A DNA stretch of 54,122 nucleotides, taken from positions 1 to 54,122 of the forward strand of contig CAMHNQ010000015.1 in NCBI GenBank assembly GCA_946186495.1, given 5' to 3'. The DNA is from an uncultured Bacteroidales bacterium. Its GTDB lineage: Bacteria > Bacteroidota > Bacteroidia > Bacteroidales > WCHB1-69. Below, in pieces: positions 1-54,122 of this stretch. The first letter of the stretch is position 1, and the number at the start of each line of letters is the position of its first letter. The translations under genes were made by a program, and so were the position numbers. Below the pieces are notes generated by a model, which was not told the origin of the DNA, did no database searches, and saw nothing but the letters and a program-made list of their open reading frames with translations.

Positions 1-20
1 ATCAAACGGTCAACACAAGA

Positions 21-81
21 GAAGCGTCGCCCCTACCCCGCGCTGGCTCGCCCAAATAAAAAAGTTGATGCGTAAGCCCTG
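21..81 (+). repeat. Left copy of a 61-bp inverted repeat, upstream of era
   Basis: This stretch matches the reverse complement of 53780-53840. The last 24 bases (58-81, ending TTGATGCGTAAGCCCTG) are identical. The first half is similar, with two compensating one-base indels and several substitutions. The copy lies about 40 bp upstream of the -7 promoter box of era, the same geometry as the right copy has to its promoter. I do not recognise the family. Confidence 0.85.
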
Positions 82-121
82 ACTAAGAGTAATTCTATCT
101 TCATAAGTCTTGGAAAAATGC

Positions 122-129
122 TATTTTTG
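122..129 (+). promoter_or_regulatory. Promoter -7 box of the era operon
   Basis: TATTTTTG fits the Bacteroidetes -7 consensus TAnnTTTG and lies 60 bp upstream of the era start codon. No clear -33 TTTG is seen at the usual spacing, so the assignment rests on the -7 box and its position. Confidence 0.55.
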
Positions 130-189
130 CCGCCTGAAATCGCAGCGCGGCATTTGATTCGTCAAACCGCCTAATTTGAGACTTTTATT

Positions 190-1104
190 ATGGAACTCCA
201 AAATACACATTCCGATACCACCCCGCACCGCGCGGGCTTCGTCAATATCATCGGCAACCCCAACGTGGGCAAAAGCACGCTGATGAACCAGCTGGTGGGC
301 GAGAAGGTCTCCATCATGACCTCCAAGGCGCAGACCACCCGCCACCGCATCAAGGGCATCGTCAACGGCGACGACTTCCAGATCGTCTATTCCGACCTGC
401 CGGGCGTGCTCGACCCCGCCTACATGATGCAGAAGTACATGATGAAGTTCGTCACCGACTCGCTGCAGGACGCCGACATCATCCTCTACCTCATCGAATG
501 CGGCGAAACCCGATACAACGAGGAACTGGTCGAAAAAATCAACAAAATGGGAATCCCCGTCGTCTTCATTATCAACAAGACCGACAAATACACGGCGGAG
601 CAGGTTGCCGAATCGGAGGCACACTGGAAAACGATCTTCCCGGATGCCGATGTCTTTGCCATTTCCGCGTTGAAGGGAGTCAACATCGAGGCCGTGCGCA
701 ACCGCATCATCGAACTGCTGCCCGAATGCCCGCCCTACTTCCCGAAAGACGCCCTCACCGACCGTCCGATGCGCTTCTTCGTGTCGGAGCTCATCCGCGA
801 ACAGATCCTTCTACAGTATAAGAAGGAAATCCCCTACAGCGTAGAGGTGGTGGTGGAGAGCTACAAGGAGGAGCCTGAAATTGTACGGATAGCCGCGACC
901 CTCTACGTGGAGCGTTCCACGCAGAAGGCCATCATCATCGGCAGCAAGGGCTCGGCCATCAAGAAATTGGGCACCGACGCGCGGATGTCCATCGAGGATT
1001 TCCTGCAAAAGCACGTCTATCTCGACCTGTCCGTCAAGGTCCTCAAAGACTGGCGCAACAACGAGCTGCAGATGAAGCGTTTCGGCTATTCGTTAGGAGA
1101 TTGA
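190..1104 (+). CDS. era: GTPase Era, 16S rRNA maturation
   Basis: Era is an essential GTPase that binds the 3' end of 16S rRNA and helps 30S subunit assembly. The 304-residue length is normal. The G1 P-loop GNPNVGKST is at residues 22-30, the G4 motif NKTD at 129-132, and the C-terminal KH RNA-binding domain carries the loop GSKGSAIKK. The G3 motif reads DLPG (69-72) instead of the usual DTPG, a small departure that keeps the essential Asp and Gly. It is the first gene of a same-strand run; the TerB-domain gene begins 21 bases after its stop codon, so the two may share a transcript. Identification is secure. Confidence 0.97.
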   Translation: MELQNTHSDTTPHRAGFVNIIGNPNVGKSTLMNQLVGEKVSIMTSKAQTTRHRIKGIVNGDDFQIVYSDLPGVLDPAYMMQKYMMKFVTDSLQDADIILYLIECGETRYNEELVEKINKMGIPVVFIINKTDKYTAEQVAESEAHWKTIFPDADVFAISALKGVNIEAVRNRIIELLPECPPYFPKDALTDRPMRFFVSELIREQILLQYKKEIPYSVEVVVESYKEEPEIVRIAATLYVERSTQKAIIIGSKGSAIKKLGTDARMSIEDFLQKHVYLDLSVKVLKDWRNNELQMKRFGYSLGD

Positions 1105-1120
1105 CACTCCAAAGGAGTGT
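1104..1120 (+). promoter_or_regulatory. Small hairpin covering a GGAG motif before the TerB gene
   Basis: ACACTCC (1104-1110), loop AAA, GGAGTGT (1114-1120) form a perfect 7-bp stem between the era stop and the ATG at 1126. The GGAG at 1114-1117 is a Shine-Dalgarno-like word 8 bases before that ATG and would be paired in the hairpin. It is too short and lacks the U-tract of a good terminator. Bacteroidetes depend little on Shine-Dalgarno pairing, so a regulatory role is speculative. Confidence 0.35.
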
Positions 1121-1125
1121 GGTAA

Positions 1126-2748
1126 ATGACAGACAGCCGCCACAAAAGTCAAATCCCACTGAAATTTGAGAATCATATCATAAATTTAAGAGAAAACATA
1201 ATTCAGATGATGTCGGATCGGCAAAAGATTATAACCATTGTCATTGACTCCGGAAAGGACAATTCCGCTAATCTTTATCGTGACACCCCTCTCTCGGGTT
1301 CAAGCACATCTCCGAATTACGATGCTTCAGACATTCCGAAAGAAATCCGTGAAATGATGGAGCTCTATGATTTCAAAAACGCTTCGCTTTATCAAAAAAG
1401 CGTGAATTTTTACCGGCAAGGCAAGTTCATGGAAAACTATGAGGATGACTTTCCTTGGAAAGGGAAATTCCAACACTATTTCCCCACTTACCATGACCTG
1501 AACATACCGCAGCTGCGAGGCTACTTCACTTGGCGTACACGCCTGCGCAAAGGCGAATATCTGCCAATCCCCACCTCAATGGCATACATCTACATTTACG
1601 AACTGCTCAATGGCATCGGCACCTCCTCCGTGGAGGAGAGCCTGTGGCGGATGCAGGAGTTTGAAACGGAATTCCTCGAAACGGGCATCTGCGACCCGAA
1701 CATCCAGGACAATCTCCACCGATGGATGACAGAACTCGCCATTATCCACCAACTTCCCAAAAAAAAGGTACTCCACTATATCGATCCTTACGACATCCAA
1801 CTCACCCACTATCTGGAAATCCTGCGAAACCCCGCCAACCGGACCGATGATGAGATTTTCATGGCACTCCGCCATTTCTGGGAACGGAAGATTGAATCTT
1901 CCCCCGTCATCCGCATGGACGCGGTCGCCGGAAAGCATCTATTCGCGGAAGTCTGGAGGATCGCCTCGTCACAACCTCTCCAAAACGGCAAAGATCTCTT
2001 TACCAATTGCTTCGGGGAGCAAACGGAGTTCAGCTGGTATCCCCTTGCCAATGCCGTATATCTGGAGCGGCGCAATCTGACGGACATCTCCTATGAACTA
2101 AACAGTTGCCTGCGCTATCGCTACCACCATAACGCTTGGAACGAAGAAACGTTCAAAGAACTATATTTCAGAAAAGAAAAGATCAAAGAATTGGTACACG
2201 TCACAGACCTGATGCTCCGCAGATACCTGAAAAAATCCCCCTATCTCCGCGAAAAACCCGAAGAGGCGTGGGCAATCCCGTATGTGGAAGCGGTCATCGA
2301 GGCGGACAGACAGGCGAAAATCGAGGCTGCACGGCCGAAAATCGACATTGACCTAACCCGACTCGGCCAAATCCGTGCCGCCGCAGTCGTAACACGGGAC
2401 AGCCTGCTCACGGAAGAAGACTTGTTGGAGACAGGGGAAGAAAAGGTTGCGGAAAAAATCTCAGTTCCCGAGACGATGATGGCAGACGCGGACACCTTGT
2501 CGTTAGACCCGACTCTCAGAAAAATTGTAGCCGCCCTTTTAGAGGGCCGCCCCGTGCAAAAACTGATGGCTTCGAATCGGCTGATGCCCTCCATCGTCAC
2601 CGACACCATCAACGAGGCGTTTTTCGATGACATCGGGGACAACATCCTTGAATGCGAGGGGGAGAAGCTAAGCCTCGTAGAGGATTACATCGAAGATGTC
2701 AAAGCTATAATCAGAGGTCACGTAATCCATCAAGAGGTTGTGAGTTAG
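1126..2748 (+). CDS. TerB-N/TerB-C domain protein of a putative DNA-processing cassette
   Basis: A 540-residue soluble protein. The part from about residue 85 to 330 (basic and aromatic start, helical middle with the WFxWRxR-like stretch FTWRTRLRKGEYLP) resembles the TerB-N domain. The last 150 residues resemble TerB-C. No signal peptide or membrane segment is seen. From family knowledge, TerB-N/TerB-C proteins occur in tellurite-resistance-type and DNA-processing gene neighbourhoods beside P-loop ATPases and superfamily 2 helicases, which is what follows here. The role is unknown; a scaffold or sensor for the ATPase and helicase is an inference. It lies 21 bases after era and 81 bases before the ATPase gene. 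Domain names are recalled from sequence character, not searched. Confidence 0.75.
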   Translation: MTDSRHKSQIPLKFENHIINLRENIIQMMSDRQKIITIVIDSGKDNSANLYRDTPLSGSSTSPNYDASDIPKEIREMMELYDFKNASLYQKSVNFYRQGKFMENYEDDFPWKGKFQHYFPTYHDLNIPQLRGYFTWRTRLRKGEYLPIPTSMAYIYIYELLNGIGTSSVEESLWRMQEFETEFLETGICDPNIQDNLHRWMTELAIIHQLPKKKVLHYIDPYDIQLTHYLEILRNPANRTDDEIFMALRHFWERKIESSPVIRMDAVAGKHLFAEVWRIASSQPLQNGKDLFTNCFGEQTEFSWYPLANAVYLERRNLTDISYELNSCLRYRYHHNAWNEETFKELYFRKEKIKELVHVTDLMLRRYLKKSPYLREKPEEAWAIPYVEAVIEADRQAKIEAARPKIDIDLTRLGQIRAAAVVTRDSLLTEEDLLETGEEKVAEKISVPETMMADADTLSLDPTLRKIVAALLEGRPVQKLMASNRLMPSIVTDTINEAFFDDIGDNILECEGEKLSLVEDYIEDVKAIIRGHVIHQEVVS

Positions 2749-2829
2749 ATATTCCAAGAAAGTTGCAAACCCGACACGTTTCAACCCGAGGTGAGTGCAG
2801 CGAGCCTTGGGAACATATAACGAAATACT

Positions 2830-4161
2830 ATGAGCGAAGAAAACAGAAAAGTACCCAAAAGAATTTCCCAAACAGTACTCAACTCGCTGAAAGGCGGGGT
2901 GGTGCCAAGAATCGGGCTGCCCTACATCGCAGTGGGGCGCAAGAGCGAAATCGAAGCTCTGCTTCACGATGTTGATATCATCAGCGAAGGCGGCGCCTCG
3001 TTCCGCTTCATTGTGGGCCGCTACGGATCCGGCAAGAGCTTTCTTCTCCAGACTATCCGCAACTACGTGATGGACAAGGGTTTCATCGTCGCAGATGCAG
3101 ACCTTTCCCCTGAGCGGCGATTACAGGGTACGCGTGGGCAGGGGTTGGCCACCTACCGCGAACTCATCGGAAACCTCTCCACCAAGACCAAACCCGAAGG
3201 CGGTGCCCTGTCCCTTGTACTCGACCGCTGGATCAGCAACGTACAATCGGAAACCGTGCAAGAGACCGGTCTCGCGCCCGACGATCCGGCCCTCACCCAG
3301 GCTGTGGACCGGAAAATCTATGCCATCACCGCCTCCGTCAGCGAACTCGTCCACGGCTTCGAGTTCGCCAAGCTGCTCTCCGCCTACTACCACGCCTACG
3401 TGGAAGGTAACGACGAAATCAAAGCCAAAGTGACACGCTGGTTCAGAGGGGAATACAATTTGAAAAAAGAGGCTAAGGAGGAATTGGGCGTGAACATGAT
3501 CATCACCGACGACGACTGGTACGACTATCTGAAAATCTTCGCCACCTTCTTCCGGTTAGCCGGTTATACGGGCATGATGGTCATGATTGACGAGTTGGTG
3601 AACATCTTCAAGATCCCGAACACAATCACGAGGCAGTACAATTACGAAAAGATGCTGACCATGTACAACGACACGCTGCAAGGCAAGGCAAAGTATCTGG
3701 GCGTCATCATGTGTGCGACCCCGCAGGCTGTGGAAGACAAGCGACGGGGAGTCTATAGCTATGAAGCCTTACGCTCGCGGTTGGCCGAGGGCAAATTCTC
3801 ACGCCCCGGCGCCCGCGACCTGCTCGCGCCCGTCATCAGGTTGGAGCCGCTCACCGCCGAAGAGATGCTGGTGCTTTGCGAGAAATTAGCGCAGATGCAC
3901 GCCGACCTCTACGGCTATCCGCGACGCATCAGCACCGACGACCTCGTGACTTTCATCAAAGTGGAGTACGGCCGCATCGGCGCCGACCAGAACATCACGC
4001 CCCGAGAGGTTATCCGCGACTTCATTGAGGTGCTCGACTTGCTCTACCAGCACACGGAGATGTCGCTGTCCACCCTGCTCGAATCCAATGAGTTTAACTA
4101 CGCCAAAAGCGAAGCCGTAAGCAACGAAGCGGAGGATGGGTATCTGGAGTTCACGATATAA
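2830..4161 (+). CDS. BrxD-like P-loop ATP-binding protein (DUF2791 family)
   Basis: A 443-residue ATPase. The Walker A motif GRYGSGKS is at residues 63-70 and a Walker B strand VMIDE ends at 255. The overall arrangement, with RISQTVLNSLKGGVVPRIGL at the N-terminus and the acidic Walker B followed by a sensor region, matches the DUF2791/BrxD family found in type 2 BREX loci and in other helicase-associated modules. The biochemical role is unknown; it probably couples ATP hydrolysis to loading or regulating the neighbouring helicase. The helicase gene starts 11 bases downstream, so the two are almost certainly co-transcribed. None of the BREX core genes (pglX, pglZ, brxC) is in the window. Confidence 0.85.
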   Translation: MSEENRKVPKRISQTVLNSLKGGVVPRIGLPYIAVGRKSEIEALLHDVDIISEGGASFRFIVGRYGSGKSFLLQTIRNYVMDKGFIVADADLSPERRLQGTRGQGLATYRELIGNLSTKTKPEGGALSLVLDRWISNVQSETVQETGLAPDDPALTQAVDRKIYAITASVSELVHGFEFAKLLSAYYHAYVEGNDEIKAKVTRWFRGEYNLKKEAKEELGVNMIITDDDWYDYLKIFATFFRLAGYTGMMVMIDELVNIFKIPNTITRQYNYEKMLTMYNDTLQGKAKYLGVIMCATPQAVEDKRRGVYSYEALRSRLAEGKFSRPGARDLLAPVIRLEPLTAEEMLVLCEKLAQMHADLYGYPRRISTDDLVTFIKVEYGRIGADQNITPREVIRDFIEVLDLLYQHTEMSLSTLLESNEFNYAKSEAVSNEAEDGYLEFTI

Positions 4162-4172
4162 CCCTCAGCCCC

Positions 4173-6398
4173 ATGAACGTCTTCAACCGATACGCCCCTT
4201 TTATCCAAGACTATATCTACCGCTCCGGCTGGCAGACCCTCCGGGGCGTGCAGAATGCCGCCGGCGATGCCCTCTTCGGCACCGGCGACAACGTGCTACT
4301 CACCGCTTCCACCGCCTCCGGCAAGACCGAAGCCGCCTTCTTTCCCATCCTGACCCTCCTCGACGAAGATCCCTCGCGAACCGTTGGTGTGCTTTACATC
4401 GCACCGCTCAAGGCTCTCATCAACGACCAGTTCGAACGCTTGGACGAACTGTGCGAGGAGGCCGGCATCCGAGTCACACGGTGGCACGGCGACGTGGGGC
4501 AGACCCGCAAGCGGCAACTGCTGCGCAAACCCTCCGGCATCCTGCAAATCACCCCCGAGTCGTTGGAGTCGATGCTCATCAACAAGCACGCGGAAATCAC
4601 CGCCCTGTTTGGCGATTTGCGCTTCATTGTCATCGACGAGATTCACTCGTTGCTGCGCGGCGACCGCGGACTACAGACCTTTTGCCTTATCGAGCGGCTC
4701 TGCCGGATGGCAGGCTGCAATCCCCGGCGGGTCGGGCTTTCGGCCACCATTGGCAACCCAGAGGCGGCGGGAGAGTTCCTGGCCGCTGGCAGCGGACGTC
4801 GCACCGTTATCCCAAAGTTCGATGGCGGAAAAGAGGTGTGGCGGCTTTCCATGGAACACTTTTTCAACAGCGGACCGCAAGCGGACGAGGGGAAAGACAT
4901 CACGATGCAGAATCCGGCACCAGAGCCATCAAGCGACACGGCCCCGAAAGCCGCCGACCCTGGCATCGGCTATATTTTTGAGCATACAAGGGGTAAGAAA
5001 TGTCTGGTTTTCACCAACTCCCGTGAAGAATGCGAGACGGTGTGCCAGCAACTGCGGCAGTATTGCGAGGCGAACCACGAGCCCGAACGCTTCCTCATCC
5101 ACCATGGCAACCTGTCGGCCTCCTACCGGGAAAGCGCAGAGCAAGAGATGAAAGACGACAGCTCACTGATGTCAGTGTGCGCCACGGCCACTTTAGAGCT
5201 TGGCATCGATGTGGGACGCTTGGAGCGGGCCTTCCAGATTGACGCACCTTTCACGGTTTCGGGTTTCCTACAGCGTATGGGTCGCACCGGCCGTCGGGGC
5301 ACCCCCTCGGAAATGTGGTTCGTGATGCGTGAGGAACATCCCGAGGCTCGAGCCATGACACCGGAGATGATTCCTTGGTACCTCGTACAAGGCATCTCAC
5401 TGGTGCAGCTCTACATCGAAGAACGGTTTGTAGAGCCGCCACGCACCGACCGCATGCCTTACAGCCTACTCTACCACCAGACCATGAGCACCTTGGCCTC
5501 CTGCGGCGAGATGACCCCCGCAGAGCTGGCATCCCGCGTACTCTCCCTCTCCTGTTTCCGCCGCATCTCCCAAGACGACTACCGAATCCTGCTTCGTCAC
5601 CTCCTTGACAAGAACCATATCCAACGCACCGAAAACGGTGGTTTGATTCTCGGACTCCCCGGCGAACGCATCGTCAACAATTTCAAATTCTACGCCGTCT
5701 TCCAGGAAAATGTCGAATATACTGTCCGCACTGGCTCCGAACAGTTAGGCACTATCGTGAAGCCACCCCCACCGGGCGACAAAATCGCCATCGCAGGACG
5801 TGTATGGGCAGTTGATGAAGTTGACCACTTGCGACGCGAAGTTTGGTGCACTCTCGTAAAGGGCAACATTCCCGCCTATTTTGGCGACTGCGCCGGCGAT
5901 ATACATACGCACATTCTCGAACGTATGCGCGAAGTGCTGAAAGAGGACAACCGCTATCCCTACCTGATGCGTCACGCCGTGTGTCGACTGCAAGAGGCGC
6001 GGGACACTTTCCGGAAATCCGGCATGGCCGACCGTCCGCTCATACATTTAGGCGGCAAAATGTGGGCGCTGTTCCCTTGGCTGGGCAGCTATGCCTTCCT
6101 CGCATTGGAGCGACTGTTGAAGATAAAATGCGCTAAAATATTGGGTATTAAAGGCTTAACTTCTTCCCGCCCATACTATATGCAATTCACGATGCAGGCA
6201 AGCGAGGAAGCGTTCTACCGCGCAGTGGCCGCAGAGTCCGCCAAAGCTTTCGACCCGCTGGAACTGGTTTATCCTGAAGAGGTACCCCTGTTCGAGAAAT
6301 ACGACGAACATATTCCTCCCGAATTGGTCAGGAAAGGCTTTGCCCATGGGATTCTTGATGTGGAAGGGATGCGTCGGCGTGTACTCAGTTGGATATAA
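4173..6398 (+). CDS. Lhr-like superfamily 2 helicase (BrxHI-like)
   Basis: A 741-residue DEAD/DEAH-box helicase. Motif I TASTASGKTE is at 44-53, motif II DEIH at 155-158, motif III SAT at 190-192 and motif VI QRMGRTGRRG at 367-376. The region after 380 resembles the winged-helix and C-terminal extension of Lhr-type helicases. From family knowledge such enzymes move 3' to 5' on single-stranded DNA and unwind DNA or RNA-DNA duplexes; BrxHI of BREX type 2 belongs here. It is the last gene of the three-gene cassette: 96 bases separate it from purB, which has its own promoter. A lone Lhr repair helicase is an alternative, but the partner genes argue for a dedicated module. Confidence 0.9.
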   Translation: MNVFNRYAPFIQDYIYRSGWQTLRGVQNAAGDALFGTGDNVLLTASTASGKTEAAFFPILTLLDEDPSRTVGVLYIAPLKALINDQFERLDELCEEAGIRVTRWHGDVGQTRKRQLLRKPSGILQITPESLESMLINKHAEITALFGDLRFIVIDEIHSLLRGDRGLQTFCLIERLCRMAGCNPRRVGLSATIGNPEAAGEFLAAGSGRRTVIPKFDGGKEVWRLSMEHFFNSGPQADEGKDITMQNPAPEPSSDTAPKAADPGIGYIFEHTRGKKCLVFTNSREECETVCQQLRQYCEANHEPERFLIHHGNLSASYRESAEQEMKDDSSLMSVCATATLELGIDVGRLERAFQIDAPFTVSGFLQRMGRTGRRGTPSEMWFVMREEHPEARAMTPEMIPWYLVQGISLVQLYIEERFVEPPRTDRMPYSLLYHQTMSTLASCGEMTPAELASRVLSLSCFRRISQDDYRILLRHLLDKNHIQRTENGGLILGLPGERIVNNFKFYAVFQENVEYTVRTGSEQLGTIVKPPPPGDKIAIAGRVWAVDEVDHLRREVWCTLVKGNIPAYFGDCAGDIHTHILERMREVLKEDNRYPYLMRHAVCRLQEARDTFRKSGMADRPLIHLGGKMWALFPWLGSYAFLALERLLKIKCAKILGIKGLTSSRPYYMQFTMQASEEAFYRAVAAESAKAFDPLELVYPEEVPLFEKYDEHIPPELVRKGFAHGILDVEGMRRRVLSWI

Positions 6399-6446
6399 GT
6401 CCGACAGTGAATTTCAAAATCCTTCGGAGAATCGCTATGAATGCTT

Positions 6447-6473
6447 TTTGTTTGGGAATATTGTGTACCTTTG
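6447..6473 (+). promoter_or_regulatory. Promoter of purB
   Basis: TTTG at 6447-6450 and TACCTTTG at 6466-6473 match the -33 and -7 elements, though the spacer of 15 is shorter than the usual 19 or so. The -7 box ends 21 bases before the purB start codon and separates it from the helicase cassette. Confidence 0.6.
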
Positions 6474-6494
6474 CCGCGAAATTAATAAACGATT

Positions 6495-7790
6495 ATGATA
6501 CCACGCTATTCGCGTCCGGAAATGAGCGCCGTCTGGACTGAGGAAAACAAATTCGGTGCCTATTTGAAAGTGGAAATCGAAGCTGCCGCTGCATGGAGCA
6601 AACTCGGGGTGATTCCCGCTGAAGATGTGGAGAAATTACGCCAAAAAGCCACCTTTGATGTCCAGCGAATCTATGAGATTGAGAAAGAAACTCGGCATGA
6701 CATCGTGGCTTTCACCCGCACGGTGAGCGAAAGCCTCGGCGACGAGAAAAAGTGGGTACACTACGGCCTCACCTCCACCGATGTGGTCGATACTGCCAAC
6801 GGCTATCTCTTGCGGCAAGCCAACAATATCCTGCGCAAAGACCTCCAGCGGTTTACGGAAATCCTCAAGAAAAGAGCTTTCGAGTTCAAAGACACGCCCT
6901 GCATCGGACGCACGCACGGGGTTCATGCCGACATCACCTCCTTAGGGCTGAAATGGGCCCTCTGGTTCGAGGAGATGCGACGCAACGTGGAACGTTTCGA
7001 AATGGCCGCCGCCGATGTGGAATGCGGCAAAATCAGCGGCGCCGTAGGCAACTTCGCCAACACCCCGCCGTTCGTGCAAGACTACGTGTGCGAACAACTC
7101 GGCATCCACTCCGCCCGAATCTCAACCCAGGTGTTGCAACGCGACCGCCACGCACACTACATGGGCACCCTCGCGCTCATCGCCTCCACCATGGAGCAGA
7201 TGGCCATTGAGGTGCGCCACTGGCAACGAACAGAGCTCCGCGAGGCCGAGGAGGCTTTCGGTAAAGGCCAAAAAGGCTCTTCCGCCATGCCTCACAAACG
7301 AAACCCCATCGGCAGCGAGAACATGTGCGGCTGCGCCCGTATTCTACGCGGCTATATGGTCAGCGCCTACGAAAATATCCCGCTCTGGCACGAACGCGAC
7401 ATCTCCCACTCCTCCGCCGAACGCATCATGCTCCCCGACGCCACCATCCTGCTTGATTATATGCTCAACAGGTTCGGCAACATCCTCGAAAACCTTGTCG
7501 TCTTTCCTGAAAACATGTTGAAGAACATTTATTTGACCCATAAAGTCATCTTCGCGCAACGTGTCATGACCGCCCTCATCAACAAGGGTCTCTCCCGCGA
7601 AAGCGCCTATGACCTCGTCCAACCCATCGCTATGAAAGCATGGTTCGAAGGACAAGACTACAGAGAACTGCTTGCCCAAAACGAAAACGTAATGTCCCAC
7701 TTCACCCCAGACGAACTCGACCAATGCTTCACCCTTGACTACTACCTCAAACAAGTCCCCACCATCTTCGAAAGAGTGTTTGACAAATGA
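6495..7790 (+). CDS. purB: Adenylosuccinate lyase
   Basis: PurB removes fumarate from SAICAR and from adenylosuccinate, two steps of purine synthesis. The protein has 431 residues. The fumarase/aspartase-superfamily signature [15 protein letters not shown] is at 261-275 with the mobile-loop serine, and the catalytic His lies in GRTHG (139-142). TSTDVVDT near 93-100 is the substrate-binding segment. It is transcribed from its own promoter directly upstream. The following upp gene starts 86 bases on, so the two nucleotide genes may be co-expressed, but no second promoter or terminator is evident between them. Confidence 0.97.
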
Positions 7791-7876
7791 GGCTTGAGAC
7801 GCATCACTTGAAACGTGTGACTTAAAAATCTAACATCTCCCATAATCACAAATTATCAACCATTAAAAACCGCATT

Positions 7877-8533
7877 ATGAACAACTTACACGTTTTGGGA
7901 AGTAAAAACTCCCTGTTTAATGAATTTATCGCGGAAGTGCGAAGCACGGAAATACAGACCGACAGTATGCGATTCCGCAGAAACCTTGAACGCATCGGCG
8001 AAATATTCGCCTACGAAATCAGCAAACACCTTCCCTATGAGAACCAGGAGGTGACCACCCCGTTGGGCATCACAAATATCCCGCGACTGATAAAGCAACC
8101 GGTACTCGCCACCATTCTCCGCGCCGGCCTGCCCCTCCACCAAGGCATGCTCAACTACTTCGACCACGCCGAGAATGCCTTCATTTCCGCCTTCCGAAAA
8201 TATTATAAGGACGGGACCTTCGAAATCCAAATCGACTATCTGTCGTCGCCTGATTTGGATGACAAAACCTTGATTCTCTGCGACTCGATGTTGGCTACGG
8301 GACGGTCATTCGTGCTGGCATATGAAGAGTTGCTGAGCAAAGGGGAACCTTCACACACACACATCGTGAGCCTGATTGCCAGCAAAGAGGGACTAAACTA
8401 CGTGATGAGCATCTTACCCGCCGACAGCTGTACCCTCTGGATTGGCGCAGTTGACGAGGAACTCACCGCGCATTCCTTTATCGTGCCCGGCCTCGGTGAC
8501 GCCGGCGACCTTGCCTATGGAATCAAAGAATAA
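7877..8533 (+). CDS. upp: Uracil phosphoribosyltransferase
   Basis: Upp salvages uracil to UMP using PRPP. The 218-residue protein has the PRPP-binding loop CDSMLATGRS at 135-144, the FRAGLP-like segment LRAGLPLHQG near 81-90, and the uracil-binding C-terminal stretch PGLGDAGDLAYG. The usual DPMLATG core reads DSMLATG here. It is six bases upstream of an MBOAT gene, so it heads or sits inside an operon with two envelope-modification genes, an unusual partnership that may reflect only shared transcription. Confidence 0.95.
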   Translation: MNNLHVLGSKNSLFNEFIAEVRSTEIQTDSMRFRRNLERIGEIFAYEISKHLPYENQEVTTPLGITNIPRLIKQPVLATILRAGLPLHQGMLNYFDHAENAFISAFRKYYKDGTFEIQIDYLSSPDLDDKTLILCDSMLATGRSFVLAYEELLSKGEPSHTHIVSLIASKEGLNYVMSILPADSCTLWIGAVDEELTAHSFIVPGLGDAGDLAYGIKE

Positions 8534-8539
8534 CTCAGG

Positions 8540-9958
8540 ATGGTATTCAGCAGTAATGTTTTTCTTCTCCTCTTCCTGCCCCTTTTCCTGATTTGCTACT
8601 TTACATGTCCGAAAAACTGGCGGAATCCTGTCCTTCTTCTGTTTTCTGTCGTTTTCTACGCATTTGGAGCCCCTACTTTCGTATTGCTTCTGTTAACATC
8701 CGTTATCATCAACTATTATTTGGTAAAATGGATGTATTCTTCCGAAAACCAGCTATATAGAAAAGCTCTATCAGGATTGGCCATATTGTTAAGCTTAAGC
8801 CTCCTATTGTATTTCAAGTACGCAAATTTCTTCGTTGACAACCTCAACACACTACTCAACTTCCTTGGACTGAAAACGTTCGCTTTCACGAAAGTGCTGC
8901 TTCCCATTGGCATCTCCTTTTTCACCTTCCAATCCATCACTTACGTCGTTGATGTCTATAGGGACGACAATCCGCCCATGGATCGTCTGACGGACTATAT
9001 GCTCTACATCCTGATGTTCCCGCAACTTATTGCTGGGCCTATCGTACGGTATCGCGACATCGCGGGGGAAATCCGTCACCGGGAGAGGAACTGGCCGGAA
9101 ATCCTGCAAGGATTCTATCGTTTTGTGATAGGCCTCTCCAAAAAAGTGCTTATAGCGGATATTATTGGTATTCAAGTTGATAAGCTTCTTATTGGCGACC
9201 TGTCAATTATGGGAACGGGTACGGCTTGGGTGACCATACTGGCCTATACTATGCAGCTATACTTCGATTTTTCCGGCTATTCCGATATGGCCATCGGACT
9301 GGGCAAAATGATGGGTTTCCATTTTCCCGAGAACTTCGATAATCCCTATAACTCTTCAAGTGTCAGCGAGTTCTGGCGAAGATGGCATATCACATTGGGA
9401 ACTTTCATGCGCAACTACCTGTACATACCCCTGGGCGGAAACCGCTGCTCCAAACCCAGAATGTATTTCAACCTTTGGGTGGTGTTCCTCCTCTCAGGCT
9501 TTTGGCACGGAGCAAGTTGGAACTACGTCGTCTGGGGGGCCTACCATGGATTCTGGCTCGTAATGGAACGGATAGGATTGGGGAAAGTCTATGAAAAGAT
9601 AGGAAAAATTCCCGCTGTCTTCATCACTTTCATCATTGTGACTGTGGGTTGGGCTATCTTCAGAATTGAGAATCTGTCGGATGCAGCCACGTTCATCTCC
9701 AGGCTCTTTGCTTTCGACTTCCGCTCGTTCGCGCCGATTAACAATGCCCATTTCTATACGATGCTTGTACTGGCGCTCTCCTTCGCATTTCTGACCCTGC
9801 TCCCCGTCGGAAAAAAATTACAGGATACCGTCTTCTACACCGAACTCTCAAAGAAACAGCATCTTGTGGCATGGTCCACAAGTATTGTCCTCTTTCTGTT
9901 CTGCTTAGGAGCACTCAACGCCACAGGGTTCAGCCCTTTCATCTATTTCCGGTTCTAA
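8540..9958 (+). CDS. MBOAT-family O-acyltransferase (AlgI-like)
   Basis: A 472-residue polytopic membrane protein with about ten hydrophobic segments. Family hallmarks are YFDFSGYSDMAIGLGKMMGF (241-260), FWRRWHITL with His 283, and SGFWHGASWN with the invariant His 323. From family knowledge, AlgI, PatA and DltB-type MBOAT proteins pass acyl groups, usually acetyl, across the cytoplasmic membrane to a periplasmic partner that acylates a polysaccharide or peptidoglycan. The partner here is most likely the SGNH/DHHW-like protein that starts 9 bases downstream. The acceptor polymer cannot be told from sequence; no alginate synthesis genes are present. Confidence 0.93.
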   Translation: MVFSSNVFLLLFLPLFLICYFTCPKNWRNPVLLLFSVVFYAFGAPTFVLLLLTSVIINYYLVKWMYSSENQLYRKALSGLAILLSLSLLLYFKYANFFVDNLNTLLNFLGLKTFAFTKVLLPIGISFFTFQSITYVVDVYRDDNPPMDRLTDYMLYILMFPQLIAGPIVRYRDIAGEIRHRERNWPEILQGFYRFVIGLSKKVLIADIIGIQVDKLLIGDLSIMGTGTAWVTILAYTMQLYFDFSGYSDMAIGLGKMMGFHFPENFDNPYNSSSVSEFWRRWHITLGTFMRNYLYIPLGGNRCSKPRMYFNLWVVFLLSGFWHGASWNYVVWGAYHGFWLVMERIGLGKVYEKIGKIPAVFITFIIVTVGWAIFRIENLSDAATFISRLFAFDFRSFAPINNAHFYTMLVLALSFAFLTLLPVGKKLQDTVFYTELSKKQHLVAWSTSIVLFLFCLGALNATGFSPFIYFRF

Positions 9959-9967
9959 ACCTATGCC

Positions 9968-11380
9968 ATGATGAAATATTTTCATAAGTTTCTATTTATC
10001 AATATAATAACGGTCATGCTAATTCTGATGACCCAGACATTTACCGGTTTTATCCCTATGCCAACGCTAAATGGAGTCACCCCAGACACCGAAAAGCCGA
10101 AGCCGACCATCAAAAACTGCATCGATGGCACTTTCCAGACGGATGTTGAGGCACATTTGCGGAAACATTGCGGCTTTCGCGAAGTGCTGATACGGGCATA
10201 CAACCAATTTGTGTGGAGCTGTTTCAAAGAGACTAACAATTCCACCATCGTACGGGGAAAGGACAACTGGCTATACGAAGAGGTGTATGTCCGGGACCAT
10301 TACGAGAGCTACATGTACAAATATACTGACGATACCGCCACCATGAGGAGAACATTCGAGACAGAAGCCCTTCGCCTGTGGAAAGTCCAGAAATTGCTGG
10401 AAGAGTACGGCATCCATATTTTTGTCAACATTAACCCTGGCAAAGATGTCATCTATCCCGAATACCTCCCCGCCAACAGATCTTACACCAGACCTGAAGG
10501 TCTCCGCGCCTATGAATTCTATAAAAAGCGTTTCGATGAACTTGGCATCAACTACATTGACAATGTCGCCATTTTCAAAACTATCAAGGACACTGTGGAT
10601 TATCCGTTATTTTACAAGACAGGCATCCATTGGAGCAGCATAGCCGCTGTCTATGTCTTTGACTCTATCGTTCGTTACATAGAAACTATAGGGAACCAGA
10701 ATCTTAACACCTATAGGATTGGCGATAAATACACTGCCGGGCCACGGTTTCCGGACGATGACCTTGAGAAAGTACTCAATTTGGCCTTTCGAATCAAGTC
10801 CCCACCCTACTGTTATGTGAATGTCAGCATGGAAAAAGACACCTCTGCCGTCAAACCGTACCTTACCACCATTGGCGATTCCTATTATTGGAACTTTGCC
10901 TACTACCTCCCCATACAAGAGATTTTTCGAAAAGCTCCTTTCTGGTATTACGGCTATATGGTCTATGATGACGGGACTCATCCGAGTGGCGCCGTACTGG
11001 ACCTGGATTTGGAAAAGGAGTTGATGCGCACGGATTACATCATGCTCAATTACGGTACGCTCCAGCTCTACGAGCTTGGAAGCCAAATCCTGCCTTATGC
11101 GCTACTTCACTTATGTTACGACAAAGCAACCATTGACTCCTTGGCACACGATGTTATGGAAACCATCAAAAATTACAATCCGACCCTATACGAAGAATGT
11201 GTCCGGTCTTCAAAAATCAACGGGAAAAGTGTAGAGCAGAACTTGTATGACAATGCCATGTACCTGCTCAGGACAGAGCCGGAGACGTACCTTAAAGAGC
11301 TTCAGGGCGAGCAGTTACCCACTTCGCGGAACAAAGATTTGAAAGCGATACGGGAATCGTTGGCCAAATCTTCCTCGTAA
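9968..11380 (+). CDS. AlgJ/AlgX-like SGNH acetyltransferase or esterase (DHHW family)
   Basis: A 470-residue protein with an N-terminal hydrophobic anchor or uncleaved signal (residues 8-28) and a periplasmic domain. GIHWSS at 219-224 resembles the His/Trp motif of AlgJ and AlgX, and TIGDSYYW near 301-308 resembles their GDS nucleophile block. These proteins take an acetyl group from an MBOAT partner and place it on a sugar polymer. It is translationally close to the MBOAT gene (9-base gap) and probably forms one acetylation machine with it. The C-terminal 150 residues are family-specific. ATGATG at 9968 gives two possible adjacent starts. Confidence 0.85.
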   Translation: MMKYFHKFLFINIITVMLILMTQTFTGFIPMPTLNGVTPDTEKPKPTIKNCIDGTFQTDVEAHLRKHCGFREVLIRAYNQFVWSCFKETNNSTIVRGKDNWLYEEVYVRDHYESYMYKYTDDTATMRRTFETEALRLWKVQKLLEEYGIHIFVNINPGKDVIYPEYLPANRSYTRPEGLRAYEFYKKRFDELGINYIDNVAIFKTIKDTVDYPLFYKTGIHWSSIAAVYVFDSIVRYIETIGNQNLNTYRIGDKYTAGPRFPDDDLEKVLNLAFRIKSPPYCYVNVSMEKDTSAVKPYLTTIGDSYYWNFAYYLPIQEIFRKAPFWYYGYMVYDDGTHPSGAVLDLDLEKELMRTDYIMLNYGTLQLYELGSQILPYALLHLCYDKATIDSLAHDVMETIKNYNPTLYEECVRSSKINGKSVEQNLYDNAMYLLRTEPETYLKELQGEQLPTSRNKDLKAIRESLAKSSS

Positions 11381-11406
11381 CTGGCCTCCCCTTCTTTGGA
11401 ATCTGA

Positions 11407-11835
11407 TTACGCATCGTATGTCTTTGCCTTTCCGTTTGACGGTATATCACCGAAAAACCGCTGCTGACTTTCGATATCTTCAGAATCAATCAACCGCCGT
11501 ATCTTGACGGAGATTCCTAATTCTTCACATTCCTTCTTGAAGTTGTGTACCACTTTGTTGAAATTTTCATTGTCAACGAATCTTTCCTCCTCTCTTTCTT
11601 CAATCACCTTGTTTTCAAAATGTTCTGCCTCAAACTTCTCCTTGAAAACCAAAAATTTCTTCATGACATGCGCAAAGCAGGGATCCATTTCCATCTCCTG
11701 CTTTTTCTCGACCAAATCCTCAATGGCAATCATCACTTCGATGAACTTCACAATAAACGGACTCCAGGCCTTCATCAAATCATCGTTTGATGCGCTGATT
11801 TTTTTTTCTTCTTCTTTGTTGTTTTTCTCTTTCAT
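11407..11835 (-). CDS. Small charged cytoplasmic protein of unknown function
   Basis: A 142-residue, highly charged, Lys/Glu-rich protein without signal peptide or membrane segment; mostly predicted helix. I do not recognise the family. It converges on the AlgJ-like gene and has its own promoter (11856-11887), which supports it as a real gene, as does the absence of a competing frame. Its reading strand differs from all neighbours between 0.2 and 22 kb. Confidence 0.65.
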   Translation of the reverse strand: MKEKNNKEEEKKISASNDDLMKAWSPFIVKFIEVMIAIEDLVEKKQEMEMDPCFAHVMKKFLVFKEKFEAEHFENKVIEEREEERFVDNENFNKVVHNFKKECEELGISVKIRRLIDSEDIESQQRFFGDIPSNGKAKTYDA

Positions 11836-11855
11836 AATATTAAAAATTTATGGCA

Positions 11856-11887
11856 CAAAAATATATAGGAAATTCTTTATTGTCAAG
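11856..11887 (-). promoter_or_regulatory. Promoter of the small charged protein gene
   Basis: Read on the minus strand, CTTG (11887-11884) and TATTTTTG (11863-11856) are separated by 20 bases, a good Bacteroidetes promoter about 20 bases before the start codon at 11835. Confidence 0.65.
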
Positions 11888-11989
11888 TGTTTTTTTTAGT
11901 TTCATTACAAACTACATATCACTGATTTATAATATTTCCTTAACAAATAATTGTTAAGGAAAAGTGTCTGGTTTCGCAGTTTTTTGGAA

Positions 11990-12023
11990 TTTGCACCGCT
12001 AAACCGAAAATAATGTATCTTTG
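11990..12023 (+). promoter_or_regulatory. Promoter of pta
   Basis: TTTG at 11990-11993 and TATCTTTG at 12016-12023, spacer 22, match the Bacteroidetes promoter closely and lie 60 bases upstream of the pta start codon. Confidence 0.75.
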
Positions 12024-12083
12024 CAGCCGTTTGGAATTTTGAGCTGAAAATCAATATTTAGGACTTACAAATATAAACAAGCA

Positions 12084-13091
12084 ATGAACATCATCGAAAA
12101 AATCAAAGAGAATGCCAAGAAGGCCAACAAGCGCATCGTTTTGGCCGAGGGCGAAGAAGAAAGAAACTTGAAGGCTGCCGACATCATCATTGAGAACGGC
12201 TATGCCGCCATCACGCTTTTGGGCAACAAGGCCAACATAGAGGCCAAGGCTGCCGAATGGGGCCTGAAAAACATCGCGAAAGCCGACATCATCGACCCGC
12301 TGGACAACCCCAAGAAGGATTTTTACGCCAACATGCTGTTTGAAATCCGCAAGAACAAAGGCATGACCATGGAAGAAGCCCTCAAGAAAGTCGAGGACCC
12401 GCTCTATCTGGCCACCCTGCTCATCAAGAACAAGGACGTTGACGGCGAGGTCACGGGTGCGCAACACGCCACGGGCGACGTGCTCCGTCCCGCCTTCCAG
12501 ATTGTGAAAACCCTGCCCGGCATCTCCGTGGTCTCCGGTGCCTTCATCATGTGCTTCCAAGACAAAAAGTGGGGCGACGACGGCGTGATGGTCTTCGCCG
12601 ACTGCGCCGCTGACCCGAACACCGACGAGAACAAGCTCGCCCAGATTGCGGTGGTCACAGCCCAGACTGCCCGCACCATCGCCGGCATCGAACCGCGAGT
12701 GGCCATGCTGAGCTTCTCCACCAAGGGTTCCGCCAAGCACGAACTGGTTGACAGAGTGGTGAACGCCACCCGCATCGCCAAGGAGATGGACCCCAACCTC
12801 GTGATTGACGGCGAGTTGCAAGCCGATGCTGCCATTATCCCGTCCGTGGGTGCACAAAAAGCTCCCGGCAGTCCTGTCGCTGGCAAAGCCAACGTACTTG
12901 TTTTCCCGTCATTAGAGACTGGCAACATCGCTTATAAGCTGGTGCAGCGCTTCGCCGGCGCTGAAGCCATCGGACCGGTCATGCAGGGTATGGCCGCTCC
13001 CATCAACGACCTTTCCCGCGGCTGCTCCGTCGAGGACATCGTCAGCCTCGTGGCCATCACCGCCTGCCAAGCCGCCGGCAACACGTTCTAA
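12084..13091 (+). CDS. pta: Phosphate acetyltransferase
   Basis: Pta interconverts acetyl-CoA and acetyl phosphate, the first step of acetate formation in fermenters. The 335-residue protein is the short single-domain form, without the N-terminal regulatory domain of the long enterobacterial enzyme. Recognisable segments are VLAEGEEERNLKAA near the start, GDVLRPAFQIVKT near 132-145, SFSTKGSAKHE near 210-220 and the C-terminal VQRFAGAEAIGPVMQG. The usual partner ackA is not next to it: a palindromic hairpin and an ABC-type permease gene follow. It has a strong promoter and high-GC codons typical of a highly expressed gene. Confidence 0.96.
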   Translation: MNIIEKIKENAKKANKRIVLAEGEEERNLKAADIIIENGYAAITLLGNKANIEAKAAEWGLKNIAKADIIDPLDNPKKDFYANMLFEIRKNKGMTMEEALKKVEDPLYLATLLIKNKDVDGEVTGAQHATGDVLRPAFQIVKTLPGISVVSGAFIMCFQDKKWGDDGVMVFADCAADPNTDENKLAQIAVVTAQTARTIAGIEPRVAMLSFSTKGSAKHELVDRVVNATRIAKEMDPNLVIDGELQADAAIIPSVGAQKAPGSPVAGKANVLVFPSLETGNIAYKLVQRFAGAEAIGPVMQGMAAPINDLSRGCSVEDIVSLVAITACQAAGNTF

Positions 13092-13107
13092 TTGAAAATC
13101 CCTTTTT

Positions 13108-13135
13108 GTAGAGACGCGCCATGGCGCGTCTCTAC
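13108..13135. repeat. Perfect 28-bp palindrome after pta, possible terminator
   Basis: GTAGAGACGCGCCA (13108-13121) is followed directly by its exact reverse complement (13122-13135). It falls between the pta stop (13091) and the permease start (13146). It could end pta transcription as a hairpin, preceded by a short T-run (13103-13107). A related GACGC-containing inverted repeat lies at 30451-30482, which suggests a dispersed repeat family. Confidence 0.75.
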
Positions 13136-13145
13136 ATTTACATAT

Positions 13146-14375
13146 ATGTCACAATTTTCCTTTCACTGGCATCTGGCCCACCGGATACTACGCGACAAAG
13201 GCGACAGATTTTCGAAACCCATCATCCGCCTGTCCGTGTTTGGGGTGTCGCTTGGTGTTGTCATCATGTTGATTGCCATCGGAGTCACCGCTGGGTACAA
13301 GCAGGTGATTGAAGACAAGGTGGTGACCATGGGGCAACACATCCGCATCTCCAACTATGACCGCAACTACTCCTATGAACAAGTTCCCATCACGTTGAAC
13401 GATACATTATTACATGAAATACTGAGCCATCCGGAAGTCGTGTCTGCACAGCCATACGCCACCAAAGTGGGCATCATCAAGACCAGCGACCAAGTTGAGG
13501 GCGTCGTGCTGAAAGGCATCGACTCCACATTCAATGGGCTTGACTTCGCACACAACCTCCTGGAAGGCGACACTTTACACCTGAAAGACACTACTGCTGA
13601 CTCTCATATCATTCTATCCAAACGCCTCGCCGACAAACTGCAAATCAAAATCGGCGACAAAGTGCGCACCTATTTTGTACAAGACCCACCTCGACAAAGA
13701 AGCTTCATATTGTCAGGAATTTACGAAACGGGGCTTCCTGAATACGACACAAAGTTCGCACTGGTCGATTTGCGCCATGTGCAAAAACTCAACGGCTGGA
13801 GTTCCCGGCAGGTTAGCGGGTTAGAAATACTCACCAGCGAATACAACAACATTGATAAAGTTGGCGAAGAGCTTCATCATCAGATTGATATGAGCTTGAA
13901 AGCTGAAACCGTAAAACAAATATACCCCGAAATTTTCGACTGGATAGCCCTTTTCGACACCAATGTCTCGGTTCTGCTCATCATCACCACCTGCGTCTGC
14001 ATGATCACTATGATGTCGGTATTCTTCATTATCATCTTGGAGAACACGAAGCTTATCGGAATCCTTAAAACATTGGGAATGAAGACAAAACACGTCGTAC
14101 ATACCTTTCTATTTGTGGCGGGGCGCACGCTGCTGCGAGGACTGCTGATTGGCAATGGCATCGGACTTGGTTTTGGATGGCTACAGCAAAAATTTCACCT
14201 CATCAAACTAAACCCCGACACCTATTACGTGAACTTTGTCCCTATAAGGTTCGAACTATGGCAAATTCTGCTGCTCGATCTTGGTGTTTTTACAGCCTGC
14301 ATGCTGGTTTTACTCATGCCTGCGTGGATTATCAGCCGAAAAATCTCGCCTGTGAAAGCAGTGCAATTTGAATAA
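13146..14375 (+). CDS. FtsX/LolE-like ABC transporter permease
   Basis: A 409-residue inner-membrane protein with one N-terminal membrane segment (about 25-48), a large periplasmic MacB-PCD-type domain, and three C-terminal segments; this is the FtsX/MacB fold of LolC/LolE and related permeases. From family knowledge LolCE permeases with LolD extract lipoproteins from the inner membrane. No ATPase gene adjoins it, so the partner is encoded elsewhere. I chose ATG 13146 (MSQFSFHWHLAHRIL) because an upstream in-frame ATG at 13092 would translate through the palindrome at 13108-13135 and adds no family-like sequence. Confidence 0.85.
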   Translation: MSQFSFHWHLAHRILRDKGDRFSKPIIRLSVFGVSLGVVIMLIAIGVTAGYKQVIEDKVVTMGQHIRISNYDRNYSYEQVPITLNDTLLHEILSHPEVVSAQPYATKVGIIKTSDQVEGVVLKGIDSTFNGLDFAHNLLEGDTLHLKDTTADSHIILSKRLADKLQIKIGDKVRTYFVQDPPRQRSFILSGIYETGLPEYDTKFALVDLRHVQKLNGWSSRQVSGLEILTSEYNNIDKVGEELHHQIDMSLKAETVKQIYPEIFDWIALFDTNVSVLLIITTCVCMITMMSVFFIIILENTKLIGILKTLGMKTKHVVHTFLFVAGRTLLRGLLIGNGIGLGFGWLQQKFHLIKLNPDTYYVNFVPIRFELWQILLLDLGVFTACMLVLLMPAWIISRKISPVKAVQFE

Positions 14376-14413
14376 CCCGCATCCTGGCCGGAAGCAGAAT
14401 CTATCTATATCGC

Positions 14414-14442
14414 CTTGCATATTCAAGGAAATGTTATTTTTG
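14414..14442 (+). promoter_or_regulatory. Promoter of the polyprenyl synthase gene
   Basis: CTTG at 14414-14417 and TATTTTTG at 14435-14442, spacer 17, lie 24 bases before the ATG at 14467. A longer reading frame starting at 14368 would run through this promoter, which supports the downstream start. Confidence 0.65.
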
Positions 14443-14466
14443 CAGGTTTATAATTATTGTCAAGTC

Positions 14467-15426
14467 ATGAACGCAATTGAACAACAATTTCAAGACATCC
14501 TTAAAGATCAGAGACCTCAAAACCTCTATGATCCCATTGCCTATATATTGATGCAACCGGGAAAACGGCTGCGCCCGATGTTGGTGAACCTGGCTGCCGA
14601 GATGTTCAACGGGGATTCGGAACAAGCGCATTATGTCGCCGCCGCATTCGAGATGCTGCATAATTTCACGCTTATCCATGATGATATTATGGACAAGGCG
14701 GACGTACGGCGAGGTTTGCCAACCGTTTACAAAAAATGGGACAGCAATATCGCTATCCTTTCAGGCGACGCACTGGTGGCCCTGGCATTGCTTGAACTTC
14801 TCAAGGCAAATTGCGACACAAAAATCACCAAGGAACTCACAAAAATCTTCGCCAAAATAGGTCTGGAGATTTGCGAAGGTCAACAATACGACCTCGATTT
14901 CGAAACAATGGAGACCGTATCTCTTGAAGAGTACTTGGAAATGATTCGCCTGAAGACGGCCGTGATGTTTGCCGGATGCCTGAAATCCGGGGGACTTATC
15001 GCCGGCGCCGACCCGGAGAGCCTCCAAGCCCTGTATGACCTGGGCATCCATCTGGGACTCGCCTTCCAACTCGCCGACGACATCCTTGACGTATATGCCA
15101 ACGAAGAAACCTTCGGGAAAGCGGTAGGCGGCGACATCAAGGACAACAAGAAGACTTTCGTCTATCTGAAAGCCCTGGAGCTGGCCGACGAAAAGCAAAA
15201 ACAACAATTGAAAGACCTGTTCGCCTCCACTCCTGCCGACGAAAAGGCAAAGTTTGAACAAGTGAAAGCCATTTTCGATGCCGTGAACGTGCGCGAAGCC
15301 ACCGAACTGGTTATTGCCCGCTACACACAACGCTGCATGGAAGACATCCAGCGCATTCATGCCGAAGAGACTAAGAAACAAACCCTCATCACGTTGGTTC
15401 AAAAACTGCAAAGCCGCGACAAATAG
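14467..15426 (+). CDS. Polyprenyl diphosphate synthase
   Basis: A 319-residue trans-prenyltransferase that condenses isopentenyl diphosphate onto allylic diphosphates. The first Asp-rich motif DDIMD is at 72-76 and the second DDILD at 204-208; GKRLRPML near 32-39 is the conserved basic segment. Chain length (farnesyl, octaprenyl and so on) cannot be fixed from sequence with confidence; the bulky Phe/Leu pair just before DDIMD (HNFTLIHDD) fits medium to long products such as menaquinone side chains. It abuts PBP2 without a gap, so it may supply the lipid for the wall-synthesis genes, but that is inference. Confidence 0.92.
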   Translation: MNAIEQQFQDILKDQRPQNLYDPIAYILMQPGKRLRPMLVNLAAEMFNGDSEQAHYVAAAFEMLHNFTLIHDDIMDKADVRRGLPTVYKKWDSNIAILSGDALVALALLELLKANCDTKITKELTKIFAKIGLEICEGQQYDLDFETMETVSLEEYLEMIRLKTAVMFAGCLKSGGLIAGADPESLQALYDLGIHLGLAFQLADDILDVYANEETFGKAVGGDIKDNKKTFVYLKALELADEKQKQQLKDLFASTPADEKAKFEQVKAIFDAVNVREATELVIARYTQRCMEDIQRIHAEETKKQTLITLVQKLQSRDK

Positions 15427-17235
15427 ATGGCACAAGACAACAGCAACCGATATTTTATCATCCTCGGTGTATTGGGGATTCTGCTGGGCATCTATACTAT
15501 CCGTTTGTTCAACCTTCAAGTGCTGAACAAATCTTTCAAACGCCAAGCCGATGAAAATGCCATCCGTGAAATCACCATACACCCTGCACGAGGTTTCATC
15601 TACGATCGCAACGATTCATTGCTGGTCTATAATGATGCAGCCTACGACTTGATGGTGGTACCAAAAGAGTTACGCTCGTTTGACACGATGGAATTGTGCC
15701 GCGTCCTGGATATGGAGATAGAAGAGGTACGAAAGAAAATCGAAAAGGCGACAAAATACTCAGGCAGCGTCCCCTCACTGTTCAAGCAACAGATTTCCAA
15801 AGAAGACTACGGTTATTTGCAGGAGAAGATGTCCGAATTCCCCGGTTTCTTTGTGCAAAGCCGTACTCTGCGCTCCTACCCCCAACCTATTGCCGCACAC
15901 ATTCTCGGATATGTCAGCGAGGTGGATGAACAGGATGTGGAAAACGACAGCTACTACCGTATGGGCGACTACATCGGCAAGAGCGGTATCGAAAAGGCGT
16001 ACGAATCGGTACTACGCGGGGTGAAAGGCAAGCGCAAGGTGCTGGTTGATGTGCACAACAGAGAGATGGGTTCCTACGACAACGGGGCTGAAGACATCGT
16101 GGCCGTACCCGGCACCTCGATTTGGAGCACCCTTGACATGCAGCTTCAGCGCTACGGCGAGGAGCTTATGTCCGGCAAACGCGGTGCCATCGTCGCCATC
16201 GAACCCAAAACCGGCGAAATCCTCTGCCTGGTCTCCAGTCCCAACTACGACCCGAACCTTCTGGTGGGTACCGCGCGTCCGAAAAACTATGGCAAACTGG
16301 TGACAGACCCTGAAAAACCGTTGTTTAACAGAGCCTTGCAAGCGGCCTATCCTCCCGGTTCCACTTTCAAGCTCGCCAATGGCCTTATAGCACTACAGGA
16401 CCACATCATCACGCCTTCGTCTGTCTACTCCTGCTCCGGCGGCGGCTACCACCTCGGCAACCATGTCGTGCACTGCCATAACTGCGGCGGCCTCAACATC
16501 TACAGCGCCATCCAGCGTTCCTGCAACACTTTCTTCTGCCGCGCCTATTACAACATTCTCTCCAACCGGTCGAAATACAAAAATATTGACGAGGCCTATT
16601 CCGCCTGGCTCGACTATATGAGTTCCATGGGCTTTCTGCAAGTGTTCAACACAGATTTGCCATACGAATTGAAAGGACGTATCCCAACCGCTGAATATTT
16701 CGACAAGAAATACAACAACAGTTGGAACGGTAACACTGTGGTTTCCATGGGAATAGGACAAGGTGAGGCGGCTGTTACCCCGTTACAGATGGCCAACATG
16801 CTGGCCGTAATCGCCAACAAAGGCTACTATATCCGCCCACACGTGGTCCGCGCTATCGGAAACAAAGACAGTCTGAACACGCAATTCAACAACAAAATCT
16901 ACTCCAAAATCGAGCCGCAGCACTTTGAAACGGTGCTTCAAGGCATGAAGTTAGTGGTGACCGGAGGTACCGGGCGCGGGGCGCAAATCCCAGGCATCGA
17001 AGTGGCAGGCAAAACCGGCACGGCCCAAAACCCCCATGGTCGCGACCACTCCGTCTTCGCCCTCATAGCCCCTGCCAACGACCCTCAAATCGTCCTCTTC
17101 TGCCTCGTGGAGAACGGCGGATTCGGTGCCACTGTGGCATGCCCCATCGCCAGCCTCATGACCGAATTCTATCTCAACCGAAAAGTGGAACGAAAAGATT
17201 TGGAACAACGTATGAAAGAAATGAATATCAAATAA
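15427..17235 (+). CDS. mrdA: Penicillin-binding protein 2, peptidoglycan transpeptidase
   Basis: PBP2 cross-links peptidoglycan during rod elongation. The 602-residue protein has an N-terminal membrane anchor (about 8-28), a pedestal domain beginning near HPARGFIYDRN (52-62), and a transpeptidase domain with SxxK at 312-315 (GSTFKL), SCN at 365-367 and KTGTA at 529-533. The SxxK motif is followed by Leu where Pro is common. It starts on the base after the polyprenyl synthase stop codon and is followed after 3 bases by rodA, the classic mrdA-mrdB arrangement. Confidence 0.95.
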   Translation: MAQDNSNRYFIILGVLGILLGIYTIRLFNLQVLNKSFKRQADENAIREITIHPARGFIYDRNDSLLVYNDAAYDLMVVPKELRSFDTMELCRVLDMEIEEVRKKIEKATKYSGSVPSLFKQQISKEDYGYLQEKMSEFPGFFVQSRTLRSYPQPIAAHILGYVSEVDEQDVENDSYYRMGDYIGKSGIEKAYESVLRGVKGKRKVLVDVHNREMGSYDNGAEDIVAVPGTSIWSTLDMQLQRYGEELMSGKRGAIVAIEPKTGEILCLVSSPNYDPNLLVGTARPKNYGKLVTDPEKPLFNRALQAAYPPGSTFKLANGLIALQDHIITPSSVYSCSGGGYHLGNHVVHCHNCGGLNIYSAIQRSCNTFFCRAYYNILSNRSKYKNIDEAYSAWLDYMSSMGFLQVFNTDLPYELKGRIPTAEYFDKKYNNSWNGNTVVSMGIGQGEAAVTPLQMANMLAVIANKGYYIRPHVVRAIGNKDSLNTQFNNKIYSKIEPQHFETVLQGMKLVVTGGTGRGAQIPGIEVAGKTGTAQNPHGRDHSVFALIAPANDPQIVLFCLVENGGFGATVACPIASLMTEFYLNRKVERKDLEQRMKEMNIK

Positions 17236-17238
17236 GCC

Positions 17239-18495
17239 ATGCCGAAGTTAGACCCCTATAACAAAATGTCCAAAGGCTTTGATGTGAGGCTGATATGCTA
17301 CTACCTCGCCCTGGTTGTCATCGGCTGGATTACCATTTATTCCACCTGTTACATTCCCGACGGCTCCACCCCCATCTTCGACTTCGGACAACCCTACAGC
17401 CGACAGATGCTCTGGATTGGGGCCGCCCTGCTCATTGCCGTTGTCGTCCTGCTGATAGACAGCGGCATCATACAGCATTATGCCTATTTCTTTTATCTTT
17501 GCTGCCTACTTCTGATGATTCTTGTTCTGTTTGTCGGCAAGGAAATCAACGGCGCCAAATCCTGGATCAAAATCGGCAGTTTCAGTCTTCAGCCTACAGA
17601 ATTCATGAAAGTGGCCACGGCATTGGCGATGGCCAAATTCATGCAGGAAGGAAAAACCGCCAATGAACGCCGCTACATCTGGATTGTGCAATTCGCCCTT
17701 ATCCTTGTCCCCGTCATCGTAGTCATGCTACAGCACGATGCCGGCTCCGCACTCGTGTTCGCCTCTTTTATCATTCTCTTTTATCGCGAGGGCCTGAGCG
17801 CAGAATTTCTCATCCTCTGTATCACGGCAGCTATTTTGGCCATCTTGACCCTTTCTCTTAATGAGACTTATTCTATAGCCCTGATGACCGTGGTGTTCAT
17901 TGTGTTCATGATTGCCAACCGAAACCAAAAGAAGAAAATCCGCAGAAATATAATCATATATGTAATCAGTATCGCGTTCGTGTTTTCTGTGAACTTCCTA
18001 TACGAACATGGTTTTGAACCGCACCAAAAACAACGTATCGACACCATCCTGGGTAAAACATCAGACCCTTTAGGCGCCGATTTCAACCTCAACCAATCGA
18101 AAATCGCCATCGGTTCAGGCGGACTTTTCGGCAAAGGATACCTCAAGGGCACACAGACAAAACTCAAATTCGTGCCAGAACAGAGCACCGACTTCATCTT
18201 CTGCGCCATTGGTGAAGAATGGGGATTTTTCGGCACATTAGTGGTCTTCGGCCTGTTTGGAGCTCTAATCTTCCGAATATTGAAACTATCCGAAAAACAA
18301 CGCAATCCATTTGTCCGATATTATGGTTACGGCATTGCCGGCATCTTTGCCTTCCATTTCTTCATCAACATCGGCATGACCATCGGCCTGCTCCCCATCA
18401 TCGGCATCCCGCTACCTTTCATCAGCTACGGCGGATCTTCCCTCTGGGCTTTCACCATGATGCTTTTCTGCTTTATCAAACTCAATGATAATTAA
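17239..18495 (+). CDS. rodA: Rod-shape SEDS glycosyltransferase RodA
   Basis: RodA polymerises lipid II into glycan strands with PBP2. The protein has 418 residues and about ten membrane segments. SEDS signatures are present: KSWIKIGSFSLQPTEFMKV near 110-128, QHDAGSALVF near 160, EEWGFFGTL near 322 and the C-terminal GIPLPFISYGGSSLW. It follows PBP2 by 3 bases and ends the operon; 53 bases separate it from the next gene. Identification is secure. Confidence 0.95.
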   Translation: MPKLDPYNKMSKGFDVRLICYYLALVVIGWITIYSTCYIPDGSTPIFDFGQPYSRQMLWIGAALLIAVVVLLIDSGIIQHYAYFFYLCCLLLMILVLFVGKEINGAKSWIKIGSFSLQPTEFMKVATALAMAKFMQEGKTANERRYIWIVQFALILVPVIVVMLQHDAGSALVFASFIILFYREGLSAEFLILCITAAILAILTLSLNETYSIALMTVVFIVFMIANRNQKKKIRRNIIIYVISIAFVFSVNFLYEHGFEPHQKQRIDTILGKTSDPLGADFNLNQSKIAIGSGGLFGKGYLKGTQTKLKFVPEQSTDFIFCAIGEEWGFFGTLVVFGLFGALIFRILKLSEKQRNPFVRYYGYGIAGIFAFHFFINIGMTIGLLPIIGIPLPFISYGGSSLWAFTMMLFCFIKLNDN

Positions 18496-18548
18496 GGAAT
18501 TGTGACTTAAAAACCATAACCCTATAACCGATTAACCCCCTAATCATT

Positions 18549-19988
18549 ATGACCGAAACCTCTATTCCCGTGCTGACCTGTATGGCCAAAGAGAATACCG
18601 GAAGGCAACCTGTGGCATGCGTCCCGCTGCCCCAGTCCGGCTCACACCGACGCTATTACCGTCTCTTTTTTGACGACAACAGTACCCTGATTGGTGCGTA
18701 CAACGACGATGTGGCCGAAAATCGCGCCTTTTTCGAATACACCCGTTTCTTTGCTGCCAATGAACTGAACGTACCCGCTTTGATTGCCGTCCATGAAGAC
18801 CAGAAGCACTACTTGCTGAACGACCTTGGCACGAAGACTTTGTACGACAAATTGTGCGAAATCCGAAAAAATAATGGTGATTTCCAAGATGTTATGGCTG
18901 ATTACAGAAAAGTGGCGGCAGCTCTGCCAAAGTTTCAAATGACCTCAAAACAAGGTCTTGACATGTCGGTGGCCTACCCACGCGCCGCTTTTGACCGCCA
19001 GTCCATGCAATGGGATCTCAACTATTTCAAATACTACTACCTGAAAATGGTGAACGTCCCTTTCAATGAACAGTTGTTAGAAGATGACTATCAGGCATTT
19101 ATGGACTACCTACTTACCGTCGACGATGACTATTTCCTCTACCGGGATTTCCAGTCCCGTAATATCATGGTTTTTCAGGACGATGTCTGGTTTATCGATT
19201 ATCAGGGAGGTAGAAAAGGTGCGTTACAATACGACATCGCCTCGCTGCTATATGATGCCAAGGCCGATTTATCGCCGGAAATCCGGAAAGAACTGTTAGA
19301 ATGCTACTTGGACAACCTTTCAAATTACCTGACCATTGACCGCACCCAGTTCACATCCTACTTTCACGCTTTCTCGCTCATCCGTATCATGCAGGCAATG
19401 GGGGCTTATGGGTACCGGGGGTACTTCGAACGAAAGACTCATTTCCTTCAGAGCGTCCCGTATGCCATTCGCAATTTACGCTACCTGCTGAACCAAAATG
19501 CACTGCCGGCAAACTTACCCGAGCTACGACGCGTATTGCAAACTGTGGTGGATAGCTATGCAGAGCCAACCCCCGACAATCAGGACACTCTTACTGTTGC
19601 AGTACAAAGTTTCTCCTATAAGAAAGGGGTTCCCGAAGACAATTCCGGCAACGGGGGCGGTTTCGTGTTCGACTGCCGCGCCCTGCCCAACCCCGGCCGC
19701 GAGAAACAATACGCCACTTTCACCGGCAAAGACGACTGCGTCATCGAATATCTGCAAAAACACAAGGAGACTGCAACTTTTGAAAGGCATGTCTGCGCTA
19801 TCGTCGACATGTCGGTGGACAACTATTTGGAACGCAAGTTCACCCATCTGACAGTTAGCTTCGGCTGTACGGGCGGACAGCACCGCTCCGTCTATTTCGC
19901 AGAACAGACCGCCAAACATTTACGCGACAAGTACCCGCAAATCATAGTGAAACTCCAACACTCCAACTCCCTTATCCATCACCACTAA
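18549..19988 (+). CDS. Aminoglycoside-phosphotransferase-like sugar kinase fused to a RapZ C-terminal domain
   Basis: A 479-residue two-domain protein. Residues 30-300 have the APH/AmgK kinase fold: catalytic loop YRDFQSRN at 198-205 (Asp 200, Asn 205) and metal-binding FIDYQG with Asp 217. Residues about 347-472 match the C-terminal domain of RapZ, with the glycine-rich block GCTGGQHRSV at 439-448. AmgK phosphorylates N-acetylmuramate and N-acetylglucosamine at the anomeric position in wall recycling, and the RapZ C-terminal domain senses glucosamine-6-phosphate in enterobacteria. A kinase tuned by amino-sugar supply is a reasonable inference. It follows the PBP2-RodA genes, consistent with a wall role. 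Confidence 0.85.
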   Translation: MTETSIPVLTCMAKENTGRQPVACVPLPQSGSHRRYYRLFFDDNSTLIGAYNDDVAENRAFFEYTRFFAANELNVPALIAVHEDQKHYLLNDLGTKTLYDKLCEIRKNNGDFQDVMADYRKVAAALPKFQMTSKQGLDMSVAYPRAAFDRQSMQWDLNYFKYYYLKMVNVPFNEQLLEDDYQAFMDYLLTVDDDYFLYRDFQSRNIMVFQDDVWFIDYQGGRKGALQYDIASLLYDAKADLSPEIRKELLECYLDNLSNYLTIDRTQFTSYFHAFSLIRIMQAMGAYGYRGYFERKTHFLQSVPYAIRNLRYLLNQNALPANLPELRRVLQTVVDSYAEPTPDNQDTLTVAVQSFSYKKGVPEDNSGNGGGFVFDCRALPNPGREKQYATFTGKDDCVIEYLQKHKETATFERHVCAIVDMSVDNYLERKFTHLTVSFGCTGGQHRSVYFAEQTAKHLRDKYPQIIVKLQHSNSLIHHH

Positions 19989-20018
19989 TCCGATTTCAAA
20001 ACCATACGAAAAAAATTC

Positions 20019-20026
20019 TATCTTTG
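20019..20026 (+). promoter_or_regulatory. Promoter -7 box of porQ; fixes the start codon
   Basis: TATCTTTG fits the -7 consensus, with TTTC at 19994-19997 as a weak -33. A TTG at 20024 that could begin the frame lies inside this box, so translation must start later, at ATG 20039, leaving a very short leader. Confidence 0.65.
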
Positions 20027-20038
20027 CCATTTCTTTTT

Positions 20039-21133
20039 ATGAGAAGAAGAGTGTTTATATGGATTCTGCTCCTGCCGGCCTTAATGCCGCGGATATATGC
20101 GCAAACTGGCGGAAAGTATGTGTATAACTTTCTTAATCTCAGCTATTCATCAAAAATGATGGGCTTAGGGGGCAGCCTTGTCTCCGTGCATGACAACAAC
20201 CCCGCCCTGCTATTGATGAACCCCTCCTATATCAGTGAACGCCAACATAACACCCTTTCACTGAACTACACCGATTATTTCGCACACAACAATGGCATGT
20301 CGGCCATCTACTCATACACCTTTCCGAAAGCCGGAAGTTTTGCATTCAGCGTGCAAGCCCTGGCCTACGGAAATTTCCAAGGCATGGACGAAAACGGAGT
20401 GGAAACCGGCAAATTCACAGCCGGAGATTACGCGATTACCCTTGGCTGGGGCCGCGAACTCTCTCCAAACTTCTCCATCGGTGCCAATCTCAAAACAATT
20501 TTCAGCCATTATGACTCCTATTTTTCTTCCGGACTCGCAGTTGACATCGCTGGCAGCTATTATAACGAAGAAAAACGACTGTCTATCACTCTTTTAGCAA
20601 AAAATATAGGTACCCAAGTCAAAGCTTATGCCCCCGGAAATCGCGAACTCCTGCCTTTCGACCTCCAGCTCGCCCTCTCCCAACGCCTGAAACACGTCCC
20701 CATCCGCTATCACATATCTCTCCACTCCCTATACCGCTGGAACATGAACTATTATGGCCACGATAACCCGTTCCTCGAAACCGATGCCATCTCGGGTGAG
20801 CTACAATATCCCTCAAAGGTCGCGCAATTCACAGATAACCTTTTCCGCCATTTCATTTTCGGCATCGAAATCGAACCTGTCAAATATTTCTCCATCCAAC
20901 TGGCTTACAATCACAACATACACCAAGAAATGAAAGTGCTTTCCCGTAAATCGATGGCAGGTTTTTCGTATGGTATCCAATTAAACATCAAAGGTATACG
21001 AGTAGGCTTTTCTCGCCTGCACTATGCAGTCGGCGCCACTCCCAACTGCTTTGACCTCGCTTTTGACTTCGGGGAGTTAGCCAAGAACAGCAAAGAAAAG
21101 AAAGCACGTAAATTAGAACGAATCACCCCATGA
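20039..21133 (+). CDS. porQ: Type IX secretion system protein PorQ
   Basis: PorQ is an outer-membrane beta-barrel protein of the PorP/FadL-like kind needed for type IX secretion; with PorU, PorV and PorZ it belongs to the attachment complex that anchors cargo to the cell surface. The 364-residue protein has a signal peptide ending near AQTGGKYVYNFL, and this start of the mature chain (NFLNLSYSSKMMGLGGS, then VHDNNPALLLMNPS) is typical of PorQ. The rest alternates amphipathic strands. An aminotransferase gene begins one base after the stop codon, so the two are coupled. A protein with a type IX sorting domain is encoded at 36342-37391. Confidence 0.88.
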   Translation: MRRRVFIWILLLPALMPRIYAQTGGKYVYNFLNLSYSSKMMGLGGSLVSVHDNNPALLLMNPSYISERQHNTLSLNYTDYFAHNNGMSAIYSYTFPKAGSFAFSVQALAYGNFQGMDENGVETGKFTAGDYAITLGWGRELSPNFSIGANLKTIFSHYDSYFSSGLAVDIAGSYYNEEKRLSITLLAKNIGTQVKAYAPGNRELLPFDLQLALSQRLKHVPIRYHISLHSLYRWNMNYYGHDNPFLETDAISGELQYPSKVAQFTDNLFRHFIFGIEIEPVKYFSIQLAYNHNIHQEMKVLSRKSMAGFSYGIQLNIKGIRVGFSRLHYAVGATPNCFDLAFDFGELAKNSKEKKARKLERITP

Positions 21134-21134
21134 T

Positions 21135-22352
21135 ATGAAAGTTCCCTTTTCTCCACCCCATATTGACGATAAAATCATTGCGGAAGTCGTGGCAACCCTA
21201 CGATCCGGCTGGATTACCACTGGTCCCCGAACCAAGCTTTTCGAGCAAAAGTTAGCAGAATATTGCGGCATTCAACACGTGATTTGTGTCAATTCCGCAT
21301 CTGCAGGCCTTGAACTGGCTTTGCGCTGGTTCGGCATCGGACCCGGGGACGAGGTCATCGTTCCCGCCTATACCTACACCGCATCTGCCGAAGTGGTAGT
21401 GCATTGCGGTGCAAAACTAGTACTGGTGGACGTTAATGACAACTTGCTCATAGACCCTGAACAAGTCCGGAAAGCCGTCACGCCAAGAACGAAAGCCATC
21501 ATTCCGGTGGATATCGTCGGACTACCTTGCGATTACCAGCAACTATATGATATCGTGAATGATGCAACAATAAAACAACAATTCCAACCTGCCAACGACA
21601 TCCAAAGGAATCTGGGTCGCATCCTCGTGCTGTCTGATGCCGCCCACTCATTGGGAGCCTACTACAGGGGCAGACACACCGGGTCCGTGGCCGACATCTC
21701 CGTCTTCTCGTTTCACGCAGTGAAAAACCTGACTACTGCGGAAGGCGGTGCCATCTGCCTGAACTTGCCCGAACCCTTCCTCTCCGAACAGATACATAAA
21801 GAACTGAAAACCCTTTCCCTGCACGGACAATCGAAGGATGCATTCACGAAAACAAAGGCCGGATCCTGGCGCTATGATGTCCAAACCATTGGTTACAAAT
21901 GCAATATGACCGATGTTGCCGCAGCGATGGGACTGGTGGAATTGGAACGCTATGACGAGGAAATTCTACCTGTAAGAAAACATATTTTCGATACCTACAA
22001 CCAAGCGTTTGCTGATGACCCTCGCTTCCGACTCCCCATTTACGAAACCGAAGAACTCCAATCGTCGTACCACGTCTTCACTTTGCGCGTGAACGGCATC
22101 TCAGAAGAACAACGCGATACCATCATCATGAAAATGGCTGAAAATGAGGTGGCTGCTAACGTCCACTTCATCCCCCTGCCCATGTTGACTGCCTACAAAG
22201 AGTTGGGATTTGACATCCAAGAATTCCCGAACGCCTACCGAAACTATGCCTGCGAAATAAGCCTCCCCGTGTACCACACGTTGACGGACGAAATGGTGGC
22301 TGAAGTTATCCACACTCTAAAAAAGGCCGTTACAGAAGTTCTTTCTCTATAA
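21135..22352 (+). CDS. DegT/DnrJ/EryC1/StrS-family sugar aminotransferase
   Basis: A 405-residue PLP enzyme of the family that aminates nucleotide-linked keto sugars. The Schiff-base lysine is K197 in FSFHAVKNLTTAEGG, and DAAHSLGA (168-175) carries the Asp that binds the pyridine nitrogen. Other hallmarks are SGWITTGPRT (24-33) and VNSASAGLELAL (52-63). It is coupled to porQ by a one-base gap. In Porphyromonas the DegT-type protein PorR/WbpE makes an amino sugar for the A-LPS that holds type IX cargo, so a similar role here is a tempting inference, but specificity is not shown. Its end overlaps the convergent acyltransferase by 6 bases. Confidence 0.9.
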   Translation: MKVPFSPPHIDDKIIAEVVATLRSGWITTGPRTKLFEQKLAEYCGIQHVICVNSASAGLELALRWFGIGPGDEVIVPAYTYTASAEVVVHCGAKLVLVDVNDNLLIDPEQVRKAVTPRTKAIIPVDIVGLPCDYQQLYDIVNDATIKQQFQPANDIQRNLGRILVLSDAAHSLGAYYRGRHTGSVADISVFSFHAVKNLTTAEGGAICLNLPEPFLSEQIHKELKTLSLHGQSKDAFTKTKAGSWRYDVQTIGYKCNMTDVAAAMGLVELERYDEEILPVRKHIFDTYNQAFADDPRFRLPIYETEELQSSYHVFTLRVNGISEEQRDTIIMKMAENEVAANVHFIPLPMLTAYKELGFDIQEFPNAYRNYACEISLPVYHTLTDEMVAEVIHTLKKAVTEVLSL

Positions 22353-22931
22353 ATTGTACCATTCAGGGTGGGCGTGAGGCTTGTCCTCCAAATTGAAACA
22401 ACCCTTGCGATAACCCTGCAAACCATAATATTGCGCCTCTATTTCTTGAAAGTCTTTTTCGTAATCACCTGTAGGATAGAATATTGACATAATTCCACAC
22501 GTACGCGTCTTGTAGTCGATGTAACCCAAACTTATGGGTACTCCCGCCTCAATGGCAATCTGGTAGAAACCGCGTTTCCACTTCTCAACTCTCTTTCTGG
22601 TGCCTTCAGGACAAATAATCAATGTGATACGATCATGTTTCCGGATAACATCCGCCGCATACTCCACAAAATTACGAGCATGCTTCCTGTCAACAGGAAT
22701 ACCACCTAACTTCTTGAGTAACTTATTTAAAGGGAAGAAAAAGAACTCTTTCTTGATGATAGTGCTGGCGTGAAGGTCGTAATATTGCATCGCCGCCAAC
22801 CCTATGATAAAATCCATGATGGAGGTGTGGGGCGCCATCATCAGCACACTTTTGGGAATGGTGCCTTCAGGGTTAGGGTAAGGGATTGGCTTTATCCGAT
22901 ATACGTACTTGAAAAGGAAAGTGCTAAGCAT
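22347..22931 (-). CDS. PlsC-like lysophospholipid acyltransferase
   Basis: A 194-residue acyltransferase. The catalytic HxxxxD motif is HTSIMD at 35-40 and the glycerol-phosphate-binding motif PEGTR is at 108-112. It is shorter than typical PlsC (about 240) and lacks a clear N-terminal membrane helix, like a group of small acyltransferases common in Bacteroidetes whose acceptor is uncertain. It is the last gene of a minus-strand run and overlaps the LD-carboxypeptidase gene by 8 bases. Confidence 0.87.
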   Translation of the reverse strand: MLSTFLFKYVYRIKPIPYPNPEGTIPKSVLMMAPHTSIMDFIIGLAAMQYYDLHASTIIKKEFFFFPLNKLLKKLGGIPVDRKHARNFVEYAADVIRKHDRITLIICPEGTRKRVEKWKRGFYQIAIEAGVPISLGYIDYKTRTCGIMSIFYPTGDYEKDFQEIEAQYYGLQGYRKGCFNLEDKPHAHPEWYNL

Positions 22932-23838
22932 GATTCAAATTATTGATTATAAACTTATTGTCTTGAATATATCCCTCTGTTAAACAACCCATCCGCAACG
23001 CTCTGTTATCTGGCATATGACCAGCAGGAACATGGAAAATAAGCGGAAAATCCGCTCCTTTGCAATGATCGGCAACAATCTCCTCCGCAGTCTTCCCAAA
23101 AGGAATTGTATTGTCGTGCATGTCGCTCATATGACCGACCAACAGCGCCTTGACAGATGAAAGCTTACCACTACGTTGAAGATTAAGAATCATCCTATCA
23201 ATATGATACAGGTATTCATCCAAATCCTCAATGAACAGCACCTTATCATCCGTACAGATATCAGAAGGCGACCCGACCAAAGAATAGAGCATTGAGAGGT
23301 TTCCGCCTGTGAGAATACCGGAAAAGGATTTCGGAGACGACAGAGGAGAAATATCCAATTCATAAGAAAGGTTCTTGCCCGCTAAGGCTCCCAGAAATGT
23401 CTGCAAAGCAGGCGATTGAAAGTCATCCATCATCACATTCACCGGCATTGTGGCGTGCAGGGTGGCTATTTGCAAATTCTGTTGAATATGGCTATGGAAC
23501 ACCGTGATGTCACTGTATCCACAAATCCATTTTGGACGCTGAAGAAAATGGGAAAAATCAAGCTTGTCAATGATACGTGCTGAACCGTAGCCTCCTCTAA
23601 CGCACCATATTGCATTAATATCATCATCATCAAGGAGGTCCTGGAAGTAACGGGTGCGCATGGTATCGTCACCGGCAAACTGATGGTCCTCGGCAAAAAG
23701 TCTTTCGTCATAAAAAACGTTAAAGCCGGCTTGTTTCAGCCACATTTCCGCCGGAAGAATTTCCTTTCTGGAAATTTTCCGGGCAGGAGCGGCCAAGGCA
23801 ATCGTATCTCCTGAAACCAGATAGGGAGGTATAATCAT
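22924..23838 (-). CDS. LD-carboxypeptidase (peptidase family S66)
   Basis: S66 enzymes cut the terminal D-alanine from muropeptide tetrapeptides during wall recycling. The 304-residue protein has the nucleophile S109 in GYSD, and the other likely catalytic residues E204 in LFIEDLDEY and H236 in LVGHM; VRGGYGSARI (80-89) is the family fingerprint. No signal peptide is seen, so it acts in the cytoplasm on imported muropeptides, as LdcA does. It overlaps the SDR gene by 4 bases and the acyltransferase gene by 8, so all three are translationally coupled. Confidence 0.93.
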   Translation of the reverse strand: MIIPPYLVSGDTIALAAPARKISRKEILPAEMWLKQAGFNVFYDERLFAEDHQFAGDDTMRTRYFQDLLDDDDINAIWCVRGGYGSARIIDKLDFSHFLQRPKWICGYSDITVFHSHIQQNLQIATLHATMPVNVMMDDFQSPALQTFLGALAGKNLSYELDISPLSSPKSFSGILTGGNLSMLYSLVGSPSDICTDDKVLFIEDLDEYLYHIDRMILNLQRSGKLSSVKALLVGHMSDMHDNTIPFGKTAEEIVADHCKGADFPLIFHVPAGHMPDNRALRMGCLTEGYIQDNKFIINNLNHA

Positions 23839-24701
23839 ATTTTGATGTGTTTTTCTTCAAGGATTTGCAACGTCAAATTCCTTAACAGTTTGCGCTGCGA
23901 TTCATTCCGATAGAATCTCCTCTTGTGAGGGACGGGCTTGCAATTCTTGAATATTTTCCCAGTAATATGTTGATATTGCGGGTCTAAGGCTGCCGCCAAC
24001 ATGGTTGCCGAACCCTGCTCAGGCGTATTGATAAAAGGGCGGAAAAACCAATCGCATAGCTTGTCGACCACGAGGTTGTCCATTCTTATAATATTGGTAC
24101 TCACAATATTGGGATCTGCTACATTGAAGCATATCCCTTCCTTTTTCCACGCTTCGGACGCATCCAGCATGAAGTAGTACAGTGCCAGCTTGGAGCTTCC
24201 ATACGCGGTAAAGCGGTTATAATCGTTTTGAGACTTCGGTACGAACAACTCCGGAGTGATTCTGCCAAGGGCATAAGCCAAGGATATCATGCTAACAATA
24301 CGGGTTCCTTTTGTCATTACCGGGTGCAGAAGATTCGTCAACGTAAAGTGTCCCAAATAGTTGACAGCCATCGTATATTCCACATTATCCGCACTGACTT
24401 TGGCTCGGCTGGGCAAAACCCCTGCGTTGTTCAACAACACATGCAGCACCGGAAAATTGCTCTTCACCTCCTCAGCAAAACGTACAATATCCTGCAGATT
24501 GCCGAGATCAACAGGCATCAGGTGAAGCACGCCGCCGGTCTCCATTCCAATCTCCTCCTCAACGGGTCGTGCGGCAGCAACATCCACACACGCCATGATA
24601 ACTTCGTAGCCCGCTTTTGACAATTCTCGGACATGAATGCGACCCATGCCTCCGTCTGCCCCTGTCACCAAGGCTATCTTGCGAGCTCTTCCATCCTCCA
24701 T
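23835..24701 (-). CDS. Short-chain dehydrogenase/reductase
   Basis: A 288-residue Rossmann-fold oxidoreductase. The nucleotide-binding motif TGADGGMG is at 13-20, NNAG at 91-94, a serine in SMISLAYA near 137-144, and the active-site YGSSK at 167-171. The shape resembles the retinol-dehydrogenase/protochlorophyllide-reductase-like SDR branch, but the substrate is unknown. It is co-directional with sufE and a lipoprotein gene upstream and overlaps the LD-carboxypeptidase gene by 4 bases. Confidence 0.88.
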   Translation of the reverse strand: MEDGRARKIALVTGADGGMGRIHVRELSKAGYEVIMACVDVAAARPVEEEIGMETGGVLHLMPVDLGNLQDIVRFAEEVKSNFPVLHVLLNNAGVLPSRAKVSADNVEYTMAVNYLGHFTLTNLLHPVMTKGTRIVSMISLAYALGRITPELFVPKSQNDYNRFTAYGSSKLALYYFMLDASEAWKKEGICFNVADPNIVSTNIIRMDNLVVDKLCDWFFRPFINTPEQGSATMLAAALDPQYQHITGKIFKNCKPVPHKRRFYRNESQRKLLRNLTLQILEEKHIKI

Positions 24702-24726
24702 AATTAACGATTTTTAACTGCGACAA

Positions 24727-24972
24727 TCATCCTTCCACGCAAAGCACTGTATGGTGCACCGTGATGTTGGTATCCATCGTGTGCGTCTCGTCCTTGTTAA
24801 ACTCGTCACACACTCCTCGTGTGAAATTGCTCACTGAATCCGTCTCGTTATTAATCAGACTGTCTCCCTGCATCACGACATTGGCTGATATGCACCTGCA
24901 TTCCTTCATGCCGCACGATGCAAAAGAAATCACAGCACTGATAAAACAAATTAAACCGATTGTTTTTTTCAT
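24727..24972 (-). CDS. Small lipoprotein of unknown function
   Basis: An 81-residue protein with a lipoprotein signal peptide: MKKTIGLICF start, hydrophobic core, and a lipobox SFASC with the lipidated cysteine at residue 20. The mature part is only about 60 residues, with three further cysteines and no family I recognise. It lies between sufE (11-base gap) and the SDR gene (25-base gap), so it is probably in the same operon. Confidence 0.7.
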   Translation of the reverse strand: MKKTIGLICFISAVISFASCGMKECRCISANVVMQGDSLINNETDSVSNFTRGVCDEFNKDETHTMDTNITVHHTVLCVEG

Positions 24973-24983
24973 TTTTATAAATT

Positions 24984-25409
24984 TTATACTTGTTTTGCAG
25001 AATAAGCCAACGCATAGAGTTTTATTTGCTTAATCATGGAAGCTAAACCATTGGAGCGAGTGGGGGAGAGGTGATTCTTCAATCCTATGGCATCTAAATA
25101 GGACAAATCATTGTCCAAAATCTCTTTCGGTGTATGACCAGATAGAACTCTAATTAACAGATTCACAATACCTTTAGTAATAATAGCATCACTGTCAGCT
25201 GAAAAATAGAGCTTCCCCTCCCTCATTTCCGGATGGAGCCACACTTGCGACTGGCAACCACTTATGAGAAATTCCTCCGTCTTATACTGCGGATCTATCA
25301 CAGGCAAATCTTTCCCCAACTCTATAATATAGTTGTACTTGTCCATCCAATCATCGAACATTTCGAACTCCTGTATAAGGCTCTCTTCGACTTCTTTCAT
25401 CGTACTCAT
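24984..25409 (-). CDS. sufE: SufE-like sulfur acceptor for Fe-S cluster assembly
   Basis: SufE accepts persulfide sulfur from the cysteine desulfurase SufS and stimulates it. The 141-residue protein has the acceptor cysteine C52 in LISGCQSQVW, the family signature, and the surrounding SufE fold of normal length. The rest of the suf operon is not in the window. It heads the minus-strand run that continues through a lipoprotein, an SDR, an LD-carboxypeptidase and an acyltransferase, with its own promoter at 25460-25467. Confidence 0.93.
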   Translation of the reverse strand: MSTMKEVEESLIQEFEMFDDWMDKYNYIIELGKDLPVIDPQYKTEEFLISGCQSQVWLHPEMREGKLYFSADSDAIITKGIVNLLIRVLSGHTPKEILDNDLSYLDAIGLKNHLSPTRSNGLASMIKQIKLYALAYSAKQV

Positions 25410-25459
25410 AATGCTAATATTTTTTGTTACAGTCTTTTATATTCTTGATTTTAAGGATG

Positions 25460-25467
25460 CAAAAATA
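25460..25467 (-). promoter_or_regulatory. Promoter -7 box of the sufE operon
   Basis: On the minus strand this reads TATTTTTG, about 50 bases before the sufE start codon and between it and the end of uvrB. No clear -33 element is seen. Confidence 0.55.
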
Positions 25468-25491
25468 ATAAAACTATGTAAAGCCCGGTCA

Positions 25492-27516
25492 TCAATATTC
25501 CCGAATCCGATTTTCAATCTCCATAATGGCATCACGAAACTGCGCCGCCTTCTCGAAATCAAGTTCTTTCACGGCCTTGTCCATCTGTTTCCTATACTGT
25601 TTCTTCTTTTTCTCCAACTGTTCCATATTGTATAGGGTGATATCTTCCGCGACCGCTGGCATTTTCTTTTCTTTCTGCACGTAAAAGCCCTGTTTGCCAT
25701 TCTTTTTCCCACTGTCTCCAGACATTCCCGACAACAGCATCTCGTCCGATTTCACCACACCTTTGGGCACGATATGGTGTTCCTCATTATAAGCTATCTG
25801 CTTGGAACGTCTGCGGTTTGTCTCCTCGATCGTGGCCTGCATCGATTTGGTGATTTTGTTGGCATAGAAAATCACCCGGCCGTTGACGTGTCGCGCGGCA
25901 CGACCGGCCGTTTGGGTCAGCGACCGCACGTTACGCAGGAATCCCTCCTTATCGGCATCCATGATGGCCACCAACGAAACCTCCGGCAAGTCCAAACCCT
26001 CACGTAACAAGTTGACTCCTACCAATACGTCAATGGCACCGGCACGCAGGTTCTGCAAAATCTCCACCCGGTCAAGGGTTTCCACATCAGAATGGATGTA
26101 ACATGCCCGTACTCCGATATTTATAAGATATGTATTCAATTCCTCCGCCATTCGCTTTGTCAACGTCGTCACTAAAACACGCTCGCCCTTGTCCACCGTG
26201 TCCTCAATCTCGTTCAGCAGGTCATCTACCTGGTTGGTAGCCGGGCGTACCTCAATGGGCGGGTCCAACAACCCCGTGGGCCGGACCACTTGCTCCACCA
26301 CCACGCCACCCGATTGCTCCAGCTCATAGTCCGCCGGCGTGGCGCTCATGTAGATGGTCTGCCCCACCAAAGCTTCGAACTCATCGAATTTCAACGGCCG
26401 GTTGTCCAAGGCGGCAGGCAACCGGAACCCATACTCCACGAGGTTTATCTTGCGGGAGCGATCGCCGCCGTACATCGCACCAATCTGCGGAACCGTGACA
26501 TGGCTCTCGTCAATCACCAGCACGAAATCATTAGGGAAAAAGTCAAGGATGCAGAAAGGCCGCATCCCTGGTTCGCGCTTGTCAAAATAGCGGGAATAGT
26601 TCTCGATGCCTGAACAATATCCCAACTCTTTCATCATCTCTATATCGTATGTTACACGGTCTTCCAAACGTTTGGCTTCCAAATGTTTACCTATGGATTT
26701 GAAGTAATCTCGCTGCTCACCCAAATCAAGGGTAATCTGGTTGATGGCCTCGTTCATGGTCTGCTGTGTCGTCACGAAAAGACTGGCAGGATAAACCACT
26801 AAACTTTCTTCTTTCGCGATGACGCCTCCGGAAGAGGCCTCTATAATGGCCAGCGATTCAATCTCATCGTCCCAGAAGATGATACGGTAGGCGTGTTCGG
26901 CATAGGGAGGGAAAATATCGACAGTATCCCCTTTCACGCGGAACTGTCCCGGCTGGAGGTCAAGCTCGGTGCGCGAATAGAGGCTGGCGACGAAACGCAA
27001 CAGCAGCGCATTGCGGTCAATGACCATGCCCGTGTGCAAGTGAATGACATTCTTGGCGAAATCATCAGGATTTCCGATACCGTAAATACATGATACTGAA
27101 GCTACTACTATTACATCACGTCTTCCAGACATCAATGCAGCAGTAGTGTGCAGGCGCAACTTTTCGATTTCGTCATTGATGGACAAATCCTTCTCAATGT
27201 ACGTGTTTGTGGTCGGAATGTAGGCCTCGGGCTGGTAATAGTCGTAATAGGAGACATAGTATTCCACAGCGTTTTCCGGAAAAAACTGCTTGAATTCGCT
27301 GTAAAGCTGCGCCGCAAGCGTCTTGTTGTGGCTCAATACGAGAGCGGGGCGGTTCACCTGGTTCAGCACATTGGCAATTGTGAAAGTCTTGCCTGACCCC
27401 GTCACGCCGAGCAAGGTTTGCGCCTTGTCTCCCCGGTTCAGTCCCGCCACTAACTGCTTGATGGCCTCAGGCTGGTCTCCGGAGGGTTCGTATGAAGATG
27501 TCAGTTTGAAGTTCAT
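25492..27516 (-). CDS. uvrB: Excinuclease ABC subunit B
   Basis: UvrB is the damage-verifying helicase-like subunit of nucleotide excision repair. Counting from ATG 27516 the protein has 674 residues. Walker A GVTGSGKT is at 37-44, followed by the YYDYYQPEAY beta-hairpin segment, helicase motifs such as VIDESH and TAGRAARH, and a C-terminal UVR motif (NMEQLEKKKKQYRKQM onward) that binds UvrC. An in-frame ATG at 27543 would add nine residues, but MNFKLTSSYEPSGDQP is the usual family start. It stands alone, flanked by the sufE promoter and the terminator of the barrel-protein gene. Confidence 0.97.
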   Translation of the reverse strand: MNFKLTSSYEPSGDQPEAIKQLVAGLNRGDKAQTLLGVTGSGKTFTIANVLNQVNRPALVLSHNKTLAAQLYSEFKQFFPENAVEYYVSYYDYYQPEAYIPTTNTYIEKDLSINDEIEKLRLHTTAALMSGRRDVIVVASVSCIYGIGNPDDFAKNVIHLHTGMVIDRNALLLRFVASLYSRTELDLQPGQFRVKGDTVDIFPPYAEHAYRIIFWDDEIESLAIIEASSGGVIAKEESLVVYPASLFVTTQQTMNEAINQITLDLGEQRDYFKSIGKHLEAKRLEDRVTYDIEMMKELGYCSGIENYSRYFDKREPGMRPFCILDFFPNDFVLVIDESHVTVPQIGAMYGGDRSRKINLVEYGFRLPAALDNRPLKFDEFEALVGQTIYMSATPADYELEQSGGVVVEQVVRPTGLLDPPIEVRPATNQVDDLLNEIEDTVDKGERVLVTTLTKRMAEELNTYLINIGVRACYIHSDVETLDRVEILQNLRAGAIDVLVGVNLLREGLDLPEVSLVAIMDADKEGFLRNVRSLTQTAGRAARHVNGRVIFYANKITKSMQATIEETNRRRSKQIAYNEEHHIVPKGVVKSDEMLLSGMSGDSGKKNGKQGFYVQKEKKMPAVAEDITLYNMEQLEKKKKQYRKQMDKAVKELDFEKAAQFRDAIMEIENRIREY

Positions 27517-27555
27517 GCGGTTTACGATTATTTTATGGTTCACCGTTCACAAAAC

Positions 27556-27590
27556 AACAAAACGCCGATTAAAGAAACCGGCGTTTTGTT
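27556..27590 (-). terminator. Rho-independent terminator of the beta-barrel protein gene
   Basis: AACAAAACGCCG (27556-27567) and CGGCGTTTTGTT (27579-27590) form a perfect 12-bp stem with an 11-base loop, 22 bases beyond the stop codon at 27612 when read on the minus strand. The stem ends in T-rich sequence on that strand. Confidence 0.8.
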
Positions 27591-27611
27591 GAATTCTGCA
27601 AATTCTGTTGA

Positions 27612-28166
27612 TTAGTGGAATCTGTAACGGACACCGACACCAAAGTTAAACAAACCATTCCACGCTCCGCCCGAGTGAGAAGGACTTTGGTAACCAAAAC
27701 CCATTACATTGACCATGGGGCGCCAATCTACCGTGAGGTTCAACGGAATGCCAAATTCCCATTCAAAACCAATCTGTCCACCGACATTCAGCCGGAATGG
27801 CATGTAAATATTGTCATAATATCCGTAATTGCCCATGATATCGTACCCACCACGACGGCTATAGTGGCTGTAGTTGTAACCAAAACCGTACCCGATTCCT
27901 AAAGCGGGACCAACAAACCAGTTCCAGATACCTTTGATATTGTAAGACCATAGCAACGTAGCGGTCACGTCAGAATGACCCCATCCTGAGCTCAGGGCAT
28001 AACCATAGCCAGCGGTCAAATCCACATACATGTTGTCGGAAATGGAATGTTGATAAGTAAATTCCGTGCTGTTCAAACCCAAACGGCCACCGATGGCACG
28101 AGGTTGGGCAAACGCTGCACTTGCAATTGCAAGCATGACAATCATTGTTGTAAAAATCTTTTTCAT
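27612..28166 (-). CDS. Outer-membrane beta-barrel protein, unknown function
   Basis: A 184-residue exported protein. A signal peptide ends at AFAQ (about residue 21). The mature chain is Gly/Tyr-rich with alternating hydrophobic residues and ends in VRYRFH, a typical outer-membrane C-terminal strand. It probably forms a small eight-strand barrel. The tract GYGFGYNYSHYSRRGGYD around 113-130 is unusually rich in aromatic residues. It is monocistronic, with a promoter (28195-28202) and a terminator of its own. Confidence 0.8.
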   Translation of the reverse strand: MKKIFTTMIVMLAIASAAFAQPRAIGGRLGLNSTEFTYQHSISDNMYVDLTAGYGYALSSGWGHSDVTATLLWSYNIKGIWNWFVGPALGIGYGFGYNYSHYSRRGGYDIMGNYGYYDNIYMPFRLNVGGQIGFEWEFGIPLNLTVDWRPMVNVMGFGYQSPSHSGGAWNGLFNFGVGVRYRFH

Positions 28167-28194
28167 ACTACTTTAATTTTTAAGTTTGAAAGCG

Positions 28195-28202
28195 CAAAAT
28201 TA
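28195..28202 (-). promoter_or_regulatory. Promoter -7 box of the beta-barrel protein gene
   Basis: On the minus strand this reads TAATTTTG, 28 bases before the start codon at 28166. The -33 element is not clear. Confidence 0.6.
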
Positions 28203-28317
28203 GCATATTTTAACATTTTCAGTTTTCGCAATATGAAATAGTTATAAACATGGTGATATTAATAAATCCCGTTTAAAATAACCACATCGCCTTACTTCCT
28301 TGTAACCAAAAAAACAG

Positions 28318-28325
28318 TATATTTG
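28318..28325 (+). promoter_or_regulatory. Promoter -7 box of metG
   Basis: TATATTTG fits TAnnTTTG; CTTG at 28299-28302 is a possible -33 with a short 15-base spacer. The box lies 45 bases upstream of the metG start codon. Confidence 0.6.
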
Positions 28326-28370
28326 CTTTTTCAAAAAATAATATAAGAATACAACTAAAATACTGGTAAT

Positions 28371-30419
28371 ATGAAAGATATAAAACGATATACCATAACG
28401 TCCGCGTTGCCGTATGCCAACGGTCCCGTGCATATAGGTCACCTCGCCGGCGTATATGTGCCAGCAGACATCTACGCGCGCTACCTGCGCAACAACGGCA
28501 AAGAGGTGCTTTTTATCGGCGGATCCGACGAACACGGCGTACCCATCACCATCAAGGCTCGCAGGGAGGGCGTCACCCCGCAGGACATTGTCGACCGCTA
28601 CCACGAAATCATAAAAAATTCCTTCAAAGAGCTTGGCATTTCATTCGACATCTACTCACGTACCTCCAACGCCACCCATCACGAAACAGCGGCAGAATTT
28701 TTCAAACACCTCTATGAAAACGGAAAGCTGATTGAAAAAACCTCCCAACAATACTATGACGAGGAAGCCCATGAATTCCTCGCCGACAGATACATCACCG
28801 GCACTTGCCCGCACTGCAACAATGAACATGCTTACGGTGACCAATGTGAGGCATGCGGATCGGCCCTCAACGCCACAGAACTTATCAACCCTAAATCGGC
28901 ACTGAGCGGCAACACACCTGTTCTGAAGGAAACAAAGCACTGGTACCTGCCGCTCAACGAATACGACAGCTGGCTACGTGAATGGATACTGCAAGGACAC
29001 AAGACCGACTGGCGCCCCACTGTCTATGGACAATGCAAGTCATGGATTGAACAGGGACTGCAACCCCGCGCCGTCACCCGCGACCTATCCTGGGGCGTGA
29101 AAGTACCGCTAAAAGAGGCCGAAGGCAAAGTCCTTTACGTCTGGTTCGACGCTCCCATAGGTTACATCTCCGCCACAAAGGAGTGGGCAGAAGCCCATCA
29201 AACAGACTGGAAACCGTGGTGGCAGGACAAAGGCTCAAAACTGGTCCACTTCATCGGAAAAGACAATATCGTTTTCCACTGCATCATTTTCCCATGCATG
29301 CTGAAGGCACACGGCGACTATATCGTACCTGACAACGTTCCCGCAAACGAGTTCCTTAACCTCGAAGGCGACAAAATCTCAACTTCAAGAAACTGGGCGG
29401 TATGGGCACATGAATATATAGAAGACTTCCCTGGCAAACAGGATGTGCTGCGCTATACGTTGACCTCTATCGCGCCGGAAACCAAGGACGCTGACTTCAC
29501 CTGGGCCGACTTCCAGGCGAAAAACAACAACGAGCTGCTTGCCATTTTCGGCAATTTCGTGAACAGAACCGTGGTACTGTCACACAAATACTACGGCGGA
29601 ATCATTCCAGAATGCGGCCAACTCACTGATTACGAGAAAGAAATCATCGAAAAAATGAAAGAATTCCCAAGTAGAATAGGGGATTCCATCGAACACTACA
29701 AATTCCGCGAGGCACAAGCCGAACTCATGAACCTCGCGCGGTTGGGCAACAAATACCTCACCGACACCGAGCCTTGGAAAAAACAGAAAGAGAATCCGGA
29801 ATATGTCAAGACCATCCTGCATCTTTCCCTGCAGATTTGCGCCTCCCTCTCCATCCTCTGTGAACCTTTCCTGCCGTTCACTGCAAAAAAACTTCAGAAT
29901 ATCCTCAAAATCGAAAATAAAAACTGGAAAGACGGAGGACGCAGCGACCTACTCAAAGCCGGAAATCCCCTTAATCCCGCTGAATATCTGTTCGAAAAAA
30001 TTGAAGACGAAACCATTGCCAAACAAGTGCAGAAGTTAGAAGACACCAAAAAGCAGAACGAAATAGCCAGCTCGGACGCTATACCCGCAAAAGAGGACAT
30101 CACTTTTGAAGACTTCCAGAAGATGGACATCCGTGTGGTGAAAATTTTGGCGGCCGAAAAAGTGGCCAAAACAAAAAAACTGCTTAAACTCAAAGTCAAC
30201 ACCGGTGTTGACACCCGCGAAATCATATCCGGCATCGCAGAATACTACCAACCAGAAGACCTGGTTGGAAAGCAGGTGCTGATGCTCATCAACCTCGTAC
30301 CAAAGAATATAAAAGGAGTGGATTCCCACGGTATGGTCCTAATGGCCGAAAACGCCGACGGTATGCTCTCCACCATGTTGCCAGACAAACCCGTCAAGGA
30401 AGGCAGCACGGTGAAATAG
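28371..30419 (+). CDS. metG: Methionyl-tRNA synthetase
   Basis: MetG charges initiator and elongator tRNA-Met. The 682-residue protein has HIGH at 21-24, the zinc knuckle with Cys 146, 149, 159 and 162, and the KMSKS-equivalent KISTS at 335-339. The C-terminal 110 residues (from about 575, [17 protein letters not shown]) form the EMAP/Arc1-type tRNA-binding domain found in dimeric enzymes. The single four-Cys knuckle and KISTS variant are usual in Bacteroidetes as far as I recall. The gene ends at a hairpin terminator, directly left of the AT-rich gap. Confidence 0.97.
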
Positions 30420-30450
30420 ACAAGCATACTATGCATAGGCTCATGCCACA

Positions 30451-30482
30451 AAATAGGGACGCGTAATTATGCGTCCCTATTT
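30451..30482 (+). terminator. Hairpin after metG, related to the GACGCG palindrome
   Basis: AAATAGGGACGC (30451-30462) and GCGTCCCTATTT (30471-30482) form a perfect 12-bp stem with an 8-base loop, 31 bases after the metG stop, ending in a T-rich run. It probably terminates metG. The GGGACGC/GCGTCCC arms recall the palindrome at 13108-13135. Confidence 0.75.
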
Positions 30483-31030
30483 GTTTTAACACAACTGTTT
30501 TATAGATAGTAGATTAAACAAAAAAGCCAATAAAATAAAGACTTTTCAAACATATCAACAAAAAAATGAAGCTCAAAAAATTACGATTTAATCAACATAA
30601 GATTGTTTATAAATCTGGTATTTTTCAAAATAACGCAAGTTACGGTTTCAAATCTTTGTGCATAAAAACTGCATAAAAAAAAACTCCACATTCCACCCAT
30701 TCTTTTGAACACATCTTTTGAACATTTCATCATTGAAAACTATCCGCTTTTTATCTACTAATAAAAATAAGAAAGAAAATGTCAAACATATTTCCATGCT
30801 TGTAATCTGAAAGTTACTATTAACAATATCCACATTTCATTGTTGAATACTTTTGATAACTCATATTTCAAAATTTTTCTTCGAAATATTATCAACTTTT
30901 CAACATGGTTATTCATCATAGATAAATACATTTTTTTCTTTTTGAAGGAATATGGGCTTGCAAAGGAGCGGGGGCTGAAGTGTTCAATACATTCATCTTT
31001 TTTGTATTTTTGCAGCCAATTATGAATATC
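30483..31030. other. AT-rich gene-free region, candidate replication origin (oriC)
   Basis: About 550 bases without a credible gene. DnaA-box-like words (consensus TTATCCACA) are ATATCCACA at 30826-30834 (8 of 9), ATATCAACA at 30552-30560, TAATCAACA at 30589-30597, TTATCAACT at 30889-30897 and, reversed, TTTTGATAA at 30851-30859 (7 of 9 each). TCTTTTGAACA is repeated at 30701-30711 and 30714-30724, a 13-base period. Plus-strand composition changes across it: I count 24 C and 8 G in 29821-29880, 28 C and 12 G in 26281-26340, but 14 C and 19 G in 31201-31260 and 13 C and 21 G in 46441-46500. A skew change from C-rich to G-rich is the signature of an origin. The boxes are imperfect, so this remains a candidate. 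Confidence 0.55.
31005..31012 (+). promoter_or_regulatory. Promoter -7 box of the rpiB operon
   Basis: TATTTTTG fits the -7 consensus and lies 23 bases before the rpiB start codon, at the right edge of the AT-rich gap. No clear -33 element is present. Confidence 0.6.
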
Positions 31031-31035
31031 GGAAA

Positions 31036-31461
31036 ATGAAAGTATTTATTGGATCTGATCATGCGGGAGTATCCCTGAAATCGTTGCTTAAAAAGCATTT
31101 TGCAACTACCTGCGACTTTGAAGACGCAGGAACTTTTACAGAGGAGAGCGTTGACTACCCCGATTTCGCCCATCAGGTGGCAGACAGCGTGTTGAAACAC
31201 GATGGGTCTGTCGGCATTCTGATTTGCGGAACAGGTAACGGGATGGCCATCACCGCAAACAAGCATTCAGGCATTCGCGCCGCACTTTGCTGGTCGCCTG
31301 ACATTGCCGCGTTGGCCAAGCAGCACAACAATGCCAATATCATCGTGCTGCCCGCCCGTTTCATCACCCCTGAAACCGCCTTCGAAACCGTTGAAGCGTT
31401 CTTCAATGCTGAATTCGAGGGGGGGAGGCACCAGAGACGAATTGACAAAATCAACATCTGA
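31036..31461 (+). CDS. rpiB: Ribose-5-phosphate isomerase B
   Basis: RpiB interconverts ribose 5-phosphate and ribulose 5-phosphate in the pentose phosphate pathway. The 141-residue protein has the start GSDHAGVSLK (6-15), the catalytic Cys 64 in ILICGTGNG, the anion-binding loop GTGNG (65-69) and NKHSGIRAALCW. All are typical of the RpiB/LacAB family. The next gene begins one base after its stop codon, so the two are translationally coupled. Confidence 0.94.
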   Translation: MKVFIGSDHAGVSLKSLLKKHFATTCDFEDAGTFTEESVDYPDFAHQVADSVLKHDGSVGILICGTGNGMAITANKHSGIRAALCWSPDIAALAKQHNNANIIVLPARFITPETAFETVEAFFNAEFEGGRHQRRIDKINI

Positions 31462-31462
31462 C

Positions 31463-32587
31463 ATGAAAAAGCCCTTTGAAGACCTGGATTTTGAAAGCGT
31501 CCGCAAAAAAGCCTACGCCATTCGTCACAACTATTTCGACGATATGGACAAGCATTTGCTTAATTTCGAGAACTCATTGTCGAAAAAGGGGATCAATGTC
31601 CTGTGGATCAAGGACAAAAAATCCATGCTTGAATCTTTGGGCACCCTTGCCGGATCCCTCAATGCCCGAAGACTCTCTTTTGACACATCTTTACCTCTTG
31701 AGTCGTTTTTCGCAAACAAGGCCGAGGTTGTGCCTATCGACAAAGCCGAAAACACTTCTGATGACATTGACCTGCTCGTAGTTGAAGCCGATTTTGGGAT
31801 TTGCGACAAAGGGGCGGTCGTTTTCTTGGACAAACGGTCCGCTTCATGCTTCAACAAAATGAAGAACCTGGCTGTCATTGTCAATATTGACCAAATGATA
31901 GCCAATATGCAGGACCTTTCTTTCTTCATATCCCTCAAGTACTTGTCAAAGGAATCCAAGATGCCCCATGATGTGAAAATCATACAGAACACAATGCAGT
32001 ATGTGTTTCCGTCCCATCTTTCCTATCTTTCCGATCAGGTTATCTCCCAAGAGCAGATGAATGTGACAGTAATTCTCTATCTTAATGAAATTGAAGATAT
32101 TATTTCATCTGAACTGCTTAAGGAGTCTCTTTATTGCATCCACTGCGGACGTTGTTTGGAGGTATGCCCGGTGGCATCCGCAAATGACAATTTATCCCCG
32201 ATACAGCTGGTGAAGATGAACAGCCTTGATAAGTATAACCAGTCTCAGCACCTCTTCTCCCATACAACCCTGTGCGGTGCGTGTGAATGTGTCTGCCCAG
32301 TGAACATCCCTCTGTTGAAACTTATGCTTTCTGAAATGCAGGTCTCCAATATGGTGGTCAAGTACTCAAGGTCGAAACAGCTGTATAACCTTTTCTCAAA
32401 GCGCAGTAAACTGAATAAAGCCAATAACCCTTTTTTCCGTTTCTTTTTTGTGAAACGTTTTTTTGGCAAAAACAAGAACCTAAGTCGCTATTTTTCAAAT
32501 CAAAACGAAAATTTTTTCAACATATCCTATCAACCCCCACACGAAGATAACCCCAATGAGCTCATCAAAGATTCAGATTTTGAATGA
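31463..32587 (+). CDS. LutB-like iron-sulfur protein with an atypical second cluster motif
   Basis: A 374-residue cytoplasmic protein resembling LutB/LldF, an Fe-S subunit of the L-lactate-oxidising complex. The first [4Fe-4S] motif is canonical: C225, C228, C231 and C235-Pro. The second reads TTLCGACECVCPV with cysteines at 271, 274, 276 and 278; the usual first cysteine (CTLC) is Thr 268 and Cys 276 is extra, so a normal second cluster is doubtful. No lutA or lutC gene is nearby. I chose ATG 31463, since the frame open further upstream only overlaps rpiB. The following gene overlaps its end by 32 bases. The substrate is unknown. Confidence 0.8.
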   Translation: MKKPFEDLDFESVRKKAYAIRHNYFDDMDKHLLNFENSLSKKGINVLWIKDKKSMLESLGTLAGSLNARRLSFDTSLPLESFFANKAEVVPIDKAENTSDDIDLLVVEADFGICDKGAVVFLDKRSASCFNKMKNLAVIVNIDQMIANMQDLSFFISLKYLSKESKMPHDVKIIQNTMQYVFPSHLSYLSDQVISQEQMNVTVILYLNEIEDIISSELLKESLYCIHCGRCLEVCPVASANDNLSPIQLVKMNSLDKYNQSQHLFSHTTLCGACECVCPVNIPLLKLMLSEMQVSNMVVKYSRSKQLYNLFSKRSKLNKANNPFFRFFFVKRFFGKNKNLSRYFSNQNENFFNISYQPPHEDNPNELIKDSDFE

Positions 32588-35500
32588 CAAAATCAGGCAG
32601 TTTCTAAGGAAATACTACCTTGACAAGCTGTACAAAGGAATTATTTTCTTTGTCATTATCCTGTTGGGCACATTTATAGCCTTTTCCCTATTCGAGTATT
32701 TCTCCTATTCGAATACCGTGGTACGTTCTATCCTCTTCTACTCATTCATAGCCCTTGCCGTGATCGTAGGGGTAGCTTATCTCATCATACCTGCATTAAA
32801 GATAGCAGGTCTCGGAAAGCAGCTTTCTAATGAGGAAATCGCGAGGATTATCGGTAAACATTTCAATCAAATTGACGATAAATTATTGAATCTGTTCGAG
32901 TTGCAAAAGCAAATGGAATGCGGTGACTATGTAAGTTACGATTTGCTTTCTGCTGCTATAGACAGTAAAATTGATTCTTTCAAGGCTTATTCGTTTGTCC
33001 AGGCCATCCCTGTACAAAAAACCAAGCGCTTTGCCCTTTTCATGCTGCTCCCCATTGCGATTTTTCTTCTCCTTTTCTCAATCAAAAAAGAACTGTTCAC
33101 TGAACCCGCTAAGCGTATCGTCCACTATTCTGAGGTTTATGAAAAACCGGCACCTTACTCCTTTGTTGTGACCAATGATTCCCTCAGTGCATTCCAATTC
33201 GAAGATTTTACCGTTTATGTGAAGGTAATTGGCACAGAAGTGCCGGACGAGGTCTATATAAAGTACAAGAACCGGAACTATAAGTGCCAGAAAAATGCAA
33301 ATTCCGAATTTTCCTATACTTTTACGAATCTGCAGGAAAATACTGATTTTCAATTGAATACTGAAGAAGTCACGTCAACCCTCTACCATATTGATGTGCT
33401 TCCGAAGCCAGTGATGCTCGGTTTCAATATGTCTCTGCATTATCCTTCCTACCTCAACAAACCTGATGAGGTTCTGGAAAATGTAAGCAATGTGACAGTT
33501 CCGGAAGGCACTTTGATAACATGGAATTTCATAACGCGAAATTCTGAAAATCTGATTCTCATTGTTGATGATAACAAGAAAGTAATTACTTCAGACAAAG
33601 ACTCCTATCTTGTCAATTTTACCGCTAAAAACACTTTTACTTATTCAGTTTTAAACCAAAACAAATTTATGACTGGGAGTGATACCCTTACGGATGAAGT
33701 GACAGTGGTGAAAGACCTTTATCCTGAAATATTCGTCCAGTCGCAGCAAGATTCCGCCTATCACGACCGTATTTATTTCAAAGGAAACATAAAGGATGAC
33801 TATGGTTTCACCCGTCTCAATTTTGTGTATAACAAAATTGATAAGGAGGGAAAGGTGATTTCCTCCAATAATGTCACACCCATCAAGATCCAAGGTTCGT
33901 CCACAATTCAGGATTTTTATTACTATTTTGACCAAGGAATGCTCAATCTGAATCCTGGTGAGCAGATTGAGTATTATTTCCAAGTATATGACAATGATGG
34001 CGTTAATGGTGCGAAATCAACAAAATCTACCGTCCAGACTTATAGGGTTCGTTCTTTGGATGAGATTGAGCATGACTTGCATGAGGCAGAAGAGCAAACC
34101 AAGTCTGATTATTCCGATTTGTTGAGAGATTCCAAGGAATTGTCCAAAGAAATAGAACGTATGCAACAGAAAATGCTTCAAGAGAAGGATCTTTCTTGGC
34201 AAGATAAGAAGAACCTTGAAAAACTTATGAAGGACTATCAGAAGCTTCAAGAAAAACTCAATGAATTAAAACTTAAGCAAGAAAATCATCACCAGGTTGA
34301 GAACCAATATAAAAATGTTGATGAAGATATTTTGAAGAAGCAGCAGGAACTTCAAAAACGTATGGATGAGATTCTCTCTGATGAGATGAAGCAGATGATG
34401 AAAGAGTTGGAGCAGATGATGCAGAACATGAACAAAGACCAGATTCAGAAGCAAATGGATAAGATGAAGTTATCCACTGAAGATATTAAGGAATCGTTGG
34501 ATCAACAGCTTCAGCTCTATAAGCAACTTGAGGTTGAGAAGAAACTTAATGAGGCTGTACAAAACATGAGAGACTTATCTGATGAATTACGAAAAAATGC
34601 CGAGAAGACTGAAAATAAACAGAATTCCAAAGAATCACTTCAAAAATCACAGCAAGAACTGCAGAAAAAATATGACCAAATAAAGAAAGACCTTCAGGAA
34701 CTCAACAAGCTTAATAATGAGTTGGAGGATCCCACGAAATTCAAGGATAATCAGCAACTGCAACAAGATGCGGAGCAGAATTTGCAGCAATCCCGGAATA
34801 ATCTTGAGAAAAACAACCGTTCCAAATCGGCCGACAATCAAAAGAAAGCAGCTGATGATATCGAACAGATGGCTGAACAGATGGAACAGGATTTCAATGA
34901 GAGTGAATTGGAAAGTATTACCGAAGATGTTGCCACTATACGTCAAATACTCGATAATTTGGTGAAAGTTTCTTTCGACCAGGAAAATATCATGAATAAT
35001 ACCAAAAAGATGTCACCAAATTCACCCTTGTTGTCAGATGTGATGAGAAAGCAATTCGAAGTCAAACAAAATATGGCGCATATAGAGGATTCTTTGAATG
35101 CTCTTGCTCGTCGACAAGCTGCGGTCAAGCCTTTTATACAGAAAGAGGTGACTAAGATACAAAACAATATTGCAACCACACAATCAGAGTTTCAAGACCG
35201 TCGAGTTTCGAATGCTGCGAAGAACCAGCAATTTGCCCTTACATCCATGAACAATCTCGCACTTATGTTAATGGAATCCATGAAAGATATGCAGGAGCAG
35301 CAAAAACAGGCTCAATCTAAGTGCAACAAATCGGGTAAGGGTTCTTGTAATAAGCAAGGTGGCAAAGGAAAGCCCAAGAAAACTTCCGCGCGTGAATTGC
35401 AGCAACAATTGAACCGTCAAATGGAAGCCATGAAGAAGTCTATGGAGCAACAAGGCAAACAAGGTGAAACAGGAAAACCGCAGAATATGAGTGAACAGTT

Positions 35501-35909
35501 TGCCAAAATGGCTGCTCAGCAGGAAGCAATCCGCAAGATGCTTCAAGATTACCAATCTGAGTTGAAAAGTCAAAATGGGGTAGGGGATAAGTCCCTTGAT
35601 AAAATCATTGAAGATATGCAAAAGACCGAGAAAGATTTGGTGAACCGTCAGATTACACAGCAGACACTCAACAGACAAAAGGATATAACCACACGTCTTT
35701 TACAAAGTGAACGCGCCGAATTGGAACGAGAAAAGGATAATGAACGTAAGTCTAATGAAGCCCGCCAGATTCCTAATATCAACCCACCCAAAGAATGGAA
35801 TTTCGATCATGAGCAAAAACAACAGAATGAAATGTTACGTTCTGTTCCGGCTAATTTGAACTACTATTATAAGGGAAAGGCAAACAACTATTTTTACAAC
35901 ATTGATTAA
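32556..35909 (+). CDS. DUF4175-like membrane-anchored coiled-coil protein
   Basis: A 1117-residue protein. The N-terminus has two membrane segments (about 26-46 and 55-80) and a third near 150-170. A beta-rich periplasm-facing part follows to about 500, and then a long helical Gln/Lys/Glu-rich coiled coil with several MxQ/QKQ-type repeats (about 505-1060). It ends with a hydrophobic-poor tail NYYYKGKANNYFYNID. This layout matches the DUF4175 family of Bacteroidetes and some Proteobacteria, whose function is unknown to me. It overlaps the Fe-S protein gene by 32 bases and is followed after 10 bases by an anti-sigma-like gene. Confidence 0.75.
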   Translation: MSSSKIQILNDKIRQFLRKYYLDKLYKGIIFFVIILLGTFIAFSLFEYFSYSNTVVRSILFYSFIALAVIVGVAYLIIPALKIAGLGKQLSNEEIARIIGKHFNQIDDKLLNLFELQKQMECGDYVSYDLLSAAIDSKIDSFKAYSFVQAIPVQKTKRFALFMLLPIAIFLLLFSIKKELFTEPAKRIVHYSEVYEKPAPYSFVVTNDSLSAFQFEDFTVYVKVIGTEVPDEVYIKYKNRNYKCQKNANSEFSYTFTNLQENTDFQLNTEEVTSTLYHIDVLPKPVMLGFNMSLHYPSYLNKPDEVLENVSNVTVPEGTLITWNFITRNSENLILIVDDNKKVITSDKDSYLVNFTAKNTFTYSVLNQNKFMTGSDTLTDEVTVVKDLYPEIFVQSQQDSAYHDRIYFKGNIKDDYGFTRLNFVYNKIDKEGKVISSNNVTPIKIQGSSTIQDFYYYFDQGMLNLNPGEQIEYYFQVYDNDGVNGAKSTKSTVQTYRVRSLDEIEHDLHEAEEQTKSDYSDLLRDSKELSKEIERMQQKMLQEKDLSWQDKKNLEKLMKDYQKLQEKLNELKLKQENHHQVENQYKNVDEDILKKQQELQKRMDEILSDEMKQMMKELEQMMQNMNKDQIQKQMDKMKLSTEDIKESLDQQLQLYKQLEVEKKLNEAVQNMRDLSDELRKNAEKTENKQNSKESLQKSQQELQKKYDQIKKDLQELNKLNNELEDPTKFKDNQQLQQDAEQNLQQSRNNLEKNNRSKSADNQKKAADDIEQMAEQMEQDFNESELESITEDVATIRQILDNLVKVSFDQENIMNNTKKMSPNSPLLSDVMRKQFEVKQNMAHIEDSLNALARRQAAVKPFIQKEVTKIQNNIATTQSEFQDRRVSNAAKNQQFALTSMNNLALMLMESMKDMQEQQKQAQSKCNKSGKGSCNKQGGKGKPKKTSARELQQQLNRQMEAMKKSMEQQGKQGETGKPQNMSEQFAKMAAQQEAIRKMLQDYQSELKSQNGVGDKSLDKIIEDMQKTEKDLVNRQITQQTLNRQKDITTRLLQSERAELEREKDNERKSNEARQIPNINPPKEWNFDHEQKQQNEMLRSVPANLNYYYKGKANNYFYNID

Positions 35910-35919
35910 ATAAATCACT

Positions 35920-36342
35920 ATGATAGAGATACAGTTAAATCATCTGAGCAAGGAAAATTTCTACAAAGAAACACTTAATGTTATAGAGAAGATTTGCGAT
36001 GATTACAGTTTGATCACCCATTTTGGCATATTATCCATGTCCAACCAAATGGTCTCTGACTATTTGGATACACTCTCTTATTACGACATTGATGTGTCAT
36101 TCATTGTTGATGTCAACGAAGTATCCTTTTCCTATTTTTTGCAATCTGGGACTTTTAAATCCTTTTCTGAAATTACGGAAAACGGAAACACCGGTTTCTA
36201 TGTATTGAAACAATTAGCAGATGAAGTCTCTTTCACTTCTGATTACAATGAACTTACGGCATCTTTTCACGTGAAAACTAAAATAAGGAATACTGTTGTG
36301 AGTCTTTCTAAACAATCTTGTCACAAAGTTTTCGGATATTGA
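35920..36342 (+). CDS. Small anti-sigma-factor-like ATP-binding (HATPase-fold) protein
   Basis: A 140-residue protein. The segment NGNTGFYVLKQLADEVSF near 89-106 resembles the G-box of RsbW-type anti-sigma kinases (GxGLxLixxLaDev), and the hydrophobic pattern before it fits a degenerate histidine-kinase-like ATPase fold. The canonical N-box is not evident, so ATP binding is uncertain. The gene sits between the DUF4175-like gene and the secreted hydrolase gene, overlapping the latter by one base (TGATG), and leads into ybeY and mnmG; as I recall this neighbour order recurs in Bacteroidetes. Confidence 0.65.
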   Translation: MIEIQLNHLSKENFYKETLNVIEKICDDYSLITHFGILSMSNQMVSDYLDTLSYYDIDVSFIVDVNEVSFSYFLQSGTFKSFSEITENGNTGFYVLKQLADEVSFTSDYNELTASFHVKTKIRNTVVSLSKQSCHKVFGY

Positions 36343-37391
36343 TGAAGTACTCAATTTTTATTATTCCTTTTTTTTTAGTCGGATTTTGTCTGCATGCGCA
36401 ACATGACAGGGTATTATTCATAGGTAACAGTTATACATCAGTCAATAACCTTCCTGGAATCATTGAGTCTATATTCCAATCCAACGGAGAGGATATCGGG
36501 GAAATTGTCGTCTCAGCTCCCGGTGGATATACTTTTCAGCAACATTGCAGTTATTCCATACCTTATATACAACAGGGAGGCTTCAAATATGTAGTCTTAC
36601 AGGAACAAAGCCAACTCCCCTCATTTCCAGAAGCGCAATTTTTTGAAGTTAGTTACCCATATGCACATCAATTATGTGAATTGATACGTCTTTATAATCC
36701 GGATGCGAAAATTTTTTTTTACATGACATGGGGCAGGAGGGATGGTGATTCAATCAATTGCCAGTATTATCCGCCTCTTTGTACCTATGATGGAATGGAC
36801 AGTCTGCTTTATGCTCGCTATATGCAGATGGCTTGCGATAATCAAGTATCAATCTCCCCTGTAGGAGCTGTATGGCACTATATCCGTGATTTACACCCAG
36901 ATTTAGAACTCTACCAAACCGACGGTAGTCATCCAACCTATCTTGGCTCATATATCGCTGCATGTTGCTTTTTTACGCTCTTTACGGGCCATAATCCGAT
37001 TGAAATAAACTGGAATGGGAATTTGGGTCAAATGGTCGCCAATAAAGTCAAAATAGCCGTTAAAACCGTGGTTTATGATTCCCTTATGAAATGGATTTCT
37101 CCAGTCTGTTTTGAATCCGATTCTTCGGCTTCTTCCACATGCTCTCCAACGTCCGTTTCTTCCTTTCGTTTATATCCTAATCCTGCGGGCAACCATGTTA
37201 ACTTTGATTTGCCATTTGCAGGTAGCCAATACGAGTTATCGGTCATGAATGTGTCTGGTAAGGTCTTGTATTCTTCAGTAAATTGTGAATTGACAGGAAT
37301 GGACATCTCCTTTTTACCTAAAGGCACATATTTTGTACATATTCGCCAGAATAATCGTCTTTACATTTCTAAATTGGAAATAGTACACTAA
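36342..37391 (+). CDS. Secreted SGNH/GDSL-type hydrolase with a type IX sorting domain
   Basis: A 349-residue exported protein. A signal peptide ends at LHAQ (about residue 20). The catalytic triad of the SGNH fold (DUF4886-like) is Ser 30 in FIGNSYTS, with Asp 194 and His 197 in DGSHPT. The last 78 residues (272-349) carry a type A C-terminal sorting domain beginning with LYPNPAGN (277-284) and ending in basic-hydrophobic sequence. This domain is a secretion tag for the Por/type IX system, so the protein should reach the outer surface. The ATG overlaps the preceding stop codon by one base. The substrate is unknown. Confidence 0.88.
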   Translation: MKYSIFIIPFFLVGFCLHAQHDRVLFIGNSYTSVNNLPGIIESIFQSNGEDIGEIVVSAPGGYTFQQHCSYSIPYIQQGGFKYVVLQEQSQLPSFPEAQFFEVSYPYAHQLCELIRLYNPDAKIFFYMTWGRRDGDSINCQYYPPLCTYDGMDSLLYARYMQMACDNQVSISPVGAVWHYIRDLHPDLELYQTDGSHPTYLGSYIAACCFFTLFTGHNPIEINWNGNLGQMVANKVKIAVKTVVYDSLMKWISPVCFESDSSASSTCSPTSVSSFRLYPNPAGNHVNFDLPFAGSQYELSVMNVSGKVLYSSVNCELTGMDISFLPKGTYFVHIRQNNRLYISKLEIVH

Positions 37392-37392
37392 T

Positions 37393-37815
37393 ATGGTTAC
37401 ATTTGAATATATTTTAGAATCTCCTTTTAAGCCTACAGTAAAACATAAGGTATGGCTTCAGCGTGTTATACGCAATGAAGGTAAAACTCCGGGAAACATT
37501 GCTTATATCTTTTGCGGGGACGACTACATGTTAGAACGGAATAATACCTTTCTCTGTCATGACACATATACTGATATTATTACTTTCGACGAGTGTGTAG
37601 GTGACATCGTCTCCGGCAGTATTCTGATTAGCTTGGACAGAATTGCTGAGAACGCCAATATTTTTGGAAGTACTTTCGAAAAAGAACTTATGAGGGTATT
37701 GGTTCACGGTACGCTTCACCTATGTGGATATAAGGACAAATCTGATGATGAATCTGTCCTGATGCGTAAAAAGGAGAACGAAGCATTGTCATTATTTGCA
37801 GATATTATATTGTAA
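37393..37815 (+). CDS. ybeY: Endoribonuclease YbeY, rRNA maturation
   Basis: YbeY is a metal-dependent RNase that helps mature 16S rRNA and supports ribosome quality control. The 140-residue protein has VHGTLHLCGYKD, matching the metal-binding motif HGxLHLxGYDH, except that the last histidine is replaced by Asp in the aligned position. As far as I recall, this GYKDK form is normal in Bacteroidetes, so it need not be inactive. It starts one base after the SGNH hydrolase stop codon and leads into mnmG. Confidence 0.9.
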   Translation: MVTFEYILESPFKPTVKHKVWLQRVIRNEGKTPGNIAYIFCGDDYMLERNNTFLCHDTYTDIITFDECVGDIVSGSILISLDRIAENANIFGSTFEKELMRVLVHGTLHLCGYKDKSDDESVLMRKKENEALSLFADIIL

Positions 37816-37839
37816 CATATTTATAATCAATAAAAAGGA

Positions 37840-39735
37840 ATGAGTTTTCACGTGAAAAGTATGGATAATAGGTTTGATATTATTGTAGTTGGTGCTGGCC
37901 ATGCAGGATGTGAAGCGGCAACCGTTGCTGCTCGACTTGGTCAACAGGTTCTGCTCATCACGATGAATCTCTCATTGGTTGCACAGATGTCTTGCAACCC
38001 CGCCATCGGTGGAATAGCCAAGGGACAAATTGTCAGGGAAATTGATGCACTCGGAGGATTTACGGGAATCGTTACAGACAATACCATGATTCAGTACCGT
38101 ATGTTGAACCGTTCGAAAGGACCGGCAATGTGGAGTCCTCGCGCACAGTGCGACAAGACCGCTTTTTCCCTATATTGGAAACATATATTGGAACATACTG
38201 AAAATTTACATCTCCGTCAGGACACTGTCACCGAATTACTCATGCAGGATTCTTGTGTGACAGGGGTTAAAACCCAACTTGGAAAAACCTTTTTTGCATC
38301 AAAAGTGATTCTTACAAACGGTACCTTTCTCAACGGGCGCATTCATGTCGGAGAAGTTAACTTTTCAGGGGGAAGGATAGGGGAGAGTGCTTCCTTTACA
38401 CTTTCTGAGCAGCTGAAAAAATGTGGTATCCGTACTCAAAAATTGAAAACCGGTACACCTGTGAGAATAGATGGTAGAACAGTGAACTTCTCCAAAATGG
38501 AAGAACAACCTGGGGAAGACAATCCGGGAAAGTTTTCTTTCTCCCATACACCACCACTCTTTAATCAGCTTAGCTGTTGGATAACCTATACCAATCCGAA
38601 AGTTCACGAAACCTTGCAAAAAGGGTTTGAAAAGTCTCCCATGTTCCAAGGGAGAATAAAAGGGGTAGGGCCTCGCTACTGTCCCTCAATTGAAGACAAA
38701 ATCGTCCGTTTTTCTGATCGTACCCGTCACCAATTGTTCCTCGAACCTGAAGGCCGAAAAACTAATGAGTATTATTTGAACGGCTTTTCATCCTCATTGC
38801 CTGAAGATATCCAGATAGAAGCCCTTCATCTTATTCCGGGTCTTGAACATGCAGAAATCTATCGGCCTGGTTATGCTATCGAATACGACTATTTCGATCC
38901 GACACAATTGCAATTTACCCTGGAGTCTAAAATTGTCGGAAATCTGTTCCTCGCCGGTCAAGTTAATGGAACGACGGGATATGAAGAGGCTGCGTGCCAA
39001 GGATTGATGGCAGGCATTAATGCCCATCTTGCCCTAACAGGCCAACCACCGCTTGTTTTGACACGTGCCCAAGCATATATCGGTGTGCTAATTGATGACC
39101 TGGTTACCAAAGGTGTTCAAGATCCATATCGCATGTTCACCTCCCGTGCGGAATACCGCATATTGCTGCGCCAGGATAACGCAGACCAACGCCTTACCCC
39201 AATTGCTCATCAGCTTCGTCTGATCGATGATGTCCGCTATGAAGAGTTCTTGGATAAATACGATATCCAGCAGAAAATCATCTACTACCTGAAAAATCAT
39301 ACAACACAATACGAAATCATCAATGACCTGCTTTCAAAACGCGACACTTCCCTTTTAACCCAAAATGTAAAACTCGAATCCTTATTGCTACGTCCGCAGA
39401 TATCCATTCAAGACTTGATAGATTATGATCCGGATTTTTCCCAATTTCTCGAGAGTTTGTCTGCCGATCATGAACAAATTACCAATGCGGAAACTGCGGT
39501 CAAATATAACAGTTATATTCAGAAAGAAGAAGAGCTCGTACAGCATCTCTCCAATTTGGACAATATCAAGATTCCTGAAAATTTGGATTATATGAATATC
39601 CAATCTTTGTCGAAGGAAGCCCGCGAAAAATTGTTTAATATCAAACCCCAGAACCTTGGACAGGCATCCAGGGTGAGCGGTGTCAATCCAGCTGACATTA
39701 CCGCCCTCATGATTTATCTGAAAACGCGCGAGTAA
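37840..39735 (+). CDS. mnmG: tRNA modification GTPase partner MnmG (GidA)
   Basis: MnmG, with MnmE, adds the carboxymethylaminomethyl group to U34 of several tRNAs using FAD and methylene-tetrahydrofolate. The 631-residue protein has the FAD-binding motif [10 protein letters not shown] at 18-27, [11 protein letters not shown] near 58-68, and [16 protein letters not shown] near the middle, all GidA signatures, and the C-terminal helical domain. An alternative ATG lies at 37861 ([13 protein letters not shown]); I kept 37840 because AAAAAGGA precedes it. It ends the operon that begins at rpiB. Confidence 0.95.
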
Positions 39736-39877
39736 TTTGAGATGTTAGCGATATACTTTACTATTATGTTTTGTCAAATACCTGATTATCAACTAATAAT
39801 ATCTATTTTCCTTATTTTTTCGGTGTTTCTTTTCTAAATGTATCTACACTCATTTTTTTTCAGATTCGCCTAAATTC

Positions 39878-39898
39878 AGGCTCTTTTTAAAAGAGCCT
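39878..39898 (+). terminator. Weak hairpin after mnmG
   Basis: AGGCTCTTTT (39878-39887) and AAAAGAGCCT (39889-39898) are inverted repeats with a one-base spacer, so the usable stem is about 8 bp. The position, 140 bases after mnmG and before the rubrerythrin promoter, fits a terminator, but it is not followed by a clear T-run. Confidence 0.4.
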
Positions 39899-39945
39899 TG
39901 ATATACATTAAGTTACAGGAACCGAAAATTTTTTTGAGCAGTAGA

Positions 39946-39976
39946 GTTGGCTGATAAAAAAAAATGAGTAATTTTG
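39946..39976 (+). promoter_or_regulatory. Promoter of the rubrerythrin genes
   Basis: GTTG at 39946-39949 and TAATTTTG at 39969-39976, spacer 19, match the Bacteroidetes promoter and lie 50 bases before the first rubrerythrin start codon. Confidence 0.7.
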
Positions 39977-40026
39977 CGTTCTTGAATTAATCAATGTGAT
40001 ATTATCAACAATTAATCAAAAATCAT

Positions 40027-40566
40027 ATGGAATTAAAAGGATCTCAAACAGAAAAAAATTTGCAAACTGCGTTTGCCGGTGAATCTCAGGCGCGCAACAA
40101 ATACTCTTATTATGCGTCCAAGGCTAAGAAGGATGGGTATAACCAAATTGCAGCCATTTTTGAAGAAACGGCAGCCAATGAGAAAGAACATGCCAAAATA
40201 TGGTTCAAACTCTTGCATGACGGAGAAGTACCCGACACTGTGACGAATCTTAAAGATGCGGCTGCAGGTGAGAACTACGAATGGACTGACATGTATGCAG
40301 GATTCGCCCGGACTGCCAAGGAGGAAGGTTTCGACCATATCGCCAGGCTCTTTACTATGGTGGGTGAAATCGAAAAACACCACGAGGAGCGTTACAAAAA
40401 ATTGCTCGCCAACATAGAGGGCGGTTTGGTTTTCTCGCGCGATAACGAAATGATTTGGCAGTGCAGCAACTGTGGTCATATAGTCATTGGAAAAAAGGCC
40501 CCGCAAGTATGTCCGGTGTGCGATCATCCGCAATCCTATTTCCAGATTAAAGCCGAAAACTTCTAA
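40027..40566 (+). CDS. rbr: Rubrerythrin (peroxide-reducing)
   Basis: A 179-residue non-haem iron protein that reduces hydrogen peroxide in anaerobes. The N-terminal four-helix diiron domain has ExxH pairs and the segments [14 protein letters not shown] and [13 protein letters not shown]; a C-terminal rubredoxin domain carries two CxxC knuckles (CSNCG and CPVCD). The domain order is the classical one. The next gene is a second rubrerythrin with the domains in reverse order, 33 bases downstream. Confidence 0.95.
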
Positions 40567-40599
40567 TCAATTATTAATCAAAAAACAAATCCATTTAAT

Positions 40600-41148
40600 A
40601 TGAAGAAAAAATTTGTTTGTACTGTTTGCGGATATGTACACGAAGGCGATACTCCTCCCGAAAGATGTCCGCAATGTAAGCAACCTGCCGACAAGTTCAA
40701 AGAGCTGGTTGATGAAGGGCTTTCTTTCGTTACTGAGCATGTTCTGGGCGTTGCCAAGGAAAGTGACGAAGAGATGGTCAAAGACCTTAACGCGCAGTTC
40801 ATGTCAGAGGCTACGGAAGTTGGCATGTATTTGGCTATGAGCCGTCAGGCTGATCGTGAAGGATATCCTGACGTGGCTGAGGCTTTCAAACGCTATGCTT
40901 TCGAAGAGGCCGAACATTGTGCAAAATTCGCGGAATTGTTAGGCGAAATAGTCTGGGATACCAAGACAAACCTGGAAAAGCGTATGATGGCCGAAAGTGG
41001 TGCGTGTGCTGAGAAAATGCGCATCGCCAAACGCGCAAAAGCCATGAACTGGGACGCCATTCACGACACAGTCCATGAAATGGCCAAGGACGAAGCGCGT
41101 CACGGACAGGGATTTGAAGGCCTTTTCAACCGCTATTTCAAGAAATAG
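40600..41148 (+). CDS. Reverse-order rubrerythrin (rubredoxin domain first)
   Basis: A 182-residue protein with the rubredoxin domain at the N-terminus ([10 protein letters not shown] near 7-16 and CPQCKQP near 23-29) and a ferritin-like diiron domain after it ([44 protein letters not shown]). This inverted layout defines reverse rubrerythrins, which serve as oxygen or peroxide reductases in anaerobes. It is co-transcribed with the classical rubrerythrin and ends at a strong terminator. Confidence 0.92.
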
Positions 41149-41171
41149 CATTGCAAACAGATCAAGTATAT

Positions 41172-41204
41172 AAAACGGAACGGCATTTTCGTCGTTCCGT
41201 TTTT
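41172..41204 (+). terminator. Rho-independent terminator of the rubrerythrin operon
   Basis: AAAACGGAACG (41172-41182) and CGTTCCGTTTT (41193-41203) form an 11-bp stem with a 10-base loop and continue into a T-run. It lies 23 bases after the second rubrerythrin stop. Confidence 0.88.
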
Positions 41205-41263
41205 GTTAGCTTTTCATGTTGAAAACTTTACACTAAAAGCGATGGCATGACGTTATAATTTCT

Positions 41264-41271
41264 TATTTTTG
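41264..41271 (+). promoter_or_regulatory. Promoter -7 box of the DUF59 gene
   Basis: TATTTTTG fits the -7 consensus, 25 bases before the start codon at 41296 and after the rubrerythrin terminator. The -33 element is not clear. Confidence 0.6.
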
Positions 41272-41295
41272 CAAAAATTTGAAAATCAAAGATAG

Positions 41296-41592
41296 ATGAA
41301 ATCCAAAATCATAGAAGTACTCAATTCGATTTATGATCCGGAGATCCCAGTCAATATCTGGGAATTGGGCTTTATTTACAAATTGGAGGTCAATGCGCAC
41401 AACGATGTCTATATTTTGATGACTTTGACCGCACCCAATTGCCCGGTTGCAGAAAGTCTTCCCATGGAGGTTCAGACTCGCGTGTCCATGATTCCAGGCG
41501 TTAACAAAGTGGTGGTTGATGTCACTTTCGATCCACCGTGGACCATGGAACGCATGACCGAGGCTGCCAAAATGGAATTGGGTTTGATTTAG
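41296..41592 (+). CDS. DUF59/MIP18-like protein, probable Fe-S cluster assembly factor
   Basis: A 98-residue protein of the MIP18 (DUF59) family, which includes SufT and PaaD-like proteins that help insert Fe-S clusters. Family features are NSIYDPEIPVNIWELGFIY near 10-28 (typical DPE(I/L)), and the TxxxCP segment LTAPNCPVAESLP with the conserved cysteine. The single domain with no fusion fits SufT-like maturation. The neighbouring rubrerythrins and other Fe-S genes may use it; Wzz starts 53 bases downstream. Confidence 0.88.
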   Translation: MKSKIIEVLNSIYDPEIPVNIWELGFIYKLEVNAHNDVYILMTLTAPNCPVAESLPMEVQTRVSMIPGVNKVVVDVTFDPPWTMERMTEAAKMELGLI

Positions 41593-41645
41593 GAATGTCC
41601 TGGCTAAATCGAATTATTGTTGTTTTCATCAAATAAGAATGTAGA

Positions 41646-42683
41646 ATGGAAAATCAAGACAAATACAACGCTTTCAGTTTGTTACAGTTTATATGGAAGT
41701 GGCGTAATTGGCTGCTCCTTGTTTGCGTGGCCGCTTTTGTAGTTTCGGCACTTTGCTCATTTCTGGTGCGACCCCGCTTCAAATCCACTGCACTGATTTA
41801 TGCCCCGCGAACCAGTTCCGTCTCCAAAATCCTACTGAATGAGCAAAATTATAACGAACGATTGGAAATAAAGGCTCTGGCCACGATGGATGAGACCGAA
41901 CAAATGCTGCCGTTCCTGAATGCCGTGGCAATCAAAGATTCGCTTATACATAAATACGATTTGGCCACCTATTATGATATAGACCTTTCAAAAAAGGGCG
42001 GTCAGACCAAACTGTACAAGACTATTGCCAACAATATGACCATCAAGCGCACGGAATATGGCGCCATTTCCGTTTCCGTGAGCGATTGGGATCCTCAGCG
42101 GGCATACGAGATGACACTCGATGTTGTGCGGTGGCTCGACACTATCAAGAATGCCATCGAATACGAGCGCGCCCTTGCTGCCTATACCATTCTGGAAAGC
42201 CAGTTGGATTCAATTGAACGGGAGATTGAAAGTGTAAACGATTCCATACAAAAGTTGATGTCGCATGGCGTATTCGATGTGAAGCTCCAAAGTGAACGTC
42301 TTACCCAACAATATGCCATTGCTGTGGCACAAGGAAATGTCGCTGCTATGCAACGTATTCAAAAAGAACAAGATACAATCGCAAAATATGGTGCGAAGCT
42401 GACATCATACCAAGATTTGGAATACAATTTCAGCAAATATCATTCTTTGTGCAAACAGAAAATGATGGATGCCAAGATGGATATGACTACCATTATGCCG
42501 GTGAAATTCATCATTGACAAACCTTTCCCGGCTGATAAAAAATACTATCCAAAAAAATCCATAATCGTTGTCGTTTCCACCCTGTGTGCCTTTGTTTTGA
42601 CACTCATTGTTCTCTTATTCATTGAAAGAATTGAAAACCAACCTGATAGAAAGAATAAAGCGTCTATTCGGCAAAATCAATAA
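41646..42683 (+). CDS. Wzz-like polysaccharide chain-length determinant
   Basis: A 345-residue inner-membrane protein with the Wzz/PCP arrangement: N-terminal membrane helix (about 22-43), a long periplasmic helical domain, and a C-terminal helix (about 305-327) preceded by a Pro-rich stretch (KPFPADKKYYPKK). No C-terminal tyrosine-kinase domain is present, so it is the short form. It controls chain length of a surface polysaccharide made by a Wzy-type polymerase; an O-antigen ligase/polymerase gene overlaps its end. Confidence 0.87.
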   Translation: MENQDKYNAFSLLQFIWKWRNWLLLVCVAAFVVSALCSFLVRPRFKSTALIYAPRTSSVSKILLNEQNYNERLEIKALATMDETEQMLPFLNAVAIKDSLIHKYDLATYYDIDLSKKGGQTKLYKTIANNMTIKRTEYGAISVSVSDWDPQRAYEMTLDVVRWLDTIKNAIEYERALAAYTILESQLDSIEREIESVNDSIQKLMSHGVFDVKLQSERLTQQYAIAVAQGNVAAMQRIQKEQDTIAKYGAKLTSYQDLEYNFSKYHSLCKQKMMDAKMDMTTIMPVKFIIDKPFPADKKYYPKKSIIVVVSTLCAFVLTLIVLLFIERIENQPDRKNKASIRQNQ

Positions 42684-44106
42684 ACGGCAGGTTGCCGCTT
42701 TATTGATTGTGTTGGCGCTCGTATTGGCAAACGGCTATGCGATTATTAGGGAAATTCCTATTATTCAAATAGTTACAATTGCTATATTGGGTCTTTACCT
42801 CGTTTTTTTCCATGCGGATTGGACACTGTATTTGATTGCATTGACCACACCGTTCTCCATTGTCATCAGCAGTAAGGATATTCATCTTGGACTTTCCTTG
42901 CCTTCCGAAGCACTGTCGATTGCCCTGACAATGGTTTTTTTTGCCCGTATTTTGTACGATTTTCATATCAATAGGGCATTGCTGAAGCATCCCGTCTCCA
43001 TTGCCCTGTTTGTCTATCTCGGCTGGATGCTTGTCACGTGCCTGACCAGTGTGCGTCCTGTCGTGTCGCTAAAGTTCTTTGCCTCCAAAGTTTGGTTCAT
43101 CACCTCCAGCTATTGGTTCTTTCTCCAACTGGCAGAGGATGATTTGAAGAATGCAGTCCGATATTTTAACTGCTATGCTGTTGGCTTGGCGGTTATCGTA
43201 TTGATAACCACGTATAAACATGCGCTGAGTGGATTTGATGAGCATTATGCGCATTGGGTGATGTCCCCATTTTACAACGACCACACAGCTTACGGTGCCG
43301 CCCTGGCTTTTATGTTACCCCTTACGGCGGGTTTTTTCTTTTTGCCAGACAACAGATTGTGGCAGAAAATATTTTATGTGGTCGTCTCCTCCATTTTTTT
43401 GTTGGGCTTTTATTTGTCGTTCAGCCGTGCTGCCTGGATCAGTCTTATGGTGTCGCTGGCAGTCCTTGTCATCTTGAAATTGCGCATCAAGCTATCGTGG
43501 CTTATTGGTGGTGGCTTGGCGCTTGGATTGTTGCTGTTCTTTTTTTCTGATGAGATTTTGTATAAAATGAGTCGCAACAGCCAGGATTCTTCCGGAAATT
43601 TCGTGGAACACATCCAATCTATGTCGAATATCAGCACGGATGCATCCAATATGGAGCGAATCAACCGCTGGACGGCGGCCTATGGAATGATTAGGGAGAA
43701 ACCGTTGTTTGGGTGGGGTCCCGGAACCTATCAGTTTGAATATGCACCTTTCCAGCACGGGTATTACCAAACGATTATCTCCACTGATTTTGGCGATGGA
43801 GGCAATGCACACAGCGAATATATAGGTCCATGCGCTGAGAGTGGCATCGTCGGGATGCTCACCGTGTTCACACTGGTCTTCTGTTTTGTCTATTATGGCA
43901 TTCGAACCTATATTGATGCAGAGGACAAGACATTAAAACTGATGTCCTTGTGTATGACACTATCATTGATTTCGTATTACACGCACGGGGTCTTCAACAA
44001 TTTTCTCGATACGGACAAACTGTCTGTTTTGGTTTGGGCGGCAATGGCGGTGATTACCCTTTGTAACGTGCAGAATCGCTATTTAAGCGCTTCGTTGAAG
44101 CAATGA
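42607..44106 (+). CDS. O-antigen ligase/polymerase-family membrane protein
   Basis: A polytopic protein of up to 499 residues with about a dozen membrane segments and the Wzy_C/O-antigen-ligase hallmarks: [15 protein letters not shown] in the central loop region and [12 protein letters not shown] in the large periplasmic loop. It should ligate or polymerise a surface glycan with the Wzz protein upstream. There is no ATG near the start; TTG codons at 42607, 42622 and 42631 are candidates, all inside the Wzz gene, so the start coordinate is uncertain. Its 3' end overlaps the convergent tdk gene by 28 bases. Confidence 0.85.
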
Positions 44107-44660
44107 CGGCACAATGGTTCGTAGGTGTCTTTCTCGCCCAAAAGAACCTGTTGCGCCTTTTGTACGATGCGGTAGGAAAAATGGGCGAGATCGCCGCAGC
44201 GGGTGCAGATCGCGTGTTGCTTGCTGACATATTCAGCCACCGCCATCAGTTTTGGCATCGGTCCAAACGGAACACCTTTGTAATCCATATCCAAACCGCT
44301 TACTATCACGCGAATACCCGCATTTGCCAATTCGTTGCAAACCTCTACGATACCGTCATCGAAAAATTGTACTTCATCGATGGCAACCACTTGCACCTCG
44401 TTCATGTTGATGTATAGCAGTATTTCAGAGGAATTGTTCACAGGTGTTGAAACACGCGAGTTCTCATTGTGGGAGACCACTTCCGTCTCGTCATAACGAG
44501 TGTCAATGGCCGGCTTGAATAGTTCAATCTTCTGGTTAGCGAACTCGGCACGTCTGATGCGCCGCAGCAGTTCTTCCGTTTTCCCGGAAAACATGGATCC
44601 GCATATCACCTCTATCCATCCTTTTTTATGATTCCTGCTTGCTTTATTTTCTAAAAACAT
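44079..44660 (-). CDS. tdk: Thymidine kinase
   Basis: Tdk phosphorylates thymidine to dTMP in nucleotide salvage. The 193-residue type II enzyme has the P-loop GSMFSGKT at 21-28, the DEVQFF block (95-100) with the catalytic glutamate, and zinc ligands Cys 152, 155, 184 and 187. The gene is on the minus strand with a promoter of its own, and its end overlaps the convergent polysaccharide gene. Confidence 0.96.
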
Positions 44661-44685
44661 CGTTTCCCAATATGTATAAATTTCG

Positions 44686-44693
44686 TATTTTTG
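44686..44693 (+). promoter_or_regulatory. Promoter -7 box of the acidic protein gene
   Basis: TATTTTTG, 62 bases upstream of the ATG at 44756. It lies only 17 bases from the divergent tdk promoter, so the two promoters overlap. Confidence 0.6.
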
Positions 44694-44710
44694 TGCGCTT
44701 TTTTCGAGTG

Positions 44711-44718
44711 CAAAATTA
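44711..44718 (-). promoter_or_regulatory. Promoter -7 box of tdk
   Basis: On the minus strand this reads TAATTTTG, 50 bases before the tdk start codon at 44660. Confidence 0.6.
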
Positions 44719-44755
44719 ATATAAAAACCGATAACCTGTTCTTATTATCATAAAA

Positions 44756-45733
44756 ATGAATGAAAAATATCAAAAATGGTCTGATTTGGTAGATAATTTG
44801 CTATCGGACAGCACAGATGGAATCAAAATGGCCGTTATTGAGAAGGATATTCTGCTGGAAAAACTCAGAAGGCTGTATGCCAGGGTCTCATCCCTGGAAA
44901 CTGAGGAATATGGAGTGCCAGATGTTATTCAAAAAGATGATTCTCAGAATGATGCGAAGACTGAAAAGAAGGAGTATTCCCCTGCGAAGACTTTGGAGGA
45001 GGATGTGGATCTTTTCTTTGACACCGAGCACGAAAGCTATGCCGGGTTGGAAAATGAACTAAAGAAACTGGCTGAAGAGATAGAAGATGCGCAGGACCAG
45101 CCAGTTGTGGCAGTTGAGGAAGCCGCAGCAGCCCCTGTTGAAGAAACGGATATCTTCGACCAGATTATGGAGGAAGAGGAGATTGAAAAAGACAGGGAAG
45201 AAGAGATACATGATGATTCCGAGGAACTTTTCGAGGAACCGGACATAGAGATTACGCTCGAAGAGAACGGGAAAGAAGAGTCTCATGAAGAGGATGACAT
45301 CCTGAATTTCATTCCGCCAAAATCAAGCGTCGTCAAGAAAGAATCTCCCAAAACTGAGCCTTTGAAACCGGAGCGACCGGTTTTCAAGCGTGAGGAGCCG
45401 GGTAAGGAGATGCAGGCGCAGAAGCCCCAGCGTTCCTTAAATGACCTTTTCAACGAGCAGCGTGAAGATCATTCCATCAGTAGCCAGTATCAACGGGCAA
45501 AGGTAGGGGATTTGACCAAGGCCATTTCTATTAATGATAAGTTTATATATATCAAAGAGTTATTCCATAATCGCGGAGAAGATTTCAGTGCATCCATCCG
45601 TATGCTTAACGAGTGTAAGGACATGGAGGAGGCTTTTGATTGTTTGGACAAGTTGAAACAGAAGTATTTCTGGGATTCCAAGTCTGATGCCTATTTGTCA
45701 TTTTGTGACTTGTTGCGGCGGAAGTACTCATAG
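44756..45733 (+). CDS. Acidic, low-complexity protein of unknown function
   Basis: A 325-residue cytoplasmic protein. The middle (about 60-200) is very rich in Glu and Asp and probably disordered, the region around 200-240 is Lys/Pro-rich, and the C-terminal part (about 240-325) is a compact, well-conserved-looking domain with SINDKFIYIKELFHNRGEDF and FWDSKSDAYLSFCDLLRRKY. The N-terminal 40 residues form a helix. I recognise no family. Its own promoter and a strong terminator support it as a gene. Confidence 0.75.
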   Translation: MNEKYQKWSDLVDNLLSDSTDGIKMAVIEKDILLEKLRRLYARVSSLETEEYGVPDVIQKDDSQNDAKTEKKEYSPAKTLEEDVDLFFDTEHESYAGLENELKKLAEEIEDAQDQPVVAVEEAAAAPVEETDIFDQIMEEEEIEKDREEEIHDDSEELFEEPDIEITLEENGKEESHEEDDILNFIPPKSSVVKKESPKTEPLKPERPVFKREEPGKEMQAQKPQRSLNDLFNEQREDHSISSQYQRAKVGDLTKAISINDKFIYIKELFHNRGEDFSASIRMLNECKDMEEAFDCLDKLKQKYFWDSKSDAYLSFCDLLRRKYS

Positions 45734-45780
45734 AGTTCGGAGTTGACGGATAGGTAAAATATTCCAAATGCCGGGTAATA

Positions 45781-45810
45781 AAAAAAGACACCTAAACAGG
45801 TGTCTTTTTT
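45781..45810. terminator. Bidirectional terminator between the acidic protein gene and gcvH
   Basis: AAAAAAGACACCT (45781-45793) and AGGTGTCTTTTTT (45798-45810) form a stem with an AAAC loop. Each arm has an A- or T-run outside, so it can end transcription from both sides. Confidence 0.88.
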
Positions 45811-45834
45811 TGTAAATGTCGCAAATCCAATTTG

Positions 45835-46212
45835 TTATCCTAACATGGCGGTGTAAGCGGCAGCGTCCATCAGGTCGGCGACTTGGCCGGGGTCGGTCAT
45901 TTTGATTTTTACAATCCAGCCTTCGCCGTAGGGGTCGCTGTTCACAAGTGCGGGTTCATCTTCGAGAGCGGTGTTGAATTCGACGATTTCGCCAGCGACA
46001 GGCAGCAGGAGGTCTGCTACAGTTTTCACAGCTTCGATAGAGCCGAAAGTATCGTCTTTGTCCATAGTTTCACCCACAGAGGGGATGTCAAGGAACACGA
46101 TGTCGCCCAATTCGTTGGCGGCGTGGGCGGTAATGCCCACAAATGCAAATTCACCATCCACTTTCAACCATTCGTGGTCTTGGGAATACTTCAAATTTTC
46201 AGGAATATTCAT
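45835..46212 (-). CDS. gcvH: Glycine cleavage system H protein
   Basis: GcvH carries the lipoyl-bound aminomethyl group between the other subunits of the glycine cleavage system. The 125-residue protein has the lipoylation lysine K63 in [11 protein letters not shown] and the typical H-protein start [13 protein letters not shown]. It is the last gene of the pyrH-frr run; the other gcv genes are not in the window. H proteins alone can also serve as lipoate carriers. Confidence 0.95.
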
Positions 46213-46238
46213 ACTGTTAGATTTAAAAAATGAAAAAA

Positions 46239-46796
46239 TTAAACGGTCATAATTTCTTTTTCTTTAGCTTCCATGATTTTATCGACTTTGCTGATGGCGT
46301 CATCTGTAGCTTTTTGGATGTCGGTTTCTAATTTTTTAATGGCATCCTCTTCCACGCCATCGTCTTTTAGTTTTTTGGCATCGTCATTGGCTGTGCGTCG
46401 GATGTTGCGGATGGCAACTTTTGTTTGTTCGGCGTCTTGTTTAGCCTTTTTGACCAGTTCTTTACGGCGTTCTTCAGTGGGGGCCGGGATGACGAGGCGG
46501 ATGAATTCGCCGTTGTTTTGCGGGGTTGCGCCAATGTTGGCGGCGAGAATGGCTTTTTCGATGACGGGCAGCATGTTGCGTTCCCACGGTTGGATTACGA
46601 TTTGGTGTGCGTCGGGAGTATTCACATTGGCCACTTGGTCGATGGGGGTGGGGTTTCCGTAGTAATCGACCTTAATGCCGTCCAGCATTTGTGGCGATGC
46701 CTTACCGGCACGCACTTTCTGCAGTTCTTTGTCAAAATGCGCCACAGTGGCGTTCATGCTCTCTTTTGCTTGTTTCAAGCAGTTTTGTGTATCCAT
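46239..46796 (-). CDS. frr: Ribosome recycling factor
   Basis: Frr splits post-termination ribosomes with EF-G. The 185-residue protein has the expected [25 protein letters not shown] block (28-52; the first 20 residues of this are the key signature) and ends in helical KEKEIMTV. The length is normal. It lies 12 bases downstream of a 2TM-domain gene in the pyrH operon and 26 bases upstream of gcvH. Confidence 0.96.
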
Positions 46797-46808
46797 ATTC
46801 TCGTTCGT

Positions 46809-47258
46809 TTAATCTATGATGTTACGTTGAAAGAAACTTTCGTTTTTGGTGTTTTCGTCTGTGGATGTCTCCCCGTCTTGGCCGTCATCGCTTGTCGTGT
46901 CCTCTTTTTGGAGCATCTCAGCCTTGAGTTTCTCGATTTCCTGAAGTTGGCGAAGACGCATTTTTTTCAAGGATGTCAATTCTTTTTCCTTATAGGACAT
47001 TGTCCATTTATACACAATGAGGTAGTGAAAGGAGATAATCAGGATCCATACAATCAAGACAAAGAGGATGGCCATCAGGAATGTGTTTTCGGAACTGTCC
47101 CTGAACAGGAAAAACCACACAACCCACAGAAAAGTGTTGAGCAATACAAAAAAGGCAAGATGTTTCTTGAAGCCAGTTCTGCGGGAGGCCATTTTCTGTA
47201 GTTTGGCCTCTTCCTCGGGTGAGATTTCGGGTGTGTTTAGGGTGTTGTTCTCGGCCAT
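46809..47258 (-). CDS. Small 2TM-domain membrane protein
   Basis: A 149-residue protein with two membrane helices (about 34-52 and 60-80) preceded by RRTGFKKHL, like the 2TM domain common in Bacteroidetes, and followed by a charged coiled tail (about 88-149). Function unknown. It sits between pyrH (4-base gap) and frr (12-base gap), where most bacteria have nothing or only these two adjacent. Confidence 0.75.
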   Translation of the reverse strand: MAENNTLNTPEISPEEEAKLQKMASRRTGFKKHLAFFVLLNTFLWVVWFFLFRDSSENTFLMAILFVLIVWILIISFHYLIVYKWTMSYKEKELTSLKKMRLRQLQEIEKLKAEMLQKEDTTSDDGQDGETSTDENTKNESFFQRNIID

Positions 47259-47262
47259 GTTG

Positions 47263-47967
47263 TCAATATAAAAGGGTTCCGATGGGTTCTCCGTTGAGTA
47301 CTTTAAGCAGGTTGCCTTTCGTGTTGGCGTTATAGACGTAAATGGGCATTTTATTGTCCTGGCAGAGTGCGAAGGCGGTCATATCCATGATTCTGAGGTT
47401 CTTTTGGTAGGCTTCGGCGAGTGATAGTTCGGTGAATTTGGTGGCATTGGGGTCTTTTTCAGGGTCAGCGGAATATACGCCATCGACACGGGTGCCTTTA
47501 ATGAGGAGTTCGGCTTTGATTTCAAGGGCGCGGAGGGCGGCGCCGGTGTCGGTGGTGAAGAAGGGGTTGCCGGTACCGCCGCCAATGAGGGTGACGTAAC
47601 CTTCTTCCAGTGATTCGATGGCCGTGCGCCAGGATGTTTTCCTGCAGACGCCTTCGATGGTAACGGCAGAGAGCACGCGCGTTTTTACGTGCATCTCTTC
47701 GAGTACGCCTTGAATGGCCAATGCGTTGATGATGGTGGCGAGCATGCCCATTTGATCCCCTTGCCGACGTTCAAATCCGGCGGAGGAACCCTGTATGCCC
47801 CGGAAAATGTTGCCGCCGCCGATGACCACGGCAACCTGCACGCCAGCATCTGCCGCTGATTTGATTTCGGTTGCGTAATGCATAATATGACTGTAACTTA
47901 TGCCATAACCGTCGTCTCCTGTCAACGATTCACCGCTCAATTTCAGTAGTATGCGCTTATATTTCAT
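47263..47967 (-). CDS. pyrH: UMP kinase
   Basis: PyrH phosphorylates UMP to UDP, feeding all pyrimidine nucleotide synthesis. The 234-residue protein has KLSGESLTG near the N-terminus, GGGNIFRG at 50-57, and DMTAFALCQDNKMPIYVYN near the C-terminus, all UMP kinase signatures. It is the first gene of the pyrH-2TM-frr-gcvH run and is preceded by a promoter that closely matches the one before the SAM-hydrolase-like gene. Confidence 0.96.
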   Translation of the reverse strand: MKYKRILLKLSGESLTGDDGYGISYSHIMHYATEIKSAADAGVQVAVVIGGGNIFRGIQGSSAGFERRQGDQMGMLATIINALAIQGVLEEMHVKTRVLSAVTIEGVCRKTSWRTAIESLEEGYVTLIGGGTGNPFFTTDTGAALRALEIKAELLIKGTRVDGVYSADPEKDPNATKFTELSLAEAYQKNLRIMDMTAFALCQDNKMPIYVYNANTKGNLLKVLNGEPIGTLLY

Positions 47968-47985
47968 ATTCTTTCAATTCAGGTT

Positions 47986-48020
47986 GCAAATGTACATAAA
48001 TTATGAATATGCGCAGACAG
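47986..48020 (-). promoter_or_regulatory. Extended promoter of pyrH
   Basis: On the minus strand the -7 box TACATTTG is at 47994-47987 and TCTG at 48017-48014 is a -33, spacer 19. Over 35 bases it matches the region at 51288-51322 in 30 positions, with transitions at the other five, including the spacer, which is more than core promoter elements require. Confidence 0.7.
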
Positions 48021-48156
48021 ATAAAAATAATGTGGGGAAAAGAGACGCTTTTATAATACTTACGTTTTAATTCACAAATAGTTACAATGAAAAATATTTG
48101 TATGCTTACATTCAGATGAAATACGGTTCTATGTGTGCTTTCCGTGTCATTATTAT

Positions 48157-48193
48157 AAAAAAAATGCGGCGAGGCCGGTTGGCTTCGCCGCAT
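48157..48193 (-). terminator. Rho-independent terminator of rpsF-rpsR-rplI
   Basis: On the minus strand, ATGCGGCGAAGCC and GGCCTCGCCGCAT pair with one G-U and a short loop, followed by seven T residues. It lies 22 bases after the rplI stop. Confidence 0.9.
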
Positions 48194-48214
48194 GATATGG
48201 TCAAAATGGTGGTT

Positions 48215-48673
48215 TTACTCGGCTGTTTCGGGTACGACGTTGAGCTTGAGTTCCACCTTGAAGTCGCGGTGCAAGTTCACCTGTGCGGTGTATTGACCCA
48301 ACTCCTTGATTCTGTCCTCGTTAATAGTGATTTTGTGGCGGTCGATATCGATATCGTGTTGAGCTTTGAGGGCTTCAGCCACCATGATGTTGTTCACTGA
48401 GCCGAACAAGGTTCCGTTTTCGGAAGCTTTGGCCGGGATGTTGACTTCAAGGCCTTCGATCTTGCCGGCCATGAATTCAGCCTCTTTGCGGATTTTTTCA
48501 GCTTTGAAAGCGCGTTGTTTGATTGTCTCCGCCAACATTTTTTTCTTTGCCGGGGTAGCAAGTTCGGCATAACCCTGCGGAATGAGGTAATTGCGGGCAT
48601 AACCGTCTTTCACTTTTACGAGATCGTCGGCATAACCCAGATTCGCTACGTCTTGTTTCAATATGATTTCCAT
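48215..48673 (-). CDS. rplI: Ribosomal protein L9
   Basis: L9 is a large-subunit protein of normal length (152 residues) with an N-terminal RNA-binding domain (MEIILKQDVANLGYADDLV, then KDGYARNYLIPQGYA) and a C-terminal domain joined by a long helix. It is the last gene of the S6-S18-L9 operon. Confidence 0.96.
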   Translation of the reverse strand: MEIILKQDVANLGYADDLVKVKDGYARNYLIPQGYAELATPAKKKMLAETIKQRAFKAEKIRKEAEFMAGKIEGLEVNIPAKASENGTLFGSVNNIMVAEALKAQHDIDIDRHKITINEDRIKELGQYTAQVNLHRDFKVELKLNVVPETAE

Positions 48674-48687
48674 GACAAAATGCTTTT

Positions 48688-48960
48688 TTAGTTAGATTTT
48701 AAATTATCGGTTACGAACGGCAGAAGGGCCAAGTGACGGGCGCGTTTCACGGCTTGGGCCACTTTCTTCTGGTATTTCAGGGAGGTGCCGGTCAAGCGAC
48801 GAGGCAGAATCTTGCCCTGCTCGTTCACGAATTTCTTCAGGAACTCAGCATCTTTGTAGTCGATGTACTTGATGCCGCTTTTCTTGAAGCGACAATATTT
48901 TTTCTTCTTGATGTCAACTGCTACTGGAGCAATGTATTTGATGTCGTTTTGCTGTGCCAT
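48688..48960 (-). CDS. rpsR: Ribosomal protein S18
   Basis: S18 pairs with S6 on the 30S platform. The 90-residue protein has [20 protein letters not shown] and [20 protein letters not shown], the family core. It lies 4 bases after rpsF and 14 before rplI. Confidence 0.97.
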
Positions 48961-48964
48961 AATC

Positions 48965-49378
48965 TTAAGCTTCTTCTACGGGGTTAGACTCTTGGTTAAC
49001 TACTTCTTCTGCAATAGGTTGCGCTTCTTCTTGAGCAGCAGCCTTCTCTTTGCGGTTATTGCGTCTCTTCTCGGCGAATGCGATGGCATATTTGTCCATC
49101 GTCACGGTCAGGAAGCGCATGACACGCTCATCGCGGCGGAATTGCAGCTCCAGCTCGGCGACCACACTGCCGTCTGCCTTGAACTCAAACAAATGATAGA
49201 ATCCGGAGGACTTTTTCTGGATAGGATACTCCAGCTTGCGGAGGCCCCAGTTCTCCTGATGGATGATTTCTGCACCTTGGTCGGTGAGAATCTTCTCGAA
49301 TTTCTGTACCGTTTCCTTCATCTGTTCTTCAGACAAAACGGGCGTCATAATGAAAACGGTTTCGTAATGATTTGCCAT
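48965..49378 (-). CDS. rpsF: Ribosomal protein S6
   Basis: S6 binds S18 on the small subunit. From ATG 49378 the protein has 137 residues: the ferredoxin-like S6 core ([17 protein letters not shown] at the start, and [19 protein letters not shown] mid-chain) plus a C-terminal tail rich in Glu and Ala (about 105-137). An upstream in-frame ATG at 49477 would add 33 residues unlike any S6 and would run through the promoter at 49421-49428, so I chose the downstream start. Confidence 0.95.
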
Positions 49379-49420
49379 AATGCTTTTTAATTTATTTATT
49401 TGTACTAAAATTTTGGGCGG

Positions 49421-49428
49421 CAAAAATA
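49421..49428 (-). promoter_or_regulatory. Promoter -7 box of rpsF-rpsR-rplI
   Basis: On the minus strand this reads TATTTTTG, 42 bases before the rpsF start at 49378. Confidence 0.6.
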
Positions 49429-49498
49429 CATTTTTTTTCTTATCAGACAGCATGTTGGCGATTTTTTTTCTTCGCATTTACCGGAAAGGGTTTTTTGA

Positions 49499-49528
49499 GA
49501 AAAAAAAAGCCCCGAATTTTCGGGGCTT
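49499..49528 (-). terminator. Rho-independent terminator of tRNA-Phe
   Basis: AAGCCCCGAA (49507-49516) and TTCGGGGCTT (49519-49528) pair around a two-base centre; on the minus strand the stem is followed by a long T-run (49506 downward). It begins two bases beyond the tRNA. Confidence 0.88.
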
Positions 49529-49529
49529 G

Positions 49530-49602
<73 letters not shown>

Positions 49603-49621
49603 ATCGTTGGTTTTGAGGCTG

Positions 49622-49629
49622 CAAAAATA
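49622..49629 (-). promoter_or_regulatory. Promoter -7 box of tRNA-Phe
   Basis: On the minus strand this reads TATTTTTG, 20 bases before the first base of the tRNA. Confidence 0.6.
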
Positions 49630-49717
49630 CACTTTTTTTTCATCCCCGGATGATTTTTTGAAAAAAAAATTTATAATTCTAATTTTCAATAACTTAATGA
49701 CATTTTTTTTTGACTTT

Positions 49718-50482
49718 TTACCAGAATCGGGAGACTGGAAATTGCTCTCTGAGGTGTTGGATAGGGTCAAAATCGCAAACGTGAATCAAAACCTCTTCCT
49801 TATTTGGTGATGCTTGGGCTTCGATTTTACCGTGGGGGTTGATGATTGAGGTCCCTCCGGCATATCGCCGCTGGTAGCCGTCTACACCTACCCGGTTGAC
49901 CACCATCACGTAGGCTTGGTTCTCTATGGCACGGGCTTGGGCCAGTGTCACAAGCTCGTTTTCGCGCGGTGACGGAAAATTGGCCGTATATAGCAGCCCG
50001 TCGTATTGGAAGTGACCATTTTCAATCGTGTTTCGGCTCCACTCCGGAAAACGGACATCAAAGCAGGTTAACGGCAGAAACTTGTATCCCAATGTGTTAA
50101 TGATGACCTTTTTCTCTCCAGGGGTGAAAAATTCTTCTTCGCCCATGAAAAGATGATGCTTGTCGTAGTATCCGAGGATGCGGTCGCGGGTGAGCCAGAC
50201 CAACCGGTTGTATATCTTGTTGCCATGTACAATGGGCAGCGTGGCCACCACGTCGCATTGGAACTGGTTGGCCGTCATGTACAAAAAATAGATGCTTTCG
50301 CCGTTATGCGCCTCTGCGTCCTCTCGGACATTGGGCGAGAACCCGCAATTGAACATCTCCGGGAAGACCAGCAGGTGAACCGGTTCCTGAATCTCCTGAA
50401 CCAGCCACTCCCCGTAGTGCTTCAAATTCCCTTTTTTGTCGTTCGGCCTGATATCTGCCTGAACTAATCCTACTGTAATCAT
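49718..50482 (-). CDS. Nitrilase-superfamily amidohydrolase, probably omega-amidase
   Basis: A 254-residue carbon-nitrogen hydrolase. The catalytic Glu-Lys-Cys triad is E42 (FPEMFNCGF), K108 (YYDKHHLF) and C140 (LTCFDVRFPEW). The closest known group is omega-amidase (YafV/NIT2-like), which hydrolyses alpha-ketoglutaramate and alpha-ketosuccinamate formed by transamination and methionine salvage. It starts 2 bases after a SAM-hydrolase-like gene, and both relate to SAM or methionine metabolism, which supports a linked function by inference. Confidence 0.88.
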   Translation of the reverse strand: MITVGLVQADIRPNDKKGNLKHYGEWLVQEIQEPVHLLVFPEMFNCGFSPNVREDAEAHNGESIYFLYMTANQFQCDVVATLPIVHGNKIYNRLVWLTRDRILGYYDKHHLFMGEEEFFTPGEKKVIINTLGYKFLPLTCFDVRFPEWSRNTIENGHFQYDGLLYTANFPSPRENELVTLAQARAIENQAYVMVVNRVGVDGYQRRYAGGTSIINPHGKIEAQASPNKEEVLIHVCDFDPIQHLREQFPVSRFW

Positions 50483-50484
50483 GC

Positions 50485-51258
50485 CTATTCGTATTGAATG
50501 ATGATTTTGTCTGCGACGTCAAGATCTGCAAGGATTGCCACGTCCGATTGGTATGTGGCCACTTCGATAAAACCTAATGAATTGTCACAAAGGTACATCT
50601 CGCTCTCTAAAGCGGAATATTCCGGGTAATGCTTGGTGATTTTCCAAGTGCCTTTGGATTGGATGGTCGCAATGAACGGGCGGTTTTGAACCGCTTCGTG
50701 GAACATCTTCACAGGTATGTCTGTCACCGCATTGTTGAAAGCGTCAATATATATGATTTGGCCTTCAATTTGCCGGTTATCAGCAATGTGTTCAGACGGT
50801 GGAATCAACATCCGCTTGAATTGAAGGTAATCTGTCGTGTGGTCCTTGTCTAAGGAATTGGAATTGACCAATTGTAGCCATTTGATCAGCTGTGTTAATG
50901 TATTTTCTTGTTTATCAATAAGTTTTAACCCTTTTAATGCAGTTTCGTTGCCAAACATCAAGTGGAAGACACCGTTATCCTCTCCTATAAAATGATGCCC
51001 GTTGTGGCTGAATAACACTGTCGGAAAGGTGGAGTTAAGGGACATATTGGTGAGTATCAGGTGTATAGAGCCTTCAGGGAACGAGTTATAGCTGTTCCGC
51101 ATCAAGATGGCGGTTTGCAGCAGGTTGAATTTATCAACATAATGCGTGATGTCCAATATGAGTGCGTCGGGCATTGCTTTGAGAACTTCCCCTTTGAGCA
51201 TCGCCACGTACGGGTCGCGCAAACGCCAGTCACTTATCAATGTAATAATTTGATTCAT
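50485..51258 (-). CDS. SAM hydroxide adenosyltransferase-like protein (DUF62), divergent
   Basis: A 257-residue protein of the SAM-dependent chlorinase/fluorinase/hydroxide adenosyltransferase family, which splits SAM into adenosine and methionine. The fold markers are present: ITLISDWRLRDPYVAMLKGEVL at the start, FPEGSIHL near 61-68, FIGEDNGVF near 90-98 and YIDAFNNAVTDI. The usual D in VDPGVG appears as Asn in LTNMSLN (family position of the catalytic Asp), and the following conserved Arg is not evident, so activity is doubtful. It is coupled to the nitrilase-family gene (2-base gap) and driven by a promoter nearly identical to pyrH's. Confidence 0.8.
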   Translation of the reverse strand: MNQIITLISDWRLRDPYVAMLKGEVLKAMPDALILDITHYVDKFNLLQTAILMRNSYNSFPEGSIHLILTNMSLNSTFPTVLFSHNGHHFIGEDNGVFHLMFGNETALKGLKLIDKQENTLTQLIKWLQLVNSNSLDKDHTTDYLQFKRMLIPPSEHIADNRQIEGQIIYIDAFNNAVTDIPVKMFHEAVQNRPFIATIQSKGTWKITKHYPEYSALESEMYLCDNSLGFIEVATYQSDVAILADLDVADKIIIQYE

Positions 51259-51287
51259 AATAAATTAAAGATTTGCAGTAATACGAT

Positions 51288-51322
51288 GCAAATGTATATA
51301 AATTGCGAATATGCACAAACAA
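51288..51322 (-). promoter_or_regulatory. Extended promoter of the SAM-hydrolase-like gene
   Basis: On the minus strand TTTG (51319-51316) and TACATTTG (51296-51289) are 19 bases apart, a textbook promoter. The 35 bases closely match those upstream of pyrH. It lies in the short gap beside the dnaG stop codon. Confidence 0.72.
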
Positions 51323-51323
51323 G

Positions 51324-53351
51324 CTATCGGCTCACCACCCGATTCAACCGTTGTGCGATGATTTTCTTAATCTGGATGATTTTGTTCATCTGTTGCAGAG
51401 CGAGTCCCATATCTTCTTCGGCCAATTCTTTGCTTTCCAAAATTTTCTGAATAATGGCGGCTTCGTTTTCCAGGATTCGCAGTTTTAGGGTTAGCAGGAT
51501 GTTCTGCACTTGGTTTTGCAGTATTCTGACATTGTTACGGGTGGTGTGCGTGTGGATGTCGTATTTGTCTTTCCAACGGCTGCTGAACTTAGGCTCTTCC
51601 ACGGGAATGTTGCGAATCACGAATTCACTGATTTGCGGATCGTCGGAGAGAGTGAAATTGCGGATGATTTGCTCCTGGTTGCCGATATAGGAGGCCCAGT
51701 CCACGTATTTGTCGAAGATTTTTTCCAATATGGGGTAGTGGAAACGAATATCTTCTTTCAACATTTCGTTACACACGTACTGGTCCACCCGAATACCTTC
51801 CGAATCAGTATCCTCGTCCTGACCAGTTTCGTAAATGATGTAGTTGCCATGACAAAGCATGAGCAGGATCAGGTCTTTTTCAGCTTCGTAGAGTAAATCG
51901 GCATTTTGAGAGATTTCGGGGTGCTTTTTGGTTTCAATGAGGTCCGGGATGGCAGGCGGTTCTGTGGAGGCGGCAGAGGCCTGACTGTCGGGAGTGTTTT
52001 GTCGCACTTGTTGTTGGGCGATGCGGCTCTGTTCCTTGGTTTTCTCCCAGACGAAGCGACGCAGGTTGAGGTTGAGGTCGTTTTCTGACAAGTCGAACAG
52101 TTTTGCACACTCTTTCACGTAGAAAGCCCGCTCGATATTGTCTTTCACGCAGCTGATGGAGCGCAGGATTTCGTTTACCATGGAGGCGCGTTTGATGGGG
52201 TCGTTGCCCGCCTCTTTGGATAAAATGTCCGCCTTGAAGAGCAGAAAGTCTTTGGCTTCAGTGGCCAGATAGTTTTGCAATTCGCTGTCTCTATGCTTCT
52301 TGGCAAATGAATCCGGGTCTTCTCCGTCAGGAAGTAGGCAGACACGGATCTTCAGCCCTTGCTCCAGGAGCATGTCGATGCCGCGCATGGAGGCCTTGAT
52401 GCCGGCCATGTCGCCGTCGTAGAGGACGGTGATGTTTTGGGTACGCTTGGTGATCATGCGAATCTGGCCTTGTGTGAGCGAGGTGCCGGAAGAGGCCACC
52501 ACGTTCTCCACCCCTGACTCGTGCATGGAAATCACGTCGGTGTAACCTTCCACCAAATAGACGTTCTGTTGCTTGTGGATGGCGTTTTTGGCAAAATAGA
52601 TGCCGTAGAGGGTGTCACTTTTGTGATAGATGGTGTTTTCGCGGGAGTTGACGTATTTTCGCGGGTCCTTGCCGTCCTTTTTCAGGATACGTCCGCCGAA
52701 CCCGATCACTTTGCCGGCGTCGTTGTGGATGGGGAAAATCACGCGCCCGCGATAGATGTCGTAAAGCTTGCCGTTTTGCGATTTTCCCGTAAGTCCCAGT
52801 TCAATCAGGTATTCCTCCTTGTAGCCTTTTTCCAATGCCGCCTTGGTGAAATTGTCCCAACCGTCAGGGCAGTAGCCGAGGCCAAACTTGTCGATGGTGG
52901 CATCTTTGAATCCGCGCTCCTTAAGGTAGGTCATCCCCATGAGTTTCCCCTCTTCTGAGTTGCGCAACTGGTTTACAAAGTATTTTTGCGCGAACTCGTT
53001 AACAATCAGCAGACTCTCCCGTAAACTGCGCTGTTGTCGCTCTTCGTCGCTTTCGTTTCGCTCATATTCCAGCGGAATGCCATATTTCCGTGCGAGATAT
53101 TCTATCGCTTCGGGATAGGACATTTTCTCGTGTTCCATCAGGAACTTGACGGGGTTGCCAGCCGCGTCGCAGACGAAGCACTTGTAGATCCCAAGGCGCG
53201 GGCTCACATGCATGGAGGGGTTCTTGTCATCGTGAAACGGGCATATGCCAACGAAGTCTTGCCCTTGCTTTCGCAGGGAGACAAAATCGCCCACCACCTC
53301 CTCGATGCGTACGGCGGCCATCACGCTGTCTATGGATTTCTGTTTGATCAT
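51324..53351 (-). CDS. dnaG: DNA primase
   Basis: DnaG makes the RNA primers for DNA replication. From ATG 53351 the protein has 675 residues: zinc-binding domain with C37, H40, C58 and C61 (CPFHDDKNPS to KCFVC), the TOPRIM core with EGYTDV at 268-273 and YDGDMAGIKAS, and a C-terminal DnaB-interacting region with an unusual Gln/Pro-rich linker (about 435-470). A longer frame from 53372 would add MYSGKQA only. It overlaps the small secreted-protein gene by 4 bases, so the two are coupled. Confidence 0.96.
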   Translation of the reverse strand: MIKQKSIDSVMAAVRIEEVVGDFVSLRKQGQDFVGICPFHDDKNPSMHVSPRLGIYKCFVCDAAGNPVKFLMEHEKMSYPEAIEYLARKYGIPLEYERNESDEERQQRSLRESLLIVNEFAQKYFVNQLRNSEEGKLMGMTYLKERGFKDATIDKFGLGYCPDGWDNFTKAALEKGYKEEYLIELGLTGKSQNGKLYDIYRGRVIFPIHNDAGKVIGFGGRILKKDGKDPRKYVNSRENTIYHKSDTLYGIYFAKNAIHKQQNVYLVEGYTDVISMHESGVENVVASSGTSLTQGQIRMITKRTQNITVLYDGDMAGIKASMRGIDMLLEQGLKIRVCLLPDGEDPDSFAKKHRDSELQNYLATEAKDFLLFKADILSKEAGNDPIKRASMVNEILRSISCVKDNIERAFYVKECAKLFDLSENDLNLNLRRFVWEKTKEQSRIAQQQVRQNTPDSQASAASTEPPAIPDLIETKKHPEISQNADLLYEAEKDLILLMLCHGNYIIYETGQDEDTDSEGIRVDQYVCNEMLKEDIRFHYPILEKIFDKYVDWASYIGNQEQIIRNFTLSDDPQISEFVIRNIPVEEPKFSSRWKDKYDIHTHTTRNNVRILQNQVQNILLTLKLRILENEAAIIQKILESKELAEEDMGLALQQMNKIIQIKKIIAQRLNRVVSR

Positions 53352-53689
53352 GGCCTGTTTTCCAGAATACACTTTGTATTTCCTGAAAATCTTCTTTCCG
53401 TGCGTGAGTCGATGGCTTGCAGGAAGGTGTCGTTGCTTTCGAGGAGGACACGGCAGGCGTCGCCGTCGCCGTAGAGTCCGCAGGCGATTTCGAAGCGCAG
53501 GTATCCCTTGATGAAATCGGTGGCGTGTTCCTCGTTGCGCAGGTGCTGCATCTCGCCATAGACACGGTTGAGGTAGTTCGTGAACATCGTGTCAAAGCTC
53601 TGCTGGTAGTGTCTGCCCGGGGACTTTGCGGATAGTGCCATTCCCGACAGAAGCAATCCTAAAATAACGATGAAGATTCTATTTTTCAT
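53348..53689 (-). CDS. Small exported protein of unknown function
   Basis: A 113-residue protein with a signal peptide (hydrophobic core RIFIVILGLLLSGMALS, likely cleavage near LSAKS) and a short mature chain with paired cysteines (about 70 and 79). I do not recognise it. Its stop codon overlaps the dnaG start by 4 bases (53348-53351), so dnaG expression appears tied to it. Confidence 0.65.
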   Translation of the reverse strand: MKNRIFIVILGLLLSGMALSAKSPGRHYQQSFDTMFTNYLNRVYGEMQHLRNEEHATDFIKGYLRFEIACGLYGDGDACRVLLESNDTFLQAIDSRTERRFSGNTKCILENRP

Positions 53690-53730
53690 TTGGTTATAGG
53701 TTTATTATATTCGAATTTGACAAAAGACGG

Positions 53731-53738
53731 CAAAGATA
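53731..53738 (-). promoter_or_regulatory. Promoter -7 box of the dnaG operon
   Basis: On the minus strand this reads TATCTTTG, 41 bases before the start codon at 53689. The right copy of the 61-bp repeat begins 42 bases farther upstream. Confidence 0.65.
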
Positions 53739-53779
53739 CGATTTTTTTAGAAAAAAAGTATCTTTTCCGCATCATTGAA

Positions 53780-53840
53780 CAGGGCTTACGCATCAACTTT
53801 TTTCTTGGGCGAGCCGGCGCGGCTTAGGATCCGACGCTTC
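53780..53840 (-). repeat. Right copy of the 61-bp inverted repeat, upstream of the dnaG operon
   Basis: Reverse complement of 21-81. The 24-base core (53780-53803) is identical. It points toward the dnaG operon promoter as the left copy points toward era. Confidence 0.85.
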
Positions 53841-53849
53841 CAAGCGTCG
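53832..53849. repeat. Hairpin CGACGCTT-CC-AAGCGTCG
   Basis: CGACGCTT (53832-53839) and AAGCGTCG (53842-53849) form a perfect 8-bp stem at the outer edge of the 61-bp repeat. One arm is shared with the left copy (GAAGCGTCG at 21-29). Confidence 0.75.
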
Positions 53850-54122
53850 CAATACATACGCCGGCGATTCATCCAACCGTTGATATGCGGTGCCTGTCGC
53901 GGTTGGCGAATAGCTGTTTCGTACAAAATTTAGTTATAAACAAAATTGCAAAAAATACTAACAACCAGTTTTTTGATGATTTTTGTACTGATATTATATT
54001 ACTCATGCATCACTATTTATTAATCAACTCAAGTTTCGCATGTTAAAAAAAGAAGAAAAACAAGCGAGTGAAGAATGTTCCCGGCCGCAGCAGGCCGCTG
54101 CGGCGCGGGCGAACTCCCCTTC
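53850..54122. other. Unassigned right end
   Basis: CCAACCG (53873-53879) and CGGTTGG (53900-53906) pair around a 20-base loop. An ATG at 54040 opens a short Lys/Glu-rich frame that runs off the end of the window (27 codons) and may be the start of a gene. No other gene or promoter is evident. Confidence 0.4.

Follow-up and report, generated by a model that had tools for sequence, protein, structure and literature searches.

The three-gene cassette and its family assignment

Within the window, i.e., the whole stretch of 54,122 nucleotides, three genes lie on one strand between era and purB, both of which are confirmed by Pfam as the flanking genes. The features of the locus are the following:

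190 to 1104, plus strand: era, the left neighbour; similarity to relatives ends at its stop codon.
1105 to 1125, plus strand: era-sngA junction of 21 nt, with a purine-rich AAAGGAG ahead of the ATG.
1126 to 2748, plus strand: sngA, 540 aa, with TerB_N (residues 66-257) and TerB_C (392-526); a short form without N-terminal extension.
2830 to 4161, plus strand: sngB, 443 aa, a BrxC/BrxD-family AAA+ ATPase with P-loop G63-S70 and D254-E255 conserved.
4173 to 6398, plus strand: sngC, 741 aa, an Lhr/BrxHI-type SF2 helicase.
6399 to 6458: sngC-purB junction; resemblance to the purB loci of relatives starts between 6459 and 6494.
6459 to 11820: purB-upp-MBOAT-algX (plus strand) and a 142-aa gene (11407-11835, minus strand), which lie with Shango between era and pta.

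The family membership of all three proteins and the intactness of the ATPase and helicase motifs are established from sequence, and the cassette is very probably a complete Shango (SngABC) anti-phage system, i.e., a further example of the three-gene system described in PMC10250203. The best PADLOC models for the three proteins are SngA (230 bits, with a match spanning residues 51-529), SngB (627 bits, versus 173 bits for BrxD) and SngC (924 bits, versus 426 bits for BrxHI). A preliminary description had treated the cassette as a nameless offshoot of BREX, a view that gives way to the known Shango system, the Sng models being the best for all three proteins. Its guess of a stand-alone phage-defence module fits the Shango identity predicted by PADLOC, with the anti-phage action presumed by analogy. 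The domain calls made at that stage (TerB, BrxD-like ATPase and Lhr-like helicase) were right, as profile searches matched these families.

In Pfam searches, SngA matches TerB_N (73.9 bits) and TerB_C (69.5 bits), both above the cut-off, while SngB matches PF10923 BrxC_BrxD, which we take to be the former DUF2791, at 557.7 bits. SngC matches DEAD (104.6 bits) and Helicase_C (66.1 bits), with WH_Lhr at 18.9 bits, under its cut-off of 27. The best solved relatives of the SngC profile are 5v9x and 7lhl, each listed as 'ATP-dependent DNA helicase' and both presumably Lhr proteins. Residues K69, D254 and E255 of SngB are invariant in 33 sequences; SngC motifs are conserved around K51-T52, D155-E156-x-H158, S190-A191-T192 and Q367-R374, and K51, D155, E156, H158 and R371 are invariant in 34 sequences. 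Pfam revealed no nuclease domain in SngA, SngB or SngC of the window, and a scan of 52 SngAs at E <= 0.01, window copy included, found the central TerB domain PF05099 in none of them.

The genes are tightly spaced, as described earlier, with gaps of 81 nt (sngA-sngB) and 11 nt (sngB-sngC). They are also mostly kept together in relatives: at 65 of 80 related loci, all three are present on a single strand and in unchanged order, and at 7 of the 80 there is space for a partner gene, yet the partner was not found. Because this order is retained and each gene shows a dN/dS far below 1, the cassette appears to be more than a chance arrangement.

By sequence, the SngB profile finds no match among solved chains, and in structural comparison a mitoribosomal protein ranks first for the SngB model (E 1.6e-4). 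Mitoribosomal proteins account for 9 of the best 50 matches listed, which also include 20 ORC/Cdc6-type and 13 RuvBL-complex chains, all of them weak, with TM about 0.3-0.4. For the SngA model, a search of the PDB gave nothing at E <= 0.001, and its best matches are LysR-type winged-helix regulators at E about 0.6, so that a DNA-binding end at TerB_C is only hinted at.

Genomic site and distribution

Behind era, seven relatives have a small gene and then pta. In the window, about 10.7 kb, comprising Shango, purB-upp-MBOAT-algX and one small gene, separates era from pta; the pta and ftsX-like genes, which lie close behind era in these seven relatives, resume after the inserted block. The 142-aa gene at 11407-11835 has no relative in the loci read. 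Its equation with the small gene behind era in relatives was rejected, as direct comparison found no relation, and it is therefore counted with the inserted block. At the right-hand junction, the TACCTTTG motif at 6466 is included in the similarity to most relatives' purB loci. The idea of a cassette settled in a conserved housekeeping locus did not survive a survey of era and purB: the two genes lie apart in nearly all relatives and, among the 39 genus genomes with matches to both, share a contig only in this genome and in G035, with opposite orientation in the latter. A conserved era-purB placement was thus rejected.

No promoter-like motif matching the TAnnTTTG consensus was found between 900 and 1300. 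Because sngA starts 21 nt behind era and is without a recognisable promoter of its own, it is probably transcribed together with era. Promoter and terminator scans gave counts near those of shuffled sequence (5 versus 3.2 and 7 versus 6.7, respectively).

Shango is present in 8 of 40 genus genomes, at 7 different sites, and in 4 of the 295 genomes sampled across the order. No flanks are shared among the genus carriers except between G012 and G017, and the flanking genes scanned are mostly ordinary. If such siting holds beyond the genus, these Shango copies would escape searches that look only in defence islands. The TerB-ATPase-helicase order is also annotated on the three plasmids examined, from Azospirillum, Paenibacillus and Sulfitobacter, and the Sng models recognise the three Azospirillum proteins. 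Related operons, with SngB and SngC proteins about 80% identical, also occur in records that carry the labels of other phyla. As to signs of a mobile element, neither junction region of the cassette contains inverted or direct repeats of at least 14 nt. A search of 50,697 phage records at E <= 1e-10 gave nothing for the cassette, and no copy was confirmed in viral contigs by a pattern search whose reach is close relatives only.

Alternative explanations

It could be argued that the Lhr-like helicase and its loader form a housekeeping DNA-repair or replication-fork module that serves the cell rather than phage defence. Lhr helicases act in DNA repair, the cassette is under purifying selection, the flanking genes scanned in genus carriers are mostly ordinary, and the SngB tree groups by phylum better than with shuffled labels, all of which would suit such a module. 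It is nevertheless quite improbable, given the presence of the cassette in just 8/40 genus and 4/295 sampled order genomes, its different genomic sites, the same gene order on plasmids, and an SngB tree on which the phylum labels need 8 changes where the minimum possible is 6. The anti-phage assays of relatives reported in PMC10250203 also speak against it. That the era-Shango-purB arrangement is a chimera of the assembly is highly improbable, even if the genome is a draft of 130 contigs, the window begins at contig base 1, and era and purB lie apart in nearly all relatives. Since the pta and ftsX-like genes resume past the block, a chimera would need false joins on both sides that restore the same locus.

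A remnant or mobile part of type 2 BREX, i.e., a brxD-brxHI dyad with a TerB gene added, is an extremely remote prospect. BrxD and BrxHI are indeed the second-best models, and in type 2 BREX, according to PMC12839542, they form a tightly linked dyad. However, the scores of the Sng models exceed theirs 2- to 4-fold, and SngB reaches 175.8 bits against the BrxD equivalog, where the cut-off is 350. Among the scanned neighbours of the cassette (era, purB, upp, the MBOAT gene, algX and pta; window to 17.2 kb), the core genes for PglX, PglZ and BrxC were not found. The earlier remark that the BREX core is missing is correct for this locus but not for the genome, in which a separate type-1-like BREX (BrxC, PglX, PglZ and BrxL) lies on contigs C47 and C74. 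On these grounds, BREX membership of the cassette was rejected.

SngA divergence, proposed mechanism and comparison with known systems

Over 61 Shango loci, mean identity is 77% for SngB, 75% for SngC and 38% for SngA, which is the lowest-identity protein in all 1830 of 1830 pairs. Compared with locus L002, for example, the window proteins show identities of 51% (SngA), 88% (SngB) and 87% (SngC). Median dN/dS over 38 pairs is 0.166, 0.053 and 0.075 for SngA, SngB and SngC, respectively. All three are under purifying selection, and the gene-wide dN/dS of SngA, well under 1, gives no signal of positive selection. Wholesale swapping of SngA was rejected as the main cause of its divergence because SngA identities track those of SngB and SngC (Spearman 0.88 and 0.94). 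Some mosaicism among the loci is nonetheless likely, since nearest neighbours agree at only 23/61 loci for A and B and 31/61 for A and C, versus 28/61 for B and C. At least 142 residues precede the first conserved TerB_N position in 35 of the 61 SngAs, and these are YjbR-like in some. A RecU-type nuclease match was found in 1 of 52 SngAs scanned and was absent from the 20 proteins of a follow-up scan.

One tentative reading, which we hold to be possible though rather doubtful, is that SngA serves as a fast-evolving subunit for specificity or effector function, in loose analogy to the S subunit of type I restriction enzymes, on a conserved motor of SngB loader and SngC helicase that is exchanged between distant bacteria, the N-terminal module of SngA being part of this role. 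If the difference in rate reflects such a division of labour, SngA would be the subunit to swap for phage specificity and SngB with SngC the pair to purify as a motor.

By analogy with the P. aeruginosa and E. coli systems, the cassette would restrict phages. Homology suggests that SngB, as an ORC/Cdc6-like AAA+ ATPase, may load, license or activate the Lhr-type helicase SngC, which could act on phage DNA or phage replication intermediates. SngA, through its TerB_N and TerB_C domains, might sense an infection signal or deliver the block, and its fast change could be due to phages evading it. In related systems, PMC12839542 classes BrxD as an ORC-Cdc6 AAA+ ATPase proposed to load or activate BrxHI, and PMC12278908 groups SngC with BrxHI, DruE and DpdJ in a potentially distinct SF2 clade. 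According to PMC10250203, PA14 Shango (a TerB-like protein, an ATPase and a DEAD/DEAH helicase) causes a modest 10-100-fold plating drop for many but not all phages. The literature search found no phage assay of a Bacteroidales copy, and the parts of the literature that it covered contained no description of the Shango mechanism.

Judged by PADLOC models and the available descriptions, the window cassette resembles the Shango systems of P. aeruginosa PA14 and E. coli in its three genes for a TerB-type protein, an ATPase and a DEAD/DEAH helicase. The PA14 system lies in a defence hotspot, whereas the window copy lies behind era; the Shango entry of PMC10952713 lists the central TerB domain PF05099, whereas the window SngA is a short form without a PF05099 match. 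BREX type 2 shares the homologous adjacent ATPase and helicase (BrxD and BrxHI, like SngB and SngC), to which the window cassette adds a TerB protein. Hachiman (HamAB), as described, likewise has an SF2 helicase as the central motor of its defence, but its HamB is Ski2-like and works with the HamA nuclease, whereas the window SngABC has no Pfam nuclease domain.

Identity of the cassette

The first 7.8 kb of the window, from era to purB, carries three co-directional genes between these two neighbours.

Genes from era to purB
190-1104, + strand: era, left neighbour
1126-2748, + strand: sngA (Pfam TerB_N and TerB_C; PADLOC SngA, 230 bits)
2830-4161, + strand: sngB (Pfam BrxC_BrxD, 557.7 bits, cut-off 22.2; PADLOC SngB, 627 bits)
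4173-6398, + strand: sngC (Pfam DEAD and Helicase_C; PADLOC SngC, 924 bits)
6495-7790: purB, right neighbour

Pfam bears out, on all three proteins, the TerB, BrxD-like ATPase and helicase domains of the preliminary description, which had left the cassette without its name. It is identified as the anti-phage system Shango, because the PADLOC Sng models name all three proteins and the NCBIfam BrxD equivalog reaches 175.8 bits on SngB, half of its cut-off of 350. The second PADLOC models, BrxD and BrxHI (the homologous ATPase and helicase of type 2 BREX), score lower, at 173 against 627 bits and 426 against 924 bits, respectively, and SngA itself has no NCBIfam match at E ≤ 0.1. The cassette is a real, intact and known defence system, found in a further host and place. 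Elsewhere in the genome, contigs C47 and C74 carry a separate type-1-like BREX: one has BrxA, BrxB, BrxC and PglX near the contig end, with a TmtA-like gene after PglX (L124:4231-14616), and the other has PglZ-BrxL at the contig start (L120:86-4491).

The sngA start lies 21 nt downstream of era. TAnnTTTG, the Bacteroidetes promoter element, has four matches on this strand in the first 12 kb. One at 122 precedes era and one at 6466 precedes purB, but there is none from 900 to 1300, around the sngA start; on the simplest reading, sngA is probably transcribed together with era. Among seven other loci (six carriers of the genus and G037), five have the element no more than 150 nt from the sngA start as called, and two (L111, L116) lack it there; the G009 locus is cut.

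Genomic setting and gene linkage

The preliminary description had the cassette settled in a housekeeping locus, but the setting is not a conserved one: presence is patchy, the era-pta interval differs in relatives, and the carriers of the genus occupy seven sites. Counting the window's genome, SngC is found in 8/40 genomes of the genus and SngB in 4/295 sampled genomes of the order, one of the four at 38% identity. Pfam scans at six carriers, covering up to four flanking genes each, show differing neighbours (C69 peptidase/zinc peptidase; GH20/glutamyl-glutaminyl-type tRNA synthetase; guanylate kinase/ATPase_2-type gene). Only G012 and G017 share flanks among the eight carriers, which gives the seven sites, with G009 judged on one side and G026 offering little on one side.

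Behind era, seven relatives (L091-L097) have a gene for a small acidic protein and then pta, with other genes between in L092 and L095; two more distant relatives (L098, L099) have era without this succession. In the window, Shango shares the interval with purB-upp-MBOAT-algX and with a gene for 142 aa (11407-11835), which on direct comparison bears no resemblance to the small gene of the relatives. At the DNA level, the window and the seven relatives part at the last bases of era (1102 or 1104) and match again from about 11,821, shortly before pta and the ftsX-like gene; with L092, the match resumes only at 11,972. The relatives' purB loci resemble the window from 6459-6494 onward; purB and upp lie together in all ten purB loci examined, with MBOAT and algX behind them in four (L102, L104, L105, L106), and purB has a single match in the window's genome. 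The closeness of era and pta in relatives, the break in similarity and the single purB together indicate that about 10.7 kb entered the era-pta interval, by insertion or relocation, in one step or several.

Linkage was assessed by placing the genes with tblastn in 80 related loci kept out of 89 confirmed. All three genes occur in the order A-B-C on one strand in 65/80, with both gaps ≤ 150 nt in 54 of these 65. Eight of the 15 incomplete loci are truncated where the contig stops, on the side of the missing gene (L058, L060, L067, L069, L071, L075, L079, L080); the other seven lack a partner despite about 1 kb or more of sequence (L009, with 973 nt, L037, L042, L043, L045, L048, L065) and count against strict linkage. 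In L043 and L065, neither SngA nor SngC was found near the SngB relative (79% and 75% identity), although 3.3 kb or more of sequence flanks it left and right. The A-B-C order recurs in the three plasmid records examined (Azospirillum, Paenibacillus, Sulfitobacter); an SngB relative occurs in 688/72,556 plasmid records, all below 60% identity and possibly including BrxD.

Several loci carry additional sequence. In G026, a genome of the genus, a type II restriction enzyme gene and two methyltransferase genes lie between sngB and sngC (L109:7088-10118), genes absent from the closely related operon of G006; in L015, two genes occupy this position, one of them for type IIG restriction-methylation (L015:11380-15583). 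The sngA-sngB spacing is 1.8-3.6 kb in L005, L008, L009, L015, L016, L023, L028, L033 and L079. This gap is filled by telomere-like GGGTTAA/AAACCCT repeats in two genomes of the genus (L111, L113), and sngA of L111 (G020) has one in-frame stop, TAG. On the Sulfitobacter plasmid, the genes annotated directly after Shango encode a PD-(D/E)XK nuclease and a UvrD-type helicase (L122:6015-8739).

Uneven evolution of SngA

The rate sample comprised 89 loci (the window, the 80 related loci and 8 others), of which 63 had three genes within set lengths and no internal stops; removal of two duplicates left 61, in two of which (L007, L047) sngA runs off the contig. Pairwise identity averages 38.2% for SngA, 76.9% for SngB, which is flattered by the choice of loci via SngB, and 75.0% for SngC, which played no part in selection; SngA falls below both partners in 1830/1830 pairs. 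Median dN/dS is 0.166, 0.053 and 0.075 for SngA, SngB and SngC, respectively, over 38 pairs with all dS < 1.5 (out of 60 with SngB ≥ 88%), which are not independent, since eight close loci forming a single group supply most of them. By these medians, SngA evolves at roughly three times the pace of SngB for the same amount of silent change, although it remains constrained. Conservation within SngA is highest at about residues 81-180 and 481-520. This uneven rate is the one lead deserving a bench test.

With start codons chosen mechanically, SngA divides into a short form (26/61; ≤ 87 residues before the first conserved TerB_N position, 70 in the window) and a long form (35/61; ≥ 142 residues). 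The N-terminal extension is YjbR-like by profile in 11/52 members at E ≤ 0.01, each hit that was inspected singly lying below the Pfam cut-off, and its profile matches PSPTO_3016 (E 3.8e-15). One of the 52 proteins matches the Holliday junction resolvase RecU (E 4.6e-16).

Spread and relation to known systems

On a tree of 61 SngB sequences, labelled from the titles of records that are mostly metagenome bins (13 rows unlabelled), seven phylum groups require 8 label changes, the minimum possible being 6. The tree follows phylum too, contrary to heavy mixing, because shuffled labels require 12.7 changes on average. A Sutterellaceae sequence lies within a set of otherwise Bacillota rows, and the tree supports, without proving, some transfer of Shango between phyla.

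SngA is modelled with confidence (mean pLDDT 85.8) as a mostly helical protein that has strands at about 300-342 and a helix-hairpin-helix end; no solved structure matches it at E ≤ 0.001. For the SngB model (mean pLDDT 78.8), a mitoribosomal protein is the one match at that threshold; the 50 matches listed comprise 20 ORC/Cdc6-type chains, 13 from RuvBL complexes, 9 mitoribosomal and 8 others, at TM of about 0.25-0.4 of the query. The best solved matches of the SngC profile are 5v9x and 7lhl.

Shango was reportedly described in E. coli by Millman et al. in 2022. In P. aeruginosa PA14, it consists of a TerB-like protein, an ATPase and a DEAD/DEAH helicase in cDHS1, and gives PAO1 modest, 10-100-fold protection against many but not all phages; the same source cites about 10-fold effects on two phages from the earlier E. 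coli report (PMC10250203). Shango is also among the systems listed for rumen genomes (PMC13356809). The portions of the open-licence papers found state no mechanism for it, and the main text of PMC12839542 contains the word "Shango" 0 times. In that paper, BrxD is an ORC-Cdc6 AAA+ ATPase suggested to load or activate BrxHI. Another source groups SngC with BrxHI, DruE and DpdJ in what may be an SF2 clade of its own (PMC12278908).
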